Origin: Clostridia bacterium
GTDB lineage: Bacteria; Bacillota; Clostridia; Christensenellales; CAG-314
Assembly (NCBI GenBank): GCA_028698585.1
Contig: JAQVWG010000004.1
Coordinates: 1-64,000, forward strand
Direction: 5' to 3'
DNA length: 64,000 bases
The notes under the pieces are model-generated. The model searched no databases. It saw only the letters and a list, made by a program, of their open reading frames with translations, and had not been told where the DNA came from. The translations under genes and the position numbers were made by a program. This document shows, piece after piece, positions 1 to 64,000 of the stretch; within the stretch, counting starts at the first letter, position 1, and each line of letters starts with the position of its first letter.

Positions 1-2
1 CC

Positions 3-223
3 TTGATAAGAGTTTTTTGGACAAAATCTTGTTAGCACTATCCAAGAAGAAATAATCCCTCGTCAATTTATCGTGTGCAACGGTCATTATTGATAACAAT
101 ACTATTGCATGACTGAACTTCGATATCCTGTGTTCTGTTCAACCAAGTACTTGATATGAGTCTATTGGATATAATCTTGTTAACACTAGCCAAGAAGCTA
201 CGATTACTCATCAACCATTCGCC
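3..223. repeat. Diverged tandem duplication (period about 148 bp)
   Basis: Positions 3-76 and 151-223 are recognisably the same sequence; both contain the core ATCTTGTTA-CACTA-CCAAGAAG. Identity is roughly three quarters by eye. The gene-free stretch 1-676 consists of this pair, a hairpin at 240-269 and a second, much fresher duplication at 391-735. I see no convincing coding region in it. Confidence 0.6.
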
Positions 224-239
224 CAAACGTATACTAATT

Positions 240-269
240 AGGACAGCGCAACTTAATATGCGTTGTCCT
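240..269. terminator. Strong hairpin, possible terminator
   Basis: AGGACAGCGCA and TGCGTTGTCCT form an 11-bp stem with one G-T pair around an 8-nt loop. No clean T-run follows on either strand, so this could be a terminator or simply a structured element. Confidence 0.35.
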
Positions 270-390
270 TGTCTATTGTACATATTTCTACATTATCAGT
301 TGTCTCCAGTACTACATTCACATATTGCCTGAAAACGGATTTATGCAAAGATAATGTAGGGTCGCTCACATAATAAGGCTGATAATTATA

Positions 391-735
391 CTGATTCGAT
401 TGAGCTAGAATGTCCAATCAATTACATTATAACAGCGTGTGCTTAAGACATTAAGAGAATGATAGTGTTAATTATTATGCTTGCCACCCTGTATTTATTG
501 CATATTTGACAAGAAGCATTCATCGAATGGGTTGACCTTGAACGCATTAAATGGTCATGGTTGTACTGATTATCTTTTGAGCTAGAATGTCAGCTCAATA
601 TCATTTAACAGCGTGTGCTTAAGACATTAAGAGAATGATAGTGTTAATTATTATGCTTGCCACCCTGTATTTATTGCTAATTTGACAAGAAGCATTCATC
701 GAATGGGTTGACCTTGAACGCATTAAGTTGCCTTT
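391..735. repeat. Tandem duplication of the kinase gene's 3' end (period about 177 bp)
   Basis: The block at about 391-556 recurs at about 565-735, nearly identical over about 150 bp (for example GCGTGTGCTTAAGACATTAA in both). The second copy contains the last codons and stop of the minus-strand gene at 677-1207. The first copy is therefore a detached fragment of the gene's C-terminus plus its downstream sequence. Similarity fades at both edges. Confidence 0.85.
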
Positions 736-1207
736 GGTTGCACAGAACGTAGGTTTTGGTTGGGTAGGTCAGTTTAATGTGTCGGTAGATGTTGCGCCTT
801 TTTTCGCTCCTGCCCTTATATAACACCCACCAGAAGAACTCCCAATCCACCTTTTCCGTACATCCGTCCGCAATATCATCTCGGCAAGTATGCCTGTGCT
901 TACGCAGTCGCTTCAACACCCTGTGCACGCATGCGAAACGATTGAATAGCATAAGCACTATTCTGTCCGCCTGTTGAAGTCGTTCCTGTTGGCAAAAGCG
1001 TGAGTAGTTACCATCAATCACCCAATTGTCGTTATCCGTCATAAATTGATTGACTATTTCTATAGCCTGCTGTCTGTCTCTCTCTTGCCAGTTGCTCTCA
1101 TACTGCACTCTATCAAGATGTAGTATGGGTAAATCATATTCTTTGGCAAGATACTTAGATAATGTGCTCTTGCCACTACCACTATATCCCAGTATTGCTA
1201 TTTTCAA
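677..1207 (-). CDS. P-loop nucleoside/adenylate kinase-like protein (FlaR-like)
   Basis: The 176-residue protein starts with a Walker A motif, GYSGSGKST, at residues 7-15. It has the architecture of the small adenylate-kinase-like ATPases often annotated as DNA topology modulation protein FlaR. These have an HLD motif after the P-loop and a WVIDGNYS segment, both present here (about residues 30-33 and 62-69). The substrate is unknown. The start is TTG with AAGGAG about 11 nt upstream. The last 30 or so codons are duplicated downstream as part of the 391-735 repeat. The fold call is firm; the biological role is not. Confidence 0.75.
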   Translation of the reverse strand: MKIAILGYSGSGKSTLSKYLAKEYDLPILHLDRVQYESNWQERDRQQAIEIVNQFMTDNDNWVIDGNYSRFCQQERLQQADRIVLMLFNRFACVHRVLKRLRKHRHTCRDDIADGCTEKVDWEFFWWVLYKGRSEKRRNIYRHIKLTYPTKTYVLCNQRQLNAFKVNPFDECFLSN

Positions 1208-1373
1208 CTGCTCTTCTTCTCCTTATTAGGCCATATAGTGTATTAATGATCAAAAATAATTCCACTGTACTGCATTATCATATTCTAACTGCGATACTTA
1301 TCAAATGTATCTATTAGCCACGTTTAATTAATCGTTATATTGTCTCGTTATCTACTCCAACTCACACATATGG

Positions 1374-2009
1374 TTACACTCGCTCATTATCTATCCTAAC
1401 TATGTGCCATATATCGTTGCCTATAAATCCACACTTGCGATACAGCGCCTGAGGATTAGTTACATTGTCTACATCGCCTGATACTGTAGTAAACCGTGCA
1501 AATGTTGATGCGTAAGCAAGCAACCGTTGTACTAATGCTTGCGCTATACCCTTGCCCCTATACCGTGGTAACACCTGCACCCATTCTAAGGAAACTTCCC
1601 CACTGTTGCTATCATAGTCTGCTAGCGCACAGCCAACACTCATTCCCTCACTATCTTTTGCCATAACCCATAGTTGAGGGCAGTAGGTGGGTTGCATACT
1701 CATATTGATTAGTCTATCAATACTCATATCTATATTATCATAACAAGCATTTATAATCTCTACTATGTCGTCATAGTCTGTGCTAGTAGCGACGACGAGT
1801 GTATAATAAGTTGGGTTAACAGTAGTGATTGTATGCAGATTATGAATTAAACGAAAAAATCGTTGGTGTGCACTATACTTGACCTCTGCGTTCCATTGAC
1901 TGTCATGTATTACTAGAACGCCCTGAGGCAGTGTCAAATTGATTGCCTTATAATAAGGTATAGACAGTAGTCCACATGGGTTGCGTAAATACTCTTGTAA
2001 TGTTACCAT
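1374..2009 (-). CDS. GNAT-family N-acetyltransferase
   Basis: The 211-residue protein has a C-terminal GNAT acetyltransferase domain. The acetyl-CoA-binding motif A is VLPRYRGKGIAQALVQRLL at about residues 146-164, followed by the typical NPQALYRKCGF segment of motif B. The N-terminal 90 residues do not match anything I recognise. The family transfers acetyl from acetyl-CoA to amines, but the substrate cannot be inferred. It sits alone on the minus strand, about 165 bp upstream of the kinase-like gene. Confidence 0.8.
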   Translation of the reverse strand: MVTLQEYLRNPCGLLSIPYYKAINLTLPQGVLVIHDSQWNAEVKYSAHQRFFRLIHNLHTITTVNPTYYTLVVATSTDYDDIVEIINACYDNIDMSIDRLINMSMQPTYCPQLWVMAKDSEGMSVGCALADYDSNSGEVSLEWVQVLPRYRGKGIAQALVQRLLAYASTFARFTTVSGDVDNVTNPQALYRKCGFIGNDIWHIVRIDNERV

Positions 2010-2210
2010 TTTATCTGCCTTATGCTTGTAAATAATCGTTAATTATGACTATGTGCCTATAAATATGAGTTTAGAGCATTCTATACCTATGCCTTGACCG
2101 TTTACCCTGTGTAGTATGCAATTTAACTACTAGCAGGCTGTAGTAATATCACATTATAAGATTATGCAATAGGACGACTACATCCATATTCTCAACGGTG
2201 TTCGGACATC

Positions 2211-2240
2211 AAAAAAGGACAGCATATAGGTGTCCTTTAA
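2211..2240 (-). terminator. Rho-independent terminator of the 2255-2737 gene
   Basis: Read on the minus strand, AAAGGACA and TGTCCTTT form a stem around a 9-nt loop, followed by a run of Ts. It lies about 15 bp past the stop of the minus-strand membrane protein gene. Confidence 0.75.
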
Positions 2241-2254
2241 TAATTATATATGTA

Positions 2255-2737
2255 TTAGACCAGTAGTCCTTGCGTTATTATGAGTGCTTGCTCGCTGACT
2301 GTCTTCCACAATCCAAGTGTCTTGAGCGACAGCGCTATGCTTACGGCACACAGTATCAGCATAACAATACTCAACAGTTTAATCAGCATCCAGCCCGAAC
2401 GAGTGGCCTTAAACAGGGAACTAAGTGGTAATAAACTGGCAATTATGACCACAACTGCCATAACTGTAGATGCCACCTTAGGGCCCTGCTCCTGTATGAG
2501 CTTATTGACCATATTCTGTACCATTACGTCCAGTCCGCCACCCTCTACTATCTCAATATTGGCAAAATACTCTGGTAGTTTGACCTGATTAAAATATTGT
2601 ACTGCCACCATCAGTGCGAATAGTGCAATACCCAGTAGGAATGATATAAGGCGTGGACTCTTGTGAGCCTTTTGACTGCTCTTGTCATTTTCCTTGCGTT
2701 GATCGATATCGTTATCTTGCTTCTTCTTGCCAAACAT
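2255..2737 (-). CDS. Small membrane protein of unknown function
   Basis: This 160-residue protein has a charged, lysine-rich N-terminus (about 25 residues), then a hydrophobic segment at about 30-48. A soluble stretch of about 45 residues follows, then two close hydrophobic segments at about 90-145. The topology therefore looks like three membrane spans. The chosen ATG (MFGKKK) sits 6 nt after a GAGGTG ribosome-binding site, better placed than the in-frame GTG three codons earlier. I do not recognise a family. The next gene upstream (spmB, more than 200 bp away) is on the same strand, but a shared transcript is unproven. Confidence 0.6.
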   Translation of the reverse strand: MFGKKKQDNDIDQRKENDKSSQKAHKSPRLISFLLGIALFALMVAVQYFNQVKLPEYFANIEIVEGGGLDVMVQNMVNKLIQEQGPKVASTVMAVVVIIASLLPLSSLFKATRSGWMLIKLLSIVMLILCAVSIALSLKTLGLWKTVSEQALIITQGLLV

Positions 2738-2971
2738 TGTATACACCTCACCATATATATGTGATTATTGTTGCTTCACGCATTATAACACACGAGCAGA
2801 GATTTGTCCACAATTTAATTTATTAAGTATTGCATTGTGTTATCAGGTTAAGTGCATAAGTCGGCTTAATCTAAATACAGTTTGTGTTGTCGCTTACGGA
2901 TTAATTATCAATAAACATAGTACTTATGATTACCCAATGCTCGTGTTACACCACACTGACTATTCTATTAA

Positions 2972-3466
2972 TTACATAAACTTGCACAGTAGACAGGCAC
3001 ATATCGTGCCAATAAGCGTACTGATTAGCGCAATGGCTACTGCCTTACCGGTTTTCCTAATGTTGGTGGACGCAAAATAGACAACTAATATGTAGAATAC
3101 CGTTTCGCTACTGCCCATTATAATAGATGCACAGCGAGATACGTAACTATCTGCGCCGTACTGTTGATAAATGTTAGATAATATACCTAGTGAACCACTG
3201 CCACTGAATGGTTTGACCAACACAAGGGGGGTCAACTCTGTCGGTATGCCGACTAAATTGAACACGGGCGCAAACAGTTGCGTAAGTTTATCCTGCACGC
3301 CGGACAACTCGAGCAGTGATAGTGCGATAAATATAGCGCTAATGTATGGAAACAGTGATATGGCAAGGGAAAAACTTTCCTTAGCGCCACAGACGAATGC
3401 ATTGTAGCAATTAACTTTTTTCGCTATTGCAACAATTAGCACCGTAACTATTAATACTGCAATCAC
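2972..3466 (-). CDS. spmB: Spore maturation protein B
   Basis: The product is a nucleoside-recognition (Gate)-domain membrane protein of about 165 residues. It aligns by eye with Bacillus SpmB: AKKVNCYNAFVCGAKESF near the N-terminus, FPYI, then VKPFSGSGSLGIL and the SSETVFYILVVYF segment. SpmA and SpmB are needed for spore core dehydration in Bacillus. The gene follows spmA on the minus strand, about 110 bp downstream. The listed start is GTG, but no ribosome-binding site precedes it closely. AAGGAG lies 18 nt upstream and is 9 nt ahead of an in-frame ATA at 3475, so the true start may be that ATA (167 residues). Confidence 0.85.
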   Translation of the reverse strand: MIAVLIVTVLIVAIAKKVNCYNAFVCGAKESFSLAISLFPYISAIFIALSLLELSGVQDKLTQLFAPVFNLVGIPTELTPLVLVKPFSGSGSLGILSNIYQQYGADSYVSRCASIIMGSSETVFYILVVYFASTNIRKTGKAVAIALISTLIGTICACLLCKFM

Positions 3467-3575
3467 TATATCTATTGTCTTGTACTCCTTAACTTATCTT
3501 AATGCTGGCACTATCAATTGGTATCAGCACGCTAAACAACCTTAACAATAAGAATCAACACTACTCTGTCAATAA

Positions 3576-4139
3576 TTAATTGTCCTTCTTATAGCAAATG
3601 CTTGTTGCGATAATGCCTACAGCTGTAGATATAGTTGTAACTATTAATGTGGGCAGTATAATATCACTTGCATTGATACTGCCTGCGCTTGCACGCAAGC
3701 TTATAACTGTTGTAGGTATCAACTGCATCCCTGTTGCGTTGATAACTAGTAACATAGCAGTTGGCCTTGTAAGATGTGTTTCGCCCTTATATATATGATT
3801 AACTGCCTTGACAGCAGAGGGGGTAGATGCGTTAGATACACCTAGTAAATTGGCAGACAGATTAAGACATATGTACTGTTGCGCCTCCTTGTTAACATTG
3901 CCGTACAACTTATTCACTATCGGATTGAGGATTCTTGACAGCCATTCCACCGCGCCACATTGGGTCAATATGTTGAACATACCCAGCCAGAAGCAGTACA
4001 CACAACACAGTGATAAGCATAAACTTAGCGACTGCGTACAGGCAGACATAATACTGTTCATTATTTGTTGCACTCCGCAACCACTCACAATTACTGCAAG
4101 TAAACTTAATATTAACATTATAGTCCATATATAATTCAC
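3576..4139 (-). CDS. spmA: Spore maturation protein A
   Basis: This 187-residue polytopic membrane protein belongs to the nucleoside-recognition domain family and matches Bacillus SpmA in length and landmarks. These include FWLGMFNI, the segment NLSANLLGVSNASTPSAVKA, and LIPTTVISLR. The start is GTG, 7 nt after a strong AGGGGG ribosome-binding site. It precedes spmB on the minus strand. Its presence argues that the organism sporulates or recently did. The family is also used for other transport roles, so the sporulation role is inference from the A/B pairing. Confidence 0.88.
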   Translation of the reverse strand: MNYIWTIMLILSLLAVIVSGCGVQQIMNSIMSACTQSLSLCLSLCCVYCFWLGMFNILTQCGAVEWLSRILNPIVNKLYGNVNKEAQQYICLNLSANLLGVSNASTPSAVKAVNHIYKGETHLTRPTAMLLVINATGMQLIPTTVISLRASAGSINASDIILPTLIVTTISTAVGIIATSICYKKDN

Positions 4140-4319
4140 TGTTTGCCCCCTATCAATAATAATGTTGCGTGCATATTGGACAATAACTACACTGTTGAAG
4201 TATAGCTAGCACGATATAAGTAGACTTATCATTAACTGTCACTTCATACATAGTACAGTTGAACGACAAGCATTCTATTCTACATTGTATTGGCAGAAAA
4301 AAGTTGATATTCAATATAC

Positions 4320-4348
4320 TTTACATTTGTTGAGCTGTTGTATATAAT
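4320..4348 (+). promoter_or_regulatory. Sigma-A-type promoter for metG
   Basis: TTTACA and TATAAT are separated by exactly 17 bp, ending 31 bp before the metG start. No T-box leader (no TGGNACCGCG-like antiterminator) is visible between it and the gene. Confidence 0.7.
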
Positions 4349-4379
4349 AACCTAGTATAAAGTGCAAGAGGTATTCAGT

Positions 4380-5933
4380 ATGAAAGACACATTCTTTGTT
4401 TCCACACCTATATACTACTCATCCGGTAGATTAACCATAGGGCATTGTTATACATCAATAATCTGCGACTGCATTGCACGGTTCAAGCGCATGCAGGGAT
4501 ATGATGTATTCTACTTGACCGGCACTGATGAACACGGTCAAAAAGTAGAAGAAGTGGCCAAAAAACACGGTATATCCCCTCAACAATACGTAGATAATCT
4601 ATATGCCGACATTGTTAAGCTGTGGGATTTACTCAACATAAGTTACGACAAGTTCGTGCGCACAACGGATGATTATCACGAGAAATGCGTTAGGGATATC
4701 TATCAACAGCTAATGGACAAGGGCTATCTGTATAAGGCCGAGTATTCTGGACTATACTGCACTCCTTGTGAGTCCTTCTGGACACCGAGCCAATTAGTAA
4801 ATGGTTGTTGTCCTGACTGTGGCAGACATGTTACGACGGAAACAGAGGAGAGTTATTTTTTCAAACTGTCACAATTTGGCGATAGATTGCTCAAACTGTA
4901 TGAGGATAACCCAGATTTTATCAGTCCCAAGAGTCGCATGAACGAGATGATAAATAACTTCATTAAACCGGGTTTGAAGGACCTATGCGTATCGAGGACA
5001 ACATTTTCCTGGGGAGTGCCACTGCCTTTTGACGAAAAGCACATAGCATACGTATGGATTGACGCGCTATCTAACTATATATCTGCACTGGGTTATAACT
5101 CAACAGATACCACACTGTTCGATAAATACTGGCCTGCTAATATCCATATGGTAGGCAAAGAGATAACTCGGTTTCATAGTATTATATGGCCAGCGCTGTT
5201 AATGGCACTCGATTTACCACTGCCTAAGAAAGTGCACGGACATGGCTACATCAACTTTAACAATGACAAAATGAGCAAGAGTAAGGGCAACGTCGTTTAT
5301 CCCGAGCCGTTGTGCGCAAGGTATGGCGTGGATGCACTGCGCTATTTCCTACTGCGTGAGTTGCCTGCCAACGGCGACACCAACTATTCTAACGAATTAC
5401 TACTCAATAGAATCAACGCCGACTTGTGCAATAGTCTAGGCAATCTCGTGTCTCGCTCGCTTGCTATGGTCGAGCAGTATAACGGTGGTATTATTCCTAG
5501 GCCCACCCTATCACTAGATGTCGACAATATGCTTATCGAAACGGCTAACGGAATGTACGATAAAGTAGTCAATATGATTGACTCAATCAATATACCATCT
5601 GCCCTCGAGGACATTTTCGACTTAATATCCTGTGCAAACAGATACATTGACCTAACAACACCGTGGGCGCTCGCTAAGGACGTTACTAATAAGGACAGAC
5701 TGGATACCGTACTGTATAATCTGTGTGAGAGCATTAGATTGAGCGCATTACTGCTATCACCCTTTATCCCACATACTGCAAAGAGAATATATGCTAAACT
5801 GGGGCTTGGACAACTGCCAACACAATTTGGCGACAAAGTCAACTGGGGCAATCTGCCAACAGGCATTAAGGTAGACAAAGGGGATAATCTGTTCGTACGA
5901 CTCAATATCACTAAAGAGTTGGAAGCACTGTAA
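4380..5933 (+). CDS. metG: Methionine--tRNA ligase
   Basis: This class I aminoacyl-tRNA synthetase charges tRNA-Met with methionine. The HIGH-type motif is TIGH at residues 19-22. The second signature, KMSKS, is at 297-301. A Cys4 zinc knuckle (CTPC...CCPDC) lies in the connective peptide at about 120-145. At 517 residues the protein ends after the anticodon-binding helical domain and lacks the C-terminal EMAP/Trbp111 tRNA-binding domain seen in many longer bacterial MetG proteins. The ATG is chosen because AAGAGG lies 8 nt upstream; a GTG six codons earlier overlaps that site. It is followed by tatD, a conserved pairing in Bacillota. Confidence 0.95.
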   Translation: MKDTFFVSTPIYYSSGRLTIGHCYTSIICDCIARFKRMQGYDVFYLTGTDEHGQKVEEVAKKHGISPQQYVDNLYADIVKLWDLLNISYDKFVRTTDDYHEKCVRDIYQQLMDKGYLYKAEYSGLYCTPCESFWTPSQLVNGCCPDCGRHVTTETEESYFFKLSQFGDRLLKLYEDNPDFISPKSRMNEMINNFIKPGLKDLCVSRTTFSWGVPLPFDEKHIAYVWIDALSNYISALGYNSTDTTLFDKYWPANIHMVGKEITRFHSIIWPALLMALDLPLPKKVHGHGYINFNNDKMSKSKGNVVYPEPLCARYGVDALRYFLLRELPANGDTNYSNELLLNRINADLCNSLGNLVSRSLAMVEQYNGGIIPRPTLSLDVDNMLIETANGMYDKVVNMIDSINIPSALEDIFDLISCANRYIDLTTPWALAKDVTNKDRLDTVLYNLCESIRLSALLLSPFIPHTAKRIYAKLGLGQLPTQFGDKVNWGNLPTGIKVDKGDNLFVRLNITKELEAL

Positions 5934-6117
5934 AAAGGGGCAATCAATAACATGGTAGTTGGCAATTACTGGGTCTAGCATACTCAATTATACAGTAGAT
6001 ATAGTATACTGCTAGAGTTTACACAATGCTGTTATTGTCAGATAACAACGCTTGATTGATATATTAACTCACGCATAACTTACAATGAGTATATTGTATC
6101 GGCGTGAGGGAGTGGAT

Positions 6118-6897
6118 ATGATTGACACACATATACACCTTGATGACCATAAGTTTAATGGACTCGTCCAAGGCATAATCAATGATATGCCTAGGGACAA
6201 TCTTGAGCTACTGATAAATGTCTCCTGTAATTATGACAGCATGGTCAAGAGTGTGCAGTTGACTCGTGCGTACGATAACGTCTACTGTACAATAGGCACT
6301 CACCCACACGATGCAAGCACATTTGACGATAATATGGTAAAGGCAATGCGTGAGTATGCTCAACTAGACAAGGTGGTTGGCGTTGGCGAAATCGGACTGG
6401 ATTATTATTATGACTTTTCACCCATAAGCACCCAAAAAGATGTATTCGCACGGCAAATCGAGATTGCCGACCAATTAAAACTACCAATATGCCTACACAT
6501 AAGGGATGCATTCGGCGATTGCAATGACATACTTACTGCTGAGCGTAAGTATCTCAATAACGGGGTGCTATTACACTGTTATTCGGGCAGTGGCGAGCAG
6601 GCTAGACAATGGGCTAAACAAGGATACTTTTTTGCGTTCGGTGGTGCAATCACATTCAAGAAGAATCATAAAAGCGAGGTGCTGTCTGTAATACCCATAA
6701 CACAGGTACTAACGGAAACCGATGCGCCATATCTAACCCCTGAACCGTATCGTGGCAAACTCAATTTGCCCAGATATATATCACTTGTGTTGCCCGTAAT
6801 GGCACAGGCATATGGTGTTAGCGTGCAGGATATGGATGAGCAGGTTAAACGCAACTGCTACAACTTTTTTGGCAGACTGCCACGCTTGAACGGCTAG
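6118..6897 (+). CDS. tatD: TatD-family metal-dependent deoxyribonuclease
   Basis: This 259-residue TIM-barrel hydrolase has the N-terminal metal site DTHIHLDD (residues 3-10) and the GEIGLDYYYDFSP segment. It also has the LHIRDA motif and the terminal TDAPYLTPEPYRG signature of TatD nucleases. The family removes damaged 3' ends or degrades DNA; the exact substrate here is unknown. The ATG follows a GAGGG ribosome-binding site by 7 nt. In many Bacillota metG-tatD is followed by rnmV-ksgA. Here both are absent, and the 3' end of tatD is instead tandemly repeated downstream. Confidence 0.92.
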   Translation: MIDTHIHLDDHKFNGLVQGIINDMPRDNLELLINVSCNYDSMVKSVQLTRAYDNVYCTIGTHPHDASTFDDNMVKAMREYAQLDKVVGVGEIGLDYYYDFSPISTQKDVFARQIEIADQLKLPICLHIRDAFGDCNDILTAERKYLNNGVLLHCYSGSGEQARQWAKQGYFFAFGGAITFKKNHKSEVLSVIPITQVLTETDAPYLTPEPYRGKLNLPRYISLVLPVMAQAYGVSVQDMDEQVKRNCYNFFGRLPRLNG

Positions 6898-7261
6898 CAC
6901 TATTAATATATGTGTGTGATAACTTAACAGTTAAACTTAATACAGACTACCTTTGTTGCACGGATAATAATACAGTTGGTGTGAATAATGTTAAACGCAA
7001 CTGCTACAACTTTTTTGGCAGACTGCCACGGTTGAACGGCTAGCACTATTAATATATGTGTGTGATAACTTAACAGTTAAACTTAATACAGACTACCTAT
7101 GTTGCACGGATAATAATACAGTGGGTGTGAATAATGTTAAACGCAACTGCTACAACTTTTTTGGCAGACTGCCACGGTTGAACGGCTAGCACTATTAATA
7201 TATGTGGTGTGATAACTTAACAGTTAAACTTAATACAGACTACCTTTGTTGCACGGATAAT
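6844..7261. repeat. Three tandem 146-bp units containing the tatD 3' end
   Basis: The unit starts GTTAAACGCAACTGCTACAA and recurs at 6844, 6990 and 7136. Each copy includes the last 18 codons and stop of tatD plus about 90 bp downstream. The third copy is truncated at about 7261. Copies 2 and 3 share a C-to-G change (CACGGTTG against CACGCTTG in the gene). The rest of the gap, 7262-7471, holds no recognisable feature. Confidence 0.95.
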
Positions 7262-7471
7262 GTGCATAACCTGAGTCGACATTGTGTTGCTTAATCTAAA
7301 TACTCCTATGGTCGCCTAGGGTAAGTACACATTATATGCAGTAGGTATATGGAATGTGGTCAACTACCCCCACCCATTCTCAACACAGTGCCTAGGTCAA
7401 ATGAATACGGTGATAATCTATGTGCAATACTATAGATTACTGTGACACGACCTATCTATACTACATTCAAT

Positions 7472-8107
7472 ATGAACAAAGTAAACTATAACAATTTAAT
7501 GAAAGAACAGATAGCAAGCGTGGTCGGCAAACCTCGATTACTGCTACACTGTTGTTGTGCACCTTGTACTGCAGGCGTCATTGATAGGCTGATTGAACAC
7601 TTTGATATATCATTCTATTACTACAATCCTAATATATATCCGTTGGCTGAGTATCAACTGCGCCTAGATACCTTAACCGACTTTACTAATGCATACAACA
7701 AGGACAAGGGCTGTAATATACAACTAATAAGTTGTGTATACGACAGTGAGCCGTATACTGCCTTGTGCTCTAGCCTATCTCATCAGAAGGAGGGCCAAGA
7801 ACGCTGTTATAGGTGTTATGCATTAAGGTTATACCAAACGGCACTTATTGCCAAACGGGATAAATACGAGTTCTTCTGCACCACCTTGTCAGTATCGCCA
7901 CATAAGAACAGTCAAGCAATCAACAGAACAGGACTGTTGGTTGCAAGAGATGTTGGCGTTAATTTCCTTGTTGCCGACTTTGCTAAACAAGACGGCTATG
8001 GTACTAGCATAAGAATGAGCAATCAATACAGTCTATATAGACAGAATTACTGCGGTTGTCAGTATAGTATGCCTAATAACGAATCAACTCTACCGTTTTT
8101 TCCATAG
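7472..8107 (+). CDS. queH: Epoxyqueuosine reductase QueH
   Basis: The 211-residue protein matches the QueH family, which reduces epoxyqueuosine to queuosine in tRNA and carries Fe-S/metal-binding cysteines. It shows the paired-cysteine motif LLLHCCCAPCTAGV near residue 25, FYYYNPNIYP, a second cysteine pair in ERCYRCYALRL, and the STTLSVSPHKN-type segment (here CTTLSVSPHKN). The ATG at 7472 gives the usual QueH N-terminal length. A GTG ten codons upstream is possible. Neither start has a visible ribosome-binding site. Confidence 0.9.
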   Translation: MNKVNYNNLMKEQIASVVGKPRLLLHCCCAPCTAGVIDRLIEHFDISFYYYNPNIYPLAEYQLRLDTLTDFTNAYNKDKGCNIQLISCVYDSEPYTALCSSLSHQKEGQERCYRCYALRLYQTALIAKRDKYEFFCTTLSVSPHKNSQAINRTGLLVARDVGVNFLVADFAKQDGYGTSIRMSNQYSLYRQNYCGCQYSMPNNESTLPFFP

Positions 8108-8300
8108 AGTTTACACAGTTTCTGTGCGATTACACCGTTCAATAAGATTAGCCATTATCCCACTGGCCACAACTGCATCTTTAATAATAATCTATTCTAT
8201 TGCATATTCATTGACTTGCCGTGCACTGTCTAATCCCATTAGAGTTAACGCAGTATCTGTGCGATTGCGCAGCTCAACAGATAAATTATCACCCTCGTGT
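8106..8300. repeat. Diverged tandem duplication (period about 135 bp) downstream of queH
   Basis: AGAGTTTACACAGTTTCTGTGCGATTACACC at 8106 resembles the sequence at 8241 (AGAGTTAACGCAGTATCTGTGCGATTGCGCA), and similarity continues weakly for about 60 bp. It lies in the 490-bp gene-free stretch 8108-8597. The remainder of that stretch contains a DnaA-box-like 9-mer TTATGCACA at 8354 and two hairpins. Confidence 0.55.
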
Positions 8301-8476
8301 GCTAATTACCACAACATACAATGTTAATCTGTGAACTCGTAATCATTGGATAATTATGCACAATCAGGATAGCAGAACCTGTAATTGATACAAATATTAC
8401 AATTATAGCCTGCGTTATAACTCGGTAAATGCAGATATTCTGTTATACATAACACTTATTGCGACTCAATAATAAA

Positions 8477-8505
8477 GCACCCTGATTATTTAATCAATCG
8501 GGTGC
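8477..8505 (-). terminator. Hairpin terminator, probably for the U32 gene
   Basis: GCACCCTGATT and AATCAATCGGGTGC form an interrupted stem. On the minus strand it is followed by TTTATTATT. It lies about 95 bp beyond the stop of the minus-strand U32 gene and could also stop plus-strand readthrough from queH. Confidence 0.5.
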
Positions 8506-8597
8506 ATATTTATACATTCGGATGTCAAAAACGGCTGTATGCATAATATTTAGCATTATGCACTGTATATACATTTACGCTGAATATTGGCAATAAC

Positions 8598-10874
8598 CTA
8601 ATTTACACCCTTGTCGTAGTGACACTTTGTGCGACTTGGTATTGCGGATTTAAGCAGTTGTTCATCATTGTAGTAGTCAAGAATAGCATTAATTTGTTCA
8701 GCAGACAGAGTTACCGTGTTGAGCACGTAACTGCAATCAACTGCAATTACTGTAGGTACATAATTAAACAACATAAATCGACACTTGTTGCCTATCTTAT
8801 ACCTTATTAGGTCGAACGTTCTGTTATCTTGATCAGTCAGCGTTCCCTTGTCGCTACACACGCCCTGTTTACATTTATTGCCGTAAGGGCAATACGAATA
8901 GTGCATAACTGCAAGGCTTCCTAGACAGTAGCCAGAATTATTACTGTTGTGCAGAGCGGTGACTTGTTTTCTTGACAACTCTGCTGACAGTACGTACTGC
9001 ACGCCTAGTTGATTAAGATAATAAGTGTCAATGCTGTTGAATATGTTACAACTGCTACCGAGAATTAGCTGTTTATTGGTCAACTTACTATACTCTATAC
9101 CATAGAAACCGTCAGTATACACACCGTCGAAGTAAGTCAACACTTCGCTTATGGCTCTATGGTCTGCGTTATTGAATAAGGGTGGTAAATATAGATATCT
9201 TTGCTTGCCCTGCGTCTGGGCACAGAATTGATTAATTGCTCTTATATCGCTATAATCGTGTGGCAAGTATACTGCTATATCATATCTATTATTAAAGTCA
9301 AAATTGTTGCCAATAACTATTATGCTAACTAAGTTGTTGTCGCCTGCACAGTGATTAATGCTAGTGGGGAGTTGTGTGTCTATGTCATCACAGTGCCTAT
9401 CACCGTTATTAGCATAGCTGTCCAGTAACATACTATATGTCTTCCTTCTTAATTGATTAAGTTGCTTCTTACCATAGAACACTCTATCGAGGTTGACAAT
9501 ATTGATGTAGGGAATGTAGGGGTAGTCCTCTACTTTATCAAAGCACTCTTTAATCTGTTCTGGGTTTAATGGTTGGTTATCTGCGCCCTCTAATGTGTCG
9601 CCTTCAATGGTAACGGCGTGTTGTCTACATCTTGCAATCACTCTTGCTCTGTTGCCGACACTGAAGTCTATATCAATATCAACCCTGTGTCTTGTTGGGG
9701 TGGGTAGTCGATTCAGTATCTGACTGTCCTTAGTTATCGCTATCTTGTCACCCATTATAACTTGACCATTAAATCTAAATAGCTCTTGGCCGTCTCTATT
9801 GCCCATATAGATAGCAGTGCCCACCTCTGTGTCTCTTCTCAGTACCTTAAATCCATCTTTGCAGTCAAAATTATTAATTGTTTTCTGTTTACGACACGTG
9901 TGTTCGCTGGGCATAATGTCGACAATCAAAGTATCCTTGACAACTTGACGCACTTGACCTATAACTACACCCTTGTGTCCGCTGTGGGTAAGTGTGAGAA
10001 AATTAGCGTTAGTTCCCAGTCCCAGTCCCTGTGAAAACCCTCTATTGAACGTGCGTTGTAGCTGTTGCCATAAATTATCTTGGTCGTTGCCACACAATAA
10101 ACTGTGATAATAACTTGTGCTTGCACCGACGTACTCTACACTCCTTGCCCTGCCCTCAATCTTAAGTGAACGCACGCCTGAACTTGCTAACCTGTCTAGG
10201 TATTGAGCAAGACACAAGTCCTTAGGAGATATGGCGTAATTGGGGCCTGCACCACATAATGAATACATTTTGCGACAGGGTTGCTTGCACAATCCTCGAT
10301 TACCACTGTTGCCCCCTGCGACACTGCTTAATAAACATGCACCAGAGAATGAGGTACACAGTGCGCCATGTATGAACACTTCGGTGTCAATTATCTTGGC
10401 TATCTGCTCAATATCCTCTATGGGTGTCTCCCGTGCTAATATTACTCTGTCATAACCACATTGTTTGGCAAACGACGCACCCCATACGTTACACACGCCT
10501 GCTTGTGTAGATAGGTGATAAGATATGTTGGGTAATCGTTGTTTAAGATACTTGCCCAGAAAGACATCTTGTATTATGAATGCATCTGCGCCCATTCGAT
10601 ACACTTGCTCGGCTGTTGCGAGCAGTTGAGGCAATTCGTTATCCTTAATTAGGGTATTAATTGCTACGTAAACTCTGACTTTATTAAGATGACAATATTT
10701 AATATAATATGCAAGGCTGGTTAAATCGAAATTATCAACATTCTTGCGAGCAGAGTAGTCAGGTAACCCTAGGTAGACTGCGTCTGCGCCGCTACTAACT
10801 GCCATAATTAGCGATTGGACATTACCGGCAGGCGACAATAGCTCTATTTTGTTGTATTTATCTATTTTTTTCAT
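8598..10874 (-). CDS. U32-family peptidase-like RNA hydroxylation protein
   Basis: This 758-residue protein has an N-terminal U32 domain followed by a long C-terminal extension of the DUF3656 type. The U32 signature is present: EVFIHGALCTSFSG, then the cysteine-containing GNRGLCKQPCR segment. Members with this architecture (TrhP, RlhA) act in prephenate-dependent hydroxylation of tRNA or rRNA rather than as simple proteases. RNA modification is thus the likeliest role, from family knowledge. The N-terminus KIELLSPAGNVQSLIMAV is typical, which supports the start. There is no obvious ribosome-binding site. Confidence 0.85.
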   Translation of the reverse strand: MKKIDKYNKIELLSPAGNVQSLIMAVSSGADAVYLGLPDYSARKNVDNFDLTSLAYYIKYCHLNKVRVYVAINTLIKDNELPQLLATAEQVYRMGADAFIIQDVFLGKYLKQRLPNISYHLSTQAGVCNVWGASFAKQCGYDRVILARETPIEDIEQIAKIIDTEVFIHGALCTSFSGACLLSSVAGGNSGNRGLCKQPCRKMYSLCGAGPNYAISPKDLCLAQYLDRLASSGVRSLKIEGRARSVEYVGASTSYYHSLLCGNDQDNLWQQLQRTFNRGFSQGLGLGTNANFLTLTHSGHKGVVIGQVRQVVKDTLIVDIMPSEHTCRKQKTINNFDCKDGFKVLRRDTEVGTAIYMGNRDGQELFRFNGQVIMGDKIAITKDSQILNRLPTPTRHRVDIDIDFSVGNRARVIARCRQHAVTIEGDTLEGADNQPLNPEQIKECFDKVEDYPYIPYINIVNLDRVFYGKKQLNQLRRKTYSMLLDSYANNGDRHCDDIDTQLPTSINHCAGDNNLVSIIVIGNNFDFNNRYDIAVYLPHDYSDIRAINQFCAQTQGKQRYLYLPPLFNNADHRAISEVLTYFDGVYTDGFYGIEYSKLTNKQLILGSSCNIFNSIDTYYLNQLGVQYVLSAELSRKQVTALHNSNNSGYCLGSLAVMHYSYCPYGNKCKQGVCSDKGTLTDQDNRTFDLIRYKIGNKCRFMLFNYVPTVIAVDCSYVLNTVTLSAEQINAILDYYNDEQLLKSAIPSRTKCHYDKGVN

Positions 10875-10927
10875 AACCGTTTACGCTACGCTTTATAATT
10901 AACTTGGTACACACACCATATAATGGT

Positions 10928-10956
10928 TTGATAAAGCGCTAACAATGTAGTATACT
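10928..10956 (+). promoter_or_regulatory. Sigma-A-type promoter for the SGNH hydrolase
   Basis: TTGATA and TATACT are spaced 17 bp apart. Transcription would begin near 10963, downstream of the GTG at 10959. This favours the ATG at 10986 as the start of the following gene. Confidence 0.7.
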
Positions 10957-10985
10957 ATGTGTATCTTATATCTGTAGGTTTAACT

Positions 10986-11666
10986 ATGTCGCCCTTAGAA
11001 ATAGTGCTGTTCTTTATAATATGTTTAATTGTTGCTCTTGCAATAATCATTCTGCTTGTTATCAACGGATTGAGAGTCAACAGGATTCACGCCCACAACG
11101 TTCTTAATCAATATGCAAAAAAGGGACAGATAGTATTTTTCGGAGACTCGTTAACTGACTTCTATCCGTTACAGGAGTTCTTCGACACACCTACTATATA
11201 CAATCGTGGAATAGCCAGTGACACCACACAAAATCTGCTTAATCGCATAGATAATATCATAGAATTAGAGCCGTGTAAAGTTTTTCTGCTGATTGGTACT
11301 AACGACATTGGCAAGGGCAAGACAGTAGAATATGTAATAGAGCAGATTGATAAGATAGTTGATATTCTAACGGGTAGGTGTGCCGGCGTTAAGATATATA
11401 TTATATCTCAGTACCCCATGTTGAGAACACGCAATTTCTACTCCTTCTTCTTGTGCGCACTTCGCACTAACGCTAAACTCGTTAAATTATCTCTTGCTAC
11501 CAAGCAGTATGCAGTAGAACACGGATACACATATATTGATTGTGCAAGCGTTCTAACAGATAGCAAGGGCAGGCTTAAGCGAGAATACACACTGGACGGC
11601 CTACATGTTAGTACCTCTGCATATGCACAGGTGTCTACGGTGCTACAACAATATATTAAACAGTAG
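10986..11666 (+). CDS. Membrane-anchored SGNH/GDSL hydrolase
   Basis: The 226-residue protein begins with one hydrophobic segment (about residues 3-30), probably a membrane anchor facing the domain outward. An SGNH hydrolase domain follows. Block I is IVFFGDSLTD, block II includes NRGIASDTT, block III is LLIGTNDIGKG, and block V is DGLHVS. These give the Ser, Gly, Asn and Asp-His residues of the family. Likely activities are esterase, lipase or deacetylase on lipids or cell-wall sugars; the substrate cannot be told. The start is fixed by the promoter position. Confidence 0.85.
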   Translation: MSPLEIVLFFIICLIVALAIIILLVINGLRVNRIHAHNVLNQYAKKGQIVFFGDSLTDFYPLQEFFDTPTIYNRGIASDTTQNLLNRIDNIIELEPCKVFLLIGTNDIGKGKTVEYVIEQIDKIVDILTGRCAGVKIYIISQYPMLRTRNFYSFFLCALRTNAKLVKLSLATKQYAVEHGYTYIDCASVLTDSKGRLKREYTLDGLHVSTSAYAQVSTVLQQYIKQ

Positions 11667-11756
11667 TCCTATTCAATCTCACTATGCGACTAGTTGTCAT
11701 TATTAAATAGCTATAGTCTACTCAATCGAACGAATATTTGTACTGAGCAAATAAGT

Positions 11757-11793
11757 ACACCCCCATAAGACTTATAAACTTATGGGGGTGTTA
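11757..11793. terminator. Shared terminator between the SGNH gene and dnaA
   Basis: ACACCCCCATAAG and CTTATGGGGGTGT form a perfect 13-bp stem with an 8-9 nt loop. It sits between two convergent genes (plus-strand SGNH and minus-strand dnaA) and probably serves both. Confidence 0.8.
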
Positions 11794-11853
11794 TGATACT
11801 TATACTAAATATAATTCTACTGTCGATTGTTCTAAGTTCAAACTAACTGTGTG

Positions 11854-13221
11854 TCACTTATTAAGCACTTGCGCTTTGATATCCTTAACTTGCTTTTCGA
11901 TATTAACATTTTCTTTAATCTGTGCAGATATCTTGTCTCTTGCATGTATAATGGTGGTATGATCTCTGCCTCCGAAATACTCACCTATTGTCGACAGGGG
12001 CAGCGCGAGAAACTCGGTGATTAGATAGATACACACCTGTCTTGGTACGACTATTTCCTTATTCTTCTTCTTGCCAACTATGTCCTTCTTAGACACGTTA
12101 TAGTAATTACATACCGAGTCCACAATCTTCTCTTGTGTAATAATCTCTTTTTCATCGTTGGTGTAGTCCTTAAGGGCGCCCAGTACCACCTCTACATCAT
12201 TATAATCTCTACCCGTCAAGGTTGCGAATGATACCACCCTATTAAGTAATCCTAGTAGGTCACGCACGTTATCCATTACTCTCTCTGCCACTATCTGCAG
12301 AATCTCTTTCTTGATGTTGATACAGTCCTTCTTACAGGCGTTCTGCAGTATTGCTATGCGCAGTTCTAGGTCTGGCGATGCAATATCAGCGACTAGCCCA
12401 CTCTCGAATCTCGTCCTTAGTCTGCTTTCCAACGGATTGATTTCCTTAGGTGGTCGGTCAGAGGACAGAATAATTTGTTTACCCTCTAGATACAGGTCAT
12501 TAAATGCGTGGAATATCTCCTCTTGAGTAATAGCAAGCTTAGCAATAAACTGCACGTCATCAATCATTAAGCAGTCTACATTGCGGTATTTATTCCTGAA
12601 CTCCTTGCGCGCGTCCTTGTTTACTGAGGAGTCCTTAATGGCATCCAGCAGGTCGTTACTGAATCTCTCTGCGCTAACATATACTACCTTGAGCGAGCTC
12701 TTGTATTGCTTATAATAGTTACCTATTGCGTGCATTAAGTGCGTTTTACCCAGTCCTACCGTACCATACAGGAATAGTGGATTGTATTTACTGCCCGGCT
12801 TCTCTGCGACTGCCAGACTGGCTGCCGCCGCGAACTTGTTGCTATCCCCCACCACGAAGTTGTCGAACGTGTAGTGCTCAACGAAACTTACTACATCGAC
12901 GTCTTCGATCGCTGATTGGTTGGATACCGGTGCATCTTGCATCTTGGTTCGATACTTATTAAATACCTCTAGCTGGTCCTCTAGTATCAGTTCTACATCG
13001 ACAAGCGTTGGAAATACGGATATTGTCGCCTCTTTAATAATCTTATAGAATCGTTTAAGTATAATGTTGTAGTTGGCCTCTGTCGTCACGTACAACACCA
13101 ACCTGTTCTTGTAGATACATATAGGTTCTAGCGTCTTAATCCATAAATCAAAAGTTAGTGCCGACACTTTCTTCTCTATTTCCTCTGTTACCTTGTCCCA
13201 TATCTGCATAACACTTGCCAT
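11854..13221 (-). CDS. dnaA: Chromosomal replication initiator DnaA
   Basis: DnaA binds DnaA boxes at oriC, melts the origin and loads the helicase. The 455-residue protein has domain I (about 1-85), a short linker, and the AAA+ domain with Walker A GTVGLGKT at 153-160 and Walker B MIDDVQF. The C-terminal domain IV carries the box-recognition signature GGRDHTTIIHARD. The first Walker residue pair is GT where many DnaA proteins have GG; the GXXXXGKT pattern is intact. It points left, away from the rpmH cluster, as in other Bacillota. dnaN does not follow it but diverges from it. Confidence 0.97.
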   Translation of the reverse strand: MASVMQIWDKVTEEIEKKVSALTFDLWIKTLEPICIYKNRLVLYVTTEANYNIILKRFYKIIKEATISVFPTLVDVELILEDQLEVFNKYRTKMQDAPVSNQSAIEDVDVVSFVEHYTFDNFVVGDSNKFAAAASLAVAEKPGSKYNPLFLYGTVGLGKTHLMHAIGNYYKQYKSSLKVVYVSAERFSNDLLDAIKDSSVNKDARKEFRNKYRNVDCLMIDDVQFIAKLAITQEEIFHAFNDLYLEGKQIILSSDRPPKEINPLESRLRTRFESGLVADIASPDLELRIAILQNACKKDCINIKKEILQIVAERVMDNVRDLLGLLNRVVSFATLTGRDYNDVEVVLGALKDYTNDEKEIITQEKIVDSVCNYYNVSKKDIVGKKKNKEIVVPRQVCIYLITEFLALPLSTIGEYFGGRDHTTIIHARDKISAQIKENVNIEKQVKDIKAQVLNK

Positions 13222-13508
13222 TAACTCACTTCCAATTAGTTGTTATGCATATAATACCCCACCATTTTGCCTTTTGGCAAGTTATTTGCCGAAATGTTTG
13301 CAAAAAAGTACTATCTTATTCTAGGTAACAGCAGTTATATTGTTGCATAATTCCACACCTTATACAGAGTTATTCCACTTACTTGTCCACAGTTGTTGCG
13401 TAAGGTGTTTTTTTGAAATAAAGTAAATACATACTTGATTTTTTACTTCGAGCAAGGTATAATAGGTTAAAATTGTGTGAATAAATTAGGGTTATGCACA
13501 TATTCACA
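13222..13508. other. Probable chromosomal replication origin (oriC)
   Basis: The dnaA-dnaN divergent spacer contains a cluster of DnaA-box 9-mers. Exact boxes (TTATNCACA) are at 13476-13484 (reverse strand) and 13492-13500. One-mismatch boxes are at 13360-13368 (TTATACAGA), 13383-13391 (TTGTCCACA) and 13500-13508 (ATATTCACA). An AT-rich tract between about 13405 and 13445 is a candidate unwinding element. The cluster overlaps the dnaN promoter. A minus-strand dnaA promoter (TTGCCA, 18-bp spacer, TATTAT) is plausible near 13245-13275. Position next to dnaA and the strand switch of genes support the call. Cumulative GC skew was not computed. Confidence 0.75.
13435..13463 (+). promoter_or_regulatory. 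Sigma-A-type promoter for dnaN
   Basis: TTGATT and TATAAT are separated by 17 bp. DnaA boxes lie immediately up- and downstream, so DnaA could regulate transcription of dnaN here. Confidence 0.7.
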
Positions 13509-13615
13509 TACACTACTACTGCCTCTACCTTAAGAATAATAAATTATCTTGTCTGGTCAGCAAGTGGTGAGCATTTAATGGAACGATATAAATAATATCA
13601 AAAGAGGACTAATAA

Positions 13616-14719
13616 ATGAGAATTGTATGCGATGGATTAACACTGGCTGATGCAGTGTTGAGAGTAAGTAAAGCATTACCGCAGAAGGTATCTAACCCAG
13701 TGCTTGAGGGCATCAAGTTGACGGCAAGAGGGGACAATCTTGTTCTGTTTGCAACCGACCTAGACTTGACTATCGAGAAAAGTATTCAAGCAGACGTCAT
13801 TACTGAGGGCGAAGTGGTTGTACCTGGCAAGTTGTTTACCGAATACACTCGTAAACTAACCAACGAGCAACAAATAGAGTTGATTTTGACCAACGAGCAA
13901 CAATTACTCATTAAATATACGGACAGCGAGGGTGTGTTGCAATGCTTAGATGGCACTGAATACCCCGCTTTTTCTCAGGAAGCGAGGGAAGACTCCTTCC
14001 TAATCGGTGAGGAAGAGTTCCAAGATATGATAAATAAAGTCATATTCTCGGTCTCGGTAGATGACGCCAGACCCATACTAAAGGGCATTTATCTAGAAAT
14101 AGAGGAGTACACTGTTACCGCTGTTGCACTTGACGGATTTCGTATGGCCATATGCAAGAAGCCGTTAGAGAAACCGGCACACAAGATGTCTGCTATCGTG
14201 CCCTCTCGCTCCATGAATGAGATATCTAAATTACTCGAGGGTGGCGACAATATAGCAACCGCTCAATTAGATGACAAGACGCTAGTAATTAAGGCTAGCA
14301 ACACCACCATATCTACCAGACTGCTTGCAGGTGAGTACATTAACTATAAACAGATTATTCCTAAGGACTACACCACCTCATTGACAATTAATAAGGAGCA
14401 ATTGACTAATGCGCTGGACAGAGTAAGTATTCTTAGCCGTGGTGAGAAGAAGAACCTCGTAACAATGGACATCAAGGAGAACCTACTAGAGATGACAGCC
14501 AACAGCGAGCTAGGCAATATCAAGGAAAACATAGGCATAAGGCTGTGGGGTAAGGATATGACAATCAGTTTTAACGCCAAGTACGTAAACGACTGCCTTA
14601 AGGTTGTACCACACGAGTTTGTGAAAATGTCCTTCATAACGTCTATTAACCCATGTATAATAACTCCCCCAGAATCGGACGAATACCTATACCTAATATT
14701 GCCTATAAGAACCATTTAA
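13616..14719 (+). CDS. dnaN: DNA polymerase III subunit beta (sliding clamp)
   Basis: The 367-residue product has the three-domain sliding-clamp layout and ends in the family's typical YLILPIRTI segment. Recognisable landmarks are GKLFTEYTRKL, RPILKGIYLEI and AVALDGFRMA. It is the processivity factor that tethers DNA polymerase to DNA. The ATG is preceded by AGAGGA about 8 nt upstream. dnaN normally follows dnaA on the same strand; here it is divergent from dnaA, and recF, yaaA and gyrB are not next to it. It is followed by its own terminator. Confidence 0.97.
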   Translation: MRIVCDGLTLADAVLRVSKALPQKVSNPVLEGIKLTARGDNLVLFATDLDLTIEKSIQADVITEGEVVVPGKLFTEYTRKLTNEQQIELILTNEQQLLIKYTDSEGVLQCLDGTEYPAFSQEAREDSFLIGEEEFQDMINKVIFSVSVDDARPILKGIYLEIEEYTVTAVALDGFRMAICKKPLEKPAHKMSAIVPSRSMNEISKLLEGGDNIATAQLDDKTLVIKASNTTISTRLLAGEYINYKQIIPKDYTTSLTINKEQLTNALDRVSILSRGEKKNLVTMDIKENLLEMTANSELGNIKENIGIRLWGKDMTISFNAKYVNDCLKVVPHEFVKMSFITSINPCIITPPESDEYLYLILPIRTI

Positions 14720-14737
14720 TAATGCGTAACGCAATTA

Positions 14738-14768
14738 AACACGATTGATAACAATCGTGTTTTTTTGT
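14738..14768 (+). terminator. Rho-independent terminator of dnaN
   Basis: AACACGATTG and CAATCGTGTT form a perfect 10-bp stem with a 4-nt loop, followed by seven or more Ts. Confidence 0.9.
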
Positions 14769-14770
14769 GC

Positions 14771-14805
14771 AAAAAAATCACCCATCTAATTAAGAATGGG
14801 TGATT
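14771..14805 (-). terminator. Rho-independent terminator of deoD
   Basis: On the minus strand ATCACCCAT and ATGGGTGAT pair, followed by a T-run (the seven As at 14771-14777). It stands back to back with the dnaN terminator, 136 bp past the deoD stop. Confidence 0.8.
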
Positions 14806-14940
14806 AAAAAAAAACTTGTTTGTTGTGCCCATATACCAATTAATATGGATTATCACGCACAAGCGTTGTGCAACTTAAGGAGCGTATGCGTTAAAGACTC
14901 GTCACACATTCACGCGCACGCAGTGTAATTATGTGAGTTA

Positions 14941-15645
14941 TTACGCTATCTCTAGCGCTAACTCCATCATCTGTGTAAAAGTGTTCTGTCTAGCATCACT
15001 GTCGAGTGATTGCCCAGTCACCAGTGAATCGGATATAGTACAGATTGCTAATGCATTCTTGCCAAGAAAATTAGCTGTTGCATACAGACCCGCTGCCTCC
15101 ATTTCTACAGCCAACACGCCCATATTGCCCCATTTCATTGTGCCTGCGCTTGCGTCATAGAAACAGTCGCTGGAGTATAGACTGCCAACAACATAGGGAT
15201 AATTCCTCTCTTTAGCAATGTTAACTGCCCTCTCTAGCAGTTGATAACAGGCAATAGGTGAATAATTACCACGCAACCCGTACTGTGACATATAGTTAGA
15301 GTCAGTGCAAGCTGACTGACCTATTACTATATCGCGCAATTCGAGTTGGGGGCTGATTGCGCCTGCAGAGCCTACGCGAATTATGTTATCCACATCAAAA
15401 AACTTGAACAGTTCATAACTATATATGCCTATGCTGGGTATGCCCATTCCCGATGCCATAACCGACACCCTCTTACCTTTATACGTACCGGTGTAACCTT
15501 GAACACCCCTTACATCATTAACTAGCACTGCGTCACTCAAAAAATGTCCAGCAATATATGCAGACCTCTTGGGGTCACCGGGCATTAAGACAGTTTTGGC
15601 AAAATCGCCGAATTTAGCATTAATGTGTGGAGTGGGAACGTTCAT
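14941..15645 (-). CDS. deoD: Purine nucleoside phosphorylase, DeoD type
   Basis: The 234-residue protein is the hexameric bacterial type that splits purine nucleosides with phosphate. It shows the N-terminal MNVPTPHINAKFGDFA segment, the phosphate-binding PGDPKR, IIRVGSAGA, and the substrate-binding LAVEMEAAGLY motif. It also ends with the catalytic-loop SDS segment (TISDSLVTG). The ATG is preceded by AGAGGT. It is one of only three minus-strand genes right of the origin, and has its own terminator, so it is a single transcription unit. Confidence 0.95.
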   Translation of the reverse strand: MNVPTPHINAKFGDFAKTVLMPGDPKRSAYIAGHFLSDAVLVNDVRGVQGYTGTYKGKRVSVMASGMGIPSIGIYSYELFKFFDVDNIIRVGSAGAISPQLELRDIVIGQSACTDSNYMSQYGLRGNYSPIACYQLLERAVNIAKERNYPYVVGSLYSSDCFYDASAGTMKWGNMGVLAVEMEAAGLYATANFLGKNALAICTISDSLVTGQSLDSDARQNTFTQMMELALEIA

Positions 15646-15868
15646 ATATGTATACCTCTCTTAACTTACTATGTTGTAACTATTCTAGCACATAATAATC
15701 AATAGGTCAACTACTGCAAGTAAACAGGGGTATTGTGCAATTAATAATTATGCACCAGGCGGTAAGGTTGCGAATTAGAATGTCGAATAGTAAGGTAATT
15801 ATGGTATAGTAATTGACATTTATGCGTAATAGGGGTATGTTAAATGCACACAATATTAGGAGTTGCTT

Positions 15869-18376
15869 ATGAAAAAACTCATTGGACAATTAAAACTGCT
15901 TCAATGCAGTATCGTGTATTCATACGCGGTTGCGCTACTGGTACTGTTATCATCTCAATTCGGCTGGGAACTGCCAACCATTGGCATACTGTGCGCGCTG
16001 GTTATATTTACGTTATTAACCGGTAATGACACTATGACCTTGTTACCACCATTGTTTATGGGCGTAATGTGTTTTGCTAAAAGGGACGTGGTCAACTGGT
16101 ATAAAGTAGGACTACTGCCTATGTTGCCCTACTTCGGCGTGCTGGCTGTGTTAGTGGTGGCATCCGTTGTGTTCTATTGTATCAAATATCGTCCCGTTTT
16201 CAAGCCCGACCTATTGTTCTGGGGACTGGTAGCCATATCGTTAGTGCTAGTAATGGGCGGCGTATTCTACGACGGCTACAACATACTATCATTGCCAATG
16301 GGCGCGCTTTTCGCTGTGTGTTTCGTAGGTATTTACATGTTAGTTAAGGCGGGCAACAAGCACCCGTTGATGGACTACCTTGCCAAAACCATCATAGTTA
16401 TGTCTATTTTGGTGCTCGTTCAGTTGACCATAGTGTATATTGATATCAACATACTATCTAGCACCACGATGAAGAGTGTGGTATATCTGGGGTGGTGTGT
16501 GTCCAACAACGCAGCCAACGTTCTGCTACTAGGAATGCCTTTCTGCCTGTATTATGTAACTAAATCCCGCAATGGATGGCTGTATATCTTATTATCTTGG
16601 CTGTTGATGATTGGCATATTGTTTACAATGTGCCGTGGTTGTCTATTGCTCGGAGTTGCAGTGTATTATATAGGTGCGCCCATATCCATTATGTATTATA
16701 AGAAACGCCGTTTGGTTAACTGGTCGCTATATATTACTAGTGCAGTGCTGGCGATAGTTGTGCTGTTGCTTGCAACACAATTACAAAGTGGATTCATTCA
16801 GCACTACGTCGAGGGGGGGATGGATGACAGCAGTCGGTTAGAAATCTACAGAAGGGGTTTAGAATATATTTTTGGCACGGAACCGGTACTAGGTGTTGGA
16901 TTTATGGATAGACACCTAGAGCAAGTGCCGTCACTGACATACTTCTACCACAATACGTACCTGCAATTCTTAGTCAATTGCGGACTTGTTGGACTTGCGT
17001 GCTATATATTCCATAGAGTCACCACCATTATCGCAATGTTTCGTAAACCCACCAAGGACAGGTTGTACTTGTTCGTAGCATTACTAACAATCATAGGTTA
17101 CTCATTCATTGACTGTTCCTTCTTCTTCTATTACTTTGCATTCTACTATACGGCTATCCTAGTTGCAATGCAAAAGGATTACGAGAGGGTGTCTACCATT
17201 GTTGCCGAGCAACCGATTATTATTAAACGCAAACCCCGTGTGTTATTCCCCTATGTTGAGGCGGGTCTTGGTCACATAATACCTATGAGGGCTGTAGCAA
17301 ACGCATTCGATAATAAATACGGCGATAAAGTGGAAGTGGTTAGGTCTAGATTCTATGCCGAGGGAACACCGGCAATGCGCAAGTTCGAGCAGAGAATGGT
17401 TCAAGAGGTAAGGCGTTATAGCACAAGTCCGCTGTATGGAGTAAGCACATTTGACTGCATGCACTTCTTGGGTCAAGAGACATCTATGAAGTTCGTAATG
17501 AGACACCTAATAGAGAATGCCTATTCCGACAGCGTAGAGGCGATGAAATCGTTAGATGTGGATATGGTATTCTCCACCCACTGGGCAACGAGTTATGTTG
17601 CCAAGGATGTGCCCTCTGTAATACACAATATTCAATACTGCCCCGATGCAGACATGGATATGCAATGGCTGACTGGGTGTGATTTACAACTGATTAGTTG
17701 TCAAGAGGGCAGAGATAAGGCAATAGATAAACTAAATTACCCACAAGATAAGATAGAAGTTGTGCCCTGTGTAATAAGGCCCGAAGCCGAACAGATGACT
17801 GAGGGCAAACAGTTCTACAAACAGAAGTTGGGTTTGCCCACCGACAAGTTTACCATAGTGCTTGTTGATGGCGGATATGCGTGTGGTAAACTGCGCAGTA
17901 CGGTAGAGGCATTACTCTTAACCGATATGCCTATCACTGTGGTGCCTGTATGCGGCAAGAATGAGCAGTTATACCAAGAGATAAAGAATTATTCACATCC
18001 TGATAATATCACCTATGCACCCATTGGATACTGTGAGAATATGCTCGAAGTAGTGGCTTGCGCCGACCTGTTTATGGGCAAGAGCGGTGCTAACACAGTC
18101 GCAGAGTTCTGCTATTTCGGGGTGCCACAGATAATTACACTGTATGCGACACCTTTAGAGAGGGCAATAGGCGAACACTATGTCAATACAGTTGGTAGCG
18201 CGGTTAAGGCTAAGTCGGTTAACAATGCGTTAGAATACGTAAGTAATTGGTTCTATAATCGCAGTGAGTACGATAAATACGTAGAGAATGCAGTAGCTTA
18301 TCGCCACAATTTTGGTGCAGAAGAGATAGCGGACCTACTTTACAACAGACTGATGAAGTCGGTTAAAGATGAGTAA
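15869..18376 (+). CDS. Fusion of an O-antigen polymerase/ligase-like membrane domain with a MurG-like glycosyltransferase
   Basis: The 835-residue protein has two halves. Residues about 1-440 form roughly ten membrane spans. A Wzy/WaaL-type loop contains YHNTYLQFLVNCGLVGL (His361), the conserved H-N-X-X-L-Q-X-L-X-X-X-G-X-X-G pattern of O-antigen ligases and polymerases. Residues about 455-835 are a GT-B glycosyltransferase of the GT28/MurG/diacylglycerol glucosyltransferase type. That half has an N-terminal GLGHIIPMRAVANAF loop and a nucleotide-sugar-binding GKSGANTVAEF...GVPQII near 738. The chosen ATG lies 6 nt after AGGAG. The likely role is assembly or transfer of a surface glycan or glycolipid: the GT would add a sugar to a lipid and the membrane half would polymerise or ligate. 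The coupling is inference. Confidence 0.82.
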   Translation: MKKLIGQLKLLQCSIVYSYAVALLVLLSSQFGWELPTIGILCALVIFTLLTGNDTMTLLPPLFMGVMCFAKRDVVNWYKVGLLPMLPYFGVLAVLVVASVVFYCIKYRPVFKPDLLFWGLVAISLVLVMGGVFYDGYNILSLPMGALFAVCFVGIYMLVKAGNKHPLMDYLAKTIIVMSILVLVQLTIVYIDINILSSTTMKSVVYLGWCVSNNAANVLLLGMPFCLYYVTKSRNGWLYILLSWLLMIGILFTMCRGCLLLGVAVYYIGAPISIMYYKKRRLVNWSLYITSAVLAIVVLLLATQLQSGFIQHYVEGGMDDSSRLEIYRRGLEYIFGTEPVLGVGFMDRHLEQVPSLTYFYHNTYLQFLVNCGLVGLACYIFHRVTTIIAMFRKPTKDRLYLFVALLTIIGYSFIDCSFFFYYFAFYYTAILVAMQKDYERVSTIVAEQPIIIKRKPRVLFPYVEAGLGHIIPMRAVANAFDNKYGDKVEVVRSRFYAEGTPAMRKFEQRMVQEVRRYSTSPLYGVSTFDCMHFLGQETSMKFVMRHLIENAYSDSVEAMKSLDVDMVFSTHWATSYVAKDVPSVIHNIQYCPDADMDMQWLTGCDLQLISCQEGRDKAIDKLNYPQDKIEVVPCVIRPEAEQMTEGKQFYKQKLGLPTDKFTIVLVDGGYACGKLRSTVEALLLTDMPITVVPVCGKNEQLYQEIKNYSHPDNITYAPIGYCENMLEVVACADLFMGKSGANTVAEFCYFGVPQIITLYATPLERAIGEHYVNTVGSAVKAKSVNNALEYVSNWFYNRSEYDKYVENAVAYRHNFGAEEIADLLYNRLMKSVKDE

Positions 18377-18505
18377 TCTATGTGCAATACGAACACCAAT
18401 CGTTATATTGTGCAGTCAACCACCGTATACAACGCATGTTAATTCATTATCGTGCAGTCATAACGACTTGACAAAATCCTATATTTTCAACATAGATTAA
18501 TTGGT

Positions 18506-18546
18506 AAGAGTCGGTACGGAAAGTTACTTGTACAGACTCTTTTCTT
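18506..18546 (+). terminator. Rho-independent terminator after the Wzy-GT28 gene
   Basis: AAGAGTC-G-GTAC pairs with GTAC-A-GACTCTT (one mismatch), followed by TTTTCTT. It lies in the 337-bp gap between the fusion gene and rpmH. Confidence 0.65.
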
Positions 18547-18643
18547 AATCCATGCAACATTCTACGAACAAGTAATACGCGATAACTATTAATGATAATT
18601 GACCAGATTTGACAAGCCATAAGCTAAATACTTTTATTTTTTG

Positions 18644-18672
18644 TTGACATTGTCTGCTCTAGACTGTATAAT
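18644..18672 (+). promoter_or_regulatory. Perfect-consensus sigma-A promoter of the rpmH operon
   Basis: TTGACA, a 17-bp spacer and TATAAT match the consensus at every position. This is expected for a very highly expressed ribosomal protein gene, 41 bp before its start. Confidence 0.9.
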
Positions 18673-18713
18673 AGTTTGGCTATACATTTACTTTGAAGGA
18701 GGTGCTAACTCGT

Positions 18714-18848
18714 ATGAAGAGAACATATCAGCCCAAGAAAAGGCAGAGAAGCAAGGTTCACGGTTTTCGCGCTAGAATGAAGACAAAAGGCGGAAGGCGC
18801 GTATTGAAGAACAGGCGAGACAGGGGCAGGGCTAAATTGTCGGCATAG
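18714..18848 (+). CDS. rpmH: 50S ribosomal protein L34
   Basis: The 44-residue, strongly basic protein begins [20 protein letters not shown] and ends in the RAKLSA segment, as L34 does throughout bacteria. It is part of the large ribosomal subunit. The ATG follows the ribosome-binding site AAGGAGGTG, one of the strongest in the window. It opens the conserved operon rpmH-rnpA-yidD-yidC-jag, which points right from the origin opposite to dnaA, the usual Bacillota arrangement. Confidence 0.97.
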
Positions 18849-18878
18849 TACACATGAACTGATTGAGAGGACGGAACA

Positions 18879-19211
18879 ATAAAGGCAACATACAGACTCA
18901 AAAGTAAAAAACAGTTCAACACCATATATAACAAGGGTAGTTGGCACAAAAGCAAATATCTTGTCGTGGTATATAGTAAGAGTGTTTACGCTCCCAAGTT
19001 TGGTTTCTCTGTATCCAAGAAGTTCGGCAAGGCAACCAAGCGCAACCGCATCAAGCGACAACTCAAAGAGTGTGTTTATAATCTATTACCACGCATCAAG
19101 CCCAATTATTGCTATATATTCGTCGTGCGCAGTGGCATACCAGACAAGTATCCTCTCATACTTGACTGCGTAACTAAACTGTTATCAAGCGCGGATTTAT
19201 TACTTGATTAA
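18879..19211 (+). CDS. rnpA: Ribonuclease P protein component, apparently with an ATA start
   Basis: RnpA is the protein cofactor of RNase P, which trims the 5' leader of tRNA precursors. The core shows FGFSVSKKFGKATKRNRIKRQLKE, with the RNR signature, at about residues 42-65. The first canonical in-frame start is GTG at 18966. Starting there would delete the conserved N-terminal helix and strand (YRLKSKKQFNTIYNKG). That segment is present in frame upstream, after a TGA at 18864, with no ATG, GTG, TTG or CTG. The only sensible initiator is ATA at 18879, 8 nt after GAGAGG. It gives 110 residues, a normal RnpA length. Confidence 0.9.
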   Translation: MKATYRLKSKKQFNTIYNKGSWHKSKYLVVVYSKSVYAPKFGFSVSKKFGKATKRNRIKRQLKECVYNLLPRIKPNYCYIFVVRSGIPDKYPLILDCVTKLLSSADLLLD

Positions 19212-19239
19212 CCAAATGTGTGGTTAATTCTAACCAATA

Positions 19240-19485
19240 ATGAAATGGATATGTATTGCCTTGCTCAAGGCATATAAAGCGACGCTTTCCAAGTGTAAAA
19301 ACAAGACTTGTATTTATACCCCCAGTTGCTCGGTGTATTCTATGGAAGCATACGAGCAGTATGGATTTATTAGGGGCACAATGATGACTGTAAGTCGTCT
19401 GCTGAGGTGCTCGCCTTGGGCCAAGACTCGTGGCATAGATTATGTGCCACACAACCTTAAAGGAGTAATCAAATGGAGTTTATAG
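19240..19485 (+). CDS. yidD: Membrane protein insertion efficiency factor YidD
   Basis: The 81-residue protein matches the small YidD/DUF37 family. It has an N-terminal amphipathic helix, then CIYTPSCSVYSMEAYEQYGF with the family's conserved cysteines, the RLLRCSPWAKTRGIDYVP signature and a basic tail. It is believed to help YidC insert membrane proteins. It lies 28 bp after rnpA and overlaps yidC by 13 bp, the canonical position. No clear ribosome-binding site precedes the ATG. Confidence 0.92.
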   Translation: MKWICIALLKAYKATLSKCKNKTCIYTPSCSVYSMEAYEQYGFIRGTMMTVSRLLRCSPWAKTRGIDYVPHNLKGVIKWSL

Positions 19486-20528
19486 GCTCTCTACTGTTGG
19501 ACTCAGGTCTAACTCCACCCGACCTTAACATAATAGGAAAAGTTGTTCAATGGATGTACGGATGGCTGGGCAACTATGGCTTGACTGTCATAGTGTTTGC
19601 GCTATTCCTCAAAATACTTACCTTCCCACTGGATTTCTGGCAAAGGCTAGCCTCTAAAAAAAGCAGTCTTAAAATGATAGCGCTTCAGCCCCAGTTGAAA
19701 GATATAGACTCGCAGTTCGAGGGCGATGCAAGGCGAATTAATGAGGAGAAGCAAAAACTCTATAAGAAGAACGGCTACAATGCATTTAGCAGTTGTTTAC
19801 CCATGCTTGTTACTATGGCAATATTTTTTGTAATGTTCGGGGGTATCAATAGTTATTCCGCATTTACCGCTGCAAGAGACTATAATCTACTGTACGATAA
19901 ATATACTTCGACATATGACCTACAGATAGAGCTAGGGCTTACGCCTGAGCAAGCGCTTGAGGACGCCAAGTTGGCAGTAGGTCAGTACTATGTGGAGGAA
20001 GTGAGAGAAGATTTCCTATGGGTGAACAATATTTGGCGCCCAGACACGTGGAAAAGCATTATGGTAGAGTATGATGAGTTCATCAAAACTAATTCCTCTG
20101 GTGTAGTCAACCGCAATATATATAACAATATCCGTGAAGGTGTACTAGAAAGCGATGTAGGATACTTCGGCAAAGTAGAGAATGGTGAAGTGGTAAGAGA
20201 GGGTTGGAACGGTCTGTTAATTATGCCCATACTGGCAGCTGGCATTATGTTCCTATCTACTTGGATAATGCAGAAACAACAGAATGCAAAGGGCGGCGTG
20301 GATATGACTGGACAGACACAACAATCCACCAAGATGATGAGCTTCTTAATGCCACTTATGATGGGGGTATTCGGATTCATGTATACTGCGGCATTCGCGC
20401 TGTATATGGTGAGCAACTCATCAATCAGCACTCTGGTTAACCTTGCCACCAATCGCCCTATTGAAAATCTGGCAATCAAACAGATTTCCAAGGTAGAGAA
20501 TGATAAGAAACCAAGTTATAAGAGATAA
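19473..20528 (+). CDS. yidC: Membrane protein insertase YidC/Oxa1 (SpoIIIJ type)
   Basis: This 351-residue insertase folds proteins into the cytoplasmic membrane. The first core span is GNYGLTVIVFALFLKILTFP, carrying the basic residue region. The cytoplasmic hairpin SSLKMIALQPQLKDIDSQFEGD follows, then the span with SSCLPMLVTMAIFFVMF. The last spans are near residues 245-265 and 285-325. It lacks an N-terminal lipobox, unlike Bacillus SpoIIIJ. A long extracytoplasmic insertion of roughly 100 residues (about 135-235) separates core spans. The ATG follows AAGGAG by about 6 nt, inside yidD. Confidence 0.95.
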   Translation: MEFIGSLLLDSGLTPPDLNIIGKVVQWMYGWLGNYGLTVIVFALFLKILTFPLDFWQRLASKKSSLKMIALQPQLKDIDSQFEGDARRINEEKQKLYKKNGYNAFSSCLPMLVTMAIFFVMFGGINSYSAFTAARDYNLLYDKYTSTYDLQIELGLTPEQALEDAKLAVGQYYVEEVREDFLWVNNIWRPDTWKSIMVEYDEFIKTNSSGVVNRNIYNNIREGVLESDVGYFGKVENGEVVREGWNGLLIMPILAAGIMFLSTWIMQKQQNAKGGVDMTGQTQQSTKMMSFLMPLMMGVFGFMYTAAFALYMVSNSSISTLVNLATNRPIENLAIKQISKVENDKKPSYKR

Positions 20529-20531
20529 ATA

Positions 20532-21266
20532 ATGAATATACAATCAATTGAAGCAACAGGAAAGAATATCGAATTAGCCACTAAGAACGCACTTAAGAAA
20601 CTGGGTGTAGATAATGACGGTGCAGAGATAGTGGTGCTGTTCGAGGGGACAATGCTCAAACCGGCCAAAGTAAGGGCAACGATTAAACGAACAGATAGCC
20701 AAAAGGCACAAGAATACTTGACAACGTTACTCGAGAAAATGCAGTTTGAACACACTGTGAGTGTCAGCGAGCAGGATGGAGAGATACACGTATCACTGCT
20801 GGGAGATGGTGGCGGTGCAATAATCGGACATCGTGGCGAAGTACTTAACAGCATTCAATACTTAACCAGTTTAGCAGTAAACGCCGACAAGGAAGATTTC
20901 GTTAGAGTAGTTGTAGATGCCGAGAATTATCGTGCCAAAAGGACCATAGTGCTCGAACAACTAGCCAAGAATCTGGAGAAAAAAGTCATTCGCACACGCA
21001 GGGATACCAAGTTGGAGCCAATGAATCCCTACGAAAGACGAGTTATCCATTCCACACTACAAGGCAGTCAATACGTTAGTACAGAGAGTGTGGGAGAGGA
21101 GCCCAACCGTTGCGTGATAATCAAACTCAAGGGACGCAAGGCAACAGCTACTAATATAACAGAGAATACTGCAGAGCAAGAACAGATATCTTATCCAACA
21201 TCAGCCAAGGCATCCTCTCGTAAAAAGCTAATTTTTGCTTACCGAAGCGACAAGAAGAGGAGATAG
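20532..21266 (+). CDS. jag: RNA-binding protein Jag/KhpB
   Basis: The 244-residue protein has a Jag-N domain (about 1-55), a KH domain with GGGAIIGHRGEVLNSIQYL at about 95-115, and an R3H domain containing MNPYERRVIHSTLQ at about 165-180. These are the three domains of KhpB/Jag, an RNA chaperone partner of KhpA linked to cell elongation. The basic C-terminal tail (SSRKKLIFAYRSDKKRR) is not conserved. It starts 3 bp after yidC and closes the operon. Confidence 0.95.
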   Translation: MNIQSIEATGKNIELATKNALKKLGVDNDGAEIVVLFEGTMLKPAKVRATIKRTDSQKAQEYLTTLLEKMQFEHTVSVSEQDGEIHVSLLGDGGGAIIGHRGEVLNSIQYLTSLAVNADKEDFVRVVVDAENYRAKRTIVLEQLAKNLEKKVIRTRRDTKLEPMNPYERRVIHSTLQGSQYVSTESVGEEPNRCVIIKLKGRKATATNITENTAEQEQISYPTSAKASSRKKLIFAYRSDKKRR

Positions 21267-21272
21267 AAGAGT

Positions 21273-21304
21273 AGACAGCAGGCAAAAATGCTGTCTTTTT
21301 TTTC
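21273..21304 (+). terminator. Rho-independent terminator of the rpmH-jag operon
   Basis: AGACAGCA and TGCTGTCT form an 8-bp stem around an 8-nt A-rich loop, followed by nine or more Ts, directly after the jag stop. Confidence 0.92.
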
Positions 21305-21504
21305 GCGCTGGGGGGACATGACGGTTATTTAACTACTAGGCAGTAATAAGTATAAGACGCACACGTTAACCATGTTCTAATAAGGTATATAATAGAGTGT
21401 TTACAATGATTAAGGTGCGCTATATGATGATAACAGATATGTTCAGTATCATTCATATCTATATGACTGGCTGAACTTTAACATAACATTAACGGCATAT
21501 GGAA

Positions 21505-21640
21505 CTAATAACGCAATGTCAATACTGAATGTAAAGTGCGCGACGTAATATGAACATAAGCACAATTAATACGCACAGCAATACTGGGAGTATGTAACTA
21601 GCGTCAACGCAATAAGGCAATATAGCACATAATAAAACAG
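21505..21640. repeat. Weak tandem duplication (period about 62 bp) in the jag-mnmE gap
   Basis: Two blocks built around GTCAATACTGAATGTAA (from about 21516) and GCAATACTGGGAGTATGTAA (from about 21578) share order and spacing of short words but are well diverged. The 456-bp gap 21267-21722 otherwise holds only the jag terminator and an AT-rich leader before mnmE. Confidence 0.35.
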
Positions 21641-21722
21641 ACGATTAAGTATACATAATGCAATACACATTACAAAATATAATTAATTACGGTAACGCAA
21701 CCGGTAAACAGACAGGTAATAT

Positions 21723-23015
21723 ATGGAAACTATTATAGCATTATCAACACCTATAGGCAGGGGAGCAGTGGCAGTAGTACGCATGTCGGGCGACGATACA
21801 TTGAGTATTGCCAAAAAAGTTTTTGCACCCTTCCCGCAACACGCACGAGTAATGCAGTATGGCAAAGTTACAGTAGATGACTTTGCAGACCAAGCAATGT
21901 GTGTCTACTTTAGCGCGCCACACTCATACACCGGCGAAGATGTAGTAGAATTACACTTACACGGCGGAGTGGGCGTATGCACCGCAGTTATTGACAAGTG
22001 TATTGAGTATGGAGCCAGAATGGCACAGAACGGCGAGTTCAGTAAACGAGCATTTGTCAACGGCAAACAGAATCTAACTAACGCTGAAGGCATAATAGAA
22101 TTAATCGAAGCAGAGAACAAGCTTCAATTAGCCAGTGGGATGAACCTGTTGTCTAATAAACTAGGCAAGCAAACAATAGATATGCAGGCTAGATTGACCG
22201 ATATGTTGGCAAGCGTCGAAGCCATGTTGGACTACCCCGAAGAGCAGTTAGAAACAGAGGATTTACCTAGTGTGTTAAACGGGCTTATGGATATAAGTAA
22301 GCAATTACAACAATTGTTATCCACCGTTAAGACGGGACGCATTATTAAACAAGGTATCAATGTGGTAATCGTTGGCGCATCTAACGTGGGAAAGAGTAGT
22401 TTACTTAACTGTCTGTTAGGGCAAGACAGGGCCATTGTGTCCTCGCAGGCAGGCACCACACGGGATACTGTCACGGATAGTATCAATTATAAGGATATTA
22501 CAATCAATTTCGTTGACACTGCCGGTATTCGCAAGACTAGATATAAGCTAGAACAAGAGGGTATAAGGAGAAGTCAATGCGCCATCAATCAAGCAGACAT
22601 TATACTGTACGTGGTGGATAATCATAACACCGTTATACCGAATATGGACAAGCCCACCATCAAAGTGTATAATAAGTGCGACTTATTGAGAGAAGATAAG
22701 CGAGGTGACTATGTGTACGTTTCTGCATTAAACGGAGAGAATATAGTCCAGTTGAAGGATATTATTTATGATACTCTCAAGATTGGACAGATAGACATGA
22801 GCAACGTTATACTGACCTCTGCAAGACACGTAGAGGTATTAACTCGCACGCTCAATTGTATTAAGAGTGCAATAGATAATTCAACAGATAATACTGCAGA
22901 TTGTATTGCACAGGATATTAAAGAAGCTTGGATGACACTAGGCGAGATAACGGGACAGACATCTAGTCAGGATATAATAGACAGGATATATTCTAAGTTT
23001 TGTTTAGGCAAATAG
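21723..23015 (+). CDS. mnmE: tRNA modification GTPase MnmE
   Basis: MnmE works with MnmG to build the cmnm5U34 modification in the tRNA wobble position. The 430-residue protein has the N-terminal folate-binding domain (TPIGRGAVAVVRMSG). A helical domain is interrupted by a Ras-like G domain: P-loop GASNVGKS at 218-225, then GTTRD, DTAG and NKCD. The essential C-terminal cysteine motif FCLGK ends the protein. mnmG follows 94 bp later. Only a weak AGG precedes the ATG. The leader carries TATAAT in an AT-rich context resembling that of rsmG. Confidence 0.96.
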   Translation: METIIALSTPIGRGAVAVVRMSGDDTLSIAKKVFAPFPQHARVMQYGKVTVDDFADQAMCVYFSAPHSYTGEDVVELHLHGGVGVCTAVIDKCIEYGARMAQNGEFSKRAFVNGKQNLTNAEGIIELIEAENKLQLASGMNLLSNKLGKQTIDMQARLTDMLASVEAMLDYPEEQLETEDLPSVLNGLMDISKQLQQLLSTVKTGRIIKQGINVVIVGASNVGKSSLLNCLLGQDRAIVSSQAGTTRDTVTDSINYKDITINFVDTAGIRKTRYKLEQEGIRRSQCAINQADIILYVVDNHNTVIPNMDKPTIKVYNKCDLLREDKRGDYVYVSALNGENIVQLKDIIYDTLKIGQIDMSNVILTSARHVEVLTRTLNCIKSAIDNSTDNTADCIAQDIKEAWMTLGEITGQTSSQDIIDRIYSKFCLGK

Positions 23016-23109
23016 TGTGTAATTATGTAGTAAAGGATGAATCTATGTCTATCATAGATACACAATTACGGCACAAATAATTTATGACGCAATCGCGCAC
23101 AAGATACAT

Positions 23110-24969
23110 ATGACACAGTTAAAAACTAATTATCAATGCATAGTTATTGGAGCAGGGCACGCAGGATGTGAGGCAGGCCTTGCTTTAGCACGACTTGGAA
23201 TAGATACATTAATGCTTGCTACCAACCTAGACACGGTAGCATACTGTGCGTGCAACCCTAGTATAGGCGGAACTGCTAAGGGTCAGATAGTAAGGGAAAT
23301 TGACGCTCTTGGCGGTCAAATGGGCATTAATACAGATAAGTCGCTGTTACAGATAAGAATGCTCAATCAGGGTAAAGGGCCTGCAGTACACTCCCCACGC
23401 GCTCAGGTGGATAAGCACGCTTACCACCATAATATGAAACTAACATTAGAAAATACGCAGGGGTTAACCTTAAGACAGGCGGAGGCTACGAGCATTCACG
23501 TAAATACAGACGGTGATTACATTGTTACTACGGCAGTGGGAATTGAGTACGGTGCCAAAGCCGTCGTGCTGTGCTGCGGTGTGTATCTCAATAGTCGTAT
23601 CATAGTGGGCAAAATGATTAAGCAGTGTGGTCCCAACGGATTTTCCTCTGCAACACAACTTACTCAGTCGTTAATAAACTTAGGCTACACTATTAAACGG
23701 TTCAAGACGGGCACGCCTGCGCGTATTAATAAGAACAGCATAGATTTTAGCGTTATGGAGGAGCAAAAGGGGGAGAATATTCCAACTTTTTCCTTCATGT
23801 CCACACAGCCACGCAACAGCGCTAGTTGTTATTTGACCTATTCTACTCAACAGACCAAAAAAGTTATTCTTGATAATAAACAACTCGCACCGATATACAG
23901 CGGAGAGATAGACGGTATAGGTCCCAGATACTGTCCTTCGATTGAAGATAAGATTATTAGATTTGCGGACAAACAAAGACACCAAATATTCCTAGAGCCT
24001 GAGGGCGACAATACCAACGAATACTATGTGCAAGGTGTGTCATCCTCTATGCCTGCAGATATTCAGTACCAGATATACACAACTATTAAGGGACTCGAAA
24101 ATGTGCAGATTATGCGTGACGCATATGCTATAGAGTACGACTGTATAGATGCGACGGCATTATATCCTACATTGCAGAGTAAACAACATGCTGGGATGTT
24201 TTTTGCTGGGCAGATTAACGGCACAAGTGGTTATGAGGAGGCTGGCGCACAGGGAATAGTCGTAGGCATTAACTGCGCAAGGTACCTACAGGGTAAATCA
24301 CAGATTATATTCAGAAGGGATAACAGTTATATCGGCGTGTTAATTGACGATATAACCACTAAGGAAGGCAACGAACCCTACCGCATGATGACATCGAGGG
24401 CAGAGCACAGACTGATATTGCGACAAGATAATGCAGATATCAGGCTAACGCAACTAGGTAGAGATATTGGACTGGTTGATGATGATAGATATAATAGGTT
24501 TATTGACAAACTGTACAAGATACATCAAGTAGAGAATTATCTGGACACAATACTGTCCCCAGCAGTTATACAGCCTTTTTTTGACTTACTGGGCGAGAAT
24601 CAACTAAAGACAGGAATCACCGTGAGAGATTGCCTTAAGAGAACAAGCGTGAGCATTAATGAGTTATTCAACTATCTAGATGTGTTTCAAGATATGGATA
24701 GTCAGGTAACTCAACAAGTGGAGATAAATGTTAAGTATAAGGGCTATATAGATAAACAACTGATACAGATAGAGCAGGCAGAGAGAATGGAGAGTAGAAT
24801 TATCCCCACAGACATTGATTACGGTCAAATCAAAGGCCTACGCATAGAGGCAATGCAAAAACTTGACAAAATCCGTCCGCTTAATATAGGTCAAGCAGGT
24901 CGAATAAGCGGTGTATCCCCTGCCGACATAACGGTGTTACTGGTGTATTTATCAAGGGGTAAAGGTTAG
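23110..24969 (+). CDS. mnmG: tRNA uridine-5-carboxymethylaminomethyl modification enzyme MnmG
   Basis: This FAD-dependent partner of MnmE has 619 residues, the usual length. The dinucleotide-binding motif is VIGAGHAGCEAG near the N-terminus. Other landmarks are CNPSIGGTAKGQIVREIDALGG, the TGTPARI segment with the preceding FK, GQINGTSGYEEA, and MTSRAEHRL. The conserved C-terminal helical domain binds MnmE. No ribosome-binding site is visible before the ATG. The 94-bp spacer after mnmE has a 7-bp hairpin at 23041-23059 (ATCTATG/CATAGAT). Confidence 0.97.
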   Translation: MTQLKTNYQCIVIGAGHAGCEAGLALARLGIDTLMLATNLDTVAYCACNPSIGGTAKGQIVREIDALGGQMGINTDKSLLQIRMLNQGKGPAVHSPRAQVDKHAYHHNMKLTLENTQGLTLRQAEATSIHVNTDGDYIVTTAVGIEYGAKAVVLCCGVYLNSRIIVGKMIKQCGPNGFSSATQLTQSLINLGYTIKRFKTGTPARINKNSIDFSVMEEQKGENIPTFSFMSTQPRNSASCYLTYSTQQTKKVILDNKQLAPIYSGEIDGIGPRYCPSIEDKIIRFADKQRHQIFLEPEGDNTNEYYVQGVSSSMPADIQYQIYTTIKGLENVQIMRDAYAIEYDCIDATALYPTLQSKQHAGMFFAGQINGTSGYEEAGAQGIVVGINCARYLQGKSQIIFRRDNSYIGVLIDDITTKEGNEPYRMMTSRAEHRLILRQDNADIRLTQLGRDIGLVDDDRYNRFIDKLYKIHQVENYLDTILSPAVIQPFFDLLGENQLKTGITVRDCLKRTSVSINELFNYLDVFQDMDSQVTQQVEINVKYKGYIDKQLIQIEQAERMESRIIPTDIDYGQIKGLRIEAMQKLDKIRPLNIGQAGRISGVSPADITVLLVYLSRGKG

Positions 24970-25174
24970 ATAGGTTAGTTCCTTATTACAATAACATATC
25001 TGTTCCTCCGTTAACAACATAAGCACAGGACAATGATACGTTGTGGCGCGCTATTAACACAAGGAAACTACTCATTATTTAGTGAACACCAGCAGATTCA
25101 GCCAGCACAATTAATGGACGGCTATTGAATAATTATGCAAGCATTACAACATACGAAATATAATTAAAAAAACC

Positions 25175-25858
25175 ATGAAAGAATATATTAAACAATTAAC
25201 ATCTATTGAATTAAGCGAATATCAACAGAGTCAGTTCGACACGTTAGCAACTATGCTGTTAGAGAATAACGCCAATTTCAACTTGACTGCGATAACGCAA
25301 CCAGAGGCGATAAGGGTTAAACACTTTATAGATTGTGCTGTGGGTGTTAACTATATTAGTAAGTGCGCATCGGTGCTAGACGTAGGTGCGGGTGGAGGAT
25401 TTCCCTCATTCGTACTGGCCATATTAAGACCGGATATTAAGCTGACCATACTTGACAGTAATCTTAAGAAAATAGACTACTGTCGTGTCGTCGCTAAGCA
25501 ACTCAACGTAAATGTTAATTTAATGTGTGGCAGAGTAGAAAATCGCTCTCTCATTACTAAGAGATATGACTATGCAGTGGCAAGAGCAGTTGCAGAAACG
25601 GATATTCTGCTAGAATATATGGCATATACAGTGAATATAGGTGGACATATTATTCTGTACAAGGGCATACAACAACAATCTTATGACGACGTAGCGACCA
25701 AACTAGGATTAAACAGAGCTCAAGTATATGAATACAATCTACCTAATGACTACGGACAGCGCAGGCTACTAATCTATACCAAAATTAAACCAACCCCTCC
25801 GCAATATCCTCGCTCCAATGCAGCTATACGCAAGAGTCCACTGGGAGCAGGCAAGTAG
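25175..25858 (+). CDS. rsmG: 16S rRNA (guanine-N7) methyltransferase RsmG
   Basis: The 227-residue protein methylates G527 of 16S rRNA using S-adenosylmethionine. The SAM-binding loop is VLDVGAGGGFPS, preceded by FNLTAI and VKHFIDC (here IRVKHFIDCAVG). The C-terminal region has YDYAVARAVAE. It ends in the PRSNAAIRKSPLGAGK tail typical of RsmG. It keeps its classical place between mnmG and parA. No Shine-Dalgarno site precedes the ATG, and the leader is very AT-rich. Confidence 0.95.
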   Translation: MKEYIKQLTSIELSEYQQSQFDTLATMLLENNANFNLTAITQPEAIRVKHFIDCAVGVNYISKCASVLDVGAGGGFPSFVLAILRPDIKLTILDSNLKKIDYCRVVAKQLNVNVNLMCGRVENRSLITKRYDYAVARAVAETDILLEYMAYTVNIGGHIILYKGIQQQSYDDVATKLGLNRAQVYEYNLPNDYGQRRLLIYTKIKPTPPQYPRSNAAIRKSPLGAGK

Positions 25859-25897
25859 ACAGATAGTGCATAGTATATTCGTAGTATATATAACACT

Positions 25898-26131
25898 AAT
25901 ATTGTATCCACTAGATATACAGTTACCAATTAACTGGATTTACCTGCAAAGACTCAGCACTAATATGCCCTATTACAACGCCAGTGTTAATATCTGCAAT
26001 AATATAATCACAACAATATTGTATCCACTAGATATACAGTTACCAATTAACTGGATTTACCTGCAAAGACTCAGCACTAATATGCCCTATTACAACGCCA
26101 GTGTTAATATCAGCAATAATTTATCACAACT
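25898..26131. repeat. Two tandem 117-bp units downstream of rsmG
   Basis: The unit beginning AATATTGTATCCACTAGATA at 25898 recurs at 26015 with only a handful of differences, the last near the ends of each copy. Because 117 is a multiple of three, an open frame runs through both copies, but it has no ribosome-binding site or recognisable protein. The 341-bp gap 25859-26199 consists of this repeat and the parA promoter. Confidence 0.92.
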
Positions 26132-26143
26132 TAATCTTATTAC

Positions 26144-26172
26144 TTGAAAAATCAAAACATTTATGATAACAT
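26144..26172 (+). promoter_or_regulatory. Probable parA promoter
   Basis: TTGAAA is followed after 17 bp by TAACAT, ending 27 bp before the parA ATG. The -10 is weaker than at the other promoters in this window. Confidence 0.5.
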
Positions 26173-26199
26173 TATAGGATATAAGGGGGAGTGGGCTAT

Positions 26200-26967
26200 A
26201 TGGGTAAAGTTATTGCCTTTTCCAATCAAAAAGGCGGTGTGGGCAAAACTACATCCGCAATCAATATGGCAAGTTACGTAGCAACACTGGGCAGAAAAGT
26301 TCTTATTGTCGACTTTGACCCGCAAGGTAACACGACTAGTGGTTTTGGCCTGGAAAAGAATACTCTCAAGAGTACCGTATATGATGTACTTATGGGCTAT
26401 TGTAAGGCTCAAGATATTATTACGCCAACAATGGTTCAAGGACTGAGCCTTATGCCTAGCAATATAGACCTCGCTGCTGCAGAAGTAGACCTAGTTAACA
26501 TGGTTAACAGGGAATATACGCTCAAAGAGAGCCTTAAATCAATTCGTACCAACTATGATTACATATTTATCGATTGTCCCCCATCACTTGGACTACTCAC
26601 GCTTAATGCTCTCGTTGCATCAGACAGCGTGATTATACCTATACAAAGTGAGTTTTTCGCACTTGAGGGGCTCTCTCAACTGATGAACACAATTAAGATT
26701 GTTAAACAACGACTTAATACTACCATAAAAGTTAATGGAGTGGTATTGACAATGTATGATAATCGTTCTATAATAAGTAGACAAGTTACTAGTGAGATAC
26801 AGAGATACTTTGGTGATAAAGTTTATAGTGTGGCCGTGCCCCGCAACGTTAAACTGGTAGAGGCGCCTTCCTTTGGCGTACCTATTTCGTCGCACGCACC
26901 CGGCAGTTCTGGCGCAATTGCGTATCAACTGCTGGCAAAACAATTTATCCAAAGGGAGGAAAGTTAG
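26200..26967 (+). CDS. parA: Chromosome partitioning ATPase ParA/Soj
   Basis: This 255-residue Walker-type ATPase drives origin segregation together with ParB. The deviant Walker A is KGGVGKTT with its signature lysine, at residues 11-18. Walker A' (DFDPQGN) and Walker B (FIDCPPSLG) are present. The ATG is 8 nt after AAGGGGGAG, while the in-frame GTG at 26191 overlaps that site. parB starts 3 bp after its stop. Two parS sites lie 3 kb downstream. Confidence 0.96.
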   Translation: MGKVIAFSNQKGGVGKTTSAINMASYVATLGRKVLIVDFDPQGNTTSGFGLEKNTLKSTVYDVLMGYCKAQDIITPTMVQGLSLMPSNIDLAAAEVDLVNMVNREYTLKESLKSIRTNYDYIFIDCPPSLGLLTLNALVASDSVIIPIQSEFFALEGLSQLMNTIKIVKQRLNTTIKVNGVVLTMYDNRSIISRQVTSEIQRYFGDKVYSVAVPRNVKLVEAPSFGVPISSHAPGSSGAIAYQLLAKQFIQREES

Positions 26968-26970
26968 TAC

Positions 26971-27855
26971 ATGGCACAGCAAAAAGGGCTAGGTAGAGGT
27001 TTTGCCTCGCTGTTGGGAATGAACGATGTAGAACTGGAGCCCAAAAGCACTACAATGGATGCCCCCATTGAAATAGAGCTAGAGGAAATCGACCCCAACT
27101 ATGAACAACCGAGAAAGAACTTTGATCAAGAGTCCTTACAAGAGTTGGCCAACAGTATTACCCAACACGGAGTTATTCAGCCTATTATATTGACAAAGAT
27201 AGGCACTAGATATATGATAATAGCAGGCGAGAGAAGATTCCGCGCTAGCAAACTGGCTGGCAAATCTACTATCCCTGCCATAGTACGCAACTACACGCCA
27301 CAACAAGTGAGAGAGATATCTCTTGTTGAGAACTTACAGAGAGATGACCTCAACGCCATAGAGGCTGCAAGAGCCATCAAGGAATTGATGACCAGCTTCA
27401 ACCTCACTCAAGAGAGCGTGGCTGACAGACTGGGTAAGAGCAGACCCGCTATCGCTAACACACTAAGGTTGTTATCGCTAAATGATAAGGTAATTGCCTT
27501 AATCGAAGAGGGTAAACTATCCAGTGGTCACGGCAGGGCGCTGGTTGTAGTGGTCAACCCTGTTGACCAATATAGGTTAGCTCTTAAGGTAGTAGAGAAC
27601 AAGCTGAGCGTACGCGAGACTGAGAAGGCCGTGAGAGACCTGCTTAATCCAACGGCTGTCAAGGTGGTCGAGAAGCCACCAATTAGTATTGAATTAAAAG
27701 AATTAGTTGAGAATATGACTCGTGCATTTGCAACAAAAGTGTCTGCTATTGGTAATGATGAGAAAGGGCGCATACATATTGATTACTTTACCAAGGACGA
27801 CCTAGACCGTATATGCGCGCTTATTGATGACTGGAATAAACGCCAAGAGAATTGA
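26971..27855 (+). CDS. parB: Chromosome partitioning CTPase/DNA-binding protein ParB/Spo0J
   Basis: The 294-residue protein begins with the ParA-stimulating GLGRGFASLLG peptide. It carries the ParB/Srx domain with the CTP-binding GERRFRASKLA motif and the NLQRDDLNAIEAA segment. A helix-turn-helix (about 150-190) recognises parS, and a C-terminal dimerisation domain follows. A GGGAGGAAAG ribosome-binding site overlaps the end of parA. The parS-like 16-mers at 30047 and 30087 are its probable targets. Confidence 0.96.
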   Translation: MAQQKGLGRGFASLLGMNDVELEPKSTTMDAPIEIELEEIDPNYEQPRKNFDQESLQELANSITQHGVIQPIILTKIGTRYMIIAGERRFRASKLAGKSTIPAIVRNYTPQQVREISLVENLQRDDLNAIEAARAIKELMTSFNLTQESVADRLGKSRPAIANTLRLLSLNDKVIALIEEGKLSSGHGRALVVVVNPVDQYRLALKVVENKLSVRETEKAVRDLLNPTAVKVVEKPPISIELKELVENMTRAFATKVSAIGNDEKGRIHIDYFTKDDLDRICALIDDWNKRQEN

Positions 27856-27898
27856 TTATATTCTAGTTAGCGAGATATTGTCGACTAGGGAGGATAAT

Positions 27899-28537
27899 AT
27901 GCCTACTACTTTTGAAATAATTATCATTGCAGTATTTGCTCTGCTATTAGTTCTAGGATTTGTCAAAGGTTTCATGCGGATACTACTTGCCCTGTTGGAG
28001 TTCTTCGCTTATATTGTAGTGTGGGTACTTTTTATGGGAAAGTTAGGTTTAGCGCTCGAAACCAGGATTTTTCCTATTTTCACACAGACAATGATAGAGG
28101 ATATGTCAGCGCTACCCGTTGTCAATCCCAGTACGGTTGTAACCCTCTTATGGATGTTCATTGCATTCTGGGTGTTGTTCCTAGTGGTAAGGCTGTTATT
28201 CGCACTGATTGGTGCGCCTATTAAGAGAGCTATTCGCAAGGGCAGACCGATACGCAGGTGGGACAGGGCATTTGGTGTAGTATTTTTGACCATCATCCTT
28301 ATAGCAATTACATCTGTATTAATGGCAGTGTTCCAGAATATAGGAGCCATATCTGACGGCACTATTGCATCGATATATCCAGAACTCAACGGTGCTGTTG
28401 GCAGAATGCTCAAACCAACAATTGACAAGTTGCCAACCCTACTTAACGATCAAGTTATGAATGGATTATTCCTCAAACTCGTTGCAGGTGATAAGAACCT
28501 GTTGGGCAACCTAGTTATAGGATTCATCTTGCCATAA
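27899..28537 (+). CDS. CvpA-family-like membrane protein (first copy)
   Basis: This 212-residue protein has an N-terminal hydrophobic segment followed by LGFVKGFMRILL, matching the GXXKGF motif that opens CvpA/colicin V production family proteins. Three further spans lie at about 35-55, 80-105 and 125-150. RRWDRAFGVVF resembles the family's D-R-X-X-G turn. An AGGGAGG ribosome-binding site fixes the ATG. The frame extends upstream into parB, but that part is unlikely to be translated. Function is unknown. A paralogue of the same layout begins about 850 bp downstream. Confidence 0.7.
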   Translation: MPTTFEIIIIAVFALLLVLGFVKGFMRILLALLEFFAYIVVWVLFMGKLGLALETRIFPIFTQTMIEDMSALPVVNPSTVVTLLWMFIAFWVLFLVVRLLFALIGAPIKRAIRKGRPIRRWDRAFGVVFLTIILIAITSVLMAVFQNIGAISDGTIASIYPELNGAVGRMLKPTIDKLPTLLNDQVMNGLFLKLVAGDKNLLGNLVIGFILP

Positions 28538-29391
28538 TAAGGTAATTTCGTGCCCAGTTCTCCATGTAGAATATCCTAGTTTTATTAGCTATTTCGGGCA
28601 GGGCAAGTGGTGTGTTGATGATATATCCTGAGTGGCTGTTGACACCACTCTAACAGCCTACATGTAGACAACATATAAATAGACAGAACGAGGAAACAAT
28701 CCCTTGTAGGGCAAATAAGGGGCTCAAAACACTATCACATATAACCTAGCAGAGCAACGGTGCCATAAGATACACGATTGCTCGCTTACATTGGACAGAC
28801 TTAATCAGACTGCCAAAGCACACTGAAAACATAGTATATATAAGCGTTCTTTCCTCGTCTTGCGTGGCAGTAATTGCGCACTAATTAGTTCAGCACTTCT
28901 AGACCTAACACATTGGATTATTAGAGTGAGCAAACAATTATTATCTCAGCGCAAATTGGCACGAGTAAGATTAGCGCATTAATACTTATAACGTGTGTTT
29001 ATTGATATATTCTGCCCTATTAAACTACGGAATATTGAGAGCGCATAGGTTAATTGCTTATTTTCCACTGAACATTAGCATTAATCAGCGTAATACTAGT
29101 TAAGTAGTACGGTGAATACAATAAGTGTGGCCGTTCGGATTGTAAATGACTGCATTTCTGTTGATTTGACCATGCGCAACCACCAAGACAAACCCATACA
29201 AGTTGTATGTGAATTATATTCATATACTGTTTTGATAAGGTAGATAACAGTGATGTAACATTAGGCTATAATTCTTAATATACTGGTCGAATAGAATTAT
29301 CACCCCCACTTCCGCACTGTATAATAACAAAAAATAACGATACAAAAACGAATATTTATATAGATGTTCATTTTTGGTACGGAGGTCGTTT
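28538..29391. other. Gene-free stretch between the two CvpA-like genes
   Basis: These 854 bp contain no plausible open frame. I see no tRNA, no match to the SRP, RNase P or tmRNA cores, and no strong terminator. A TATAAT at 29320 lies about 70 bp before the second CvpA-like gene but has no good -35 element. Confidence 0.5.
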
Positions 29392-29964
29392 ATGAATAGT
29401 ATCAACATAGGCTTATTAGCGCTAGTTGGCCCAGAGGTTACCGACAAATTGTTGGGACATACATATCTAGAGCTGGCTATTGGTGCTCTTATTTTGTTCT
29501 GCATAATATTTGGACTAGTCAAAGGATTCATGAGACAACTGCTAGGCTTTATCAGTTTTGCAGGTTCTTTAGCTGTCGGAGTCATATTTTTTGACGAACT
29601 AGGCAATGCTGCAAACGCGCGTTGGCCATTTGGGGTGGAGAATCCTTGGGTGTCCAACTGTATTTGGTATGCAATTGCGTTCTTTGCACTATTTATTGTA
29701 ACCAAGTTGGTAACAACTGTACTGATGAGAGCTTTAAGAGGGTTTATTAGATTACCTATCGTCAGTGGATTGGACAGATTCTTCGGTATGTTACTCGCAT
29801 TATTCGTTCTTTATGCATGTGTCTCACTACTGATTGGCGCAGAAAGTGTACTACCAGATGGTGACATCAAGAACCTTTTATGTGATCAGGTATATAATGG
29901 AAGATTTTTGAGCGTTTTGGCTGGTAAGGCAAATTGGCTTGGTAGCCTTGTATTTGGTGGCTAA
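29392..29964 (+). CDS. CvpA-family-like membrane protein (second copy)
   Basis: The 190-residue protein shares with the gene at 27899 the motif FGLVKGFMRQLLGF, the same spacing of four hydrophobic segments, and LDRFFGMLLALFVLYA. C-terminal segments also correspond: LLCDQVYNGRFLSVLAGKAN here against LLNDQVMNGLFLKLVAGDKN in the first copy. The two are clear paralogues. The ATG follows GGAGGT by 5 nt, which rules out an upstream GTG. Its function is unknown. It is followed by a terminator and then parS. Confidence 0.72.
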   Translation: MNSINIGLLALVGPEVTDKLLGHTYLELAIGALILFCIIFGLVKGFMRQLLGFISFAGSLAVGVIFFDELGNAANARWPFGVENPWVSNCIWYAIAFFALFIVTKLVTTVLMRALRGFIRLPIVSGLDRFFGMLLALFVLYACVSLLIGAESVLPDGDIKNLLCDQVYNGRFLSVLAGKANWLGSLVFGG

Positions 29965-29991
29965 TTAGAATAACATTTGTTTATGCACTAG

Positions 29992-30017
29992 AAACCCCGA
30001 ATTATCGGGGTTTTTTC
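29992..30017 (+). terminator. Rho-independent terminator
   Basis: AACCCCGA and TCGGGGTT pair around ATTA, followed by TTTTTTCTT, 28 bp after the second CvpA-like gene. Confidence 0.93.
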
Positions 30018-30046
30018 TTACTTAAATACCTGTTTAGTCATTCCTT

Positions 30047-30062
30047 TGTTTCCCGTGAAACA
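30047..30062. promoter_or_regulatory. parS-like ParB-binding site 1
   Basis: TGTTTCCCGTGAAACA differs from the Bacillus parS consensus TGTTTCACGTGAAACA at one position. It lies about 2.2 kb from parB. Confidence 0.88.
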
Positions 30063-30067
30063 TTAAA

Positions 30068-30084
30068 TTGACGCAATTCGTCAA
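30068..30084. promoter_or_regulatory. Palindrome between the two parS sites
   Basis: TTGACG-CAATT-CGTCAA is a perfect 6-bp inverted repeat with a 5-bp spacer, placed almost exactly midway between the two parS sites. Its binding protein, if any, is unknown. Confidence 0.55.
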
Positions 30085-30086
30085 AA

Positions 30087-30102
30087 TGTTTCATGTGAAA
30101 CA
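30087..30102. promoter_or_regulatory. parS-like ParB-binding site 2
   Basis: TGTTTCATGTGAAACA differs from the parS consensus at one position, different from that in site 1. The two sites are 40 bp apart, about four helical turns. Confidence 0.88.
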
Positions 30103-31420
30103 ACCATTCTACATTTAATGCTACAATTATAAGTCTATATATGCGTTATTGTACCACTAAATTAATTTCACAATATAACTAGAACGTAATTATATTTAAT
30201 ATGACTGATTAGTTAGTGCAGTAAATAATACTGTCGTAAAATTATTCTAGATTAGGTCTAAATGAACACCGTAACAGCACTCAAGCATAAAGGACAAATA
30301 ATATGTAGCATTGAGCTGTTTAACGGATAGCAACAATGATAGTAAAAACGAATGTGTATTCATCTAACTCAGTGCCAAACCGCTGCATTAGCTATCATAA
30401 GTATTTGATAGCTAGTTTTATATTGTGATTAATAGTGTTGCCGTTTTGTTCTTAGGTTTGTCAGCAATGCCAATAATTAACGCTATTAATCTGTAGTCAA
30501 CTGCGTTGATAGCAGGTTTTCTTACTTTGGCCAACGATACCCGTAGTCAGGCTGTAGACTTGCGGTTGATAATAACAACACTCGCACTACGGAACGTGTG
30601 TAAATGAGTGAAGTATCAGTTTACTTAAGTAATGATAGTCTGCGGTTAGGTTTGCGTGTCAACTCGTCCTTTGCGATAATTCGACACGGATAGTGTCATA
30701 GTCAATAAAGAACGATGTTCACTATATAATAACATAGCAATGGTGGACGGAAGAAAAGGGGCGTAAAGAGCACTGTTTGTACAATGTTATATCTCTATAC
30801 AACCTATTTTGTTCTAAATGCCGTAATCATATAGTCATAATCAATGATTGGTGCCCGACCCGTGCGAGTCACAGCGTGATTGCATATATTACAGTACAGC
30901 ACATCGTTTACAGGTCGTATACAACCATTATAAGTGCAGGATAACACACTGTCTTGCTGTAATTCATGCTGGCAGCTTGCTTAATCTAATCTATATTTAC
31001 CAATACACACGCAAATATGATATTAAGTATATACAATCGAGTAAATATACTGTTATTCTGACAGTAAAAATATCGTGTAGTACGTTGGCATGCACTTGTT
31101 AAGGTTGCATACAGAGTACCCCCAATAACCAGCTTACTGCTGTAGTACACATTTGTTACCAGCATATGTATGTTGGAATGATATAGCAGAACAGCAATTC
31201 TGCACTTGTTATCTACATTTCGGCCATTTAACTCATTGCATAACGATTAATCGCTTGATATACAGTTAACGAATAGCTATTTGATTATGAAAGTTATTCA
31301 CCTTACTATTAGTACATATTGTACTGTGTTGTGTTGCGATGACAGTATATTAATTAACAACTTAATTAGAGTATATTGACACCGCGAAACTAGTTGTTGG
31401 ATAAACAATCATCAAATTGT

Positions 31421-31622
31421 GCTTATACATGCACACTTTAGAATAATTATATATGAATAATGCTTATGTCGTGTTACGAAATGTGGTTAATTATCGACCA
31501 ATAAGGCAACGTTCAATCAGCGTTTATACGTGCACACCTTAGAATAATTATATATGAAATAATGCTCATGGCGTGTCACGAAATGTGGTTTATTTTTGAC
31601 CGATAATGTAATGCTCAATCGC
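31421..31622. repeat. Tandem duplication, period 100 bp
   Basis: The block GCTTATACATGCACACTTTAGAATAATTATATATG... at 31421 recurs at 31521. The word TAGAATAATTATATATGA and, further on, ACGAAATGTGGTT are common to both. Identity is roughly 85% by eye. There is no coding content. Confidence 0.85.
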
Positions 31623-32356
31623 ACTAGATTTGACCAAAAATAAGTTAAAAAAGCCGGATAAAAACGCGCGCAAATCATCACAAAGAATAAGATTTTATGA
31701 CCCCTGTAAGAAGCAATTAGGCATTTATATGTCAGGTCACCTGTGCCACATTATAGTAACCTTAGTTTGTTACCGACCATGCGTGTTGTGCCGACAGAAT
31801 GGCAATTAAGGGCTCAAAACGGCACAGAGTATTCGAATATACATTTTGTTGCCATAAGACACAGTTAACACCGTAGCCCATAAGTATTAGTTTACACAAA
31901 TAGTCGAGCAAATAAATTGACCAAAAAACAGCCGATTAATCCTGCACATTTTTACCTCATAAAGGCAATAAATAGCTATGGAAACTACAATAATTATTGC
32001 CCAAAATAATAAGTAAATCATGGCGAGTTAACACACTTAACAGCGTGATATAACCCAAGAAAAATACTGGTTACTAGTATTAAACCGCACTATTGATGTC
32101 AATAATGGTAGGCAGATTGATTAGTGCATTAATCAATGTAAGCGATAGAGCAATATACGATGCAGACCTTATATATCTTGCATTAATAAGCCGAAATGCA
32201 CTGTGTACCTTAATGCACGCACACATACACGCACCGCTCAATAGACAACATAGATTATGCACAGTTAATTACTGAATCGCAGTCACAATTAATACACATC
32301 AATGCATTAGCACCGTGACACGTTATAACGTAATCTATATTATTAGTTAACACCTA

Positions 32357-32411
32357 CGATAATCAAGGAGTTCTATCTGATTAATATCTACCGATAATCA
32401 AGGAGTTCTAT
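32357..32411. repeat. Duplicated ribosome-binding-site segment upstream of yyaC
   Basis: CGATAATCAAGGAGTTCTAT occurs at 32357-32376 and again at 32392-32411, directly abutting the yyaC ATG. The AAGGAG ribosome-binding site is thus present twice, 35 bp apart. Only the second is positioned to serve the gene. The first is followed by CTG rather than ATG. Confidence 0.92.
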
Positions 32412-32921
32412 ATGACTAACAAGCAAGTTTATATTTATAACCCCAATGCTAGACACGACCTCGCGCAGGAATTACCCCCTCGCGAGCAAGTAGTCTACTT
32501 CTGTATCGGCACGCAAAAGGTAGTGGCAGATAGTTTAGGCCCAACAGTTGGAACCATTTTGCAGGAGAAAATGAAATCCCCGATATTTGTCTATGGATAT
32601 TTTGAGGCAGATATCAGTGCGCTCAATCTACTTAATGCGTATGAGTTCATCCGCACCCTGCACCCCGATAAAAAAGTACTAGTAATTGACGCGGGAGTAG
32701 GCGATGAGAGCGAAATCGGTCGCATAATCTACAAACCCACACCGCTTCTGCCCGGTGCAGCCACCAACAAGAATCTACCCTCGCTCGGCCACTATTCAAT
32801 TGTGGGCATTGTCGCACTGCGAGGCCTTGAGGACTTCTACCAATCTACATCAACTAAACGTGAGTTAATTAATGACATGGCTCAAGTAATAGCGGATGCC
32901 ATACTCTCTCAATGTGGGTAA
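32412..32921 (+). CDS. yyaC: YyaC/DUF1256 family, GPR-like spore protease homologue
   Basis: The 169-residue protein matches the YyaC (DUF1256) family, related in fold to the germination protease GPR. Landmarks are VYFCIGTQKVVADSLGPTVG, LVIDAGVG (here VLVIDAGVGDESEIG), and PLLPGAATNKNLPSLGHYSI. In Bacillus subtilis yyaC lies next to spo0J-soj, so its place 4.5 kb from parB is a remnant of conserved order. A role in sporulation or germination is expected from the family; its substrate is not established. AAGGAG lies 8 nt upstream of the ATG. Confidence 0.87.
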   Translation: MTNKQVYIYNPNARHDLAQELPPREQVVYFCIGTQKVVADSLGPTVGTILQEKMKSPIFVYGYFEADISALNLLNAYEFIRTLHPDKKVLVIDAGVGDESEIGRIIYKPTPLLPGAATNKNLPSLGHYSIVGIVALRGLEDFYQSTSTKRELINDMAQVIADAILSQCG

Positions 32922-32960
32922 AAACGCGCATTACCAGTACTTAATCGCATAGACTTATAT

Positions 32961-32993
32961 AGGGCACATTTATATATAGTGTCTTATTTTTTT
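32961..32993 (+). terminator. Rho-independent terminator of yyaC
   Basis: AGGGCAC and GTGTCTT pair (including G-T pairs) around an AT-rich loop, followed by TATTTTTTT. The remaining bases up to 33184 hold nothing recognisable. Confidence 0.6.
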
Positions 32994-33184
32994 GCTCAAT
33001 GTACACGCAATAGATAGACACAATAGGTTGTATTGTATACAATCATTGTATGCGTGCTCACGTTGTACGCGCAACCTATGACACACGTCAAGTTACTACA
33101 TAATCCGTTATGCGTAAGCGTTACGTGGTAAATCAATAGACATCAATCTGCATAACAGCCAAACGCAAATAAAATCTAAACAGT

Positions 33185-33213
33185 TTGACACAATAAGATG
33201 TGTGTGTTAAAAT
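33185..33213 (+). promoter_or_regulatory. Sigma-A-type promoter of ftsH
   Basis: Consensus TTGACA, 17-bp spacer, TAAAAT; 29 bp before the TTG start. Confidence 0.82.
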
Positions 33214-33242
33214 AGTCCAAACTAAACACGAGGAGAAAATAA

Positions 33243-35228
33243 TTGGGACCAGACAAAAAAAGAAATACAGCCAGCATAATTTTCTTTGGCGTAATTGTCG
33301 TGCTGTTGATAGTTGCGTTATGGTATTTCATGAATGGCGACTTGGGTAATAATACGGCATATACTGAGTTCCTTGACGAGTTTTCGGCAGGCAAAGTATC
33401 TCAAGTATACGTTAAAGGTTATTATAAGATTCATGTTATCTATACTGATAGCCGTAAGACTAATGTCGCCAGAGACCCTGACGAGATAATCACTATTCCT
33501 AGCAGAGAACAGTTCTGGGAGGACATTAAACAGATAACCGAAGCAGAGGGTAGTACTGTCAGTGCAGACATTATTGACTATAACGACCCACAGCAGGGGA
33601 CTATATGGGACTATCTAGTGCCACTACTGACAGTTGCTATTGGAGTGGTGTTGGTTGTATTCCTGTTCAGGGCAATCAACAAGCAGAACAACCAGAGTAT
33701 CAATTTTGGCAAAAGTACAGCTAGAGTTACCACCAATATTAAAGTAAGATTTACAGATGTTGCAGGCGCAGAGGAGGAAAAAGAGGAGCTGGCAGAGGTA
33801 ATTGACTTCCTCAAGTCTCCCAAGAGGTTTACAGAACTGGGCGCACGCATACCACACGGGATATTACTAGTAGGTCCGCCCGGCACAGGTAAAACATTAT
33901 TTGCCAAAGCAATAGCAGGCGAGGCAGGAGTACCATTCTTTTCCATATCCGGTTCGGATTTCGTTGAGATGTTCGTAGGTGTCGGTGCTAGCCGTGTGCG
34001 AGATTTATTCGAAAGCGCCAAGAAGAACACCCCCTGCATTATATTCATTGATGAGATAGACGCCGTAGGTAGACAAAGAGGAGCAGGACTGGGTGGCGGA
34101 CATGACGAGAGGGAACAGACACTCAACCAGTTGCTTGTCGAAATGGACGGTTTCGAGACCAACGCAGGCGTTATAGTAATGGCAGCCACCAACAGGCAGG
34201 ATATACTAGATCCGGCATTGCTCAGACCGGGTAGATTCGATAGGCAAGTATATGTTAATAAGCCAGATATAAGAGGTAGAGAAGCTATACTTAGAGTACA
34301 CGCACGGAATAAGCCTATGGCAGAGGATGTAGATTTCAGGGCAGTTGCACGTATTACATCAGGATTTACCGGTGCAGACCTCGAAAATCTTCTTAATGAA
34401 GCAGCCATACTGGCAGTTAGAAATCATCGCAAGGCACTGACGATGGCAGACCTTAATGAAGGCATTAATAAGGTTATCATGGGGCCGGCAAAAAAATCTC
34501 GTCTTGTTACCGAGTATGACAAGAGAATCACTGCATATCATGAGTCTGGACACGCCATAATTGCGTCTTCGCTCAAGTATTGCGATCCGGTGCACGAGGT
34601 TACCATTATTCCAAGGGGCTCAGCAGCAGGATACACAATGACAAGGCCAGATAACGACAACGAGCACGAAATTAAACAAAAACTGCTAGACTACATCACA
34701 ATGGCACTAGGTGGCAGGATAGCAGAGGAAATAGTTATTAAACAAGTATCAAGTGGTGCGTCGCAAGACATTAAGAATATAACAAAAATGGCTCACCAAA
34801 TGGTTACAGAATGGGGCATGAGTGATGTCATAGGGCCATTATACTACGGTTCAGGTGGTGAAGTATTCGTCGGTAAGAGTTACCAGACAACTAAGGCATA
34901 CTCTGAGAAGATGGCAGGCATTATAGACGACGAGATAGGTAATATCGTTAAAGAATGTTTAGAGAGAGGTCGTAAGATATTGACCGAGAAAACAGACATT
35001 CTACACACCATGGCCAAAGTGTTATTCGAGAAGGAAACCATACACAGTCAGGAAGTAGAAATGATACTACGCGGGGATAGTGTTGAACAAGTAATAGACT
35101 ACATGGATTCACAGGATAAGAAACTGCAGGAGATAAGTAACCGTTCAACTAAACAAGAGAGTTATGATATACCCACTACGACTCCCACCCCTCCAACTAG
35201 TCCAGAGGACACACCCCCTCAACCATAA
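33243..35228 (+). CDS. ftsH: ATP-dependent zinc metalloprotease FtsH
   Basis: This membrane-bound AAA+ protease degrades misfolded membrane proteins and short-lived regulators. The 661-residue protein has two spans (about 12-30 and 122-140) flanking an extracytoplasmic domain. It has Walker A GPPGTGKT at 211-218, Walker B FIDEIDA, second region of homology [19 protein letters not shown], and the zinc site HESGH at 433-437. The C-terminal tail is rich in Thr and Pro. The start is TTG, 7 nt after AGGAG, directly preceding the usual hydrophilic N-terminus. Confidence 0.97.
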
Positions 35229-35241
35229 CACCAGATAATAT

Positions 35242-35290
35242 AATAAGTGAATTATTCTGTTAAATGCAGATATAATTCACTTATTTTTTT
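35242..35290 (+). terminator. Rho-independent terminator of ftsH
   Basis: AATAAGTGAATTAT and ATAATTCACTTATT form a perfect 14-bp stem followed by TTTTT. Confidence 0.88.
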
Positions 35291-35316
35291 GGCATAATAT
35301 ATATAGGAGTAAAGCT

Positions 35317-36162
35317 ATGAGAAAACAGTTGGAAAAGATAGTATTAATAGCACAGATAGTAGTTGGCCTATTGATAATGTTGATATCGTTATTAATTGTA
35401 ACCACACTGGGCGACGGAGTTGGTTTCTTTGATAATGTAGCAACCAATGTCATACTGTTGATACTCATTATTATATTCGTTCTGCTATCTATCTATCTAT
35501 TGATGTGCACATTCTCCCATAATGGCAAAGTTAAGAAACTGACTCTTTATCAACAAAAGGATACTTTAACCCAAACCACTGCCAAGGTAGTTGAAGGGCT
35601 AATCAAAGATTGTATTGCCCAGTGTGGGGGAGTCAGGGTGAAGAAGATTAAGATTATCGAAACGGACACCGGCGTTGTATTGCGATTAAGCGTGGCAGTT
35701 GCTCACGATAATGTCAGCCACAGTATAGGCAAGTTAAGACAGACCATAGAGGATACGTTCTTCGAAGTGTTCGCTATTGATTTAGAATCTATAGATTTTT
35801 TAATTGTTAAGCTGGCCAAGAAGAGAATAGTAAAGGACACACAGGCACCTACTCAGTCAACACAACAAGAGCAACCGACTCAAGATATAGACGAGCAACC
35901 TATTCAACAGGATAGTCAACAAGAGCAGATAGACAATCAACCCACTCAACACAATCAGGAAAGTGAAGAATCTCCTAAGCCAAGTGTAGACAGTCAACTA
36001 ATGCAAAGCAAGATTGAACAAGTAGAAGCCAAAGAACAACAATTAGAACAGCAACTTGAGCAGATACAGCAACAAGGTGAACAAGATGAACAGGCAAAAG
36101 ACGCTCAAAACGAATCACAGACTGATGATGAATCCATAGATACACAAGTAATTAAGAAATAG
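35317..36162 (+). CDS. Asp23/Gls24-family membrane protein (AmaP-like) with Gln-rich tail
   Basis: The 281-residue protein has two hydrophobic segments at about 8-30 and 42-66. An Asp23/Gls24 (DUF322) domain follows at about 80-175, with the AKVVEGLIKDCIAQCGGVRVKKI opening typical of alkaline-shock proteins. AmaP proteins of this layout anchor Asp23 at the membrane in staphylococci. Residues from about 180 on are a low-complexity tail of Gln, Glu, Asp and Pro that includes a predicted coiled-coil stretch near 225-260 (QVEAKEQQLEQQLEQIQQQ). It follows the ftsH terminator by 27 bp and has a TAGGAG site before the ATG. Confidence 0.75.
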   Translation: MRKQLEKIVLIAQIVVGLLIMLISLLIVTTLGDGVGFFDNVATNVILLILIIIFVLLSIYLLMCTFSHNGKVKKLTLYQQKDTLTQTTAKVVEGLIKDCIAQCGGVRVKKIKIIETDTGVVLRLSVAVAHDNVSHSIGKLRQTIEDTFFEVFAIDLESIDFLIVKLAKKRIVKDTQAPTQSTQQEQPTQDIDEQPIQQDSQQEQIDNQPTQHNQESEESPKPSVDSQLMQSKIEQVEAKEQQLEQQLEQIQQQGEQDEQAKDAQNESQTDDESIDTQVIKK

Positions 36163-36219
36163 TTGTATGAATCATATCTAGCCCAACTAACTTGCTATCA
36201 TATAACTATTATACTCTAT

Positions 36220-36245
36220 ACAGCCCTTGCTTATACAAGGGCTGT
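36220..36245 (+). terminator. Hairpin terminator after the Asp23-family gene
   Basis: ACAGCCCTTG and CAAGGGCTGT form a perfect 10-bp stem with a 6-nt loop; only TTTG follows. The rest of the gap to 36579 (about 330 bp) contains nothing I can name. Confidence 0.7.
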
Positions 36246-36579
36246 TTGTATGTAGGCAAAAAACAGTCAGGTCTATAGTACAACTACATATGGCTGTTAA
36301 TGGCACTAATGATAGGGTTCACAATCAACACAACTATGTAAAGGCGGATAGTATGTGATAGTTGAATGAATATTCTTGAATCTTTGTGTGTTATATTTTT
36401 AACGCCATACAATGTAACGTAAATATAGAATAAGCGTCAACGTGGTTAATATTAACGCATAAGTTTACTGCCAGTCCGTACGTTAGCGCAGAAATGATTA
36501 TGTAAGCGAAAATAACCAATAAACTGTTTTGCTTTGCATAAAAACATGGTATTATTGAATCAAGAATAAGGAGAATAAT

Positions 36580-38268
36580 ATGTTAGAGCATGACGATAAT
36601 TATCCTCGCCCCCAGTTGCGAAGAGATAAGTGGATACCTCTTGACGGCCTGTGGCAATATGCGATAACCGATAACGAGAGTTGTACGGACAAGTATGACG
36701 GTAATATAAACGTGCCTTACAGTCCGGAGTGTATAAATAGTGGCGTCAACAGGGCGCTCAAAGTTGGGGAATATATACATTATACTAGAGATTTTGTCAT
36801 CAATACTCAGTTCATTAATGATATTACCTTATTACACTTTGGAGCAGTGGACATGTTCTGCAAGTGCTATCTCAACAATCAGTATGTGGGGGCGCACCAA
36901 GGGGGATTTAATGCTTTTACACTTGATATAAGCTATTACGTGCATGAGGGTAGCAATAATATCAAAGTAGTTGCATGGGACGATATAGACAGTAGCTATT
37001 ACACTAACAGCAAGCAGAGGAACAATAGAGGTGGTATATGGTACTCTAATTCTAGTGGGATATGGCAGTCGGTATGGTGCGAAAGTGTGCCAACCAACTA
37101 TGTACAGAACATCAAGATAACACCCGACTATGACAATGCAACAGTGTGTGTTGAGGTAATAGGTGAGCAACTGGGTAGAATAAGTGTTACTGTTATGGAT
37201 AATGGCATTATTAAGTGCAGTGGCGAGTGTCTAGATAACAGAATAGTATTGCCAATGGACCAGTTTACCAGTTGGTCGCCAGATACTCCATACCTGTACG
37301 AGTTGTGCATTGAGAGTGATAACGACAAGGTAAACAGCTATTTCGGCATGCGTAAGTTCTCGATTATGCAGGATAATAAAGGATATGCTCGTATATGCCT
37401 TAATAATCAACCTTATTTTATGAACGGATTACTTGACCAAGGCTACTGGGCAGACGGTATGCTGACTGGCACTGATACACAGCTTAAGCAAGATATCATG
37501 TTCGCCAAGAGCCTAGGATTCAACACTCTACGTAAGCACATTAAGGTAGAGCCCATGCGCTGGTACTATTACTGCGACACAATAGGTATGATAGTGTGGC
37601 AAGATATGCCGAGTGGGGGAACTAAACATAATCCTTTCGTCACTATGTACCTACCTTTCCTCGGTATCAGTTTGAAAGATAGTCAATATAAGTTAATGGG
37701 CAGAGCTGACACACGCTCGCGCAGTAGTTATTATGAAGAATATACCCAGATGATTAACCAGCTGTATAATGTAGTCAGCATAGCATGTTGGGTACCATTT
37801 AACGAGGGGTGGGGACAGTTCGACGCTACTAACGTATATGAGTATACCTGCAGAATAGATAGCACTAGACTGATTGACCACGCAAGCGGCTGGCATGACC
37901 AAGGCTGTGGAGATTTCAAATCACTGCATATTTACTACCGGAAAATTGCATTTAAGCATGATAGTCGCCCCATTGTATTATCGGAGTTTGGTGGATACTC
38001 TCTGCCCACGCATGGGCACATGTACAGTAATAAGCAATTCGGTTATAAACTGTTTATTAGTCAAGAGCAATTCACACTAGCCTACTGTAATTTATATGAG
38101 AGCCAGATAATACCACTGATAGACAAGGGACTGTGCGCTTGCATATATACTCAGTTAAGTGATGTTGAAGAGGAAATCAACGGTCTAATCACCTACGACA
38201 GACAAGTATGCAAGGTAGATAAGCAGATTATCAAACAACTGAATGGTAGGGTTAAATATGGAAATTAA
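36580..38268 (+). CDS. Glycoside hydrolase family 2 protein
   Basis: This 562-residue member of the beta-galactosidase/beta-glucuronidase family (GH2) has an N-terminal sugar-binding jelly-roll (YPRPQLRRDKWIPLDGLWQY at the start, typical of GH2). An immunoglobulin-like domain and a TIM barrel follow. The acid/base glutamate is in WVPFNEGWGQ (Glu409) and the probable nucleophile is in VLSEFGGYS (Glu469). There is no signal peptide, so it acts in the cytoplasm on imported or internal glycosides. The sugar specificity cannot be read. No transporter lies beside it. Its 3' end overlaps tadA. Confidence 0.85.
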   Translation: MLEHDDNYPRPQLRRDKWIPLDGLWQYAITDNESCTDKYDGNINVPYSPECINSGVNRALKVGEYIHYTRDFVINTQFINDITLLHFGAVDMFCKCYLNNQYVGAHQGGFNAFTLDISYYVHEGSNNIKVVAWDDIDSSYYTNSKQRNNRGGIWYSNSSGIWQSVWCESVPTNYVQNIKITPDYDNATVCVEVIGEQLGRISVTVMDNGIIKCSGECLDNRIVLPMDQFTSWSPDTPYLYELCIESDNDKVNSYFGMRKFSIMQDNKGYARICLNNQPYFMNGLLDQGYWADGMLTGTDTQLKQDIMFAKSLGFNTLRKHIKVEPMRWYYYCDTIGMIVWQDMPSGGTKHNPFVTMYLPFLGISLKDSQYKLMGRADTRSRSSYYEEYTQMINQLYNVVSIACWVPFNEGWGQFDATNVYEYTCRIDSTRLIDHASGWHDQGCGDFKSLHIYYRKIAFKHDSRPIVLSEFGGYSLPTHGHMYSNKQFGYKLFISQEQFTLAYCNLYESQIIPLIDKGLCACIYTQLSDVEEEINGLITYDRQVCKVDKQIIKQLNGRVKYGN

Positions 38269-38704
38269 GTTTATGTATCAAGCACTAGTTCAAGCCAGAA
38301 GGGCATACGGAATAGACGAAGTGCCCGTAGGTGCGGTCATAGTTAAGGACAACGTAGTTATAGCACGAGGCTTTAACAGAAGGGAGTCCAACAAGGACAT
38401 ACTAGGGCATGCTGAGATAGTGGCAATGCGCAAGGCGTCTAATAAACTTAATGACTGGCGTCTGACAGGTTGCGACATGTATGTAACACTTGAGCCCTGT
38501 GCAATGTGCGTCGGCGCAGCAATTAACGCACGGATAGATAACATATATTTTGGCGCATACGATAACAAGGCCGGTTGTTGCGGCTCAGTAATTAACCTAA
38601 CCAATATTTTTCGCCTCAATCATAAGACCAACTGTCAAGGGGGGATACTGCAAGAAGAATGTAGTCAACTGCTGAGAGATTACTTTACATTTAAGCGCCA
38701 GTAA
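38258..38704 (+). CDS. tadA: tRNA-specific adenosine deaminase
   Basis: TadA converts A34 to inosine in tRNA-Arg. The 148-residue zinc-dependent deaminase has HAE at 51-53 and PCAMC at 80-84, the His-Glu and two Cys ligands, plus PVGAVIVKDN. The ATG at 38258 is 6 nt after AGGG and overlaps the end of the GH2 gene by 11 bp. An ATG five codons earlier is possible but lacks a site. The overlap implies translational coupling to the glycosidase, an unusual partner. Confidence 0.95.
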   Translation: MEIKFMYQALVQARRAYGIDEVPVGAVIVKDNVVIARGFNRRESNKDILGHAEIVAMRKASNKLNDWRLTGCDMYVTLEPCAMCVGAAINARIDNIYFGAYDNKAGCCGSVINLTNIFRLNHKTNCQGGILQEECSQLLRDYFTFKRQ

Positions 38705-38770
38705 TCACGCAACCACATTGATGTATAAACATAAGTATGTCAACTATAATTAGATTGTACTTAAGATATT

Positions 38771-38806
38771 AATAAATGCCCTCACACTGTTGAGGGCATT
38801 TATTAT
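38771..38806. terminator. Bidirectional terminator between tadA and the lipoprotein gene
   Basis: AATAAATGCCCTCA and TGAGGGCATTTATT form a perfect 14-bp stem around CACTGT. The A- and T-rich arms make it functional on both strands for the two convergent genes. Confidence 0.9.
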
Positions 38807-38881
38807 ATTGAATATAATGCGCTGTATTGATTACGATATAATAGCAGTAAGTGTTATCACCACAGCCGTTATTATAATAGT

Positions 38882-40105
38882 TTATATAACAGTGTAATCA
38901 AACGTGTATTGTATTGACGAGTACGATATAGTGAGTGACTTGTTGCCCGTTGTAGCAGTGTCAAAATCAGATATCATATCGGCAGTAATATTAACCGAAG
39001 CGATTGTACTGTCTTGGTTACTGTTGGCATAGAATATTAGTTTAGCATTAGTTAAGTCTATTGAGTCGACTGTAGAGCCCGAGGCATAAGTGGTGGCTAA
39101 CCCCTCTATACTGACTATGGTATCTATCTCGAATACGAGATATCCTTGTTGAAGTTTAATAGGCAGATGGTATTGAACCAGTCCTTCATAGTCAACGTTG
39201 TTGCCAGACATACTGTCGCATACTGCATACATCTTGAATGTATTAGATGGGTACATCTGCATTGTATAGCAGTCTGCCCATACGCCACTTGCAACGGCAG
39301 TGCTATACAGATATTTGCCCTCGCTGTTGACAATAGGCGCAATACTGATAGTTAATGCTTCGTTATTGACTAATGGAGCAACCACCTGCACTTGAGAGGC
39401 AGTGACACCTGATACTATGTTATCGTCATCGCAGTAACACCGTGCGAGTAAAAACAGCATTTCGTTGTCATAGGCGTTGCCAGTGTATTTGATGACTGTG
39501 TTCTCGGTACTGTTATTAGCACTTAGAACTGAAGTGCATTCATTCTTGTTCTTTGCTCCGTACGAGTATGTGTTGGTCAACGTATATGAAGTTATCTCCT
39601 TACCACTCTTGCCCATGTATATCCCAAGGGCATTCCTAGATGAGCTTACAGGTGCCAGAGTATTCTCGAACACACATGTTGTGGTGATTGTTGTTTTGAC
39701 AGATATGGTGTCCTCTGTAGTAGCCACAATCATACCTAGCGCAGTTAAGTCGTCAATCAAATCCTGGTCGAACAGGCTCTTATCGAATATCTCAACCAGT
39801 ATTAGGTTGGTTGAATAACTGTATCGGTTATTAGGAGCGCTAGTTAGCGTAGTAGTATAAGTACCACTGCATGATAGTGGGATGTATTGGTCTATATCTT
39901 GAGAGTAATCAACCGTTGCAAGGTCAGGTGACTTAATAGCACTCCGTTGTTCGTCAAATGTAGCTAGTCTTATATTGTAAGCGATAGTTTCGTTAACGTC
40001 AGTGTTCCAACGGGTACTGGCATTAAGTGTGACAGTGCTTCCACACGCAGACAGACTACTCAGTAACAGTATCGCAACCAATAGTATCAAAATCGTTTTT
40101 TTCAT
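38882..40105 (-). CDS. Predicted lipoprotein of unknown function
   Basis: The 407-residue protein begins with a type II signal peptide: MKKT, a hydrophobic run and the lipobox LSAC, giving a lipidated Cys21. The rest is rich in Ser, Thr, Asn and Tyr with alternating hydrophobic residues, suggesting beta structure and an extracellular location. I recognise no domain. It is one of the few minus-strand genes on this side of the origin. AAGGGAATGAG precedes the ATG, and it shares a terminator with tadA. Confidence 0.75.
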   Translation of the reverse strand: MKKTILILLVAILLLSSLSACGSTVTLNASTRWNTDVNETIAYNIRLATFDEQRSAIKSPDLATVDYSQDIDQYIPLSCSGTYTTTLTSAPNNRYSYSTNLILVEIFDKSLFDQDLIDDLTALGMIVATTEDTISVKTTITTTCVFENTLAPVSSSRNALGIYMGKSGKEITSYTLTNTYSYGAKNKNECTSVLSANNSTENTVIKYTGNAYDNEMLFLLARCYCDDDNIVSGVTASQVQVVAPLVNNEALTISIAPIVNSEGKYLYSTAVASGVWADCYTMQMYPSNTFKMYAVCDSMSGNNVDYEGLVQYHLPIKLQQGYLVFEIDTIVSIEGLATTYASGSTVDSIDLTNAKLIFYANSNQDSTIASVNITADMISDFDTATTGNKSLTISYSSIQYTFDYTVI

Positions 40106-40193
40106 TATCTCATTCCCTTATTAATAGTAACAGCATTGTAACATCTTTTGCATTAAAACTCAATCATTTTTGTCCTTATCTTTAGCATAGTGC

Positions 40194-40222
40194 TTGAAAA
40201 AGCACCCTTCGTAATGTATAAT
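40194..40222 (+). promoter_or_regulatory. Sigma-A-type promoter of addBA
   Basis: TTGAAA, 17-bp spacer, TATAAT; 17 bp before the addB ATG. Confidence 0.8.
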
Positions 40223-40239
40223 GACACGTAAGGAGAATT

Positions 40240-43200
40240 ATGCTGAACATATGTACCACCAACAGCTATAACACTGCGTCCAAGTATATAATAGGGCTAC
40301 TGTCGGCTATTGACAAGAGAAATCTTGACTACCGACATATTGTAATTGTGCCCGACAGGGCAAGTATGTCCTATGAGCAACTGATACTTGATAATGTTGG
40401 TGGCAGTTTCAATATCGAAGTATTGACGTTTCGTAGACTGGCTAACCGTTTGATTGAACAGCAGGGTTATCTCACTAAACAGGCTTCAATAATGGTGTTG
40501 ACCGGAATAATTGCCGATAACAAGGACAAACTCTGTTGCTATAATAAAGGAACGGATAACATAGGATTCGTACAGAATCTGTATGAAGTTATCTGTCAGT
40601 TTAAGTTTTCGCGCATAAACGCCGACAGTATAAATGCCGATATGTTACCACCTGCATTACAGGACAAGATGAGGGATATTAAACTGTTGTATGCACAGTA
40701 TGAGCAATATTTGTCGCTAGGTTATGTCGACTCTGCGACCAAACTTGATAAACTTATAGACACCATAGAGTGTATGGATATATCTAATTATCACTTCTAT
40801 GTAACGGACTTTGAGAGTTTAAGTAAACAAGAGTTGGCAATTGTTATGCAACTAGCCAAGAAGTCTGCTAATATTACCGTTACTTGTTGCTATTCTAATA
40901 AGGCCGAGGATAAATATCTCTATCTCAATGATATATTCAATCAACTGAGGAAGTCTGCTAAGCAATCCAACATTGAATGCAACATCACACATAAGGATAA
41001 TTACGCTAATGCCCTTACGCATAGTATAGGTCAGAATCTATACAGGTACGGCACACAACAACAGGATATCTCAAGAGAATTATTGTCCATATATATATTG
41101 CCGTCAATTAATCAAGAGGTAATTGCCCTAGCTAATAATATATGTGCTCACGTGCGTAATGGGGGTAAATATGGAGATTATTACGTAGTGTCATCACAGC
41201 CTGAGAAGTATAGACACGCAATAGAGAGAGTTTTTGCAGACAACAATATACCTTTTTTCATGGACACGCAGAGTGTTCTGTATGAACACCCACTTTGTCA
41301 ATATGTCATTGACTATTTGTTAGCTAGTCGCAACAACTATAAGCAGGACAACGTATTAACTTTTGTCAAAAACTATTTTTTCGAAGGTGGCAGTGATATC
41401 TACCACTTCGAGAACTATTGCCTTAAGTATAACATCAGTTATGATTATTCAGTGTTCGAGTTGGGCAAAAACGACAAGAACGTAGACTACGATAAGGCGC
41501 AGGCAGTAAGGCAGAAGTTATTCGCCATAATAGACAGTACCCCCATACCGCCTAAGGGCAACGTAGATGATTATGTTGCTATCATACGTTCATTTATGCG
41601 AGCGCAAGAGTTAGAACGTAAGATTTGCCAGTTCGCAGACTTTTGCCAATATAACGGGCAGAGTGCATATGCTAACGCCAGTAGACAAGCGTATGATAAG
41701 CTCAACGCTGTGTTGACTCAATATGAGCAGATACTGGGAAACAAGTCGGTCAAAATTGATGAGTTTATCAAGACGTTATCTATGGGATTATCTAGTACCA
41801 CCATATCGGTACTGCCCATAGTTAAGGATAGCGTTGTCATAACCAATATGGGTAAATCTCGCAAGCACGACATAGATGTACTGGCATTACTGGGTGCTAA
41901 CAACTGTCAAATGCCCATAGTTAAGAAGGATAATAAACTGCTCAGTGACAGCAATATGTTGTTACTTAATCAGCACGGACTAGAACTGGATTACCTAACC
42001 AAGTTAGAGAATAACAGAGAACGGTTTAACGTGTTCCAACTACTGCATGAGCCCAATAGACTGTTTATAACCTGTGGCGACCAGAGAACCGAGGGAGCAA
42101 TGGGTAATGCTATTAAACCTGCTGATTTTGTTCAACAATTAATCAAAATATTTGGCAGAGGCCATACACCCTATGCAATCAGTCACACAGTTGATGAAGA
42201 CACCGTGTACACTGTTAAATCAGCACTCAGTTCCGTTATTATCAATCAGCGTAAACTGACAGATAATATTAAGATAACCAATGGTAATTACCAGTTGTTA
42301 CAATCGTTATATGGGCAAACATGCAATCAATTCTATTTTGACAACGACAGCACTGCCAACATAGAGTGTGGCGCTCAGCTATTTACTACCAACAGCCCAA
42401 CAAGTGTGTCCAAGGTGGAGACATTCTATTCCTGCCCACTTATGCACTATTATAATTGCGGACTACACATTAAGCCACGAACAGTCGCTAAATTGGACAA
42501 TAAGGACTTCGGTATCATTCTGCATGCAGTACTAGAAAAGTATGTTAGACTTATGGACCGATTAGAAAGCGATGACAGGACTGCGCAGTTGATTGTCAAG
42601 TGCTTCAACAGCGTAATGCAAGAGGAAATATACGTTGGTATAGTCAGGGACGTCAGTCAGCGACTTACGCTTAAACAGCTGTGTAATGAATGCATACATA
42701 TAGGCAAACAGATTAAACAACAATTAAAACACAGTCAATTCACTAATTACAGTACAGAGTTAACATTCGGTATGGAGCAAAGCAAGATAGGTGCGCTCAC
42801 ACTGGGTAATCAATCGCTAAAGGGCACAATAGACAGGGTGGACAGACTGAACGATATGTTCTTCTGCATGGATTATAAGAGTGGTTCAATGGGTGAATCA
42901 TACAGTGAAAATATGTTGTATGTGGGCAAAAAAATGCAGTTGCCATTGTATTGTCTTGCCATAGTTAATAATCTTATGTTACAGCCTGTTGGATTCTACT
43001 ACCTTAAACTGAGTAATGATTATAATAAAGATGGCGACAGGTCTATATATAAGGGCAGGTCCATAGATAACTTAGATACATTATTACTGTTAGATGACAG
43101 ATTAAGAAACGATAAGAGTGAACTACTGTCAGTCAAACTCAAAAAAGATGGCACATTACCTCAGTCCAACAGCGTGATTACCAAAGAACAGTTATATGCC

Positions 43201-43482
43201 CAGATGAAATATGCTGGAATTATGGTTGAGCGAGCAGGTAAATTATTGCAGGTAGGATTCATTAAGCCCTCTGTGATAACCGATAACAAGACATGCGATC
43301 GCTGCGATTATAATAGTATTTGTTCTGCTCCCTCTCTAGGGACATGTATTAAGCGTGCAAAAATAGACAGCGTTAATGCACAGACAATAGTGGACGTAGT
43401 GTGCAGGCAATTGGGCGTTAAATCTGCAGGCGCCATGCAATCTACGCATGCAGTTGTCAACAGTGAGGTGAGCTATGAGTAA
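40240..43482 (+). CDS. addB: ATP-dependent helicase/nuclease subunit B
   Basis: AddB pairs with AddA to process double-strand breaks for homologous recombination. The 1080-residue protein has a degenerate helicase N-terminal part (HIVIVPDRASMSYEQLIL) and a C-terminal RecB-type nuclease with MDYKSGS. The iron-sulphur cluster cysteines are in FYSCPLMHYYNCG (Cys732) and CDRCDYNSIC (about 1019-1028). The family's N-terminal Walker A is not evident here. It overlaps addA by 8 bp, and AAGGAG precedes its ATG. Confidence 0.93.
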   Translation: MLNICTTNSYNTASKYIIGLLSAIDKRNLDYRHIVIVPDRASMSYEQLILDNVGGSFNIEVLTFRRLANRLIEQQGYLTKQASIMVLTGIIADNKDKLCCYNKGTDNIGFVQNLYEVICQFKFSRINADSINADMLPPALQDKMRDIKLLYAQYEQYLSLGYVDSATKLDKLIDTIECMDISNYHFYVTDFESLSKQELAIVMQLAKKSANITVTCCYSNKAEDKYLYLNDIFNQLRKSAKQSNIECNITHKDNYANALTHSIGQNLYRYGTQQQDISRELLSIYILPSINQEVIALANNICAHVRNGGKYGDYYVVSSQPEKYRHAIERVFADNNIPFFMDTQSVLYEHPLCQYVIDYLLASRNNYKQDNVLTFVKNYFFEGGSDIYHFENYCLKYNISYDYSVFELGKNDKNVDYDKAQAVRQKLFAIIDSTPIPPKGNVDDYVAIIRSFMRAQELERKICQFADFCQYNGQSAYANASRQAYDKLNAVLTQYEQILGNKSVKIDEFIKTLSMGLSSTTISVLPIVKDSVVITNMGKSRKHDIDVLALLGANNCQMPIVKKDNKLLSDSNMLLLNQHGLELDYLTKLENNRERFNVFQLLHEPNRLFITCGDQRTEGAMGNAIKPADFVQQLIKIFGRGHTPYAISHTVDEDTVYTVKSALSSVIINQRKLTDNIKITNGNYQLLQSLYGQTCNQFYFDNDSTANIECGAQLFTTNSPTSVSKVETFYSCPLMHYYNCGLHIKPRTVAKLDNKDFGIILHAVLEKYVRLMDRLESDDRTAQLIVKCFNSVMQEEIYVGIVRDVSQRLTLKQLCNECIHIGKQIKQQLKHSQFTNYSTELTFGMEQSKIGALTLGNQSLKGTIDRVDRLNDMFFCMDYKSGSMGESYSENMLYVGKKMQLPLYCLAIVNNLMLQPVGFYYLKLSNDYNKDGDRSIYKGRSIDNLDTLLLLDDRLRNDKSELLSVKLKKDGTLPQSNSVITKEQLYAQMKYAGIMVERAGKLLQVGFIKPSVITDNKTCDRCDYNSICSAPSLGTCIKRAKIDSVNAQTIVDVVCRQLGVKSAGAMQSTHAVVNSEVSYE

Positions 43483-46400
43483 TTTCACTAAATTGCAGGA
43501 TATGGCAATCAACTCAGTAAGTAAGAATCTGTTGGTATCTGCCTCAGCAGGAACGGGCAAAACGACGGTAATGATACAGCGCATTGTTCAACTCATCCTT
43601 AGTGGTAAGATTACTATTGACGATATACTGGTAGTAACATTCACTAACGCATCTGCCATAGATATGAAACTCAAATTGCTTAGTTGTCTAGAAAGTAATA
43701 CAAGTGACGCTAAAGTAAGAGAGCAGATTGAGAATATAGATAGCGCCAGCATATCCACCCTACATAGTTTTTGCATTGAGGTATTGCGTACATACTTCTA
43801 TGTAGTAGACATTGACCCTGCATTCACCATTGTCGACCCCTCGCTCAGCGAAGGATATAAGGACAGAGTGCTAGATGATGTGTTAAAGGATTACTATGTC
43901 AACAGCGACAGCCTGTTCGAGTATCTCTATCATATATTCTGCACCAACAGAAGTGATAAGGGGCTTAAGAGTCAAATCAGCGCATTGCACGAGTTCGCCC
44001 TGTGCCACCCACAATTTGATAAGTGGTACGTAGACAACAAGAGCAACTATAAGTTCAATAACGACAGTCAGTTCTGTCTAGTTGTCAATTTGGACTACAC
44101 AACGAGCAGTAATGCCTACGCTAGGGCATTCGACCAATATTCCATTACCGCTAAGCAGTATGGCGCAGATAAGCTCGCTTCATATTGCGAGTATTTGTCA
44201 TCAATGTACAGAGTGGCAGAACACAACAGTCTGCAAGTAAATCTCGATAATTTAGCAGGCAAGACGCGCATTAACTCGTTCACATCTAATCTTAAGAAAT
44301 ACTCGCCCGCCTATACAGTCGATGAGCAGACGTTCGATGAGTTGGTGTCACAAATTGAATCCACTAAGGAGGATGCCAAGAAGAATATCATTAATGCGTA
44401 TAGCATACTGCTTGATCAGTCATACGACGATTTAGTCAATAACTCAATCAAAATGATACCAGTAATGGATAAACTGGTGGAGATAGAGCGCAAGTTCAAC
44501 GACAAGTATTTAGAATATAAGAAATCTCGTGGTATGTTGGATTTCGGCGACCTAGAACATCTCACACTGCGGGTATTACAAGATAATGATGTTGTACGGC
44601 AACTTCAATCTAGGTACAAGTATATATTCGTAGACGAATATCAAGACATCAATGGCGTTCAGGAGCAGATAATATCTACCTTGGCAACCAATAGCAATTT
44701 ATTCTTAGTTGGGGACATCAAGCAGAGCATATATGGATTTAGGCAGTGTGACGCCAATATTTTTGCCGATAAATACGATAAGTATCAGCACCAACAAGAC
44801 AGTCAAGTCATCGAATTGACGGACAATTTCCGCGCGGACAACAGGATACTCCAGCAGGTCAACAAGATATTCAGCGCATGTATGAGTAATTCATTCGGCC
44901 AAGTTGACTATCAAGGCAGTTGTCAGATAGCTAGCCCCAAGCAGTTCGATTCGAGCGTTAATCCGTTCAAGATAATAGGGTTGCCCGTTATCAAAAAAAC
45001 ACCGTCAATACCCACTGACATATATGATATATCCAGTCAACAAGATGACCAGTCGCAGGACAGGGCCATGTTGGAGGCATCGGCGGTCATATCCAGCATA
45101 AGGCAGTTGGTCGGAATGGTAAGAGAGTTCGAACAGGATGGTGAGATAGTTAAACGACCAACAAGATATGACGATATTGCTATACTTGTGCGCAAGGTTA
45201 AAGAAGATACAATTACACTGTATGAGCAACTAGAACAAGAGAATATCCCGGTTACTATCGCGCTAGAGGACAAATATTATTCCAAGGAATGTGCAGATAT
45301 AATCAATCTCCTTAGAGTGATTGATAATCCTCTTAATGACATCGCATTAACGGGTGTAGCATTGTCCTTCTTTGGCAAATTAAGCAAGGAAGAGTTGGCT
45401 AGGGTAACCATAGCAACAGAGCAATCATCAGTATATGATAGGTACTGTCAATATACTCGAGCATATAACGATAATATATCCGACAAGCTGAGGGTAATGC
45501 TGGATTTAATTGCCAAATATCAGATTATTGACCACACCTGTTCTGTCGACCAGTTGCTAGTCAAGTTGATAGAACAGACACAATATAATCTGTACGTAAT
45601 GACTCTACCCAACGGAATGGTAAGAGCCAACAGACTATACACATTGATAAGCGACGCACAAGGGCAGGCGTTCTCTATAAGTGTGTGTAAATATTTACAA
45701 TACGTAGAGTTGTCTGGTCAACAGAGTAGCGATAGTCAGCCTGCGCAGTTAGGTGGCGTCAAGATAAGCACCATTCATAAGAGCAAGGGACTAGAATATC
45801 CAATAGTCATAGGCGTAGGATTATCCAGTGGCTTTGTCAACGACAACGATAAAGTGATAACCAGTAAGGCATGTGGACTCGCTATGTCATACTATGACCA
45901 AGAGAGCAGGAGTATTCGTCCTACGTTATCATCATTTGCAGTCAAATTAAGTAACAAGATTAAGGATAAGGAGGAGGAGTTGCGGCTGCTATACGTGCTG
46001 ACTACCCGTGCCAAAAATCAACTTATTCTAATAGTCAGTAACAAGCGCAGTCAACCTATATCTTCACCCTATCTTGCTACCAGCCTGAGCGATTGGATTG
46101 TGTATGGTGCTAGCAAGTGTAAGATTGATATAGGCACAGGCCCTACATCGGTTGTTGCACACAATATTCAAGAGTTGCCACCACAGAATACAGATAGTAA
46201 AATACTTTTAAATAATATCAATTTCGTATATCCGTATGTAGACAAGGATATCCCCTCTAAAGTAGTGGCATCAGGGCTTAAACAATGGGCGCAGTCTGTT
46301 AATAAGAGTGAGAACGAACATCAGGATGAAGATGTACAATCAACGGTAATAGTAGACCAAGAACAGATAGTTCAACAGTCTGCAGTTATCAATAATTATG

Positions 46401-46882
46401 CCAGTATTGGCACAGCATATCACAGACTGTGTGAGAACACGTTCTTTGGCGCTACAGTTCAAGATGTACGCAACATTCTACTTAGTCTGATTAGTCAAGG
46501 AGTTATTGACGAGGATATAGCCCAGTCTATAAACGTGGATTATGTAGCAAGAGTATTCGCGTTGCCACAACTTGCTACACTATGCAAGGGCAAAGTATAT
46601 CACGAAGTGCCTTTTATGGAAAAACTGCCCTTTAATAAGTTAATTAACGGTGCACCCAAGGGTTACACAGTGTTGCAGGGCGTAATAGACCTGTTGGCTA
46701 TTAATGATAATAGCGCAGTTATACTGGACTTCAAGTACACATCTCATTTAGACACCATAGTTAAGGATTATCAGTTGCAAATGAATGCATATACCCTAGC
46801 AACCAAAAAAATATTAAATTGTGACGATGTACACGCATACATTGTATCTATTAAAGACGGCAAGGTTATCAAGTTGACATAA
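43475..46882 (+). CDS. addA: ATP-dependent helicase/nuclease subunit A
   Basis: This UvrD/Rep-type helicase with a C-terminal nuclease is the motor of the AddAB complex. The 1135-residue protein has Walker A in SASAGTGKTTVMIQRI (about 22-37), motif II DEYQDIN, QSIYGFR, and the late helicase motif TIHKSKGLEYP. The nuclease motif VILDFKYTS is near residue 1085, with the upstream GTAYHRLCE histidine segment. Its start is embedded in the end of addB, with GAGGTGAG as ribosome-binding site, which couples the two. Confidence 0.95.
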   Translation: MSNFTKLQDMAINSVSKNLLVSASAGTGKTTVMIQRIVQLILSGKITIDDILVVTFTNASAIDMKLKLLSCLESNTSDAKVREQIENIDSASISTLHSFCIEVLRTYFYVVDIDPAFTIVDPSLSEGYKDRVLDDVLKDYYVNSDSLFEYLYHIFCTNRSDKGLKSQISALHEFALCHPQFDKWYVDNKSNYKFNNDSQFCLVVNLDYTTSSNAYARAFDQYSITAKQYGADKLASYCEYLSSMYRVAEHNSLQVNLDNLAGKTRINSFTSNLKKYSPAYTVDEQTFDELVSQIESTKEDAKKNIINAYSILLDQSYDDLVNNSIKMIPVMDKLVEIERKFNDKYLEYKKSRGMLDFGDLEHLTLRVLQDNDVVRQLQSRYKYIFVDEYQDINGVQEQIISTLATNSNLFLVGDIKQSIYGFRQCDANIFADKYDKYQHQQDSQVIELTDNFRADNRILQQVNKIFSACMSNSFGQVDYQGSCQIASPKQFDSSVNPFKIIGLPVIKKTPSIPTDIYDISSQQDDQSQDRAMLEASAVISSIRQLVGMVREFEQDGEIVKRPTRYDDIAILVRKVKEDTITLYEQLEQENIPVTIALEDKYYSKECADIINLLRVIDNPLNDIALTGVALSFFGKLSKEELARVTIATEQSSVYDRYCQYTRAYNDNISDKLRVMLDLIAKYQIIDHTCSVDQLLVKLIEQTQYNLYVMTLPNGMVRANRLYTLISDAQGQAFSISVCKYLQYVELSGQQSSDSQPAQLGGVKISTIHKSKGLEYPIVIGVGLSSGFVNDNDKVITSKACGLAMSYYDQESRSIRPTLSSFAVKLSNKIKDKEEELRLLYVLTTRAKNQLILIVSNKRSQPISSPYLATSLSDWIVYGASKCKIDIGTGPTSVVAHNIQELPPQNTDSKILLNNINFVYPYVDKDIPSKVVASGLKQWAQSVNKSENEHQDEDVQSTVIVDQEQIVQQSAVINNYASIGTAYHRLCENTFFGATVQDVRNILLSLISQGVIDEDIAQSINVDYVARVFALPQLATLCKGKVYHEVPFMEKLPFNKLINGAPKGYTVLQGVIDLLAINDNSAVILDFKYTSHLDTIVKDYQLQMNAYTLATKKILNCDDVHAYIVSIKDGKVIKLT

Positions 46883-46978
46883 TAATATGCCAGCGCAATG
46901 TAGACATCTATTCTATGCGACCCAGACTGCATAACTATTAACTGTCTTACAACATATCTCTATTTATTGAGGAATTAT

Positions 46979-48058
46979 ATGAAAAACATTTTTTATTGTA
47001 AAAGTACAATACAGGATAGGCAGGAGCAACGTAAGCCTAAAGAGCAGATTATGGCTACCCATAGTATGCCGTTGCTTGACGAAAACGGATTCTTGACACT
47101 GCCCTCATACGCAAACGGTGATTTATACGAGTACAACAAACAGAATATCAAATGCGGTCTGTCTAGGCTCAAGGAATGGGAGTTCTATCAAGTGTTCAAT
47201 GATAAGTGGTGTTTGCAAGCGACTTATGGGCATACATCATACGCTGGCAACGTCGCTTGTACCTTGATTGAGTTTGACAAGGGTACTAGACACAGTGTAT
47301 CGGTGCTTAAACTGTTTCCTAAGGGTACATTCGACCTAGATTTTACGTCCGGGCAGCCACACAACCTTCACTATCAAGATGACAGAATATCACTAGATAT
47401 CGTTAACGTTCTCAATGAACGCTCCATAAGTGTTACAAGTAACGGCGCTAATAAGGGTGATGCAAGGGTTAATGTGCGTTTGACAATGAGTAACTTGGGG
47501 GATCCTATGTGCTACTGCATGCAGTTCGATGACAGAATGTTCTACTATAATTACAAGAAAATATTTCCAACTGTCTCAGGAGATATAATAGTAGACGGGG
47601 TGGATTATCCGATTACGCCGGACACAACTGCCATTATAGACAGTGGCAGAGGCTGTTGGCCTTACTGCCACAACTGGTACTGGGGAATGGGGCAGATGAA
47701 GTTGAATGACGGACACGCACTAGGAATGAACATTGGACTAGGCAACAGCGACAGAAGTGATACAACGGAGAATATGCTGTTCTATGATGGTCAACTACAA
47801 AAACTAGGTAGAGTAACTATTGATGCCGACCACAGCGATTATAACAAGCCTTGGTTGATACTCAGTCAAGACGGCAATATGTTCGCTAAACTGACTCCCT
47901 ACTATGATAATTATACATCAACCAATTTACTGCTGGTACACAACAGATGTCATCAAGTATTCGGTAAATTAGAGGGTAAAGTCAAGCTATGCGACAATCA
48001 AGTTATCGACCTTAATGGTATGAACGCATTTTGCGAGTACGCCAACAACCGCTGGTAA
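46979..48058 (+). CDS. DUF2804-family protein
   Basis: The 359-residue protein resembles the DUF2804 family. That family has beta-rich, tocopherol-cyclase-like proteins with a conserved D-X-G-R-G-X-W-P-Y segment; here it is DSGRGCWPYCHNWYWG near residues 221-236. There is no signal peptide and no membrane span. Its biochemical role is not known to me. The ATG follows GAGG by 6 nt; a TTG four codons upstream overlaps the site. It stands as a single gene after addA. Confidence 0.65.
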   Translation: MKNIFYCKSTIQDRQEQRKPKEQIMATHSMPLLDENGFLTLPSYANGDLYEYNKQNIKCGLSRLKEWEFYQVFNDKWCLQATYGHTSYAGNVACTLIEFDKGTRHSVSVLKLFPKGTFDLDFTSGQPHNLHYQDDRISLDIVNVLNERSISVTSNGANKGDARVNVRLTMSNLGDPMCYCMQFDDRMFYYNYKKIFPTVSGDIIVDGVDYPITPDTTAIIDSGRGCWPYCHNWYWGMGQMKLNDGHALGMNIGLGNSDRSDTTENMLFYDGQLQKLGRVTIDADHSDYNKPWLILSQDGNMFAKLTPYYDNYTSTNLLLVHNRCHQVFGKLEGKVKLCDNQVIDLNGMNAFCEYANNRW

Positions 48059-48139
48059 TAATCAGCAGACATAATATATATTAGCATAGGTATGTAATCA
48101 CTACAGCTAACTACATTTCATATATAGGAGTGCAGAACA

Positions 48140-48646
48140 ATGAGTCTTAAATTAGCATTGTTATTTTTCATGATAGCGTTTTTTCTGGGAATATTGCTAG
48201 GATTAGCAATTGCACGAGCGTTGCCAAAATATTTAATCGTTAGTAGAAAAAAAGTCGAAAATGCGTATGTCAAAAAGACGTATATAATGACGGCGTCAGA
48301 GTATGAAGTATTCAGGCGTGTAGAGAGAATACTACAAAACACTAAATATCTTATATTGCCACAGGTTGCGACAAGGAGTATTGTTAACAAGACAAATGGT
48401 TATAGAGACTATGAACTGAACACTATAGTGGACTCCTGTATATGCACGAGGAATGGATACTCGCCTGTTTTGGTTATAGAACTTAATGACAACTCTCATA
48501 ACGAAAAAGAACGCAGAGAAAGGGATGAGAAACAAAAGGCAATATTTAAGAGCGCCAACATGCCCCTCATTACCCTATGGACTAATTTGGAAAACAATCC
48601 AGCGTATATCAAGGAAAGAATAGAGAAAATACTGTTAGATATATGA
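48140..48646 (+). CDS. Membrane-anchored DUF2726 protein
   Basis: The 168-residue protein has one N-terminal span (about 5-28) and a cytoplasmic DUF2726 domain: SEYEVFRRVERIL, later VLVIELNDNSH and ERRERDEKQKAIF. That pattern (E-X-D...R...D..K) is reminiscent of the very short patch/restriction-endonuclease-like fold, but nuclease activity is not shown. TAGGAG precedes the ATG. A terminator follows it. Confidence 0.72.
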   Translation: MSLKLALLFFMIAFFLGILLGLAIARALPKYLIVSRKKVENAYVKKTYIMTASEYEVFRRVERILQNTKYLILPQVATRSIVNKTNGYRDYELNTIVDSCICTRNGYSPVLVIELNDNSHNEKERRERDEKQKAIFKSANMPLITLWTNLENNPAYIKERIEKILLDI

Positions 48647-48720
48647 GAATAATAGTTAATTCTAAATCAGTAGTTACAGAATAGATATCTCATAGGTAAA
48701 TAATCGTATAATTGGTACGC

Positions 48721-48752
48721 AACTGGTAATAATTCTTATTGCCAGTTTTTTA
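48721..48752 (+). terminator. Rho-independent terminator of the DUF2726 gene
   Basis: AACTGGTAATAA and TTATTGCCAGTT pair (one mismatch) around TTC, followed by TTTTATT. The end of the T-run lies only about 15 bp before the next ATG, so the next gene's transcript must start inside or read through it. Confidence 0.85.
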
Positions 48753-48766
48753 TTATGGAGGAAATA

Positions 48767-49537
48767 ATGCGTCAGTACAATCAATTCTATAATAATGCAG
48801 ACACTATACTACTGTTGTGCTATCTATGTATGGGTGTAATGCTGTTGATAAACATAATGTCTAATATATACGTTAAGGATAATAGGGCAATTAAACAGGC
48901 AAGCAATCACCTTTTCTGTCAGTATATTAGCCTTACTAATGTAGGCAATGTATTGCCACCTTATTACAGAGTATGCTACCGACTGTGGCTAACGCTCAAG
49001 AACAGTAAGGCGGAGAGCATTATTCTGTTTTCGAGTAGAAAACAACCCGTTCGTTGTCTGCTTATGCCGACACTATCTATACTGTGTGCTCTGTGGTCAG
49101 TAGTTACTGAGTTCTTATGGTACGGTTGCGGAAGTCTGTTCTGCCCTACGCTATTATGTATATGTTGTTTTATCTATATATTGTTAATTATCAAGCAGGT
49201 GTATGCCATTAAGCAGAGGAATGCTCATAGACTTGTTCGAAGGTTCGCTGGATATCTCGACTTACTATACGGCGACAATATGGAAATGCGTGATAACACG
49301 GAACCAATAGATAATAACATTACTGATAGTACCTGTATGGAGCAGGGGGATCAGGTTACTAATAAACTCAATTTTCTTATCAGTAAGGGTGTACCCCTCG
49401 ACTCTGCGCAAAAAATTGCTAAATATATTACCCCATCTCAGTTGAATGCTCCACGCTCAATCAAGGCGCAACAACAACTCAATCAAGCGCTGAATGGCCT
49501 AATTAAGGTTATATGCGTAGCAGGCAAACAGTCTTAA
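48767..49537 (+). CDS. Membrane protein of unknown function
   Basis: The 256-residue protein has hydrophobic segments at about 12-35, 95-115 and 120-145. A hydrophilic C-terminal half rich in Asn, Asp and Gln follows. I do not recognise it. It contains many cysteines in and near the membrane segments. The ATG at 48767 lies just after GGAGGAAATA, which overlaps an upstream in-frame ATG. It is preceded almost directly by a terminator. Confidence 0.6.
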   Translation: MRQYNQFYNNADTILLLCYLCMGVMLLINIMSNIYVKDNRAIKQASNHLFCQYISLTNVGNVLPPYYRVCYRLWLTLKNSKAESIILFSSRKQPVRCLLMPTLSILCALWSVVTEFLWYGCGSLFCPTLLCICCFIYILLIIKQVYAIKQRNAHRLVRRFAGYLDLLYGDNMEMRDNTEPIDNNITDSTCMEQGDQVTNKLNFLISKGVPLDSAQKIAKYITPSQLNAPRSIKAQQQLNQALNGLIKVICVAGKQS

Positions 49538-50193
49538 CACCTAACAGATTAGCATAATCCGTTGCAGTTATTTACCGTAGTTGGCTATTGATTAGTGTGT
49601 CAGTCAATTATCTATCCTTAACTGCTGACAGTGCAGTTGAACCATAACACTCTAATAACATCAGTCCAACAGAGTGTCTGGTAGGTAATTGCGTAAGTGT
49701 TAATGCTAGTGACCTAACAGTTGCGTCAAGAGTTGAGCAGAGTTGACAGTAATTCATTATTTGTGACAGCAATTCTATCAACGCCAACAACTGTTTGATT
49801 AAACTAAAGACATTCGTAACTGTAATGATATATTTGTCAGTGACCTAACAGTTGCGTCAAGAGTTGAGCAGAGTTGACAGTAATTCATTATTTACTGCGA
49901 TACTACTAGTGTTAATAAATGACAATAGGTCGTAGCACGCAAGAAATTACATTAAGCAGCGCTAGCGTCTAATAGTATAGGCGAGAGTTCGACTGAGTTA
50001 ATTATGACTCATTATGTCTTAACTAAAATAAGATGGTCCGTTATTAACTGTACGGGTAATGTTACCACAATAGAATAATTCATCATTCTGCTAGCACATA
50101 ATAGTAATCGCGCATTAATTATTTACCTATCGACATTAGTTGATAGGTCTTGTTATGTATATGGGTGTCTTATCAGTTTTTCAGGACAAATCA
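49538..50193. other. Gene-free spacer with a tandem repeat
   Basis: Between the membrane protein gene and the M3 peptidase promoter I see no gene. It holds the 131-bp duplication described separately and a weak hairpin ACCTATC/GATAGGT at 50126-50149. Confidence 0.5.
49709..49893. repeat. Direct duplication, period 131 bp
   Basis: GTGACCTAACAGTTGCGTCAAGAGTTGAGCAGAGTTGACAGTAATTCATTATTT (54 bp) is identical at 49709 and 49840. The intervening 77 bp are not repeated. The exact identity suggests a recent event. Confidence 0.95.
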
Positions 50194-50222
50194 TTGATAT
50201 GAACACTCATCTATGCTATAAT
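50194..50222 (+). promoter_or_regulatory. Sigma-A-type promoter of the M3 peptidase gene
   Basis: TTGATA, 17-bp spacer, TATAAT; 38 bp before the ATG. uvrC and the HAD gene probably share this transcript. Confidence 0.78.
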
Positions 50223-50259
50223 CTATCTACAAAAATAATAATAAGGAAGGTATAATGCT

Positions 50260-51945
50260 ATGAAAGTTACTGAGATTAAGTATCAAAGACGCACCATTGA
50301 GCAGACTCAACAAGAGTACGATAAGGTATACGAGAAGCTAGATAATGCCAAGACCGTACAAGATTGTCTAGACGCACTGGCAATGGAGGAAAATGCTTCT
50401 AAGTATTTTAACACAATGTCAACGCTTGCCGAGATACGTATATCGCTCAATACTAAAGATGAGTTCTATCAACAAGAGTCACAGTATTATGCAGATGCAC
50501 GCCCCTTGTTCAGTAAGTGTACAACCACATTCTATAACAAGATTCTCAATCACCCCCTCCGCCCTCAACTAGAACAAGTACTTAATCCCCAGCTTTTCAA
50601 GTTCTATGAGTGTCAACAATTGGCATTCAGCCCCATAATTATCGAAGACTTACAAGAGGAGAATAAAATATGCCTTGAATACTATCAACTACTGGGTGGG
50701 CTATTAGTTGACTATAATGGAGAACGACTGCCTATGTCGGTAGTTCGTGGCGACCTCGAAAAGGAAGACAGACAGGTAAGAACAGAGTGTCTTAACGCTA
50801 TTGGCAGAGCGCTCTCAACTGTCAGTGAACAACTAGATAATATCTATGATAGACTGGTCAAAGTGCGTGACAGAATGGCTAAGAAAATGGGATACGAGAA
50901 CTTCATCCCCTTAGGCTATTATCGCTTAGGGCGCATGGACTATGACGCCGAAATGGTCAGTAAATACAGATATAACGTGCACAAAGATATTGTGCCACTG
51001 GTAACGGATATTAAGAATAACATTGCCAAACAACTGCACATAGATAATATGAAACTATTCGATGACGCAGTCTATACCCTAGGTGGCAACGCAAGACCGT
51101 GTATTGATAAGGATGAGATGTTCTCTCAAGCAAGTATAATGTATCACCGAATGAACCAAGAAGTAGGTCAATTATTCGACTCTATGGTAGCGAACGATGC
51201 ATTCGACGTAGTGGCAAGAGAAGGTAAACTAGGCGGAGGCTACTGCACCGACTTGTCCGAATATAATCAGCCCTTCATTTTTGCCAACTTTAATGGTAGT
51301 TCGGGCGACTTTGATGTCATCACTCACGAGTTCGGCCATGCGCTGTCTATGTATTATAGCGATAAGTGTGGCAATTATACACTCAGCATAGGCAACATGG
51401 AAACGGCAGAGTGTCACTCTATGAGCATGGAGTTCTTCAGCGGTAAGTATGCACAAGCGTTTTTCGGCAAGGACACTAACAAGTTCTTATATAAACAGCT
51501 GTGTGATAGTGTGTGTTTCATACCATATGGAGTAGTTGTAGATGAGTACCAGCACATTGTTTATTCTAATACCAACCTGACACCTCAACAGAGATGTGAT
51601 GAGTGGCGTAAACTGGAGACCAAGTATCGCCCATATCTATCCTATGAGGGCATAGATTATATTAGTCGTGGCACACGCTGGCAGTATCAATCACATATAT
51701 ACGTATCTCCATTCTACTATATTGACTACTGCTTGGCGCAGACTGTCGCTTTAGGATTCTTCGTAGCTATGAAACAGAACTATGATGATGCATTCGCTAG
51801 GTACCTGCAACTGGTTAAAACGGGCGGACAAAAAGGATTTCCTCAGCTAATTAAGGACGCTGGGATTGCCTATCCATTTGGAGAGGGTACGTTGGCAGTA
51901 ATTGCAAAGGAAATCAAACTGGCAATAGATAAACTGAGAGTATAA
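50260..51945 (+). CDS. M3-family oligoendopeptidase
   Basis: This 561-residue zinc metallopeptidase belongs to the PepF/M3 family, which cleaves short peptides in the cytoplasm. The catalytic motif is HEFGH at 356-360 in VITHEFGHALSMYY, with the third ligand region ETAECHSMSMEFF. FANFNGSSGD precedes it as in M3B peptidases. There is no signal peptide. AAGGAAGG lies upstream of the ATG. uvrC follows after 33 bp with no terminator. Confidence 0.92.
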   Translation: MKVTEIKYQRRTIEQTQQEYDKVYEKLDNAKTVQDCLDALAMEENASKYFNTMSTLAEIRISLNTKDEFYQQESQYYADARPLFSKCTTTFYNKILNHPLRPQLEQVLNPQLFKFYECQQLAFSPIIIEDLQEENKICLEYYQLLGGLLVDYNGERLPMSVVRGDLEKEDRQVRTECLNAIGRALSTVSEQLDNIYDRLVKVRDRMAKKMGYENFIPLGYYRLGRMDYDAEMVSKYRYNVHKDIVPLVTDIKNNIAKQLHIDNMKLFDDAVYTLGGNARPCIDKDEMFSQASIMYHRMNQEVGQLFDSMVANDAFDVVAREGKLGGGYCTDLSEYNQPFIFANFNGSSGDFDVITHEFGHALSMYYSDKCGNYTLSIGNMETAECHSMSMEFFSGKYAQAFFGKDTNKFLYKQLCDSVCFIPYGVVVDEYQHIVYSNTNLTPQQRCDEWRKLETKYRPYLSYEGIDYISRGTRWQYQSHIYVSPFYYIDYCLAQTVALGFFVAMKQNYDDAFARYLQLVKTGGQKGFPQLIKDAGIAYPFGEGTLAVIAKEIKLAIDKLRV

Positions 51946-51978
51946 TATATAACATCGTGAACTAGAGCAAGGGTAATA

Positions 51979-53784
51979 ATGACCATACTTGAGCAAAAAC
52001 TCCAAAGGTTGCCCACGCAGAGTGGCGTATATATCTATCGAGATAAGATGGATAACATTCTCTATGTCGGCAAAGCTAAAGTGCTCCGCAATCGCATCAA
52101 GCAATATTTCATGGCAGGCGATAAGACCAACAAGGTCAAGGCACTAGTTAGACATATCTATGACTTGGATGTCATTGTAACACCCAGTGAGGGAGACGCT
52201 TTTTCACTGGAAAATACTCTGATTAAGAAGTATAAGCCACCATATAATATCTTGCTTAAGGATGATAAACAATATGGATATATTAAGGTAGATGTTAATA
52301 GTAAATACCCACGCGTGCTGTTCACGCGTAAACTAGAGAATGACGGTTATAAGTATTTCGGCCCATATACTGGTGGGGGCAGTATGTTGATTGAGATTAT
52401 CAATACCTGTTTTCATACAGCCAAGTGTAAATACGATTTTGATAAACTGCCCAAGGGTTTCCGCCCTTGTCTTAATTACTATATAGATAACTGTCCGGCA
52501 CCTTGCGTTAATAAGACCTCAGAGGTAGAATACCGAGCCATAATAAATGACATATTGTCCTTACTCAGTGGCAACACACAACAGGCCAACGAGATACTGA
52601 CTGCCAAAATGCAGGACTACGCAGAAAAAATGCTTTATGAACAGGCCAAGGATATGCGGGATTACATCAATCTGCTGAGACATTTTTGCGAGAAAAAAGT
52701 AGTAGTTATCAATAAATCTGTAGATTATGACGTATTCGCAGTATGCTCTAACGGATATAATACCGTGTGCAACAATATCACCGTTAGGCAGGGTAACGTG
52801 GTGCTCAGTGACAATTTCGTGATAAACGACGGAGGATTGGACCTATCCCAGACGCTTGCTAGTTTCCTTATGTCACACTACCAGAACACTATCCCCACTT
52901 CACAGGTATTACTTAATATGCCCATTAGCGATCAAGAGTTGTTGGCGGAACTGATGTATAAGCAATATGGCGTCAAGGTGGAGTTCATCTGTCCCAAACA
53001 GGGTGATAAGAAAAGAATTGTCGATATGTCGACTGCCAATGCGCTGGAATACCTTGATAAGAGTCAAGATAATATAGACAAGCAGTATAATATGACACTA
53101 GGCGCAGTATCGCAGTTGCACGAGATGTTGCACCTTAATAACATACCACGCAGGATAGAGTGTTATGATATCAGCAATATCAGTGGCGTAGATAAGGTAG
53201 CATCTATGGTAGTGTTTACCAACGGCGTCGCTGATAAGACTCAGTATAGGCGATTCAAGATTAAGACGGTAGAGGGTGCAGACGACTTTGCATGTATGGC
53301 AGAGGTTATCAGTCGTAGAGTGGCGCACATTGACAAGGATGACGACTTCGGCACAAGACCGGACTTAATTGTGGTGGACGGGGGACTAGGGCAACTAGGC
53401 TACGCTGATAAAGTGTTTAACGATAATAACATACGCAATATTGACTTGGTTTCTCTGGCCAAACGAGAGGAAATTGTCTACACCATGGAAAACAGGAACG
53501 GTTATCAACTACCTATGCACAGTTATGCCTTATCACTGCTTATCAATGTGAGAGATGAAGCGCACAGATTCGCCATAACCTATTTTAGACAACTGCACGG
53601 CAAAAACAGTCTTAAGTCGGTACTAGATAATATCGACGGCGTGGGCAAGAAAAGGCAGGTCGAACTAGTTAGACGCTTCAATAACATTGAGAATATCACC
53701 AATGCAAGTGTGGAGGACATAATGCAAGTAGATGGTATACCGAGAAAAGTTGCTGAGAATATATACAGATACTTCAACAGTTAG
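51979..53784 (+). CDS. uvrC: Excinuclease ABC subunit C
   Basis: UvrC makes the two incisions in nucleotide excision repair. The 601-residue protein has the N-terminal GIY-YIG nuclease (GVYIYRDKMDNILYVGKAK, about 15-33), a cysteine-containing middle region, and a UVR helix pair near 200. The RNase H-like endonuclease domain (ECYDISNISGVDKVASMVVF) is followed by C-terminal helix-hairpin-helix motifs. Length is typical. uvrA and uvrB are not in the window. It is cotranscribed with the HAD gene, 9 bp downstream. Confidence 0.96.
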   Translation: MTILEQKLQRLPTQSGVYIYRDKMDNILYVGKAKVLRNRIKQYFMAGDKTNKVKALVRHIYDLDVIVTPSEGDAFSLENTLIKKYKPPYNILLKDDKQYGYIKVDVNSKYPRVLFTRKLENDGYKYFGPYTGGGSMLIEIINTCFHTAKCKYDFDKLPKGFRPCLNYYIDNCPAPCVNKTSEVEYRAIINDILSLLSGNTQQANEILTAKMQDYAEKMLYEQAKDMRDYINLLRHFCEKKVVVINKSVDYDVFAVCSNGYNTVCNNITVRQGNVVLSDNFVINDGGLDLSQTLASFLMSHYQNTIPTSQVLLNMPISDQELLAELMYKQYGVKVEFICPKQGDKKRIVDMSTANALEYLDKSQDNIDKQYNMTLGAVSQLHEMLHLNNIPRRIECYDISNISGVDKVASMVVFTNGVADKTQYRRFKIKTVEGADDFACMAEVISRRVAHIDKDDDFGTRPDLIVVDGGLGQLGYADKVFNDNNIRNIDLVSLAKREEIVYTMENRNGYQLPMHSYALSLLINVRDEAHRFAITYFRQLHGKNSLKSVLDNIDGVGKKRQVELVRRFNNIENITNASVEDIMQVDGIPRKVAENIYRYFNS

Positions 53785-53793
53785 GAGCAGTAG

Positions 53794-54597
53794 ATGAGTA
53801 AATATAAGCTAATAGCAAGCGATTTTGACGATACACTTGTGCCAATGAGTAAGGTAGCCTCTGCACGTACAATTCAAGCCATACATAATTTCATTAACGG
53901 TGGTGGATATTTTACAATTAGCTCGGGCAGAATGGTGCGTGGTTTAATCAATAATATGGGTAATATTCCGGTCAATGCACCCATTATTGCATACGGGGGT
54001 GGCAGAATTGTAGACCTAACCAACGGAGAGATTGTTTTCAACCTAAGTATAGATAATCAAACATCGCTCGAATTATTGAGTGTACTTATACCTAGGCATC
54101 AAACTATATTCGTGTATATTGATGACTTGCTATATGCCGAGCAGGATAATGACATACTTAAGCTATACAGTCAGTCCAACAAGATAGAATATAATCTAGT
54201 ATATAATCTATACGATTATGTTAAGAATAACAATTGTGTATGCAATAAAGTCTTAATAGTAGAACAGCCCGAACAGGCAAAGATTGCCGAGCAAACATAC
54301 ATCGAACTGTTTAATGGTAAATTAGATGTTGTGCGCTCCTCTGCTCGTTCTGTAGAGTTTGCGCACCCTAACGCGCAGAAGGGCATTGCCGTTTCGTGGC
54401 TTGCTGATAGACTAGGCATTAAACAGCAAGAGATTATTTGTTTTGGCGACAGCATTAATGACATATCTATGATTAAATATGCAGGGCTAGGAGTGGCAGT
54501 GAGTAATGCCATGCCTCAGGTCAAGGATATAGCAGACTTAATATGCGACAGTGCCGAAGATGACGGAGTCGCCAAGGTAATTGAGAGTATTCTATAG
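53794..54597 (+). CDS. Cof-type HAD-IIB phosphatase
   Basis: The 267-residue haloacid dehalogenase-like phosphatase has the nucleophile motif DFDDT at residues 10-14, a serine motif in TISSGR, and a C2B cap. The acidic motif is FGDSINDISMIKYAG. Relatives dephosphorylate sugar phosphates, nucleotides or flavin precursors; the substrate here cannot be told. Its ribosome-binding site (AGGAG) overlaps the uvrC stop codon, so it is coupled to uvrC. Confidence 0.88.
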   Translation: MSKYKLIASDFDDTLVPMSKVASARTIQAIHNFINGGGYFTISSGRMVRGLINNMGNIPVNAPIIAYGGGRIVDLTNGEIVFNLSIDNQTSLELLSVLIPRHQTIFVYIDDLLYAEQDNDILKLYSQSNKIEYNLVYNLYDYVKNNNCVCNKVLIVEQPEQAKIAEQTYIELFNGKLDVVRSSARSVEFAHPNAQKGIAVSWLADRLGIKQQEIICFGDSINDISMIKYAGLGVAVSNAMPQVKDIADLICDSAEDDGVAKVIESIL

Positions 54598-54759
54598 ATA
54601 ATTAGTAGATGTATAGGCATGTGTACTGATAGTTGACTTTGTTCTGCTACATCATACATTACTTTCACCTAGATATCACAATGGTGTGTTACCATAGGTC
54701 TAAAGTTCGAGAGAAACATGCAAAATATAGATATAAATATGTAATAAGGAGTGACAGAT

Positions 54760-55752
54760 ATGAATAAATGGAGATGCAACAAATGCGGTAATACCAATGA
54801 TGGACAGTATTGTACTAACTGTGGACAATCCAAGCAGGAAAGTATCGACAACATATATGATAATCATCAGACACAGCAGTCATATCAGCCAGTTCAACAT
54901 ACAATCAACGACGGCGCTACTGTACCATTAACCACATTACGCACGTATCAACTGCTGGGGAGCAACCTAGTTAAGATTATCTCACTACTACTGAGTGCTG
55001 TGTGTGTTTGTTATATAGTTACTATTGTGTCATTAATTAAGCAGGGATTTGCCAGTGATACGTTGTCGAATATCATATTTGCAGTTATATCGGGTTATGG
55101 CTCCGCTGCGCTATGGGGAGTATATAACTCTAGCCGTAAAGGTGATACGATAAGTATTATGCGCAATTACAAGCGTTTCAGCGTATATTATATAATTCGT
55201 GTGATAATAGGAATTATTAGTGGACTATTGATGTGGGTGGCTGCTGCTATTGTATTGTTTGCAGGTGGGTGCCTTTCAGCATTATTTGGTGCTCTATCCG
55301 AGTCGTTTGGTGGCAGTGGAACAGGAGCGGCGCCTTTTATGGTGCTCGCACAGATGATTGCTTGGATAATGTTCTTTATTGGCGTGATAATACTGATTAC
55401 CTATATATGTATCAGTGTAACACTAAGCGACGTAAAAAGGCGTGTCAATCAATTACCCACCGCAGGCAAGAGCAGAATGTTTACTGGCATACTGATGATT
55501 ATTGTAGGTATATATTACGTGATAACTGGGGTAATGTCATTTACGGGAGATCAGTTGTATGATATTACGGCGCAGATGTCCCAGTCCATAATTGACGAAG
55601 TGATGGGGACTACGGGACAAGATGCAACTGCCAATACCCTGGTAATAGATGGTATTAAGGCAATATTGCAGTCGCTGATATTCTTAATTGGTGGTGTGTT
55701 CGTTATCAAGTACAGCCGTATATCCGTTTCTCAGGATAATTCTAACGGCTGA
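54760..55752 (+). CDS. Zinc-ribbon membrane protein
   Basis: The 330-residue protein begins with a CXXC...CXXC zinc ribbon (CNKCGNTNDGQYCTNCG, about residues 6-22). A polar linker follows, then about five hydrophobic segments between 65 and 320; one contains a run of glycines (LFGALSESFGGSGTGAAP). Zinc-ribbon membrane proteins of this kind are common in clostridia, without known function. The ATG follows AAGGAG by 8 nt; the GTG at 54751 overlaps that site. Confidence 0.72.
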   Translation: MNKWRCNKCGNTNDGQYCTNCGQSKQESIDNIYDNHQTQQSYQPVQHTINDGATVPLTTLRTYQLLGSNLVKIISLLLSAVCVCYIVTIVSLIKQGFASDTLSNIIFAVISGYGSAALWGVYNSSRKGDTISIMRNYKRFSVYYIIRVIIGIISGLLMWVAAAIVLFAGGCLSALFGALSESFGGSGTGAAPFMVLAQMIAWIMFFIGVIILITYICISVTLSDVKRRVNQLPTAGKSRMFTGILMIIVGIYYVITGVMSFTGDQLYDITAQMSQSIIDEVMGTTGQDATANTLVIDGIKAILQSLIFLIGGVFVIKYSRISVSQDNSNG

Positions 55753-55804
55753 TTGCTAACCGTGGTCAATGTGGTTAATAGTTGATAAAAACATCATTAT
55801 TCGG

Positions 55805-55833
55805 TTGACACTACGACATATATGTAATACAAT
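55805..55833 (+). promoter_or_regulatory. Sigma-A-type promoter of rpmE
   Basis: Consensus TTGACA, 17-bp spacer, TACAAT; 43 bp before the rpmE start. Confidence 0.85.
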
Positions 55834-55875
55834 ATTTGGGCTAAGAATAAAGGCATAAACACGGAGGGACGATTA

Positions 55876-56079
55876 ATGAAAGAGAAAATACACCCCGACT
55901 ATCACGAAGTTACTGTTACGTGTGCTTGTGGCGAGACATTCAAGACTGGCACAACCAAGAAGACCGATGAGATAAGAGTTGATATTTGCAATAAATGTCA
56001 TCCATATTTTACCGGCAAGCAAAAACTCGTTGACGCAGGCGGTAAGGTTGACAAGTTTAAGAAAAGATACGGTATATAA
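55876..56079 (+). CDS. rpmE: 50S ribosomal protein L31, zinc-binding form
   Basis: The 67-residue protein starts [19 protein letters not shown] and keeps the zinc ligands CAC and CNKCHP, so it is the C+ (zinc-containing) L31. It ends with [10 protein letters not shown] as in other L31 proteins. GGAGGGAC precedes the ATG. It stands at the head of the conserved rpmE-DUF1385-prmC-prfA neighbourhood but has its own terminator. Confidence 0.97.
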
Positions 56080-56100
56080 ACTATTGTTGAACTATATGAG

Positions 56101-56127
56101 GGTACAGTATAATTACTGTACCTTTTT
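56101..56127 (+). terminator. Rho-independent terminator of rpmE
   Basis: GGTACAGT and ACTGTACC form a perfect 8-bp stem with a 6-nt loop, followed by TTTTTATT. A TATAAT at 56153 may be the -10 of the following operon. Confidence 0.9.
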
Positions 56128-56188
56128 ATTAGCCAAAACCTAGATATTGGTGTATAATATACGCAACAAAATAGCGAAGGTAAAGTGT

Positions 56189-58138
56189 ATGAAGAACATA
56201 GAGGAAGGGAGAGAAGTTGACCTTCATAACGATCCCCAACGTGATAAACTCAATCAATGCGCCAATGAATGTAAGGATTTGGATCTACTCAATCAATCGC
56301 GCGCATGTAAGAATAGTCTAGATAATCAAGACGACTGCATTAATAACGCTAGTTGCACCAATGGTTATGTACAGAGTGTTACTGCCAACTCTTCTATTAA
56401 GAAGATTGCTGGTCAAGCAGTATTAGAGGGCGTTATGTTGCAGAGTGCCACTTCGCTGGCGCTTGCAGTAAGAGATGAGAACGGTGATATTCGTATAGAC
56501 AGCAGAAGACTACCACCCAAGAAGAAGATAACTAGTATACCTTTCGTGCGCGGGGTAGTCAACTTCGTCAGTTCTATGGTGTCAGGCGTCAAGACACTGT
56601 TAAAGTCAGCAGATATAGTGGTTGAGGATGTAGATGTCACCGACGGCAAGTCCAATGGATTAATGTATGGCATATCCATGCTGTTGGGATTCGCACTAGC
56701 GATATTTTTATTCGTATTCATGCCCATTAAGATAACTCAGTGGATTGGATTAACCAACAATTTAGTGAGACTATTAATTGAAGGGTTGATTAAGATAGTC
56801 ATAATGTTGGCATATTTTGTATCAGTTGCACAGGTAAAGGATATTAGACGCACGTTCATGTACCACGGCGCAGAGCATAAAACTATTGCCTGCTATGAGG
56901 CAGGGGATGAGTTGACCGTGGACAACGTCCGCAAGCACAGCAGGTATCACGACAGATGTGGGACAAGTTTTATCGTTTTTGTAATGCTTATATCTATTGT
57001 CGTATCTATGCTGTTCGGCATGTTCGCAGTTTTGGTAGGATTTGACCTGTTTTTTGATAATAATATAGTCAAAACGGTAATCAAAATAGCGCTACTGCCA
57101 CTAGTTGCCAGTATCTGTTACGAAATGCTTATGTTGTTCGCCAAGAGCAATTTATTCCTGTGGCGCCCATTCAAGTGGCTAGGCAAGCAGATGCAACGCA
57201 TTACCACTAAGGAGCCTACAGACGATATGATAGAGGTGGCAATAGCCGCCCACAAGGAAGTGCAACTTATGGATGACGAACCGACAAGAGAGGAAACGCA
57301 TTTTCCAGAGGCAATCACTCTCAAGGAATATAGAAGTAAACTTCAACCACTACTAGACTATAAGACTATCGAGAGCAGTGATATAGACTGGATTCTCGTT
57401 GCAGTGCTAGGCGTTAAGAGAGACAAGCTAAGGGACGACCTTATGATACCCTATGGATATGTTATCCGTGCAGACCGAATGATTAAGCAGTGTGCTGGTG
57501 GACTTCCACTTCAATATGTATTAGGTAACACCGAGTTCTATGGCCAAGTATTCAAGGTCAATAAACACTGCTTAATACCACGAATGGAGACAGAGTTGGT
57601 GTGTGAGCAGGCAATCAATATCGCTAAAGGGCGTAAGGGCTATAAGGTGCTAGATCTATGTTGTGGCAGTGGGTGTATAGGGATAACCATTGCCAAACAG
57701 TGTGCAGGTGCACATGTTACCTGTGCAGATGTCAGCAAACAAGCGCTCGCAGTGTGCAAGTCTAATGCTAAATCACTTCAAGCAGAACTGAATATTGTGC
57801 ACAGCGATATGTTCTCAGCATTTAGTGCGCCGTTCCACATGATTGTGTGTAACCCTCCTTATATAAGGAGCGGTGATATTGCCGAGCTAGACGATAAGGT
57901 TGCTAAACACGAACCATTAATTGCACTTGACGGCGGTGAGGACGGACTGGATTACTATCGCATACTTGCTGAGCAATCCCCCAAGTATCTGTATAAGGAC
58001 GGCCAACTCGTGTTAGAGATAGGCTATGACCAAGCTGAGCAAGTCAAGGAAATACTGAATAATAACTTCATTATAGACAATATATGCAAGGATTATGGCG
58101 GTCAAGATAGAATTGTTATCGCCAAAGTGAGAAAATAA
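56189..58138 (+). CDS. prmC: DUF1385 (YqhQ-like) membrane domain fused to PrmC
   Basis: The 649-residue protein joins two normally separate neighbours. Residues about 1-70 are a hydrophilic, cysteine-rich extension. Residues about 74-320 match DUF1385/YqhQ: AGQAVLEGVMLQS, two pairs of membrane spans, MYHGAEHKTIACYEAGDELT and HDRCGTSF. Residues about 370-649 are PrmC, the glutamine methyltransferase that modifies the GGQ motif of release factors: SAM loop LDLCCGSGCIG and catalytic NPPY at 555-558. No stop or start interrupts the junction. The ATG is chosen because GAAGG lies 8 nt upstream. prfA overlaps its stop by one base. Confidence 0.93.
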   Translation: MKNIEEGREVDLHNDPQRDKLNQCANECKDLDLLNQSRACKNSLDNQDDCINNASCTNGYVQSVTANSSIKKIAGQAVLEGVMLQSATSLALAVRDENGDIRIDSRRLPPKKKITSIPFVRGVVNFVSSMVSGVKTLLKSADIVVEDVDVTDGKSNGLMYGISMLLGFALAIFLFVFMPIKITQWIGLTNNLVRLLIEGLIKIVIMLAYFVSVAQVKDIRRTFMYHGAEHKTIACYEAGDELTVDNVRKHSRYHDRCGTSFIVFVMLISIVVSMLFGMFAVLVGFDLFFDNNIVKTVIKIALLPLVASICYEMLMLFAKSNLFLWRPFKWLGKQMQRITTKEPTDDMIEVAIAAHKEVQLMDDEPTREETHFPEAITLKEYRSKLQPLLDYKTIESSDIDWILVAVLGVKRDKLRDDLMIPYGYVIRADRMIKQCAGGLPLQYVLGNTEFYGQVFKVNKHCLIPRMETELVCEQAINIAKGRKGYKVLDLCCGSGCIGITIAKQCAGAHVTCADVSKQALAVCKSNAKSLQAELNIVHSDMFSAFSAPFHMIVCNPPYIRSGDIAELDDKVAKHEPLIALDGGEDGLDYYRILAEQSPKYLYKDGQLVLEIGYDQAEQVKEILNNNFIIDNICKDYGGQDRIVIAKVRK

Positions 58139-59208
58139 TGTTCGAGAAACTTCAATCAATTAAGACCAAATATGATGAGTTGACCATTAAACTGGCAGAC
58201 CCGCAAATAATTGCCAACAACAATTTATGGACTAAACTCGTCAAAGAACATAGTAGTATGCAACCGGTTGTTGAGGCATACGAGAGTTGGATACAGAAGA
58301 CTGAGCAACTAGATAGTACACTTGAAATGGTGCACACAGAGAGTGATGTCGAGATGCAACAGATGATTCAAGCAGAGATATCTCAACTTAAGGACCAGAT
58401 AGAGGCGCTTGAGCACCAAATCAAGGTATTGCTGTTGCCAATAGATCCTAACGATGCCAAGAACGTTATCATAGAGATAAGGTGTGGTGCAGGTGGTGAG
58501 GAAGCTGCGTTGTTCGCTCAAGAGGTAAGGCGTATGTACTATATGTATGCCGAGAAGAATCGCCTCAGAATTGAGGAAATATATATATATGAGACAGAAC
58601 TGGGTGGGCTCAAGGAAGCGTCTTTTTCCGTTATAGGAAATAACGCATACAGTAAGTTCAAGTGGGAGAGTGGTGTACACAGGGTACAGCGTGTACCGGA
58701 GACGGAGTCGCAAGGTCGCATACACACCTCTACTATTACTGTAGCGGTATTGCCAGAAGTTGAGGATATAGATGTTACAATCGAGGATAGAGATCTGAAG
58801 GTGGACACGTACCGTTCAAGTGGCGCAGGTGGACAGCATATCAATAAGACAGAGAGTGCTATCCGCATAACGCACATACCAACAGGTATAATTGTTGCTT
58901 GCCAAGAGGAACGCAGTCAAGTCAAGAATAGAGATAAAGCAATGAAAATGCTCAAGAGTAAACTCTATAATCTATATCAGACTCAGGCCGATAAGGAACT
59001 ATCACAGAAGCGCAAGGCTCAAGTGGGTACAGGCGACAGGAGCGAGCGCATACGCACATACAATTATCCACAAGGCAGAGTTACCGACCACAGAATAGGA
59101 TTCACTGTGTACACGCTTACTGAGTATCTCAATGGCGATATAGATGAAATGATTGAAGCATTAACTATTGCAGATCAGACTGCTAAGCTTCAAAGTCTAG
59201 ATGACTGA
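58138..59208 (+). CDS. prfA: Peptide chain release factor 1
   Basis: RF1 terminates translation at UAA and UAG. The 356-residue protein has the GGQ catalytic motif in GAGGQHINKTESAIR (about residue 231). It has the P-X-T codon-recognition tripeptide in VPETE, which marks RF1 rather than RF2, and the N-terminal IRCGAGGEEAALFA. Its ATG overlaps the stop of the PrmC fusion (TAATG), so enzyme and substrate are translationally coupled. Confidence 0.97.
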   Translation: MFEKLQSIKTKYDELTIKLADPQIIANNNLWTKLVKEHSSMQPVVEAYESWIQKTEQLDSTLEMVHTESDVEMQQMIQAEISQLKDQIEALEHQIKVLLLPIDPNDAKNVIIEIRCGAGGEEAALFAQEVRRMYYMYAEKNRLRIEEIYIYETELGGLKEASFSVIGNNAYSKFKWESGVHRVQRVPETESQGRIHTSTITVAVLPEVEDIDVTIEDRDLKVDTYRSSGAGGQHINKTESAIRITHIPTGIIVACQEERSQVKNRDKAMKMLKSKLYNLYQTQADKELSQKRKAQVGTGDRSERIRTYNYPQGRVTDHRIGFTVYTLTEYLNGDIDEMIEALTIADQTAKLQSLDD

Positions 59209-59265
59209 CGCTGATGTTAATGCATTGGTAATATAACCCATACTATTCTAGTTAAGGAGTTAATG

Positions 59266-59676
59266 ATGATTAGATTAATATATGGTGGCAAGGGCAGTGG
59301 TAAGACTGCCACTATGGTGCAACTAGCTAATGATTCATGTAGCACTGCTAAAGGAATAATAGTGTTTATAGACAAGAGTAATGCACTAATGCACCAGTTA
59401 GAGCATGTAGTTAAGTTGGTGGATGCCAGTGAATTCGGCGTGAGTAATTGTCCACAGTTGGTTACATTCATTAAAGGAATGCTTGCTATTAACTACGATA
59501 TACAGACAGTATTCATTGATAACATAGAATGTATAATTAATCAGAGCGTGGATAAGTTGCAGGATATGTTTGCTCAACTTGATAATCTGGCAGACAGAAT
59601 GAGAGTGGAGTTTATTATCTCTATACACGCTACCAAGGAGCAACTGCCCGTTTATTGTAGTCAGTATATAGAGTAA
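59266..59676 (+). CDS. Small P-loop ATP-binding protein
   Basis: The 136-residue protein begins MIRLIYGGKGSGKTATMVQ with a Walker A motif at about residues 7-14. A Walker B-like VFIDNIE is near residue 87. It resembles a family of small clostridial P-loop proteins sometimes named after PilT, whose function is unknown. The second of two adjacent ATGs is 6 nt after AAGGAG and is taken as the start. It sits between prfA and trpS, 13 bp from the latter, probably on one transcript. Confidence 0.72.
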   Translation: MIRLIYGGKGSGKTATMVQLANDSCSTAKGIIVFIDKSNALMHQLEHVVKLVDASEFGVSNCPQLVTFIKGMLAINYDIQTVFIDNIECIINQSVDKLQDMFAQLDNLADRMRVEFIISIHATKEQLPVYCSQYIE

Positions 59677-59689
59677 GGAGATTTAGTAT

Positions 59690-60700
59690 ATGGAAACGAC
59701 CGAGAACAGACAGACTATCTTTTCCGGCATACAACCAACAGGTAACTTAACGCTGGGCAATTATCTGGGTGCATTGAAGAATATGTCCAGTCTTCAATCT
59801 GCATATGATTGTATATATTGTGTGGTAGATATGCACTCTATCACTGTAACCCAAGAACCATCAACACTTAGGAAGAAGACATATGACCTCCTTGCACTAT
59901 ATCTCGCAACTGGACTAGATCCGACAAGAAGCATTATATTCGTGCAGTCTCACGTATCTGCCCATGCAGAGTTGACTTGGGTGCTTAACTGCTTAACCTA
60001 TATGGGTGAAGCAAGCAGAATGACTCAATATAAGGAGAAGAGCAAGCAACACGCCGACAATATCAACGTTGGGCTATTCGACTATCCTGTACTGATGGCA
60101 AGCGATATTCTGCTATATAACACTGCACTTGTGCCCATAGGTCAGGATCAAAAACAACACTTAGAACTGGCACGCACTCTAGCACAACGATTCAACGCTA
60201 AATATTCGCCAACGTTCATTGTGCCCGAGCCATACATAGCCAAAGTAGGTGGCAAGATAATGAGCCTCGCCAACCCCACCAAGAAAATGAGCAAGTCGGA
60301 TGTCAACGAGAACGCCAGTATATATCTAACGGACGATGCAGATATAATTGTGCGCAAGGTCAAGAGGGCTGTTACAGACAGTGACAGCACAATTAGACAT
60401 TCTGCCAGTAAGGCAGGCATATCTAACCTAATAGTTATCTACTCTCTGAGTTCAGGTAAGAGTATTAAAGAGGTCGAAAAGCAATTCGAGGGTAGCAACT
60501 ACGGTATATTTAAGCAAGCAGTTGCCGACAGTGTGATTGCCAAACTATCACCCATTCAGCAAGAACAGAAAAGGTTACTTCAAGACAAGACATATCTTGA
60601 CAGTGTGCTCAAGGAGGGTGCAATCAAGGCAGAAACTCTAGCTAGAAGAACACTTGCAAAAGTATATAGAAAAGTAGGATTAATACCCAGACAGTTCTAG
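59690..60700 (+). CDS. trpS: Tryptophan--tRNA ligase
   Basis: This class I synthetase of 336 residues charges tRNA-Trp. It opens with the family signature FSGIQPTGNLTLGNYLGAL, whose LGNY covers the HIGH-type site. It has the DMHSIT segment and KMSKSD near residue 200. The C-terminal RRTLAKVYRKVGL segment is typical. AAGGAG precedes the ATG. There is no T-box leader, as expected for a gene inside an operon. Confidence 0.96.
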   Translation: METTENRQTIFSGIQPTGNLTLGNYLGALKNMSSLQSAYDCIYCVVDMHSITVTQEPSTLRKKTYDLLALYLATGLDPTRSIIFVQSHVSAHAELTWVLNCLTYMGEASRMTQYKEKSKQHADNINVGLFDYPVLMASDILLYNTALVPIGQDQKQHLELARTLAQRFNAKYSPTFIVPEPYIAKVGGKIMSLANPTKKMSKSDVNENASIYLTDDADIIVRKVKRAVTDSDSTIRHSASKAGISNLIVIYSLSSGKSIKEVEKQFEGSNYGIFKQAVADSVIAKLSPIQQEQKRLLQDKTYLDSVLKEGAIKAETLARRTLAKVYRKVGLIPRQF

Positions 60701-60797
60701 TATAACATAATAATGCGAATAATTAGTATGACAGTGCACTTAACGCGTCGACATACATTAGATTACTGACAACAACATCAACATTCGGCAGGGGAAA

Positions 60798-61682
60798 ATG
60801 TTCGGATATATTACGATTGATAAGAGTAAACTTAATGATAACGAGATAGGTCTACACCAGACGTTCCTGTGTGGGATATGCCTATCTACCAAGCATATAT
60901 TCGGCAACTTGTCACGCAACCTAGTGAACTATGATATTAATTTCCTTAACCTGTTATTTCATAGTTACGAACAAGCAACAGTGTCAATCAAGCAGGACAG
61001 GTGTGTATCTTCACCATTCGTTAGACGCTCATTACTTAATACGGACAGAATAACTGACCAGCTAGCAGTAGCCAACGTAATACTTGCATATACTAATGTA
61101 TTAGATGATTGTATAGACGGTGCTGGTATCAAGAAGCAAGTTTTGCTCCGTTCATTGAATAAGCCGTACAGTAAGGCCACTCAACTTAATCCACAGTTAT
61201 CGCTCATAGTTAATCAGCTATATGAGCAGTTGAGGGAGAAGGAAAATAAGTGTGACAGTAACATAGACAGCGTATGCGACTGTTTTGCACAACTATCTCA
61301 GCAGGTAGCCGGCATAATAATGCCCAAGTGTAGCGAGCATCTGTACAATCTATGCTACAATGTGGGTAAATGGGTGTATCTAATTGACGCACTAGATGAT
61401 TTACAGAGCGATTACTATCATAAGCGATTCAATCCACTAATTGCCCATTTTAGTAACTTTATTAATAGGCAACAATTCATTACCGACAATAAGGAGCAGT
61501 TGATATTCCTGTTCTATACGACACTTAACAGTATAGCCTTATGTTACAACGAACTTAATTTAACACAATATACTTGTGTGCTCAATAATATTATTTACCA
61601 TTCTATAAGGGACAAGACCGAGTCGCTACTCAATACAGGTGACGTAGATAAACGCACGCAACTAGCAGGAAAAAAGGGCTGA
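60798..61682 (+). CDS. DUF5685-family protein
   Basis: The 294-residue protein matches DUF5685, a clostridial family. It begins MFGYITIDKSKL, has the cysteine pair FLCGICLSTKHIFG near residue 27, a DDCIDG segment, and LIDALDDLQSDYYHKRFNPL. The acidic D-D-X-X-X-D patterns recall all-alpha prenyl-transferase-like folds, but this is only a resemblance. It has no signal peptide. It precedes the J-like protein by 29 bp, a pairing I know from other clostridia, so the two probably work together. Confidence 0.78.
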   Translation: MFGYITIDKSKLNDNEIGLHQTFLCGICLSTKHIFGNLSRNLVNYDINFLNLLFHSYEQATVSIKQDRCVSSPFVRRSLLNTDRITDQLAVANVILAYTNVLDDCIDGAGIKKQVLLRSLNKPYSKATQLNPQLSLIVNQLYEQLREKENKCDSNIDSVCDCFAQLSQQVAGIIMPKCSEHLYNLCYNVGKWVYLIDALDDLQSDYYHKRFNPLIAHFSNFINRQQFITDNKEQLIFLFYTTLNSIALCYNELNLTQYTCVLNNIIYHSIRDKTESLLNTGDVDKRTQLAGKKG

Positions 61683-61711
61683 TTATACAGCCAATAATGA
61701 AGGAGATAACA

Positions 61712-62308
61712 ATGATATATAATCCATACGAGATACTGGGACTAGACAGTGATTTTACCAGAGAACAACTTGATGAGGCATACCGTACACAGCGTGCACA
61801 TTATCGTGATTTGAGATTCGAATCTGGTGAAGTGGGGGCAGATGCGGCAGAGAGGTTGGAACAGATAGAGTCTGCATATAAGGATTTACTAAACACGCTT
61901 GAACGCAGAGATAGTGGCAGTTATGATTCATACGCCCATATTAAGCAGTTAATTATTGCGCAAGACTTTAATGGCGCACAAGCAGAGTTAGACAAGATTG
62001 ATAATAGGGATGCAGAGTGGCACTACGTTCAATCAGACATTTTTTTCAAGAAGAACTGGTTTGTCGAAGCTAAAAAACAACTTGAGATTGCAATTAACAT
62101 GGACCCCAATAACAGTAAATATACCGATACACTAGATAAGCTCAACAATTATTTAGCAAGCAACACCGTTAATCCTGACCAGATGCGCACAACATCACGG
62201 CCCGTAGATGGTACGCCTTATAATAATGGTACATGTACAGGCAGTTGCTGTGGAGATGTGTGTCTTGCCAACGTGTGCGCCAACTGTCTATGCGGTGGCT
62301 GTCATTAA
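61712..62308 (+). CDS. J-domain-like protein with TPR and Cys-rich tail, HPD motif missing
   Basis: The 198-residue protein starts like a DnaJ domain (MIYNPYEILGLDSDFTREQL...AYRTQR). Where HPD should be, it has HYRD, and the downstream IESAYKDL helix is retained. A TPR-like repeat follows (DAEWHYVQSDIFFKKNWFVEA, about 105-145), with MDPNNSKYTDTL. The last 30 residues contain eight cysteines (SCCGDVC...VCANCLCGGC), perhaps a metal site. The ATG follows AAGGAG by 6 nt. It lies downstream of DUF5685. Without HPD it should not stimulate DnaK. Confidence 0.72.
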   Translation: MIYNPYEILGLDSDFTREQLDEAYRTQRAHYRDLRFESGEVGADAAERLEQIESAYKDLLNTLERRDSGSYDSYAHIKQLIIAQDFNGAQAELDKIDNRDAEWHYVQSDIFFKKNWFVEAKKQLEIAINMDPNNSKYTDTLDKLNNYLASNTVNPDQMRTTSRPVDGTPYNNGTCTGSCCGDVCLANVCANCLCGGCH

Positions 62309-62703
62309 GATAATCGTTCTGTCAAGTTGACTCAATGGTACACGCAAGATATTGTTATGACGACGCTATTAAGGGACAAGTTACTGTTAGACTCAGTGAA
62401 GCAGTGTTTAGCACTAGCTATATAACAGTACATCACAGACAATAAGAGAATATTTCTATTCATTAATTACTCAATATAACCTCGCTAGCTAACTACGAGG
62501 TTATTATTAATTACCCAATATGGTTAATGACTATTAAGATAATTAGAACTGACGCTAATATGATAATAACCTTGAAAAAAATTATGTAGTTAATTAAATC
62601 AGCCTGAATATCGAAGTGTTAACACGCTTAATCAAACAGTTGATAATGATGTAGTTGAAGTTCAGTTAACTTATGATAGGTAAGTCTGCTTAACACAGAT
62701 AAT
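62309..62703. other. Gene-free spacer
   Basis: Apart from the hairpin at 62477-62503 I see no gene, repeat or RNA in this convergent spacer between the J-like gene and the ArsR regulator. Confidence 0.5.
62477..62503. terminator. Hairpin between convergent genes
   Basis: TAACCTCG and CGAGGTTA form a perfect 8-bp stem with an 11-nt loop; TTATTATTAATT follows, a weak T-run. Confidence 0.6.
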
Positions 62704-63027
62704 CTAATAACCCAGATATTCTACACCCAGAAGTAACACGTCGTTAATGACGTTGCTTGTCAACTCATAATATATAACTTTACCCTCTCGCCTGTATGTA
62801 ACTGCATTAAGATTGCGCAAAATCTGTAATTGATGAGATACTGTTGTCTGGTTCATATCTAGTAGTTGTGCGATATCCGTTACGCACAGATTACTGATTG
62901 CGAGCGCCGAGATAAGGCGTAGCCTACTACTATCTGCAAAGAGGGAGAAGAAAGTGGCAAGTTTAACAGTAGCGTCATAATTAGGCAGGTAATTGGCTAT
63001 TTGAGTAAGTTTGTCGGTGTTCTCCAT
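62704..63027 (-). CDS. ArsR/SmtB-family transcriptional regulator
   Basis: The 107-residue winged helix-turn-helix protein has the family layout LFADSSRLRLISAL, the recognition helix MNQTTVSHQLQILRNLNAV, and the wing REGKVIYYEL. Only one cysteine remains in the metal-binding region (SNLCVTDIAQ, where sensors have ELCVCDL). The metal or other signal is therefore uncertain. It is divergent from the small membrane protein at 63143, a likely target. AAGGAG precedes its ATG. Confidence 0.9.
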   Translation of the reverse strand: MENTDKLTQIANYLPNYDATVKLATFFSLFADSSRLRLISALAISNLCVTDIAQLLDMNQTTVSHQLQILRNLNAVTYRREGKVIYYELTSNVINDVLLLGVEYLGY

Positions 63028-63142
63028 TCCTGTATTTCTCCTTCTGCTAAATAATTGTATTATAAGACAAGCACTCTTTGGTACTTTGACGCATATTGTA
63101 ATAAAAAAACATATAATGTATTCTCTAGGGGGCTCGAATAAT

Positions 63143-63346
63143 ATGGGTATTACTATGCAACTTCTTTACCTGCTATTACTGTATGCCGTGCTGTCTGATG
63201 GTAAACTCAATATTACTACAACGCTACTTGTGGCATTCGGCATACTGTTGCTTGCGCCATGTCTACAACGGTTGTGTTGTGGTACGCATAATCCAGCGTG
63301 CAGTGGTGCTGGCGCCAGTTCATTTGCCGGATTGAACAATATCTAG
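63143..63346 (+). CDS. Small hydrophobic protein with Cys-rich tail
   Basis: The 67-residue protein has two hydrophobic stretches (about 5-17 and 23-40), then CLQRLCCGTHNPACSG with four cysteines. The ATG follows AGGGGG by about 10 nt. A longer frame to 63011 exists, but its N-terminal part overlaps the start of arsR and has no ribosome-binding site. I recognise no family. Divergent placement with an ArsR regulator suggests a metal-responsive function; this is inference. Confidence 0.55.
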   Translation: MGITMQLLYLLLLYAVLSDGKLNITTTLLVAFGILLLAPCLQRLCCGTHNPACSGAGASSFAGLNNI

Positions 63347-63438
63347 TACAACTTGGAGTTGATTACCAACAGATAACATAGATATTACGGTGCAAGTGCT
63401 TAACAAATAACCATTTTTGACAAAATATAAAAAAATTG

Positions 63439-63467
63439 TTGACACATTGCATTCTTTGATATACAAT
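63439..63467 (+). promoter_or_regulatory. Sigma-A-type promoter of the zinc-ribbon gene
   Basis: Consensus TTGACA, 17-bp spacer, TACAAT; 47 bp before the ATG at 63515. Confidence 0.88.
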
Positions 63468-63514
63468 TAAAAATGGCTATTAGCCGAAATATCTATCAGA
63501 AAGGGGCAAAATCA

Positions 63515-63787
63515 ATGTACCAAGACAAAAAATTAGTCTGCAAGGACTGCGGACGCGAATTCACATTCACTGCTTCAGAGCAAGAGTTTTATGCAGAGAA
63601 GGGGTTCGAGAACGAGCCAAACAGATGTAAAGAATGTCGTGACAAGAGAAAGGCAGAGCGTAGAGCAACTAGAAAGATGTATACTGCTGTATGCGAGGAT
63701 TGTGGCAAAGAGTGTCAGGTTCCATTCGAGCCAAGAGAGGGAAGGGCGATATATTGTAGCGAGTGTTTTTCTAAGAGAAATAAGTAA
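63515..63787 (+). CDS. Small double zinc-ribbon protein
   Basis: The 90-residue basic protein has two treble-clef-like zinc sites: CKDCGREF...CKECRDKR (about 8-46) and CEDCGKECQVPF...YCSECF (about 58-85). It matches the probable zinc-ribbon proteins that are common and highly expressed in clostridia, which may bind nucleic acid or ribosomes; the role is not established. The ATG follows AAAGGGGC by about 8 nt. The frame extends upstream to the promoter, but that part is not translated. The 213 bp after it hold nothing clear. Confidence 0.8.
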   Translation: MYQDKKLVCKDCGREFTFTASEQEFYAEKGFENEPNRCKECRDKRKAERRATRKMYTAVCEDCGKECQVPFEPREGRAIYCSECFSKRNK

Positions 63788-64000
63788 TCTACGTACATCA
63801 TCTATATGACTGAGAATTATCCTATTAAGGCCGTTAAGGGCTTTGGCAGGGTAATTTTTTTTGTCGGCAATACGGTTAATGGCGTAAAAAAACCGTGAAT
63901 GCATACCCTTATAGGTGTAGCGTAAATTGGCAGACTTTGAGTGTATATTTGCATAAGACACTACAGACTTGTGGCTAACAGGAACGAACGCTTGTTAATT

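Follow-up and report, generated by a model that had tools for sequence, protein, structure and literature searches.

Little is known of how surface glycans are anchored to the membrane in monoderm bacteria outside the model Firmicutes, and the locus described here poses that question in a single gene: what might be done by one protein that joins a polytopic membrane domain resembling the O-antigen ligases to a glycosyltransferase? The gene lies in a 64,000-nucleotide stretch of DNA (the window; positions 1 to 64,000 of contig JAQVWG010000004.1) from a Clostridia bacterium whose genome is designated G000 here. Both halves of the protein are known folds; what is new is their covalent pairing and its lineage-specific context. 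We found no description of this architecture in the open-access library that was searched, where absence is not proof. The explanation that we favor, at about even confidence, is that the protein is a two-faced lipoglycan assembler, making a glycolipid anchor on the inner side of the membrane and loading a glycan on to it on the outer side.

The uninterrupted 835-codon frame of a preliminary description of this DNA is indeed present. It runs on the + strand from an ATG at 15869, with an AGGAG-like ribosome site immediately 5' of it, to a stop codon at 18374-18376, and has zero internal stops. Its parts, with the evidence for each, are the following.

15869..18376, + strand: the fusion gene, a putative WaaL-fold ligase half followed by an MGD1/UgtP-like glycosyltransferase half (open frame, Pfam, eight other fused genomes).
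15869..17203, + strand: N half, residues 1-445, polytopic and O-antigen-ligase-like, with ~14 predicted membrane helices (Wzy_C, Foldseek match to WaaL 7tpg, loop charges).
16634..16636, + strand: Arg256, invariant, on the predicted outer face (alignment of 17 N halves).
16775..16957, + strand: predicted outer loop, residues 303-363, with the invariant Arg323 and His361 (model, loop charges, conservation).
17204..17224, + strand: short linker, approximately residues 446-452 (boundary between the N-half and C-half matches).
17225..18373, + strand: C half, residues 453-835, a probable cytoplasmic GT-B glycosyltransferase (profile matches to the MGD1 and UgtP structures, Foldseek of the full model, conservation).
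Within 17225..18373, + strand: C-half sites EAGLGH (464-469), GKSGA (737-741) and Glu764 (residue conservation).

Two Pfam domains exceed their curated cut-offs: Wzy_C at residues 242-380 (E 2.4e-12, 47.3 bits against 31.7) and Glyco_tran_28_C at residues 688-759 (E 2.3e-9, 37.9 bits against 22). MGDG_synth (PF06925) matches weakly at 474-577, below its cut-off (E 0.077, 13.5 bits against 25). The O-antigen ligase/polymerase signature that had been noticed around His361 is thus borne out by the motif HNTYLQFLVNCGLVG, which includes that residue, as well as by Wzy_C, and the complete glycosyltransferase with a site near residue 738 corresponds to the GT-B half with its GKSGA loop.

The position next to the replication origin is likewise confirmed: just upstream are genes that we take, from their sequences, to be dnaA (11854-13221) and dnaN (13616-14719), and the fusion gene begins ~1.1 kb 3' of the latter, close to dnaA. 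As had been remarked, its neighbors are not glycan genes. A Pfam scan of 19 other window proteins turned up no other glycan-assembly gene; most are housekeeping proteins, and one belongs to glycoside hydrolase family 2.

The N half is modeled by AlphaFold2 with a mean pLDDT of 84. When that model is compared with the PDB by Foldseek, the O-antigen ligase WaaL (7tpg) is the only match below 0.001 (E 1.3e-4, probability 1.00, TM ~0.5). Profile comparison with solved chains ranks 9rmk, which is named as an oligosaccharyltransferase, best at 8.4e-16, with WaaL at 1.4e-4, the latter alignment covering the region of R323 and H361. These two residues and R256 are invariant across 17 aligned N halves, which include fused, split and lone versions, and positive charges alternate between loops in the manner predicted to place R256 and the 303-363 loop outside and the C half inside. 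O-antigen ligases use two phosphate-binding arginines and one histidine that activates the acceptor (PMC10920833); the match of R256, R323 and H361 to that set has been counted for a WaaL-type ligase. On these models the N half is an O-antigen-ligase-fold membrane domain, predicted to face outward, and sequence cannot separate ligase from polymerase. The likeness to WaaL (CAZy GT121; PDB 7TPG) extends to the fold, the Wzy_C domain and the two arginines and one histidine on the predicted outer face. In contrast with WaaL, which has 12 helices, the N half has ~14 predicted ones, only the fusion protein has a glycosyltransferase attached, and a lipid A-core acceptor is not expected in a monoderm-type host.

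The C half had been called MurG-type, and this part of the preliminary description does not stand. A profile of its family matches MGD1 at 1.5e-33, aligning along that protein from near its start; the value is 4.3e-32 for a processive diacylglycerol glucosyltransferase but 3.4e-7 for MurG, a far poorer match. The model of the full protein (mean pLDDT 88, pTM 0.72) has MGD1 (4wyi) as its best Foldseek match, at 2.8e-10. Sequence and model alike place the C half closest to the galactolipid synthase MGD1 and the diacylglycerol glucosyltransferase UgtP. MurG shares its GT28 C-terminal domain and GT-B fold, but identity with MurG was rejected: the TIGR01133 equivalog gives 37.1 bits where 250.25 are required, and contig C4 of G000 encodes a MurG-like protein apart from this one. 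The top-scoring NCBIfam family is the diglucosyl diacylglycerol synthase equivalog, yet at 61.7 bits against a cut-off of 500. Since neither the UgtP nor the MurG cut-off is reached, the C half is to be regarded as a relative, whose sugar is not assigned by sequence. What it has in common with UgtP/YpfP and plant MGD1 (GT28) is profile, fold and aligned positions of a conserved His and Glu; what sets it apart is that it reaches neither the UgtP equivalog nor the PF06925 cut-off and that it is joined to a putative membrane ligase.

The fusion recurs. A first search of 101 genomes found it at full length in G003, of the same family (f1), where residues 6-829 align at 52% identity, and in G071, of another family (f32), whose N and C halves match at 32% and 41%. 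A profile search of the order extended this to nine of 396 sampled genomes in two families (f1: G000 and G003; f32: G071, G185, G147, G161, G275, G326 and G173). Eight genomes besides G000 therefore have it, and it is no one-strain oddity; the covalent joining of an O-antigen-ligase-fold domain to a complete GT-B half, as originally proposed, is conserved in relatives. In four further genomes (G342, G217, G237 and G358) the halves are separate neighboring genes in the same order. Linkers among the relatives range from a few to ~70 residues; those of G071 and G185 are rich in Ala, Pro and Lys. Named matches are mainly uncultured Clostridia assemblies, and in a phylum-wide sample none of 398 genomes besides G000 matched at 1e-30. 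The fused N halves form three groups, and forcing them into a single clade is rejected (AU test, p 0.0017); for the fused C halves a single clade is not rejected (p 0.18). Either one old fusion was later split several times or there was more than one fusion event, and each of these histories supports a functional tie between the halves.

Family f32 offers an operon context. The recurrent gene order there is a CapD/PglF-like nucleotide-sugar dehydratase, UppP, the N half, the C half (fused or not) and a D-Ala-D-Ala ligase, some of these genes being absent or inverted in some genomes. UppP recycles undecaprenyl diphosphate, the product that such a ligase would release. A second group of f32 fusions (G161, G275, G326, G173) is located outside the UppP operon, and so are the f1 fusions. 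All seven fused f32 genomes have the initiating sugar-phosphate transferase PF02397, as against neither of the two fused f1 genomes, and the fused f32 genomes have several PF01943 flippases. (A conserved gene of ~430-450 codons lies just 5' of the CapD-like gene at L094:3107-4405, L095:239-1597 and L098:4191-5501; for the one at L094, Pfam gives no match.)

Partner genes in G000 were sought family by family. The fusion protein is its sole Wzy_C protein; UppP is encoded away from the fusion gene; the one PF01943 flippase is in a setting that resembles SpoVT-flippase-MazG; and the sole PF00953 protein is MraY, there being one PF00953 match per genome in 19 of 19 genomes tested. PF02397 was not found in G000 or G003, both ~95% complete drafts. 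Neither a dedicated flippase nor an initiating sugar-phosphate transferase was found in the window's own lineage. The earlier suggestion of a self-contained system thus holds in part: such partner genes are missing only in the window's family, whereas in f32 one group of these proteins adjoins UppP and the dehydratase, and PF02397 occurs in every fused genome. (Among f1 genomes, G024 also does without PF02397, and G006 has it. UppP appears twice in G000 with equal score and length, at C15:29597-30316 and C16:27315-28034, possibly as an assembly duplicate.)

How might a lipoglycan assembler of this kind work? The cytoplasmic C half would transfer a sugar from a nucleotide sugar to diacylglycerol or a similar membrane lipid, generating a glycolipid anchor that would then get to the outer leaflet. 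There the N half, with its active site outside, would take a glycan off a lipid-linked donor, such as one carried on polyprenyl diphosphate, and load it on to the anchor; the freed carrier lipid would be recycled by UppP. Counted for this reading are the nature of the closest C-half matches, which are lipid glycosyltransferases and speak for a lipid anchor, the predicted topology with the ligase site outside and the glycosyltransferase inside, the occurrence of the halves as fusions in nine genomes and as adjacent genes in four, the f32 operon with UppP and the CapD/PglF-like dehydratase, and the fact that none of the seven fused f32 genomes lacks PF02397. There is also a precedent in TacL (RafX) of Streptococcus pneumoniae, a Gram-positive Wzy_C protein for which a glycosyl-diacylglycerol has been proposed as the acceptor of lipid-linked teichoic acid chains (PMC5727136, PMC6456293). 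TacL, which is likened here by its description, differs from the fusion protein in being a standalone protein of 397 residues with no glycolipid synthase attached.

Our confidence goes no further than even because the choice of ligase over polymerase, the donor and the coupling between the halves are all inferred, as are the substrates, the flipping, the order of steps and the service of the C-half anchor as N-half acceptor. Set against the assembler are the match of the N-half profile to an oligosaccharyltransferase, the placement of the second f32 group and the f1 fusions outside the UppP operon, and a donor pathway whose usual signs are not visible in G000. The chief point left without explanation is that the window's lineage shows no initiating transferase, which may reflect either a donor other than undecaprenyl diphosphate or a gene overlooked in two incomplete drafts.

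The alternatives turn largely on the same observations. Since Wzy_C includes polymerases as well as ligases, the N half could be a Wzy polymerase of lipid-diphosphate-linked repeat units, to which the C half adds a repeat-unit or decorating sugar, with no diacylglycerol anchor involved; the f32 operon with its dehydratase and UppP, in genomes that have PF02397 and several PF01943 proteins, would suit such a pathway. The much greater nearness of the C half to diacylglycerol glycosyltransferases than to MurG, the match of the N-half model to a ligase, and a G000 gene complement with no PF02397 and a single PF01943 protein all argue the other way, and we consider the polymerase possible, if rather doubtful. 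Protein O-glycosylation, in which a PglL-type O-oligosaccharyltransferase would modify surface proteins with a lipid-linked sugar prepared by the C half, takes its strength from 9rmk as the best solved sequence relative of the N-half profile. It appears quite improbable to us, given that Pfam finds no PglL-specific domain alongside Wzy_C in the fused proteins, that WaaL is the sole significant structural match of the N-half model, and that a lipid acceptor is a better fit to a glycosyltransferase partner of the diacylglycerol type.

A variant confined to the window's lineage would dispense with the undecaprenyl-diphosphate donor, the WaaL-fold half using the C-half glycolipid or a simple lipid sugar in a largely self-contained system. 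The want of PF02397 in both f1 genomes, MraY as the only PF00953 protein of G000 and the setting of its one flippase are what would be expected of it, and every catalytic-type residue is nonetheless kept in G000 and G003. On the other hand, both genomes are incomplete drafts, there may be an initiating enzyme of an unfamiliar kind, and the f32 relatives have standard partners; we hold this variant to be unlikely. If true, a single protein would run a surface glycolipid system in two steps, and the WaaL fold would gain a new class of donor. That assembly error or a frameshift has fused neighboring genes, a thought that the adjacent separate genes of four relatives might encourage, is scarcely credible: the fusion is found uninterrupted in nine genomes of two families with differing linkers, and on account of those other genomes we do not regard it as an artefact.

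The lipoglycan assembler, if correctly identified, would be one testable protein that ties synthesis of an acceptor to ligation across the membrane. The natural fusion and the adjacent genes in relatives constitute "Rosetta stone" evidence for cooperation between a ligase of the WaaL/TacL type and a glycolipid synthase of the UgtP type, and the two fused f1 genomes mark a lineage that keeps such a putative ligase with no initiating transferase in sight.

A clade that is sister to the C half brings a different partner to light. In G071 a member is fused to UDP-galactopyranose mutase (811 aa, L033:5422-7857, contig G071:C9), in G048, G156, G302 and G124 the glycosyltransferase adjoins or is near that gene, and a more distant glycosyltransferase copy in G006 is also near it. 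From this fusion and closeness we infer a galactofuranosyl-lipid role, which suggests that members of the clade are candidate galactofuranosyl-lipid synthases; a search of the open-access literature for galactofuranosyl-diacylglycerol yielded nothing useful. Galactofuranose was also entertained as the sugar in G000 and dropped, the mutase family having no match in that genome. Large proteins of one cluster recur near the C-half glycosyltransferase at L033 (a glycoside hydrolase family 3 protein), L039, L040, L092, L103 and L105. Elsewhere in the window, at 56147-58138, DUF1385 and a PrmC-like methyltransferase domain occupy one frame, with a peptide chain release factor gene directly after it.
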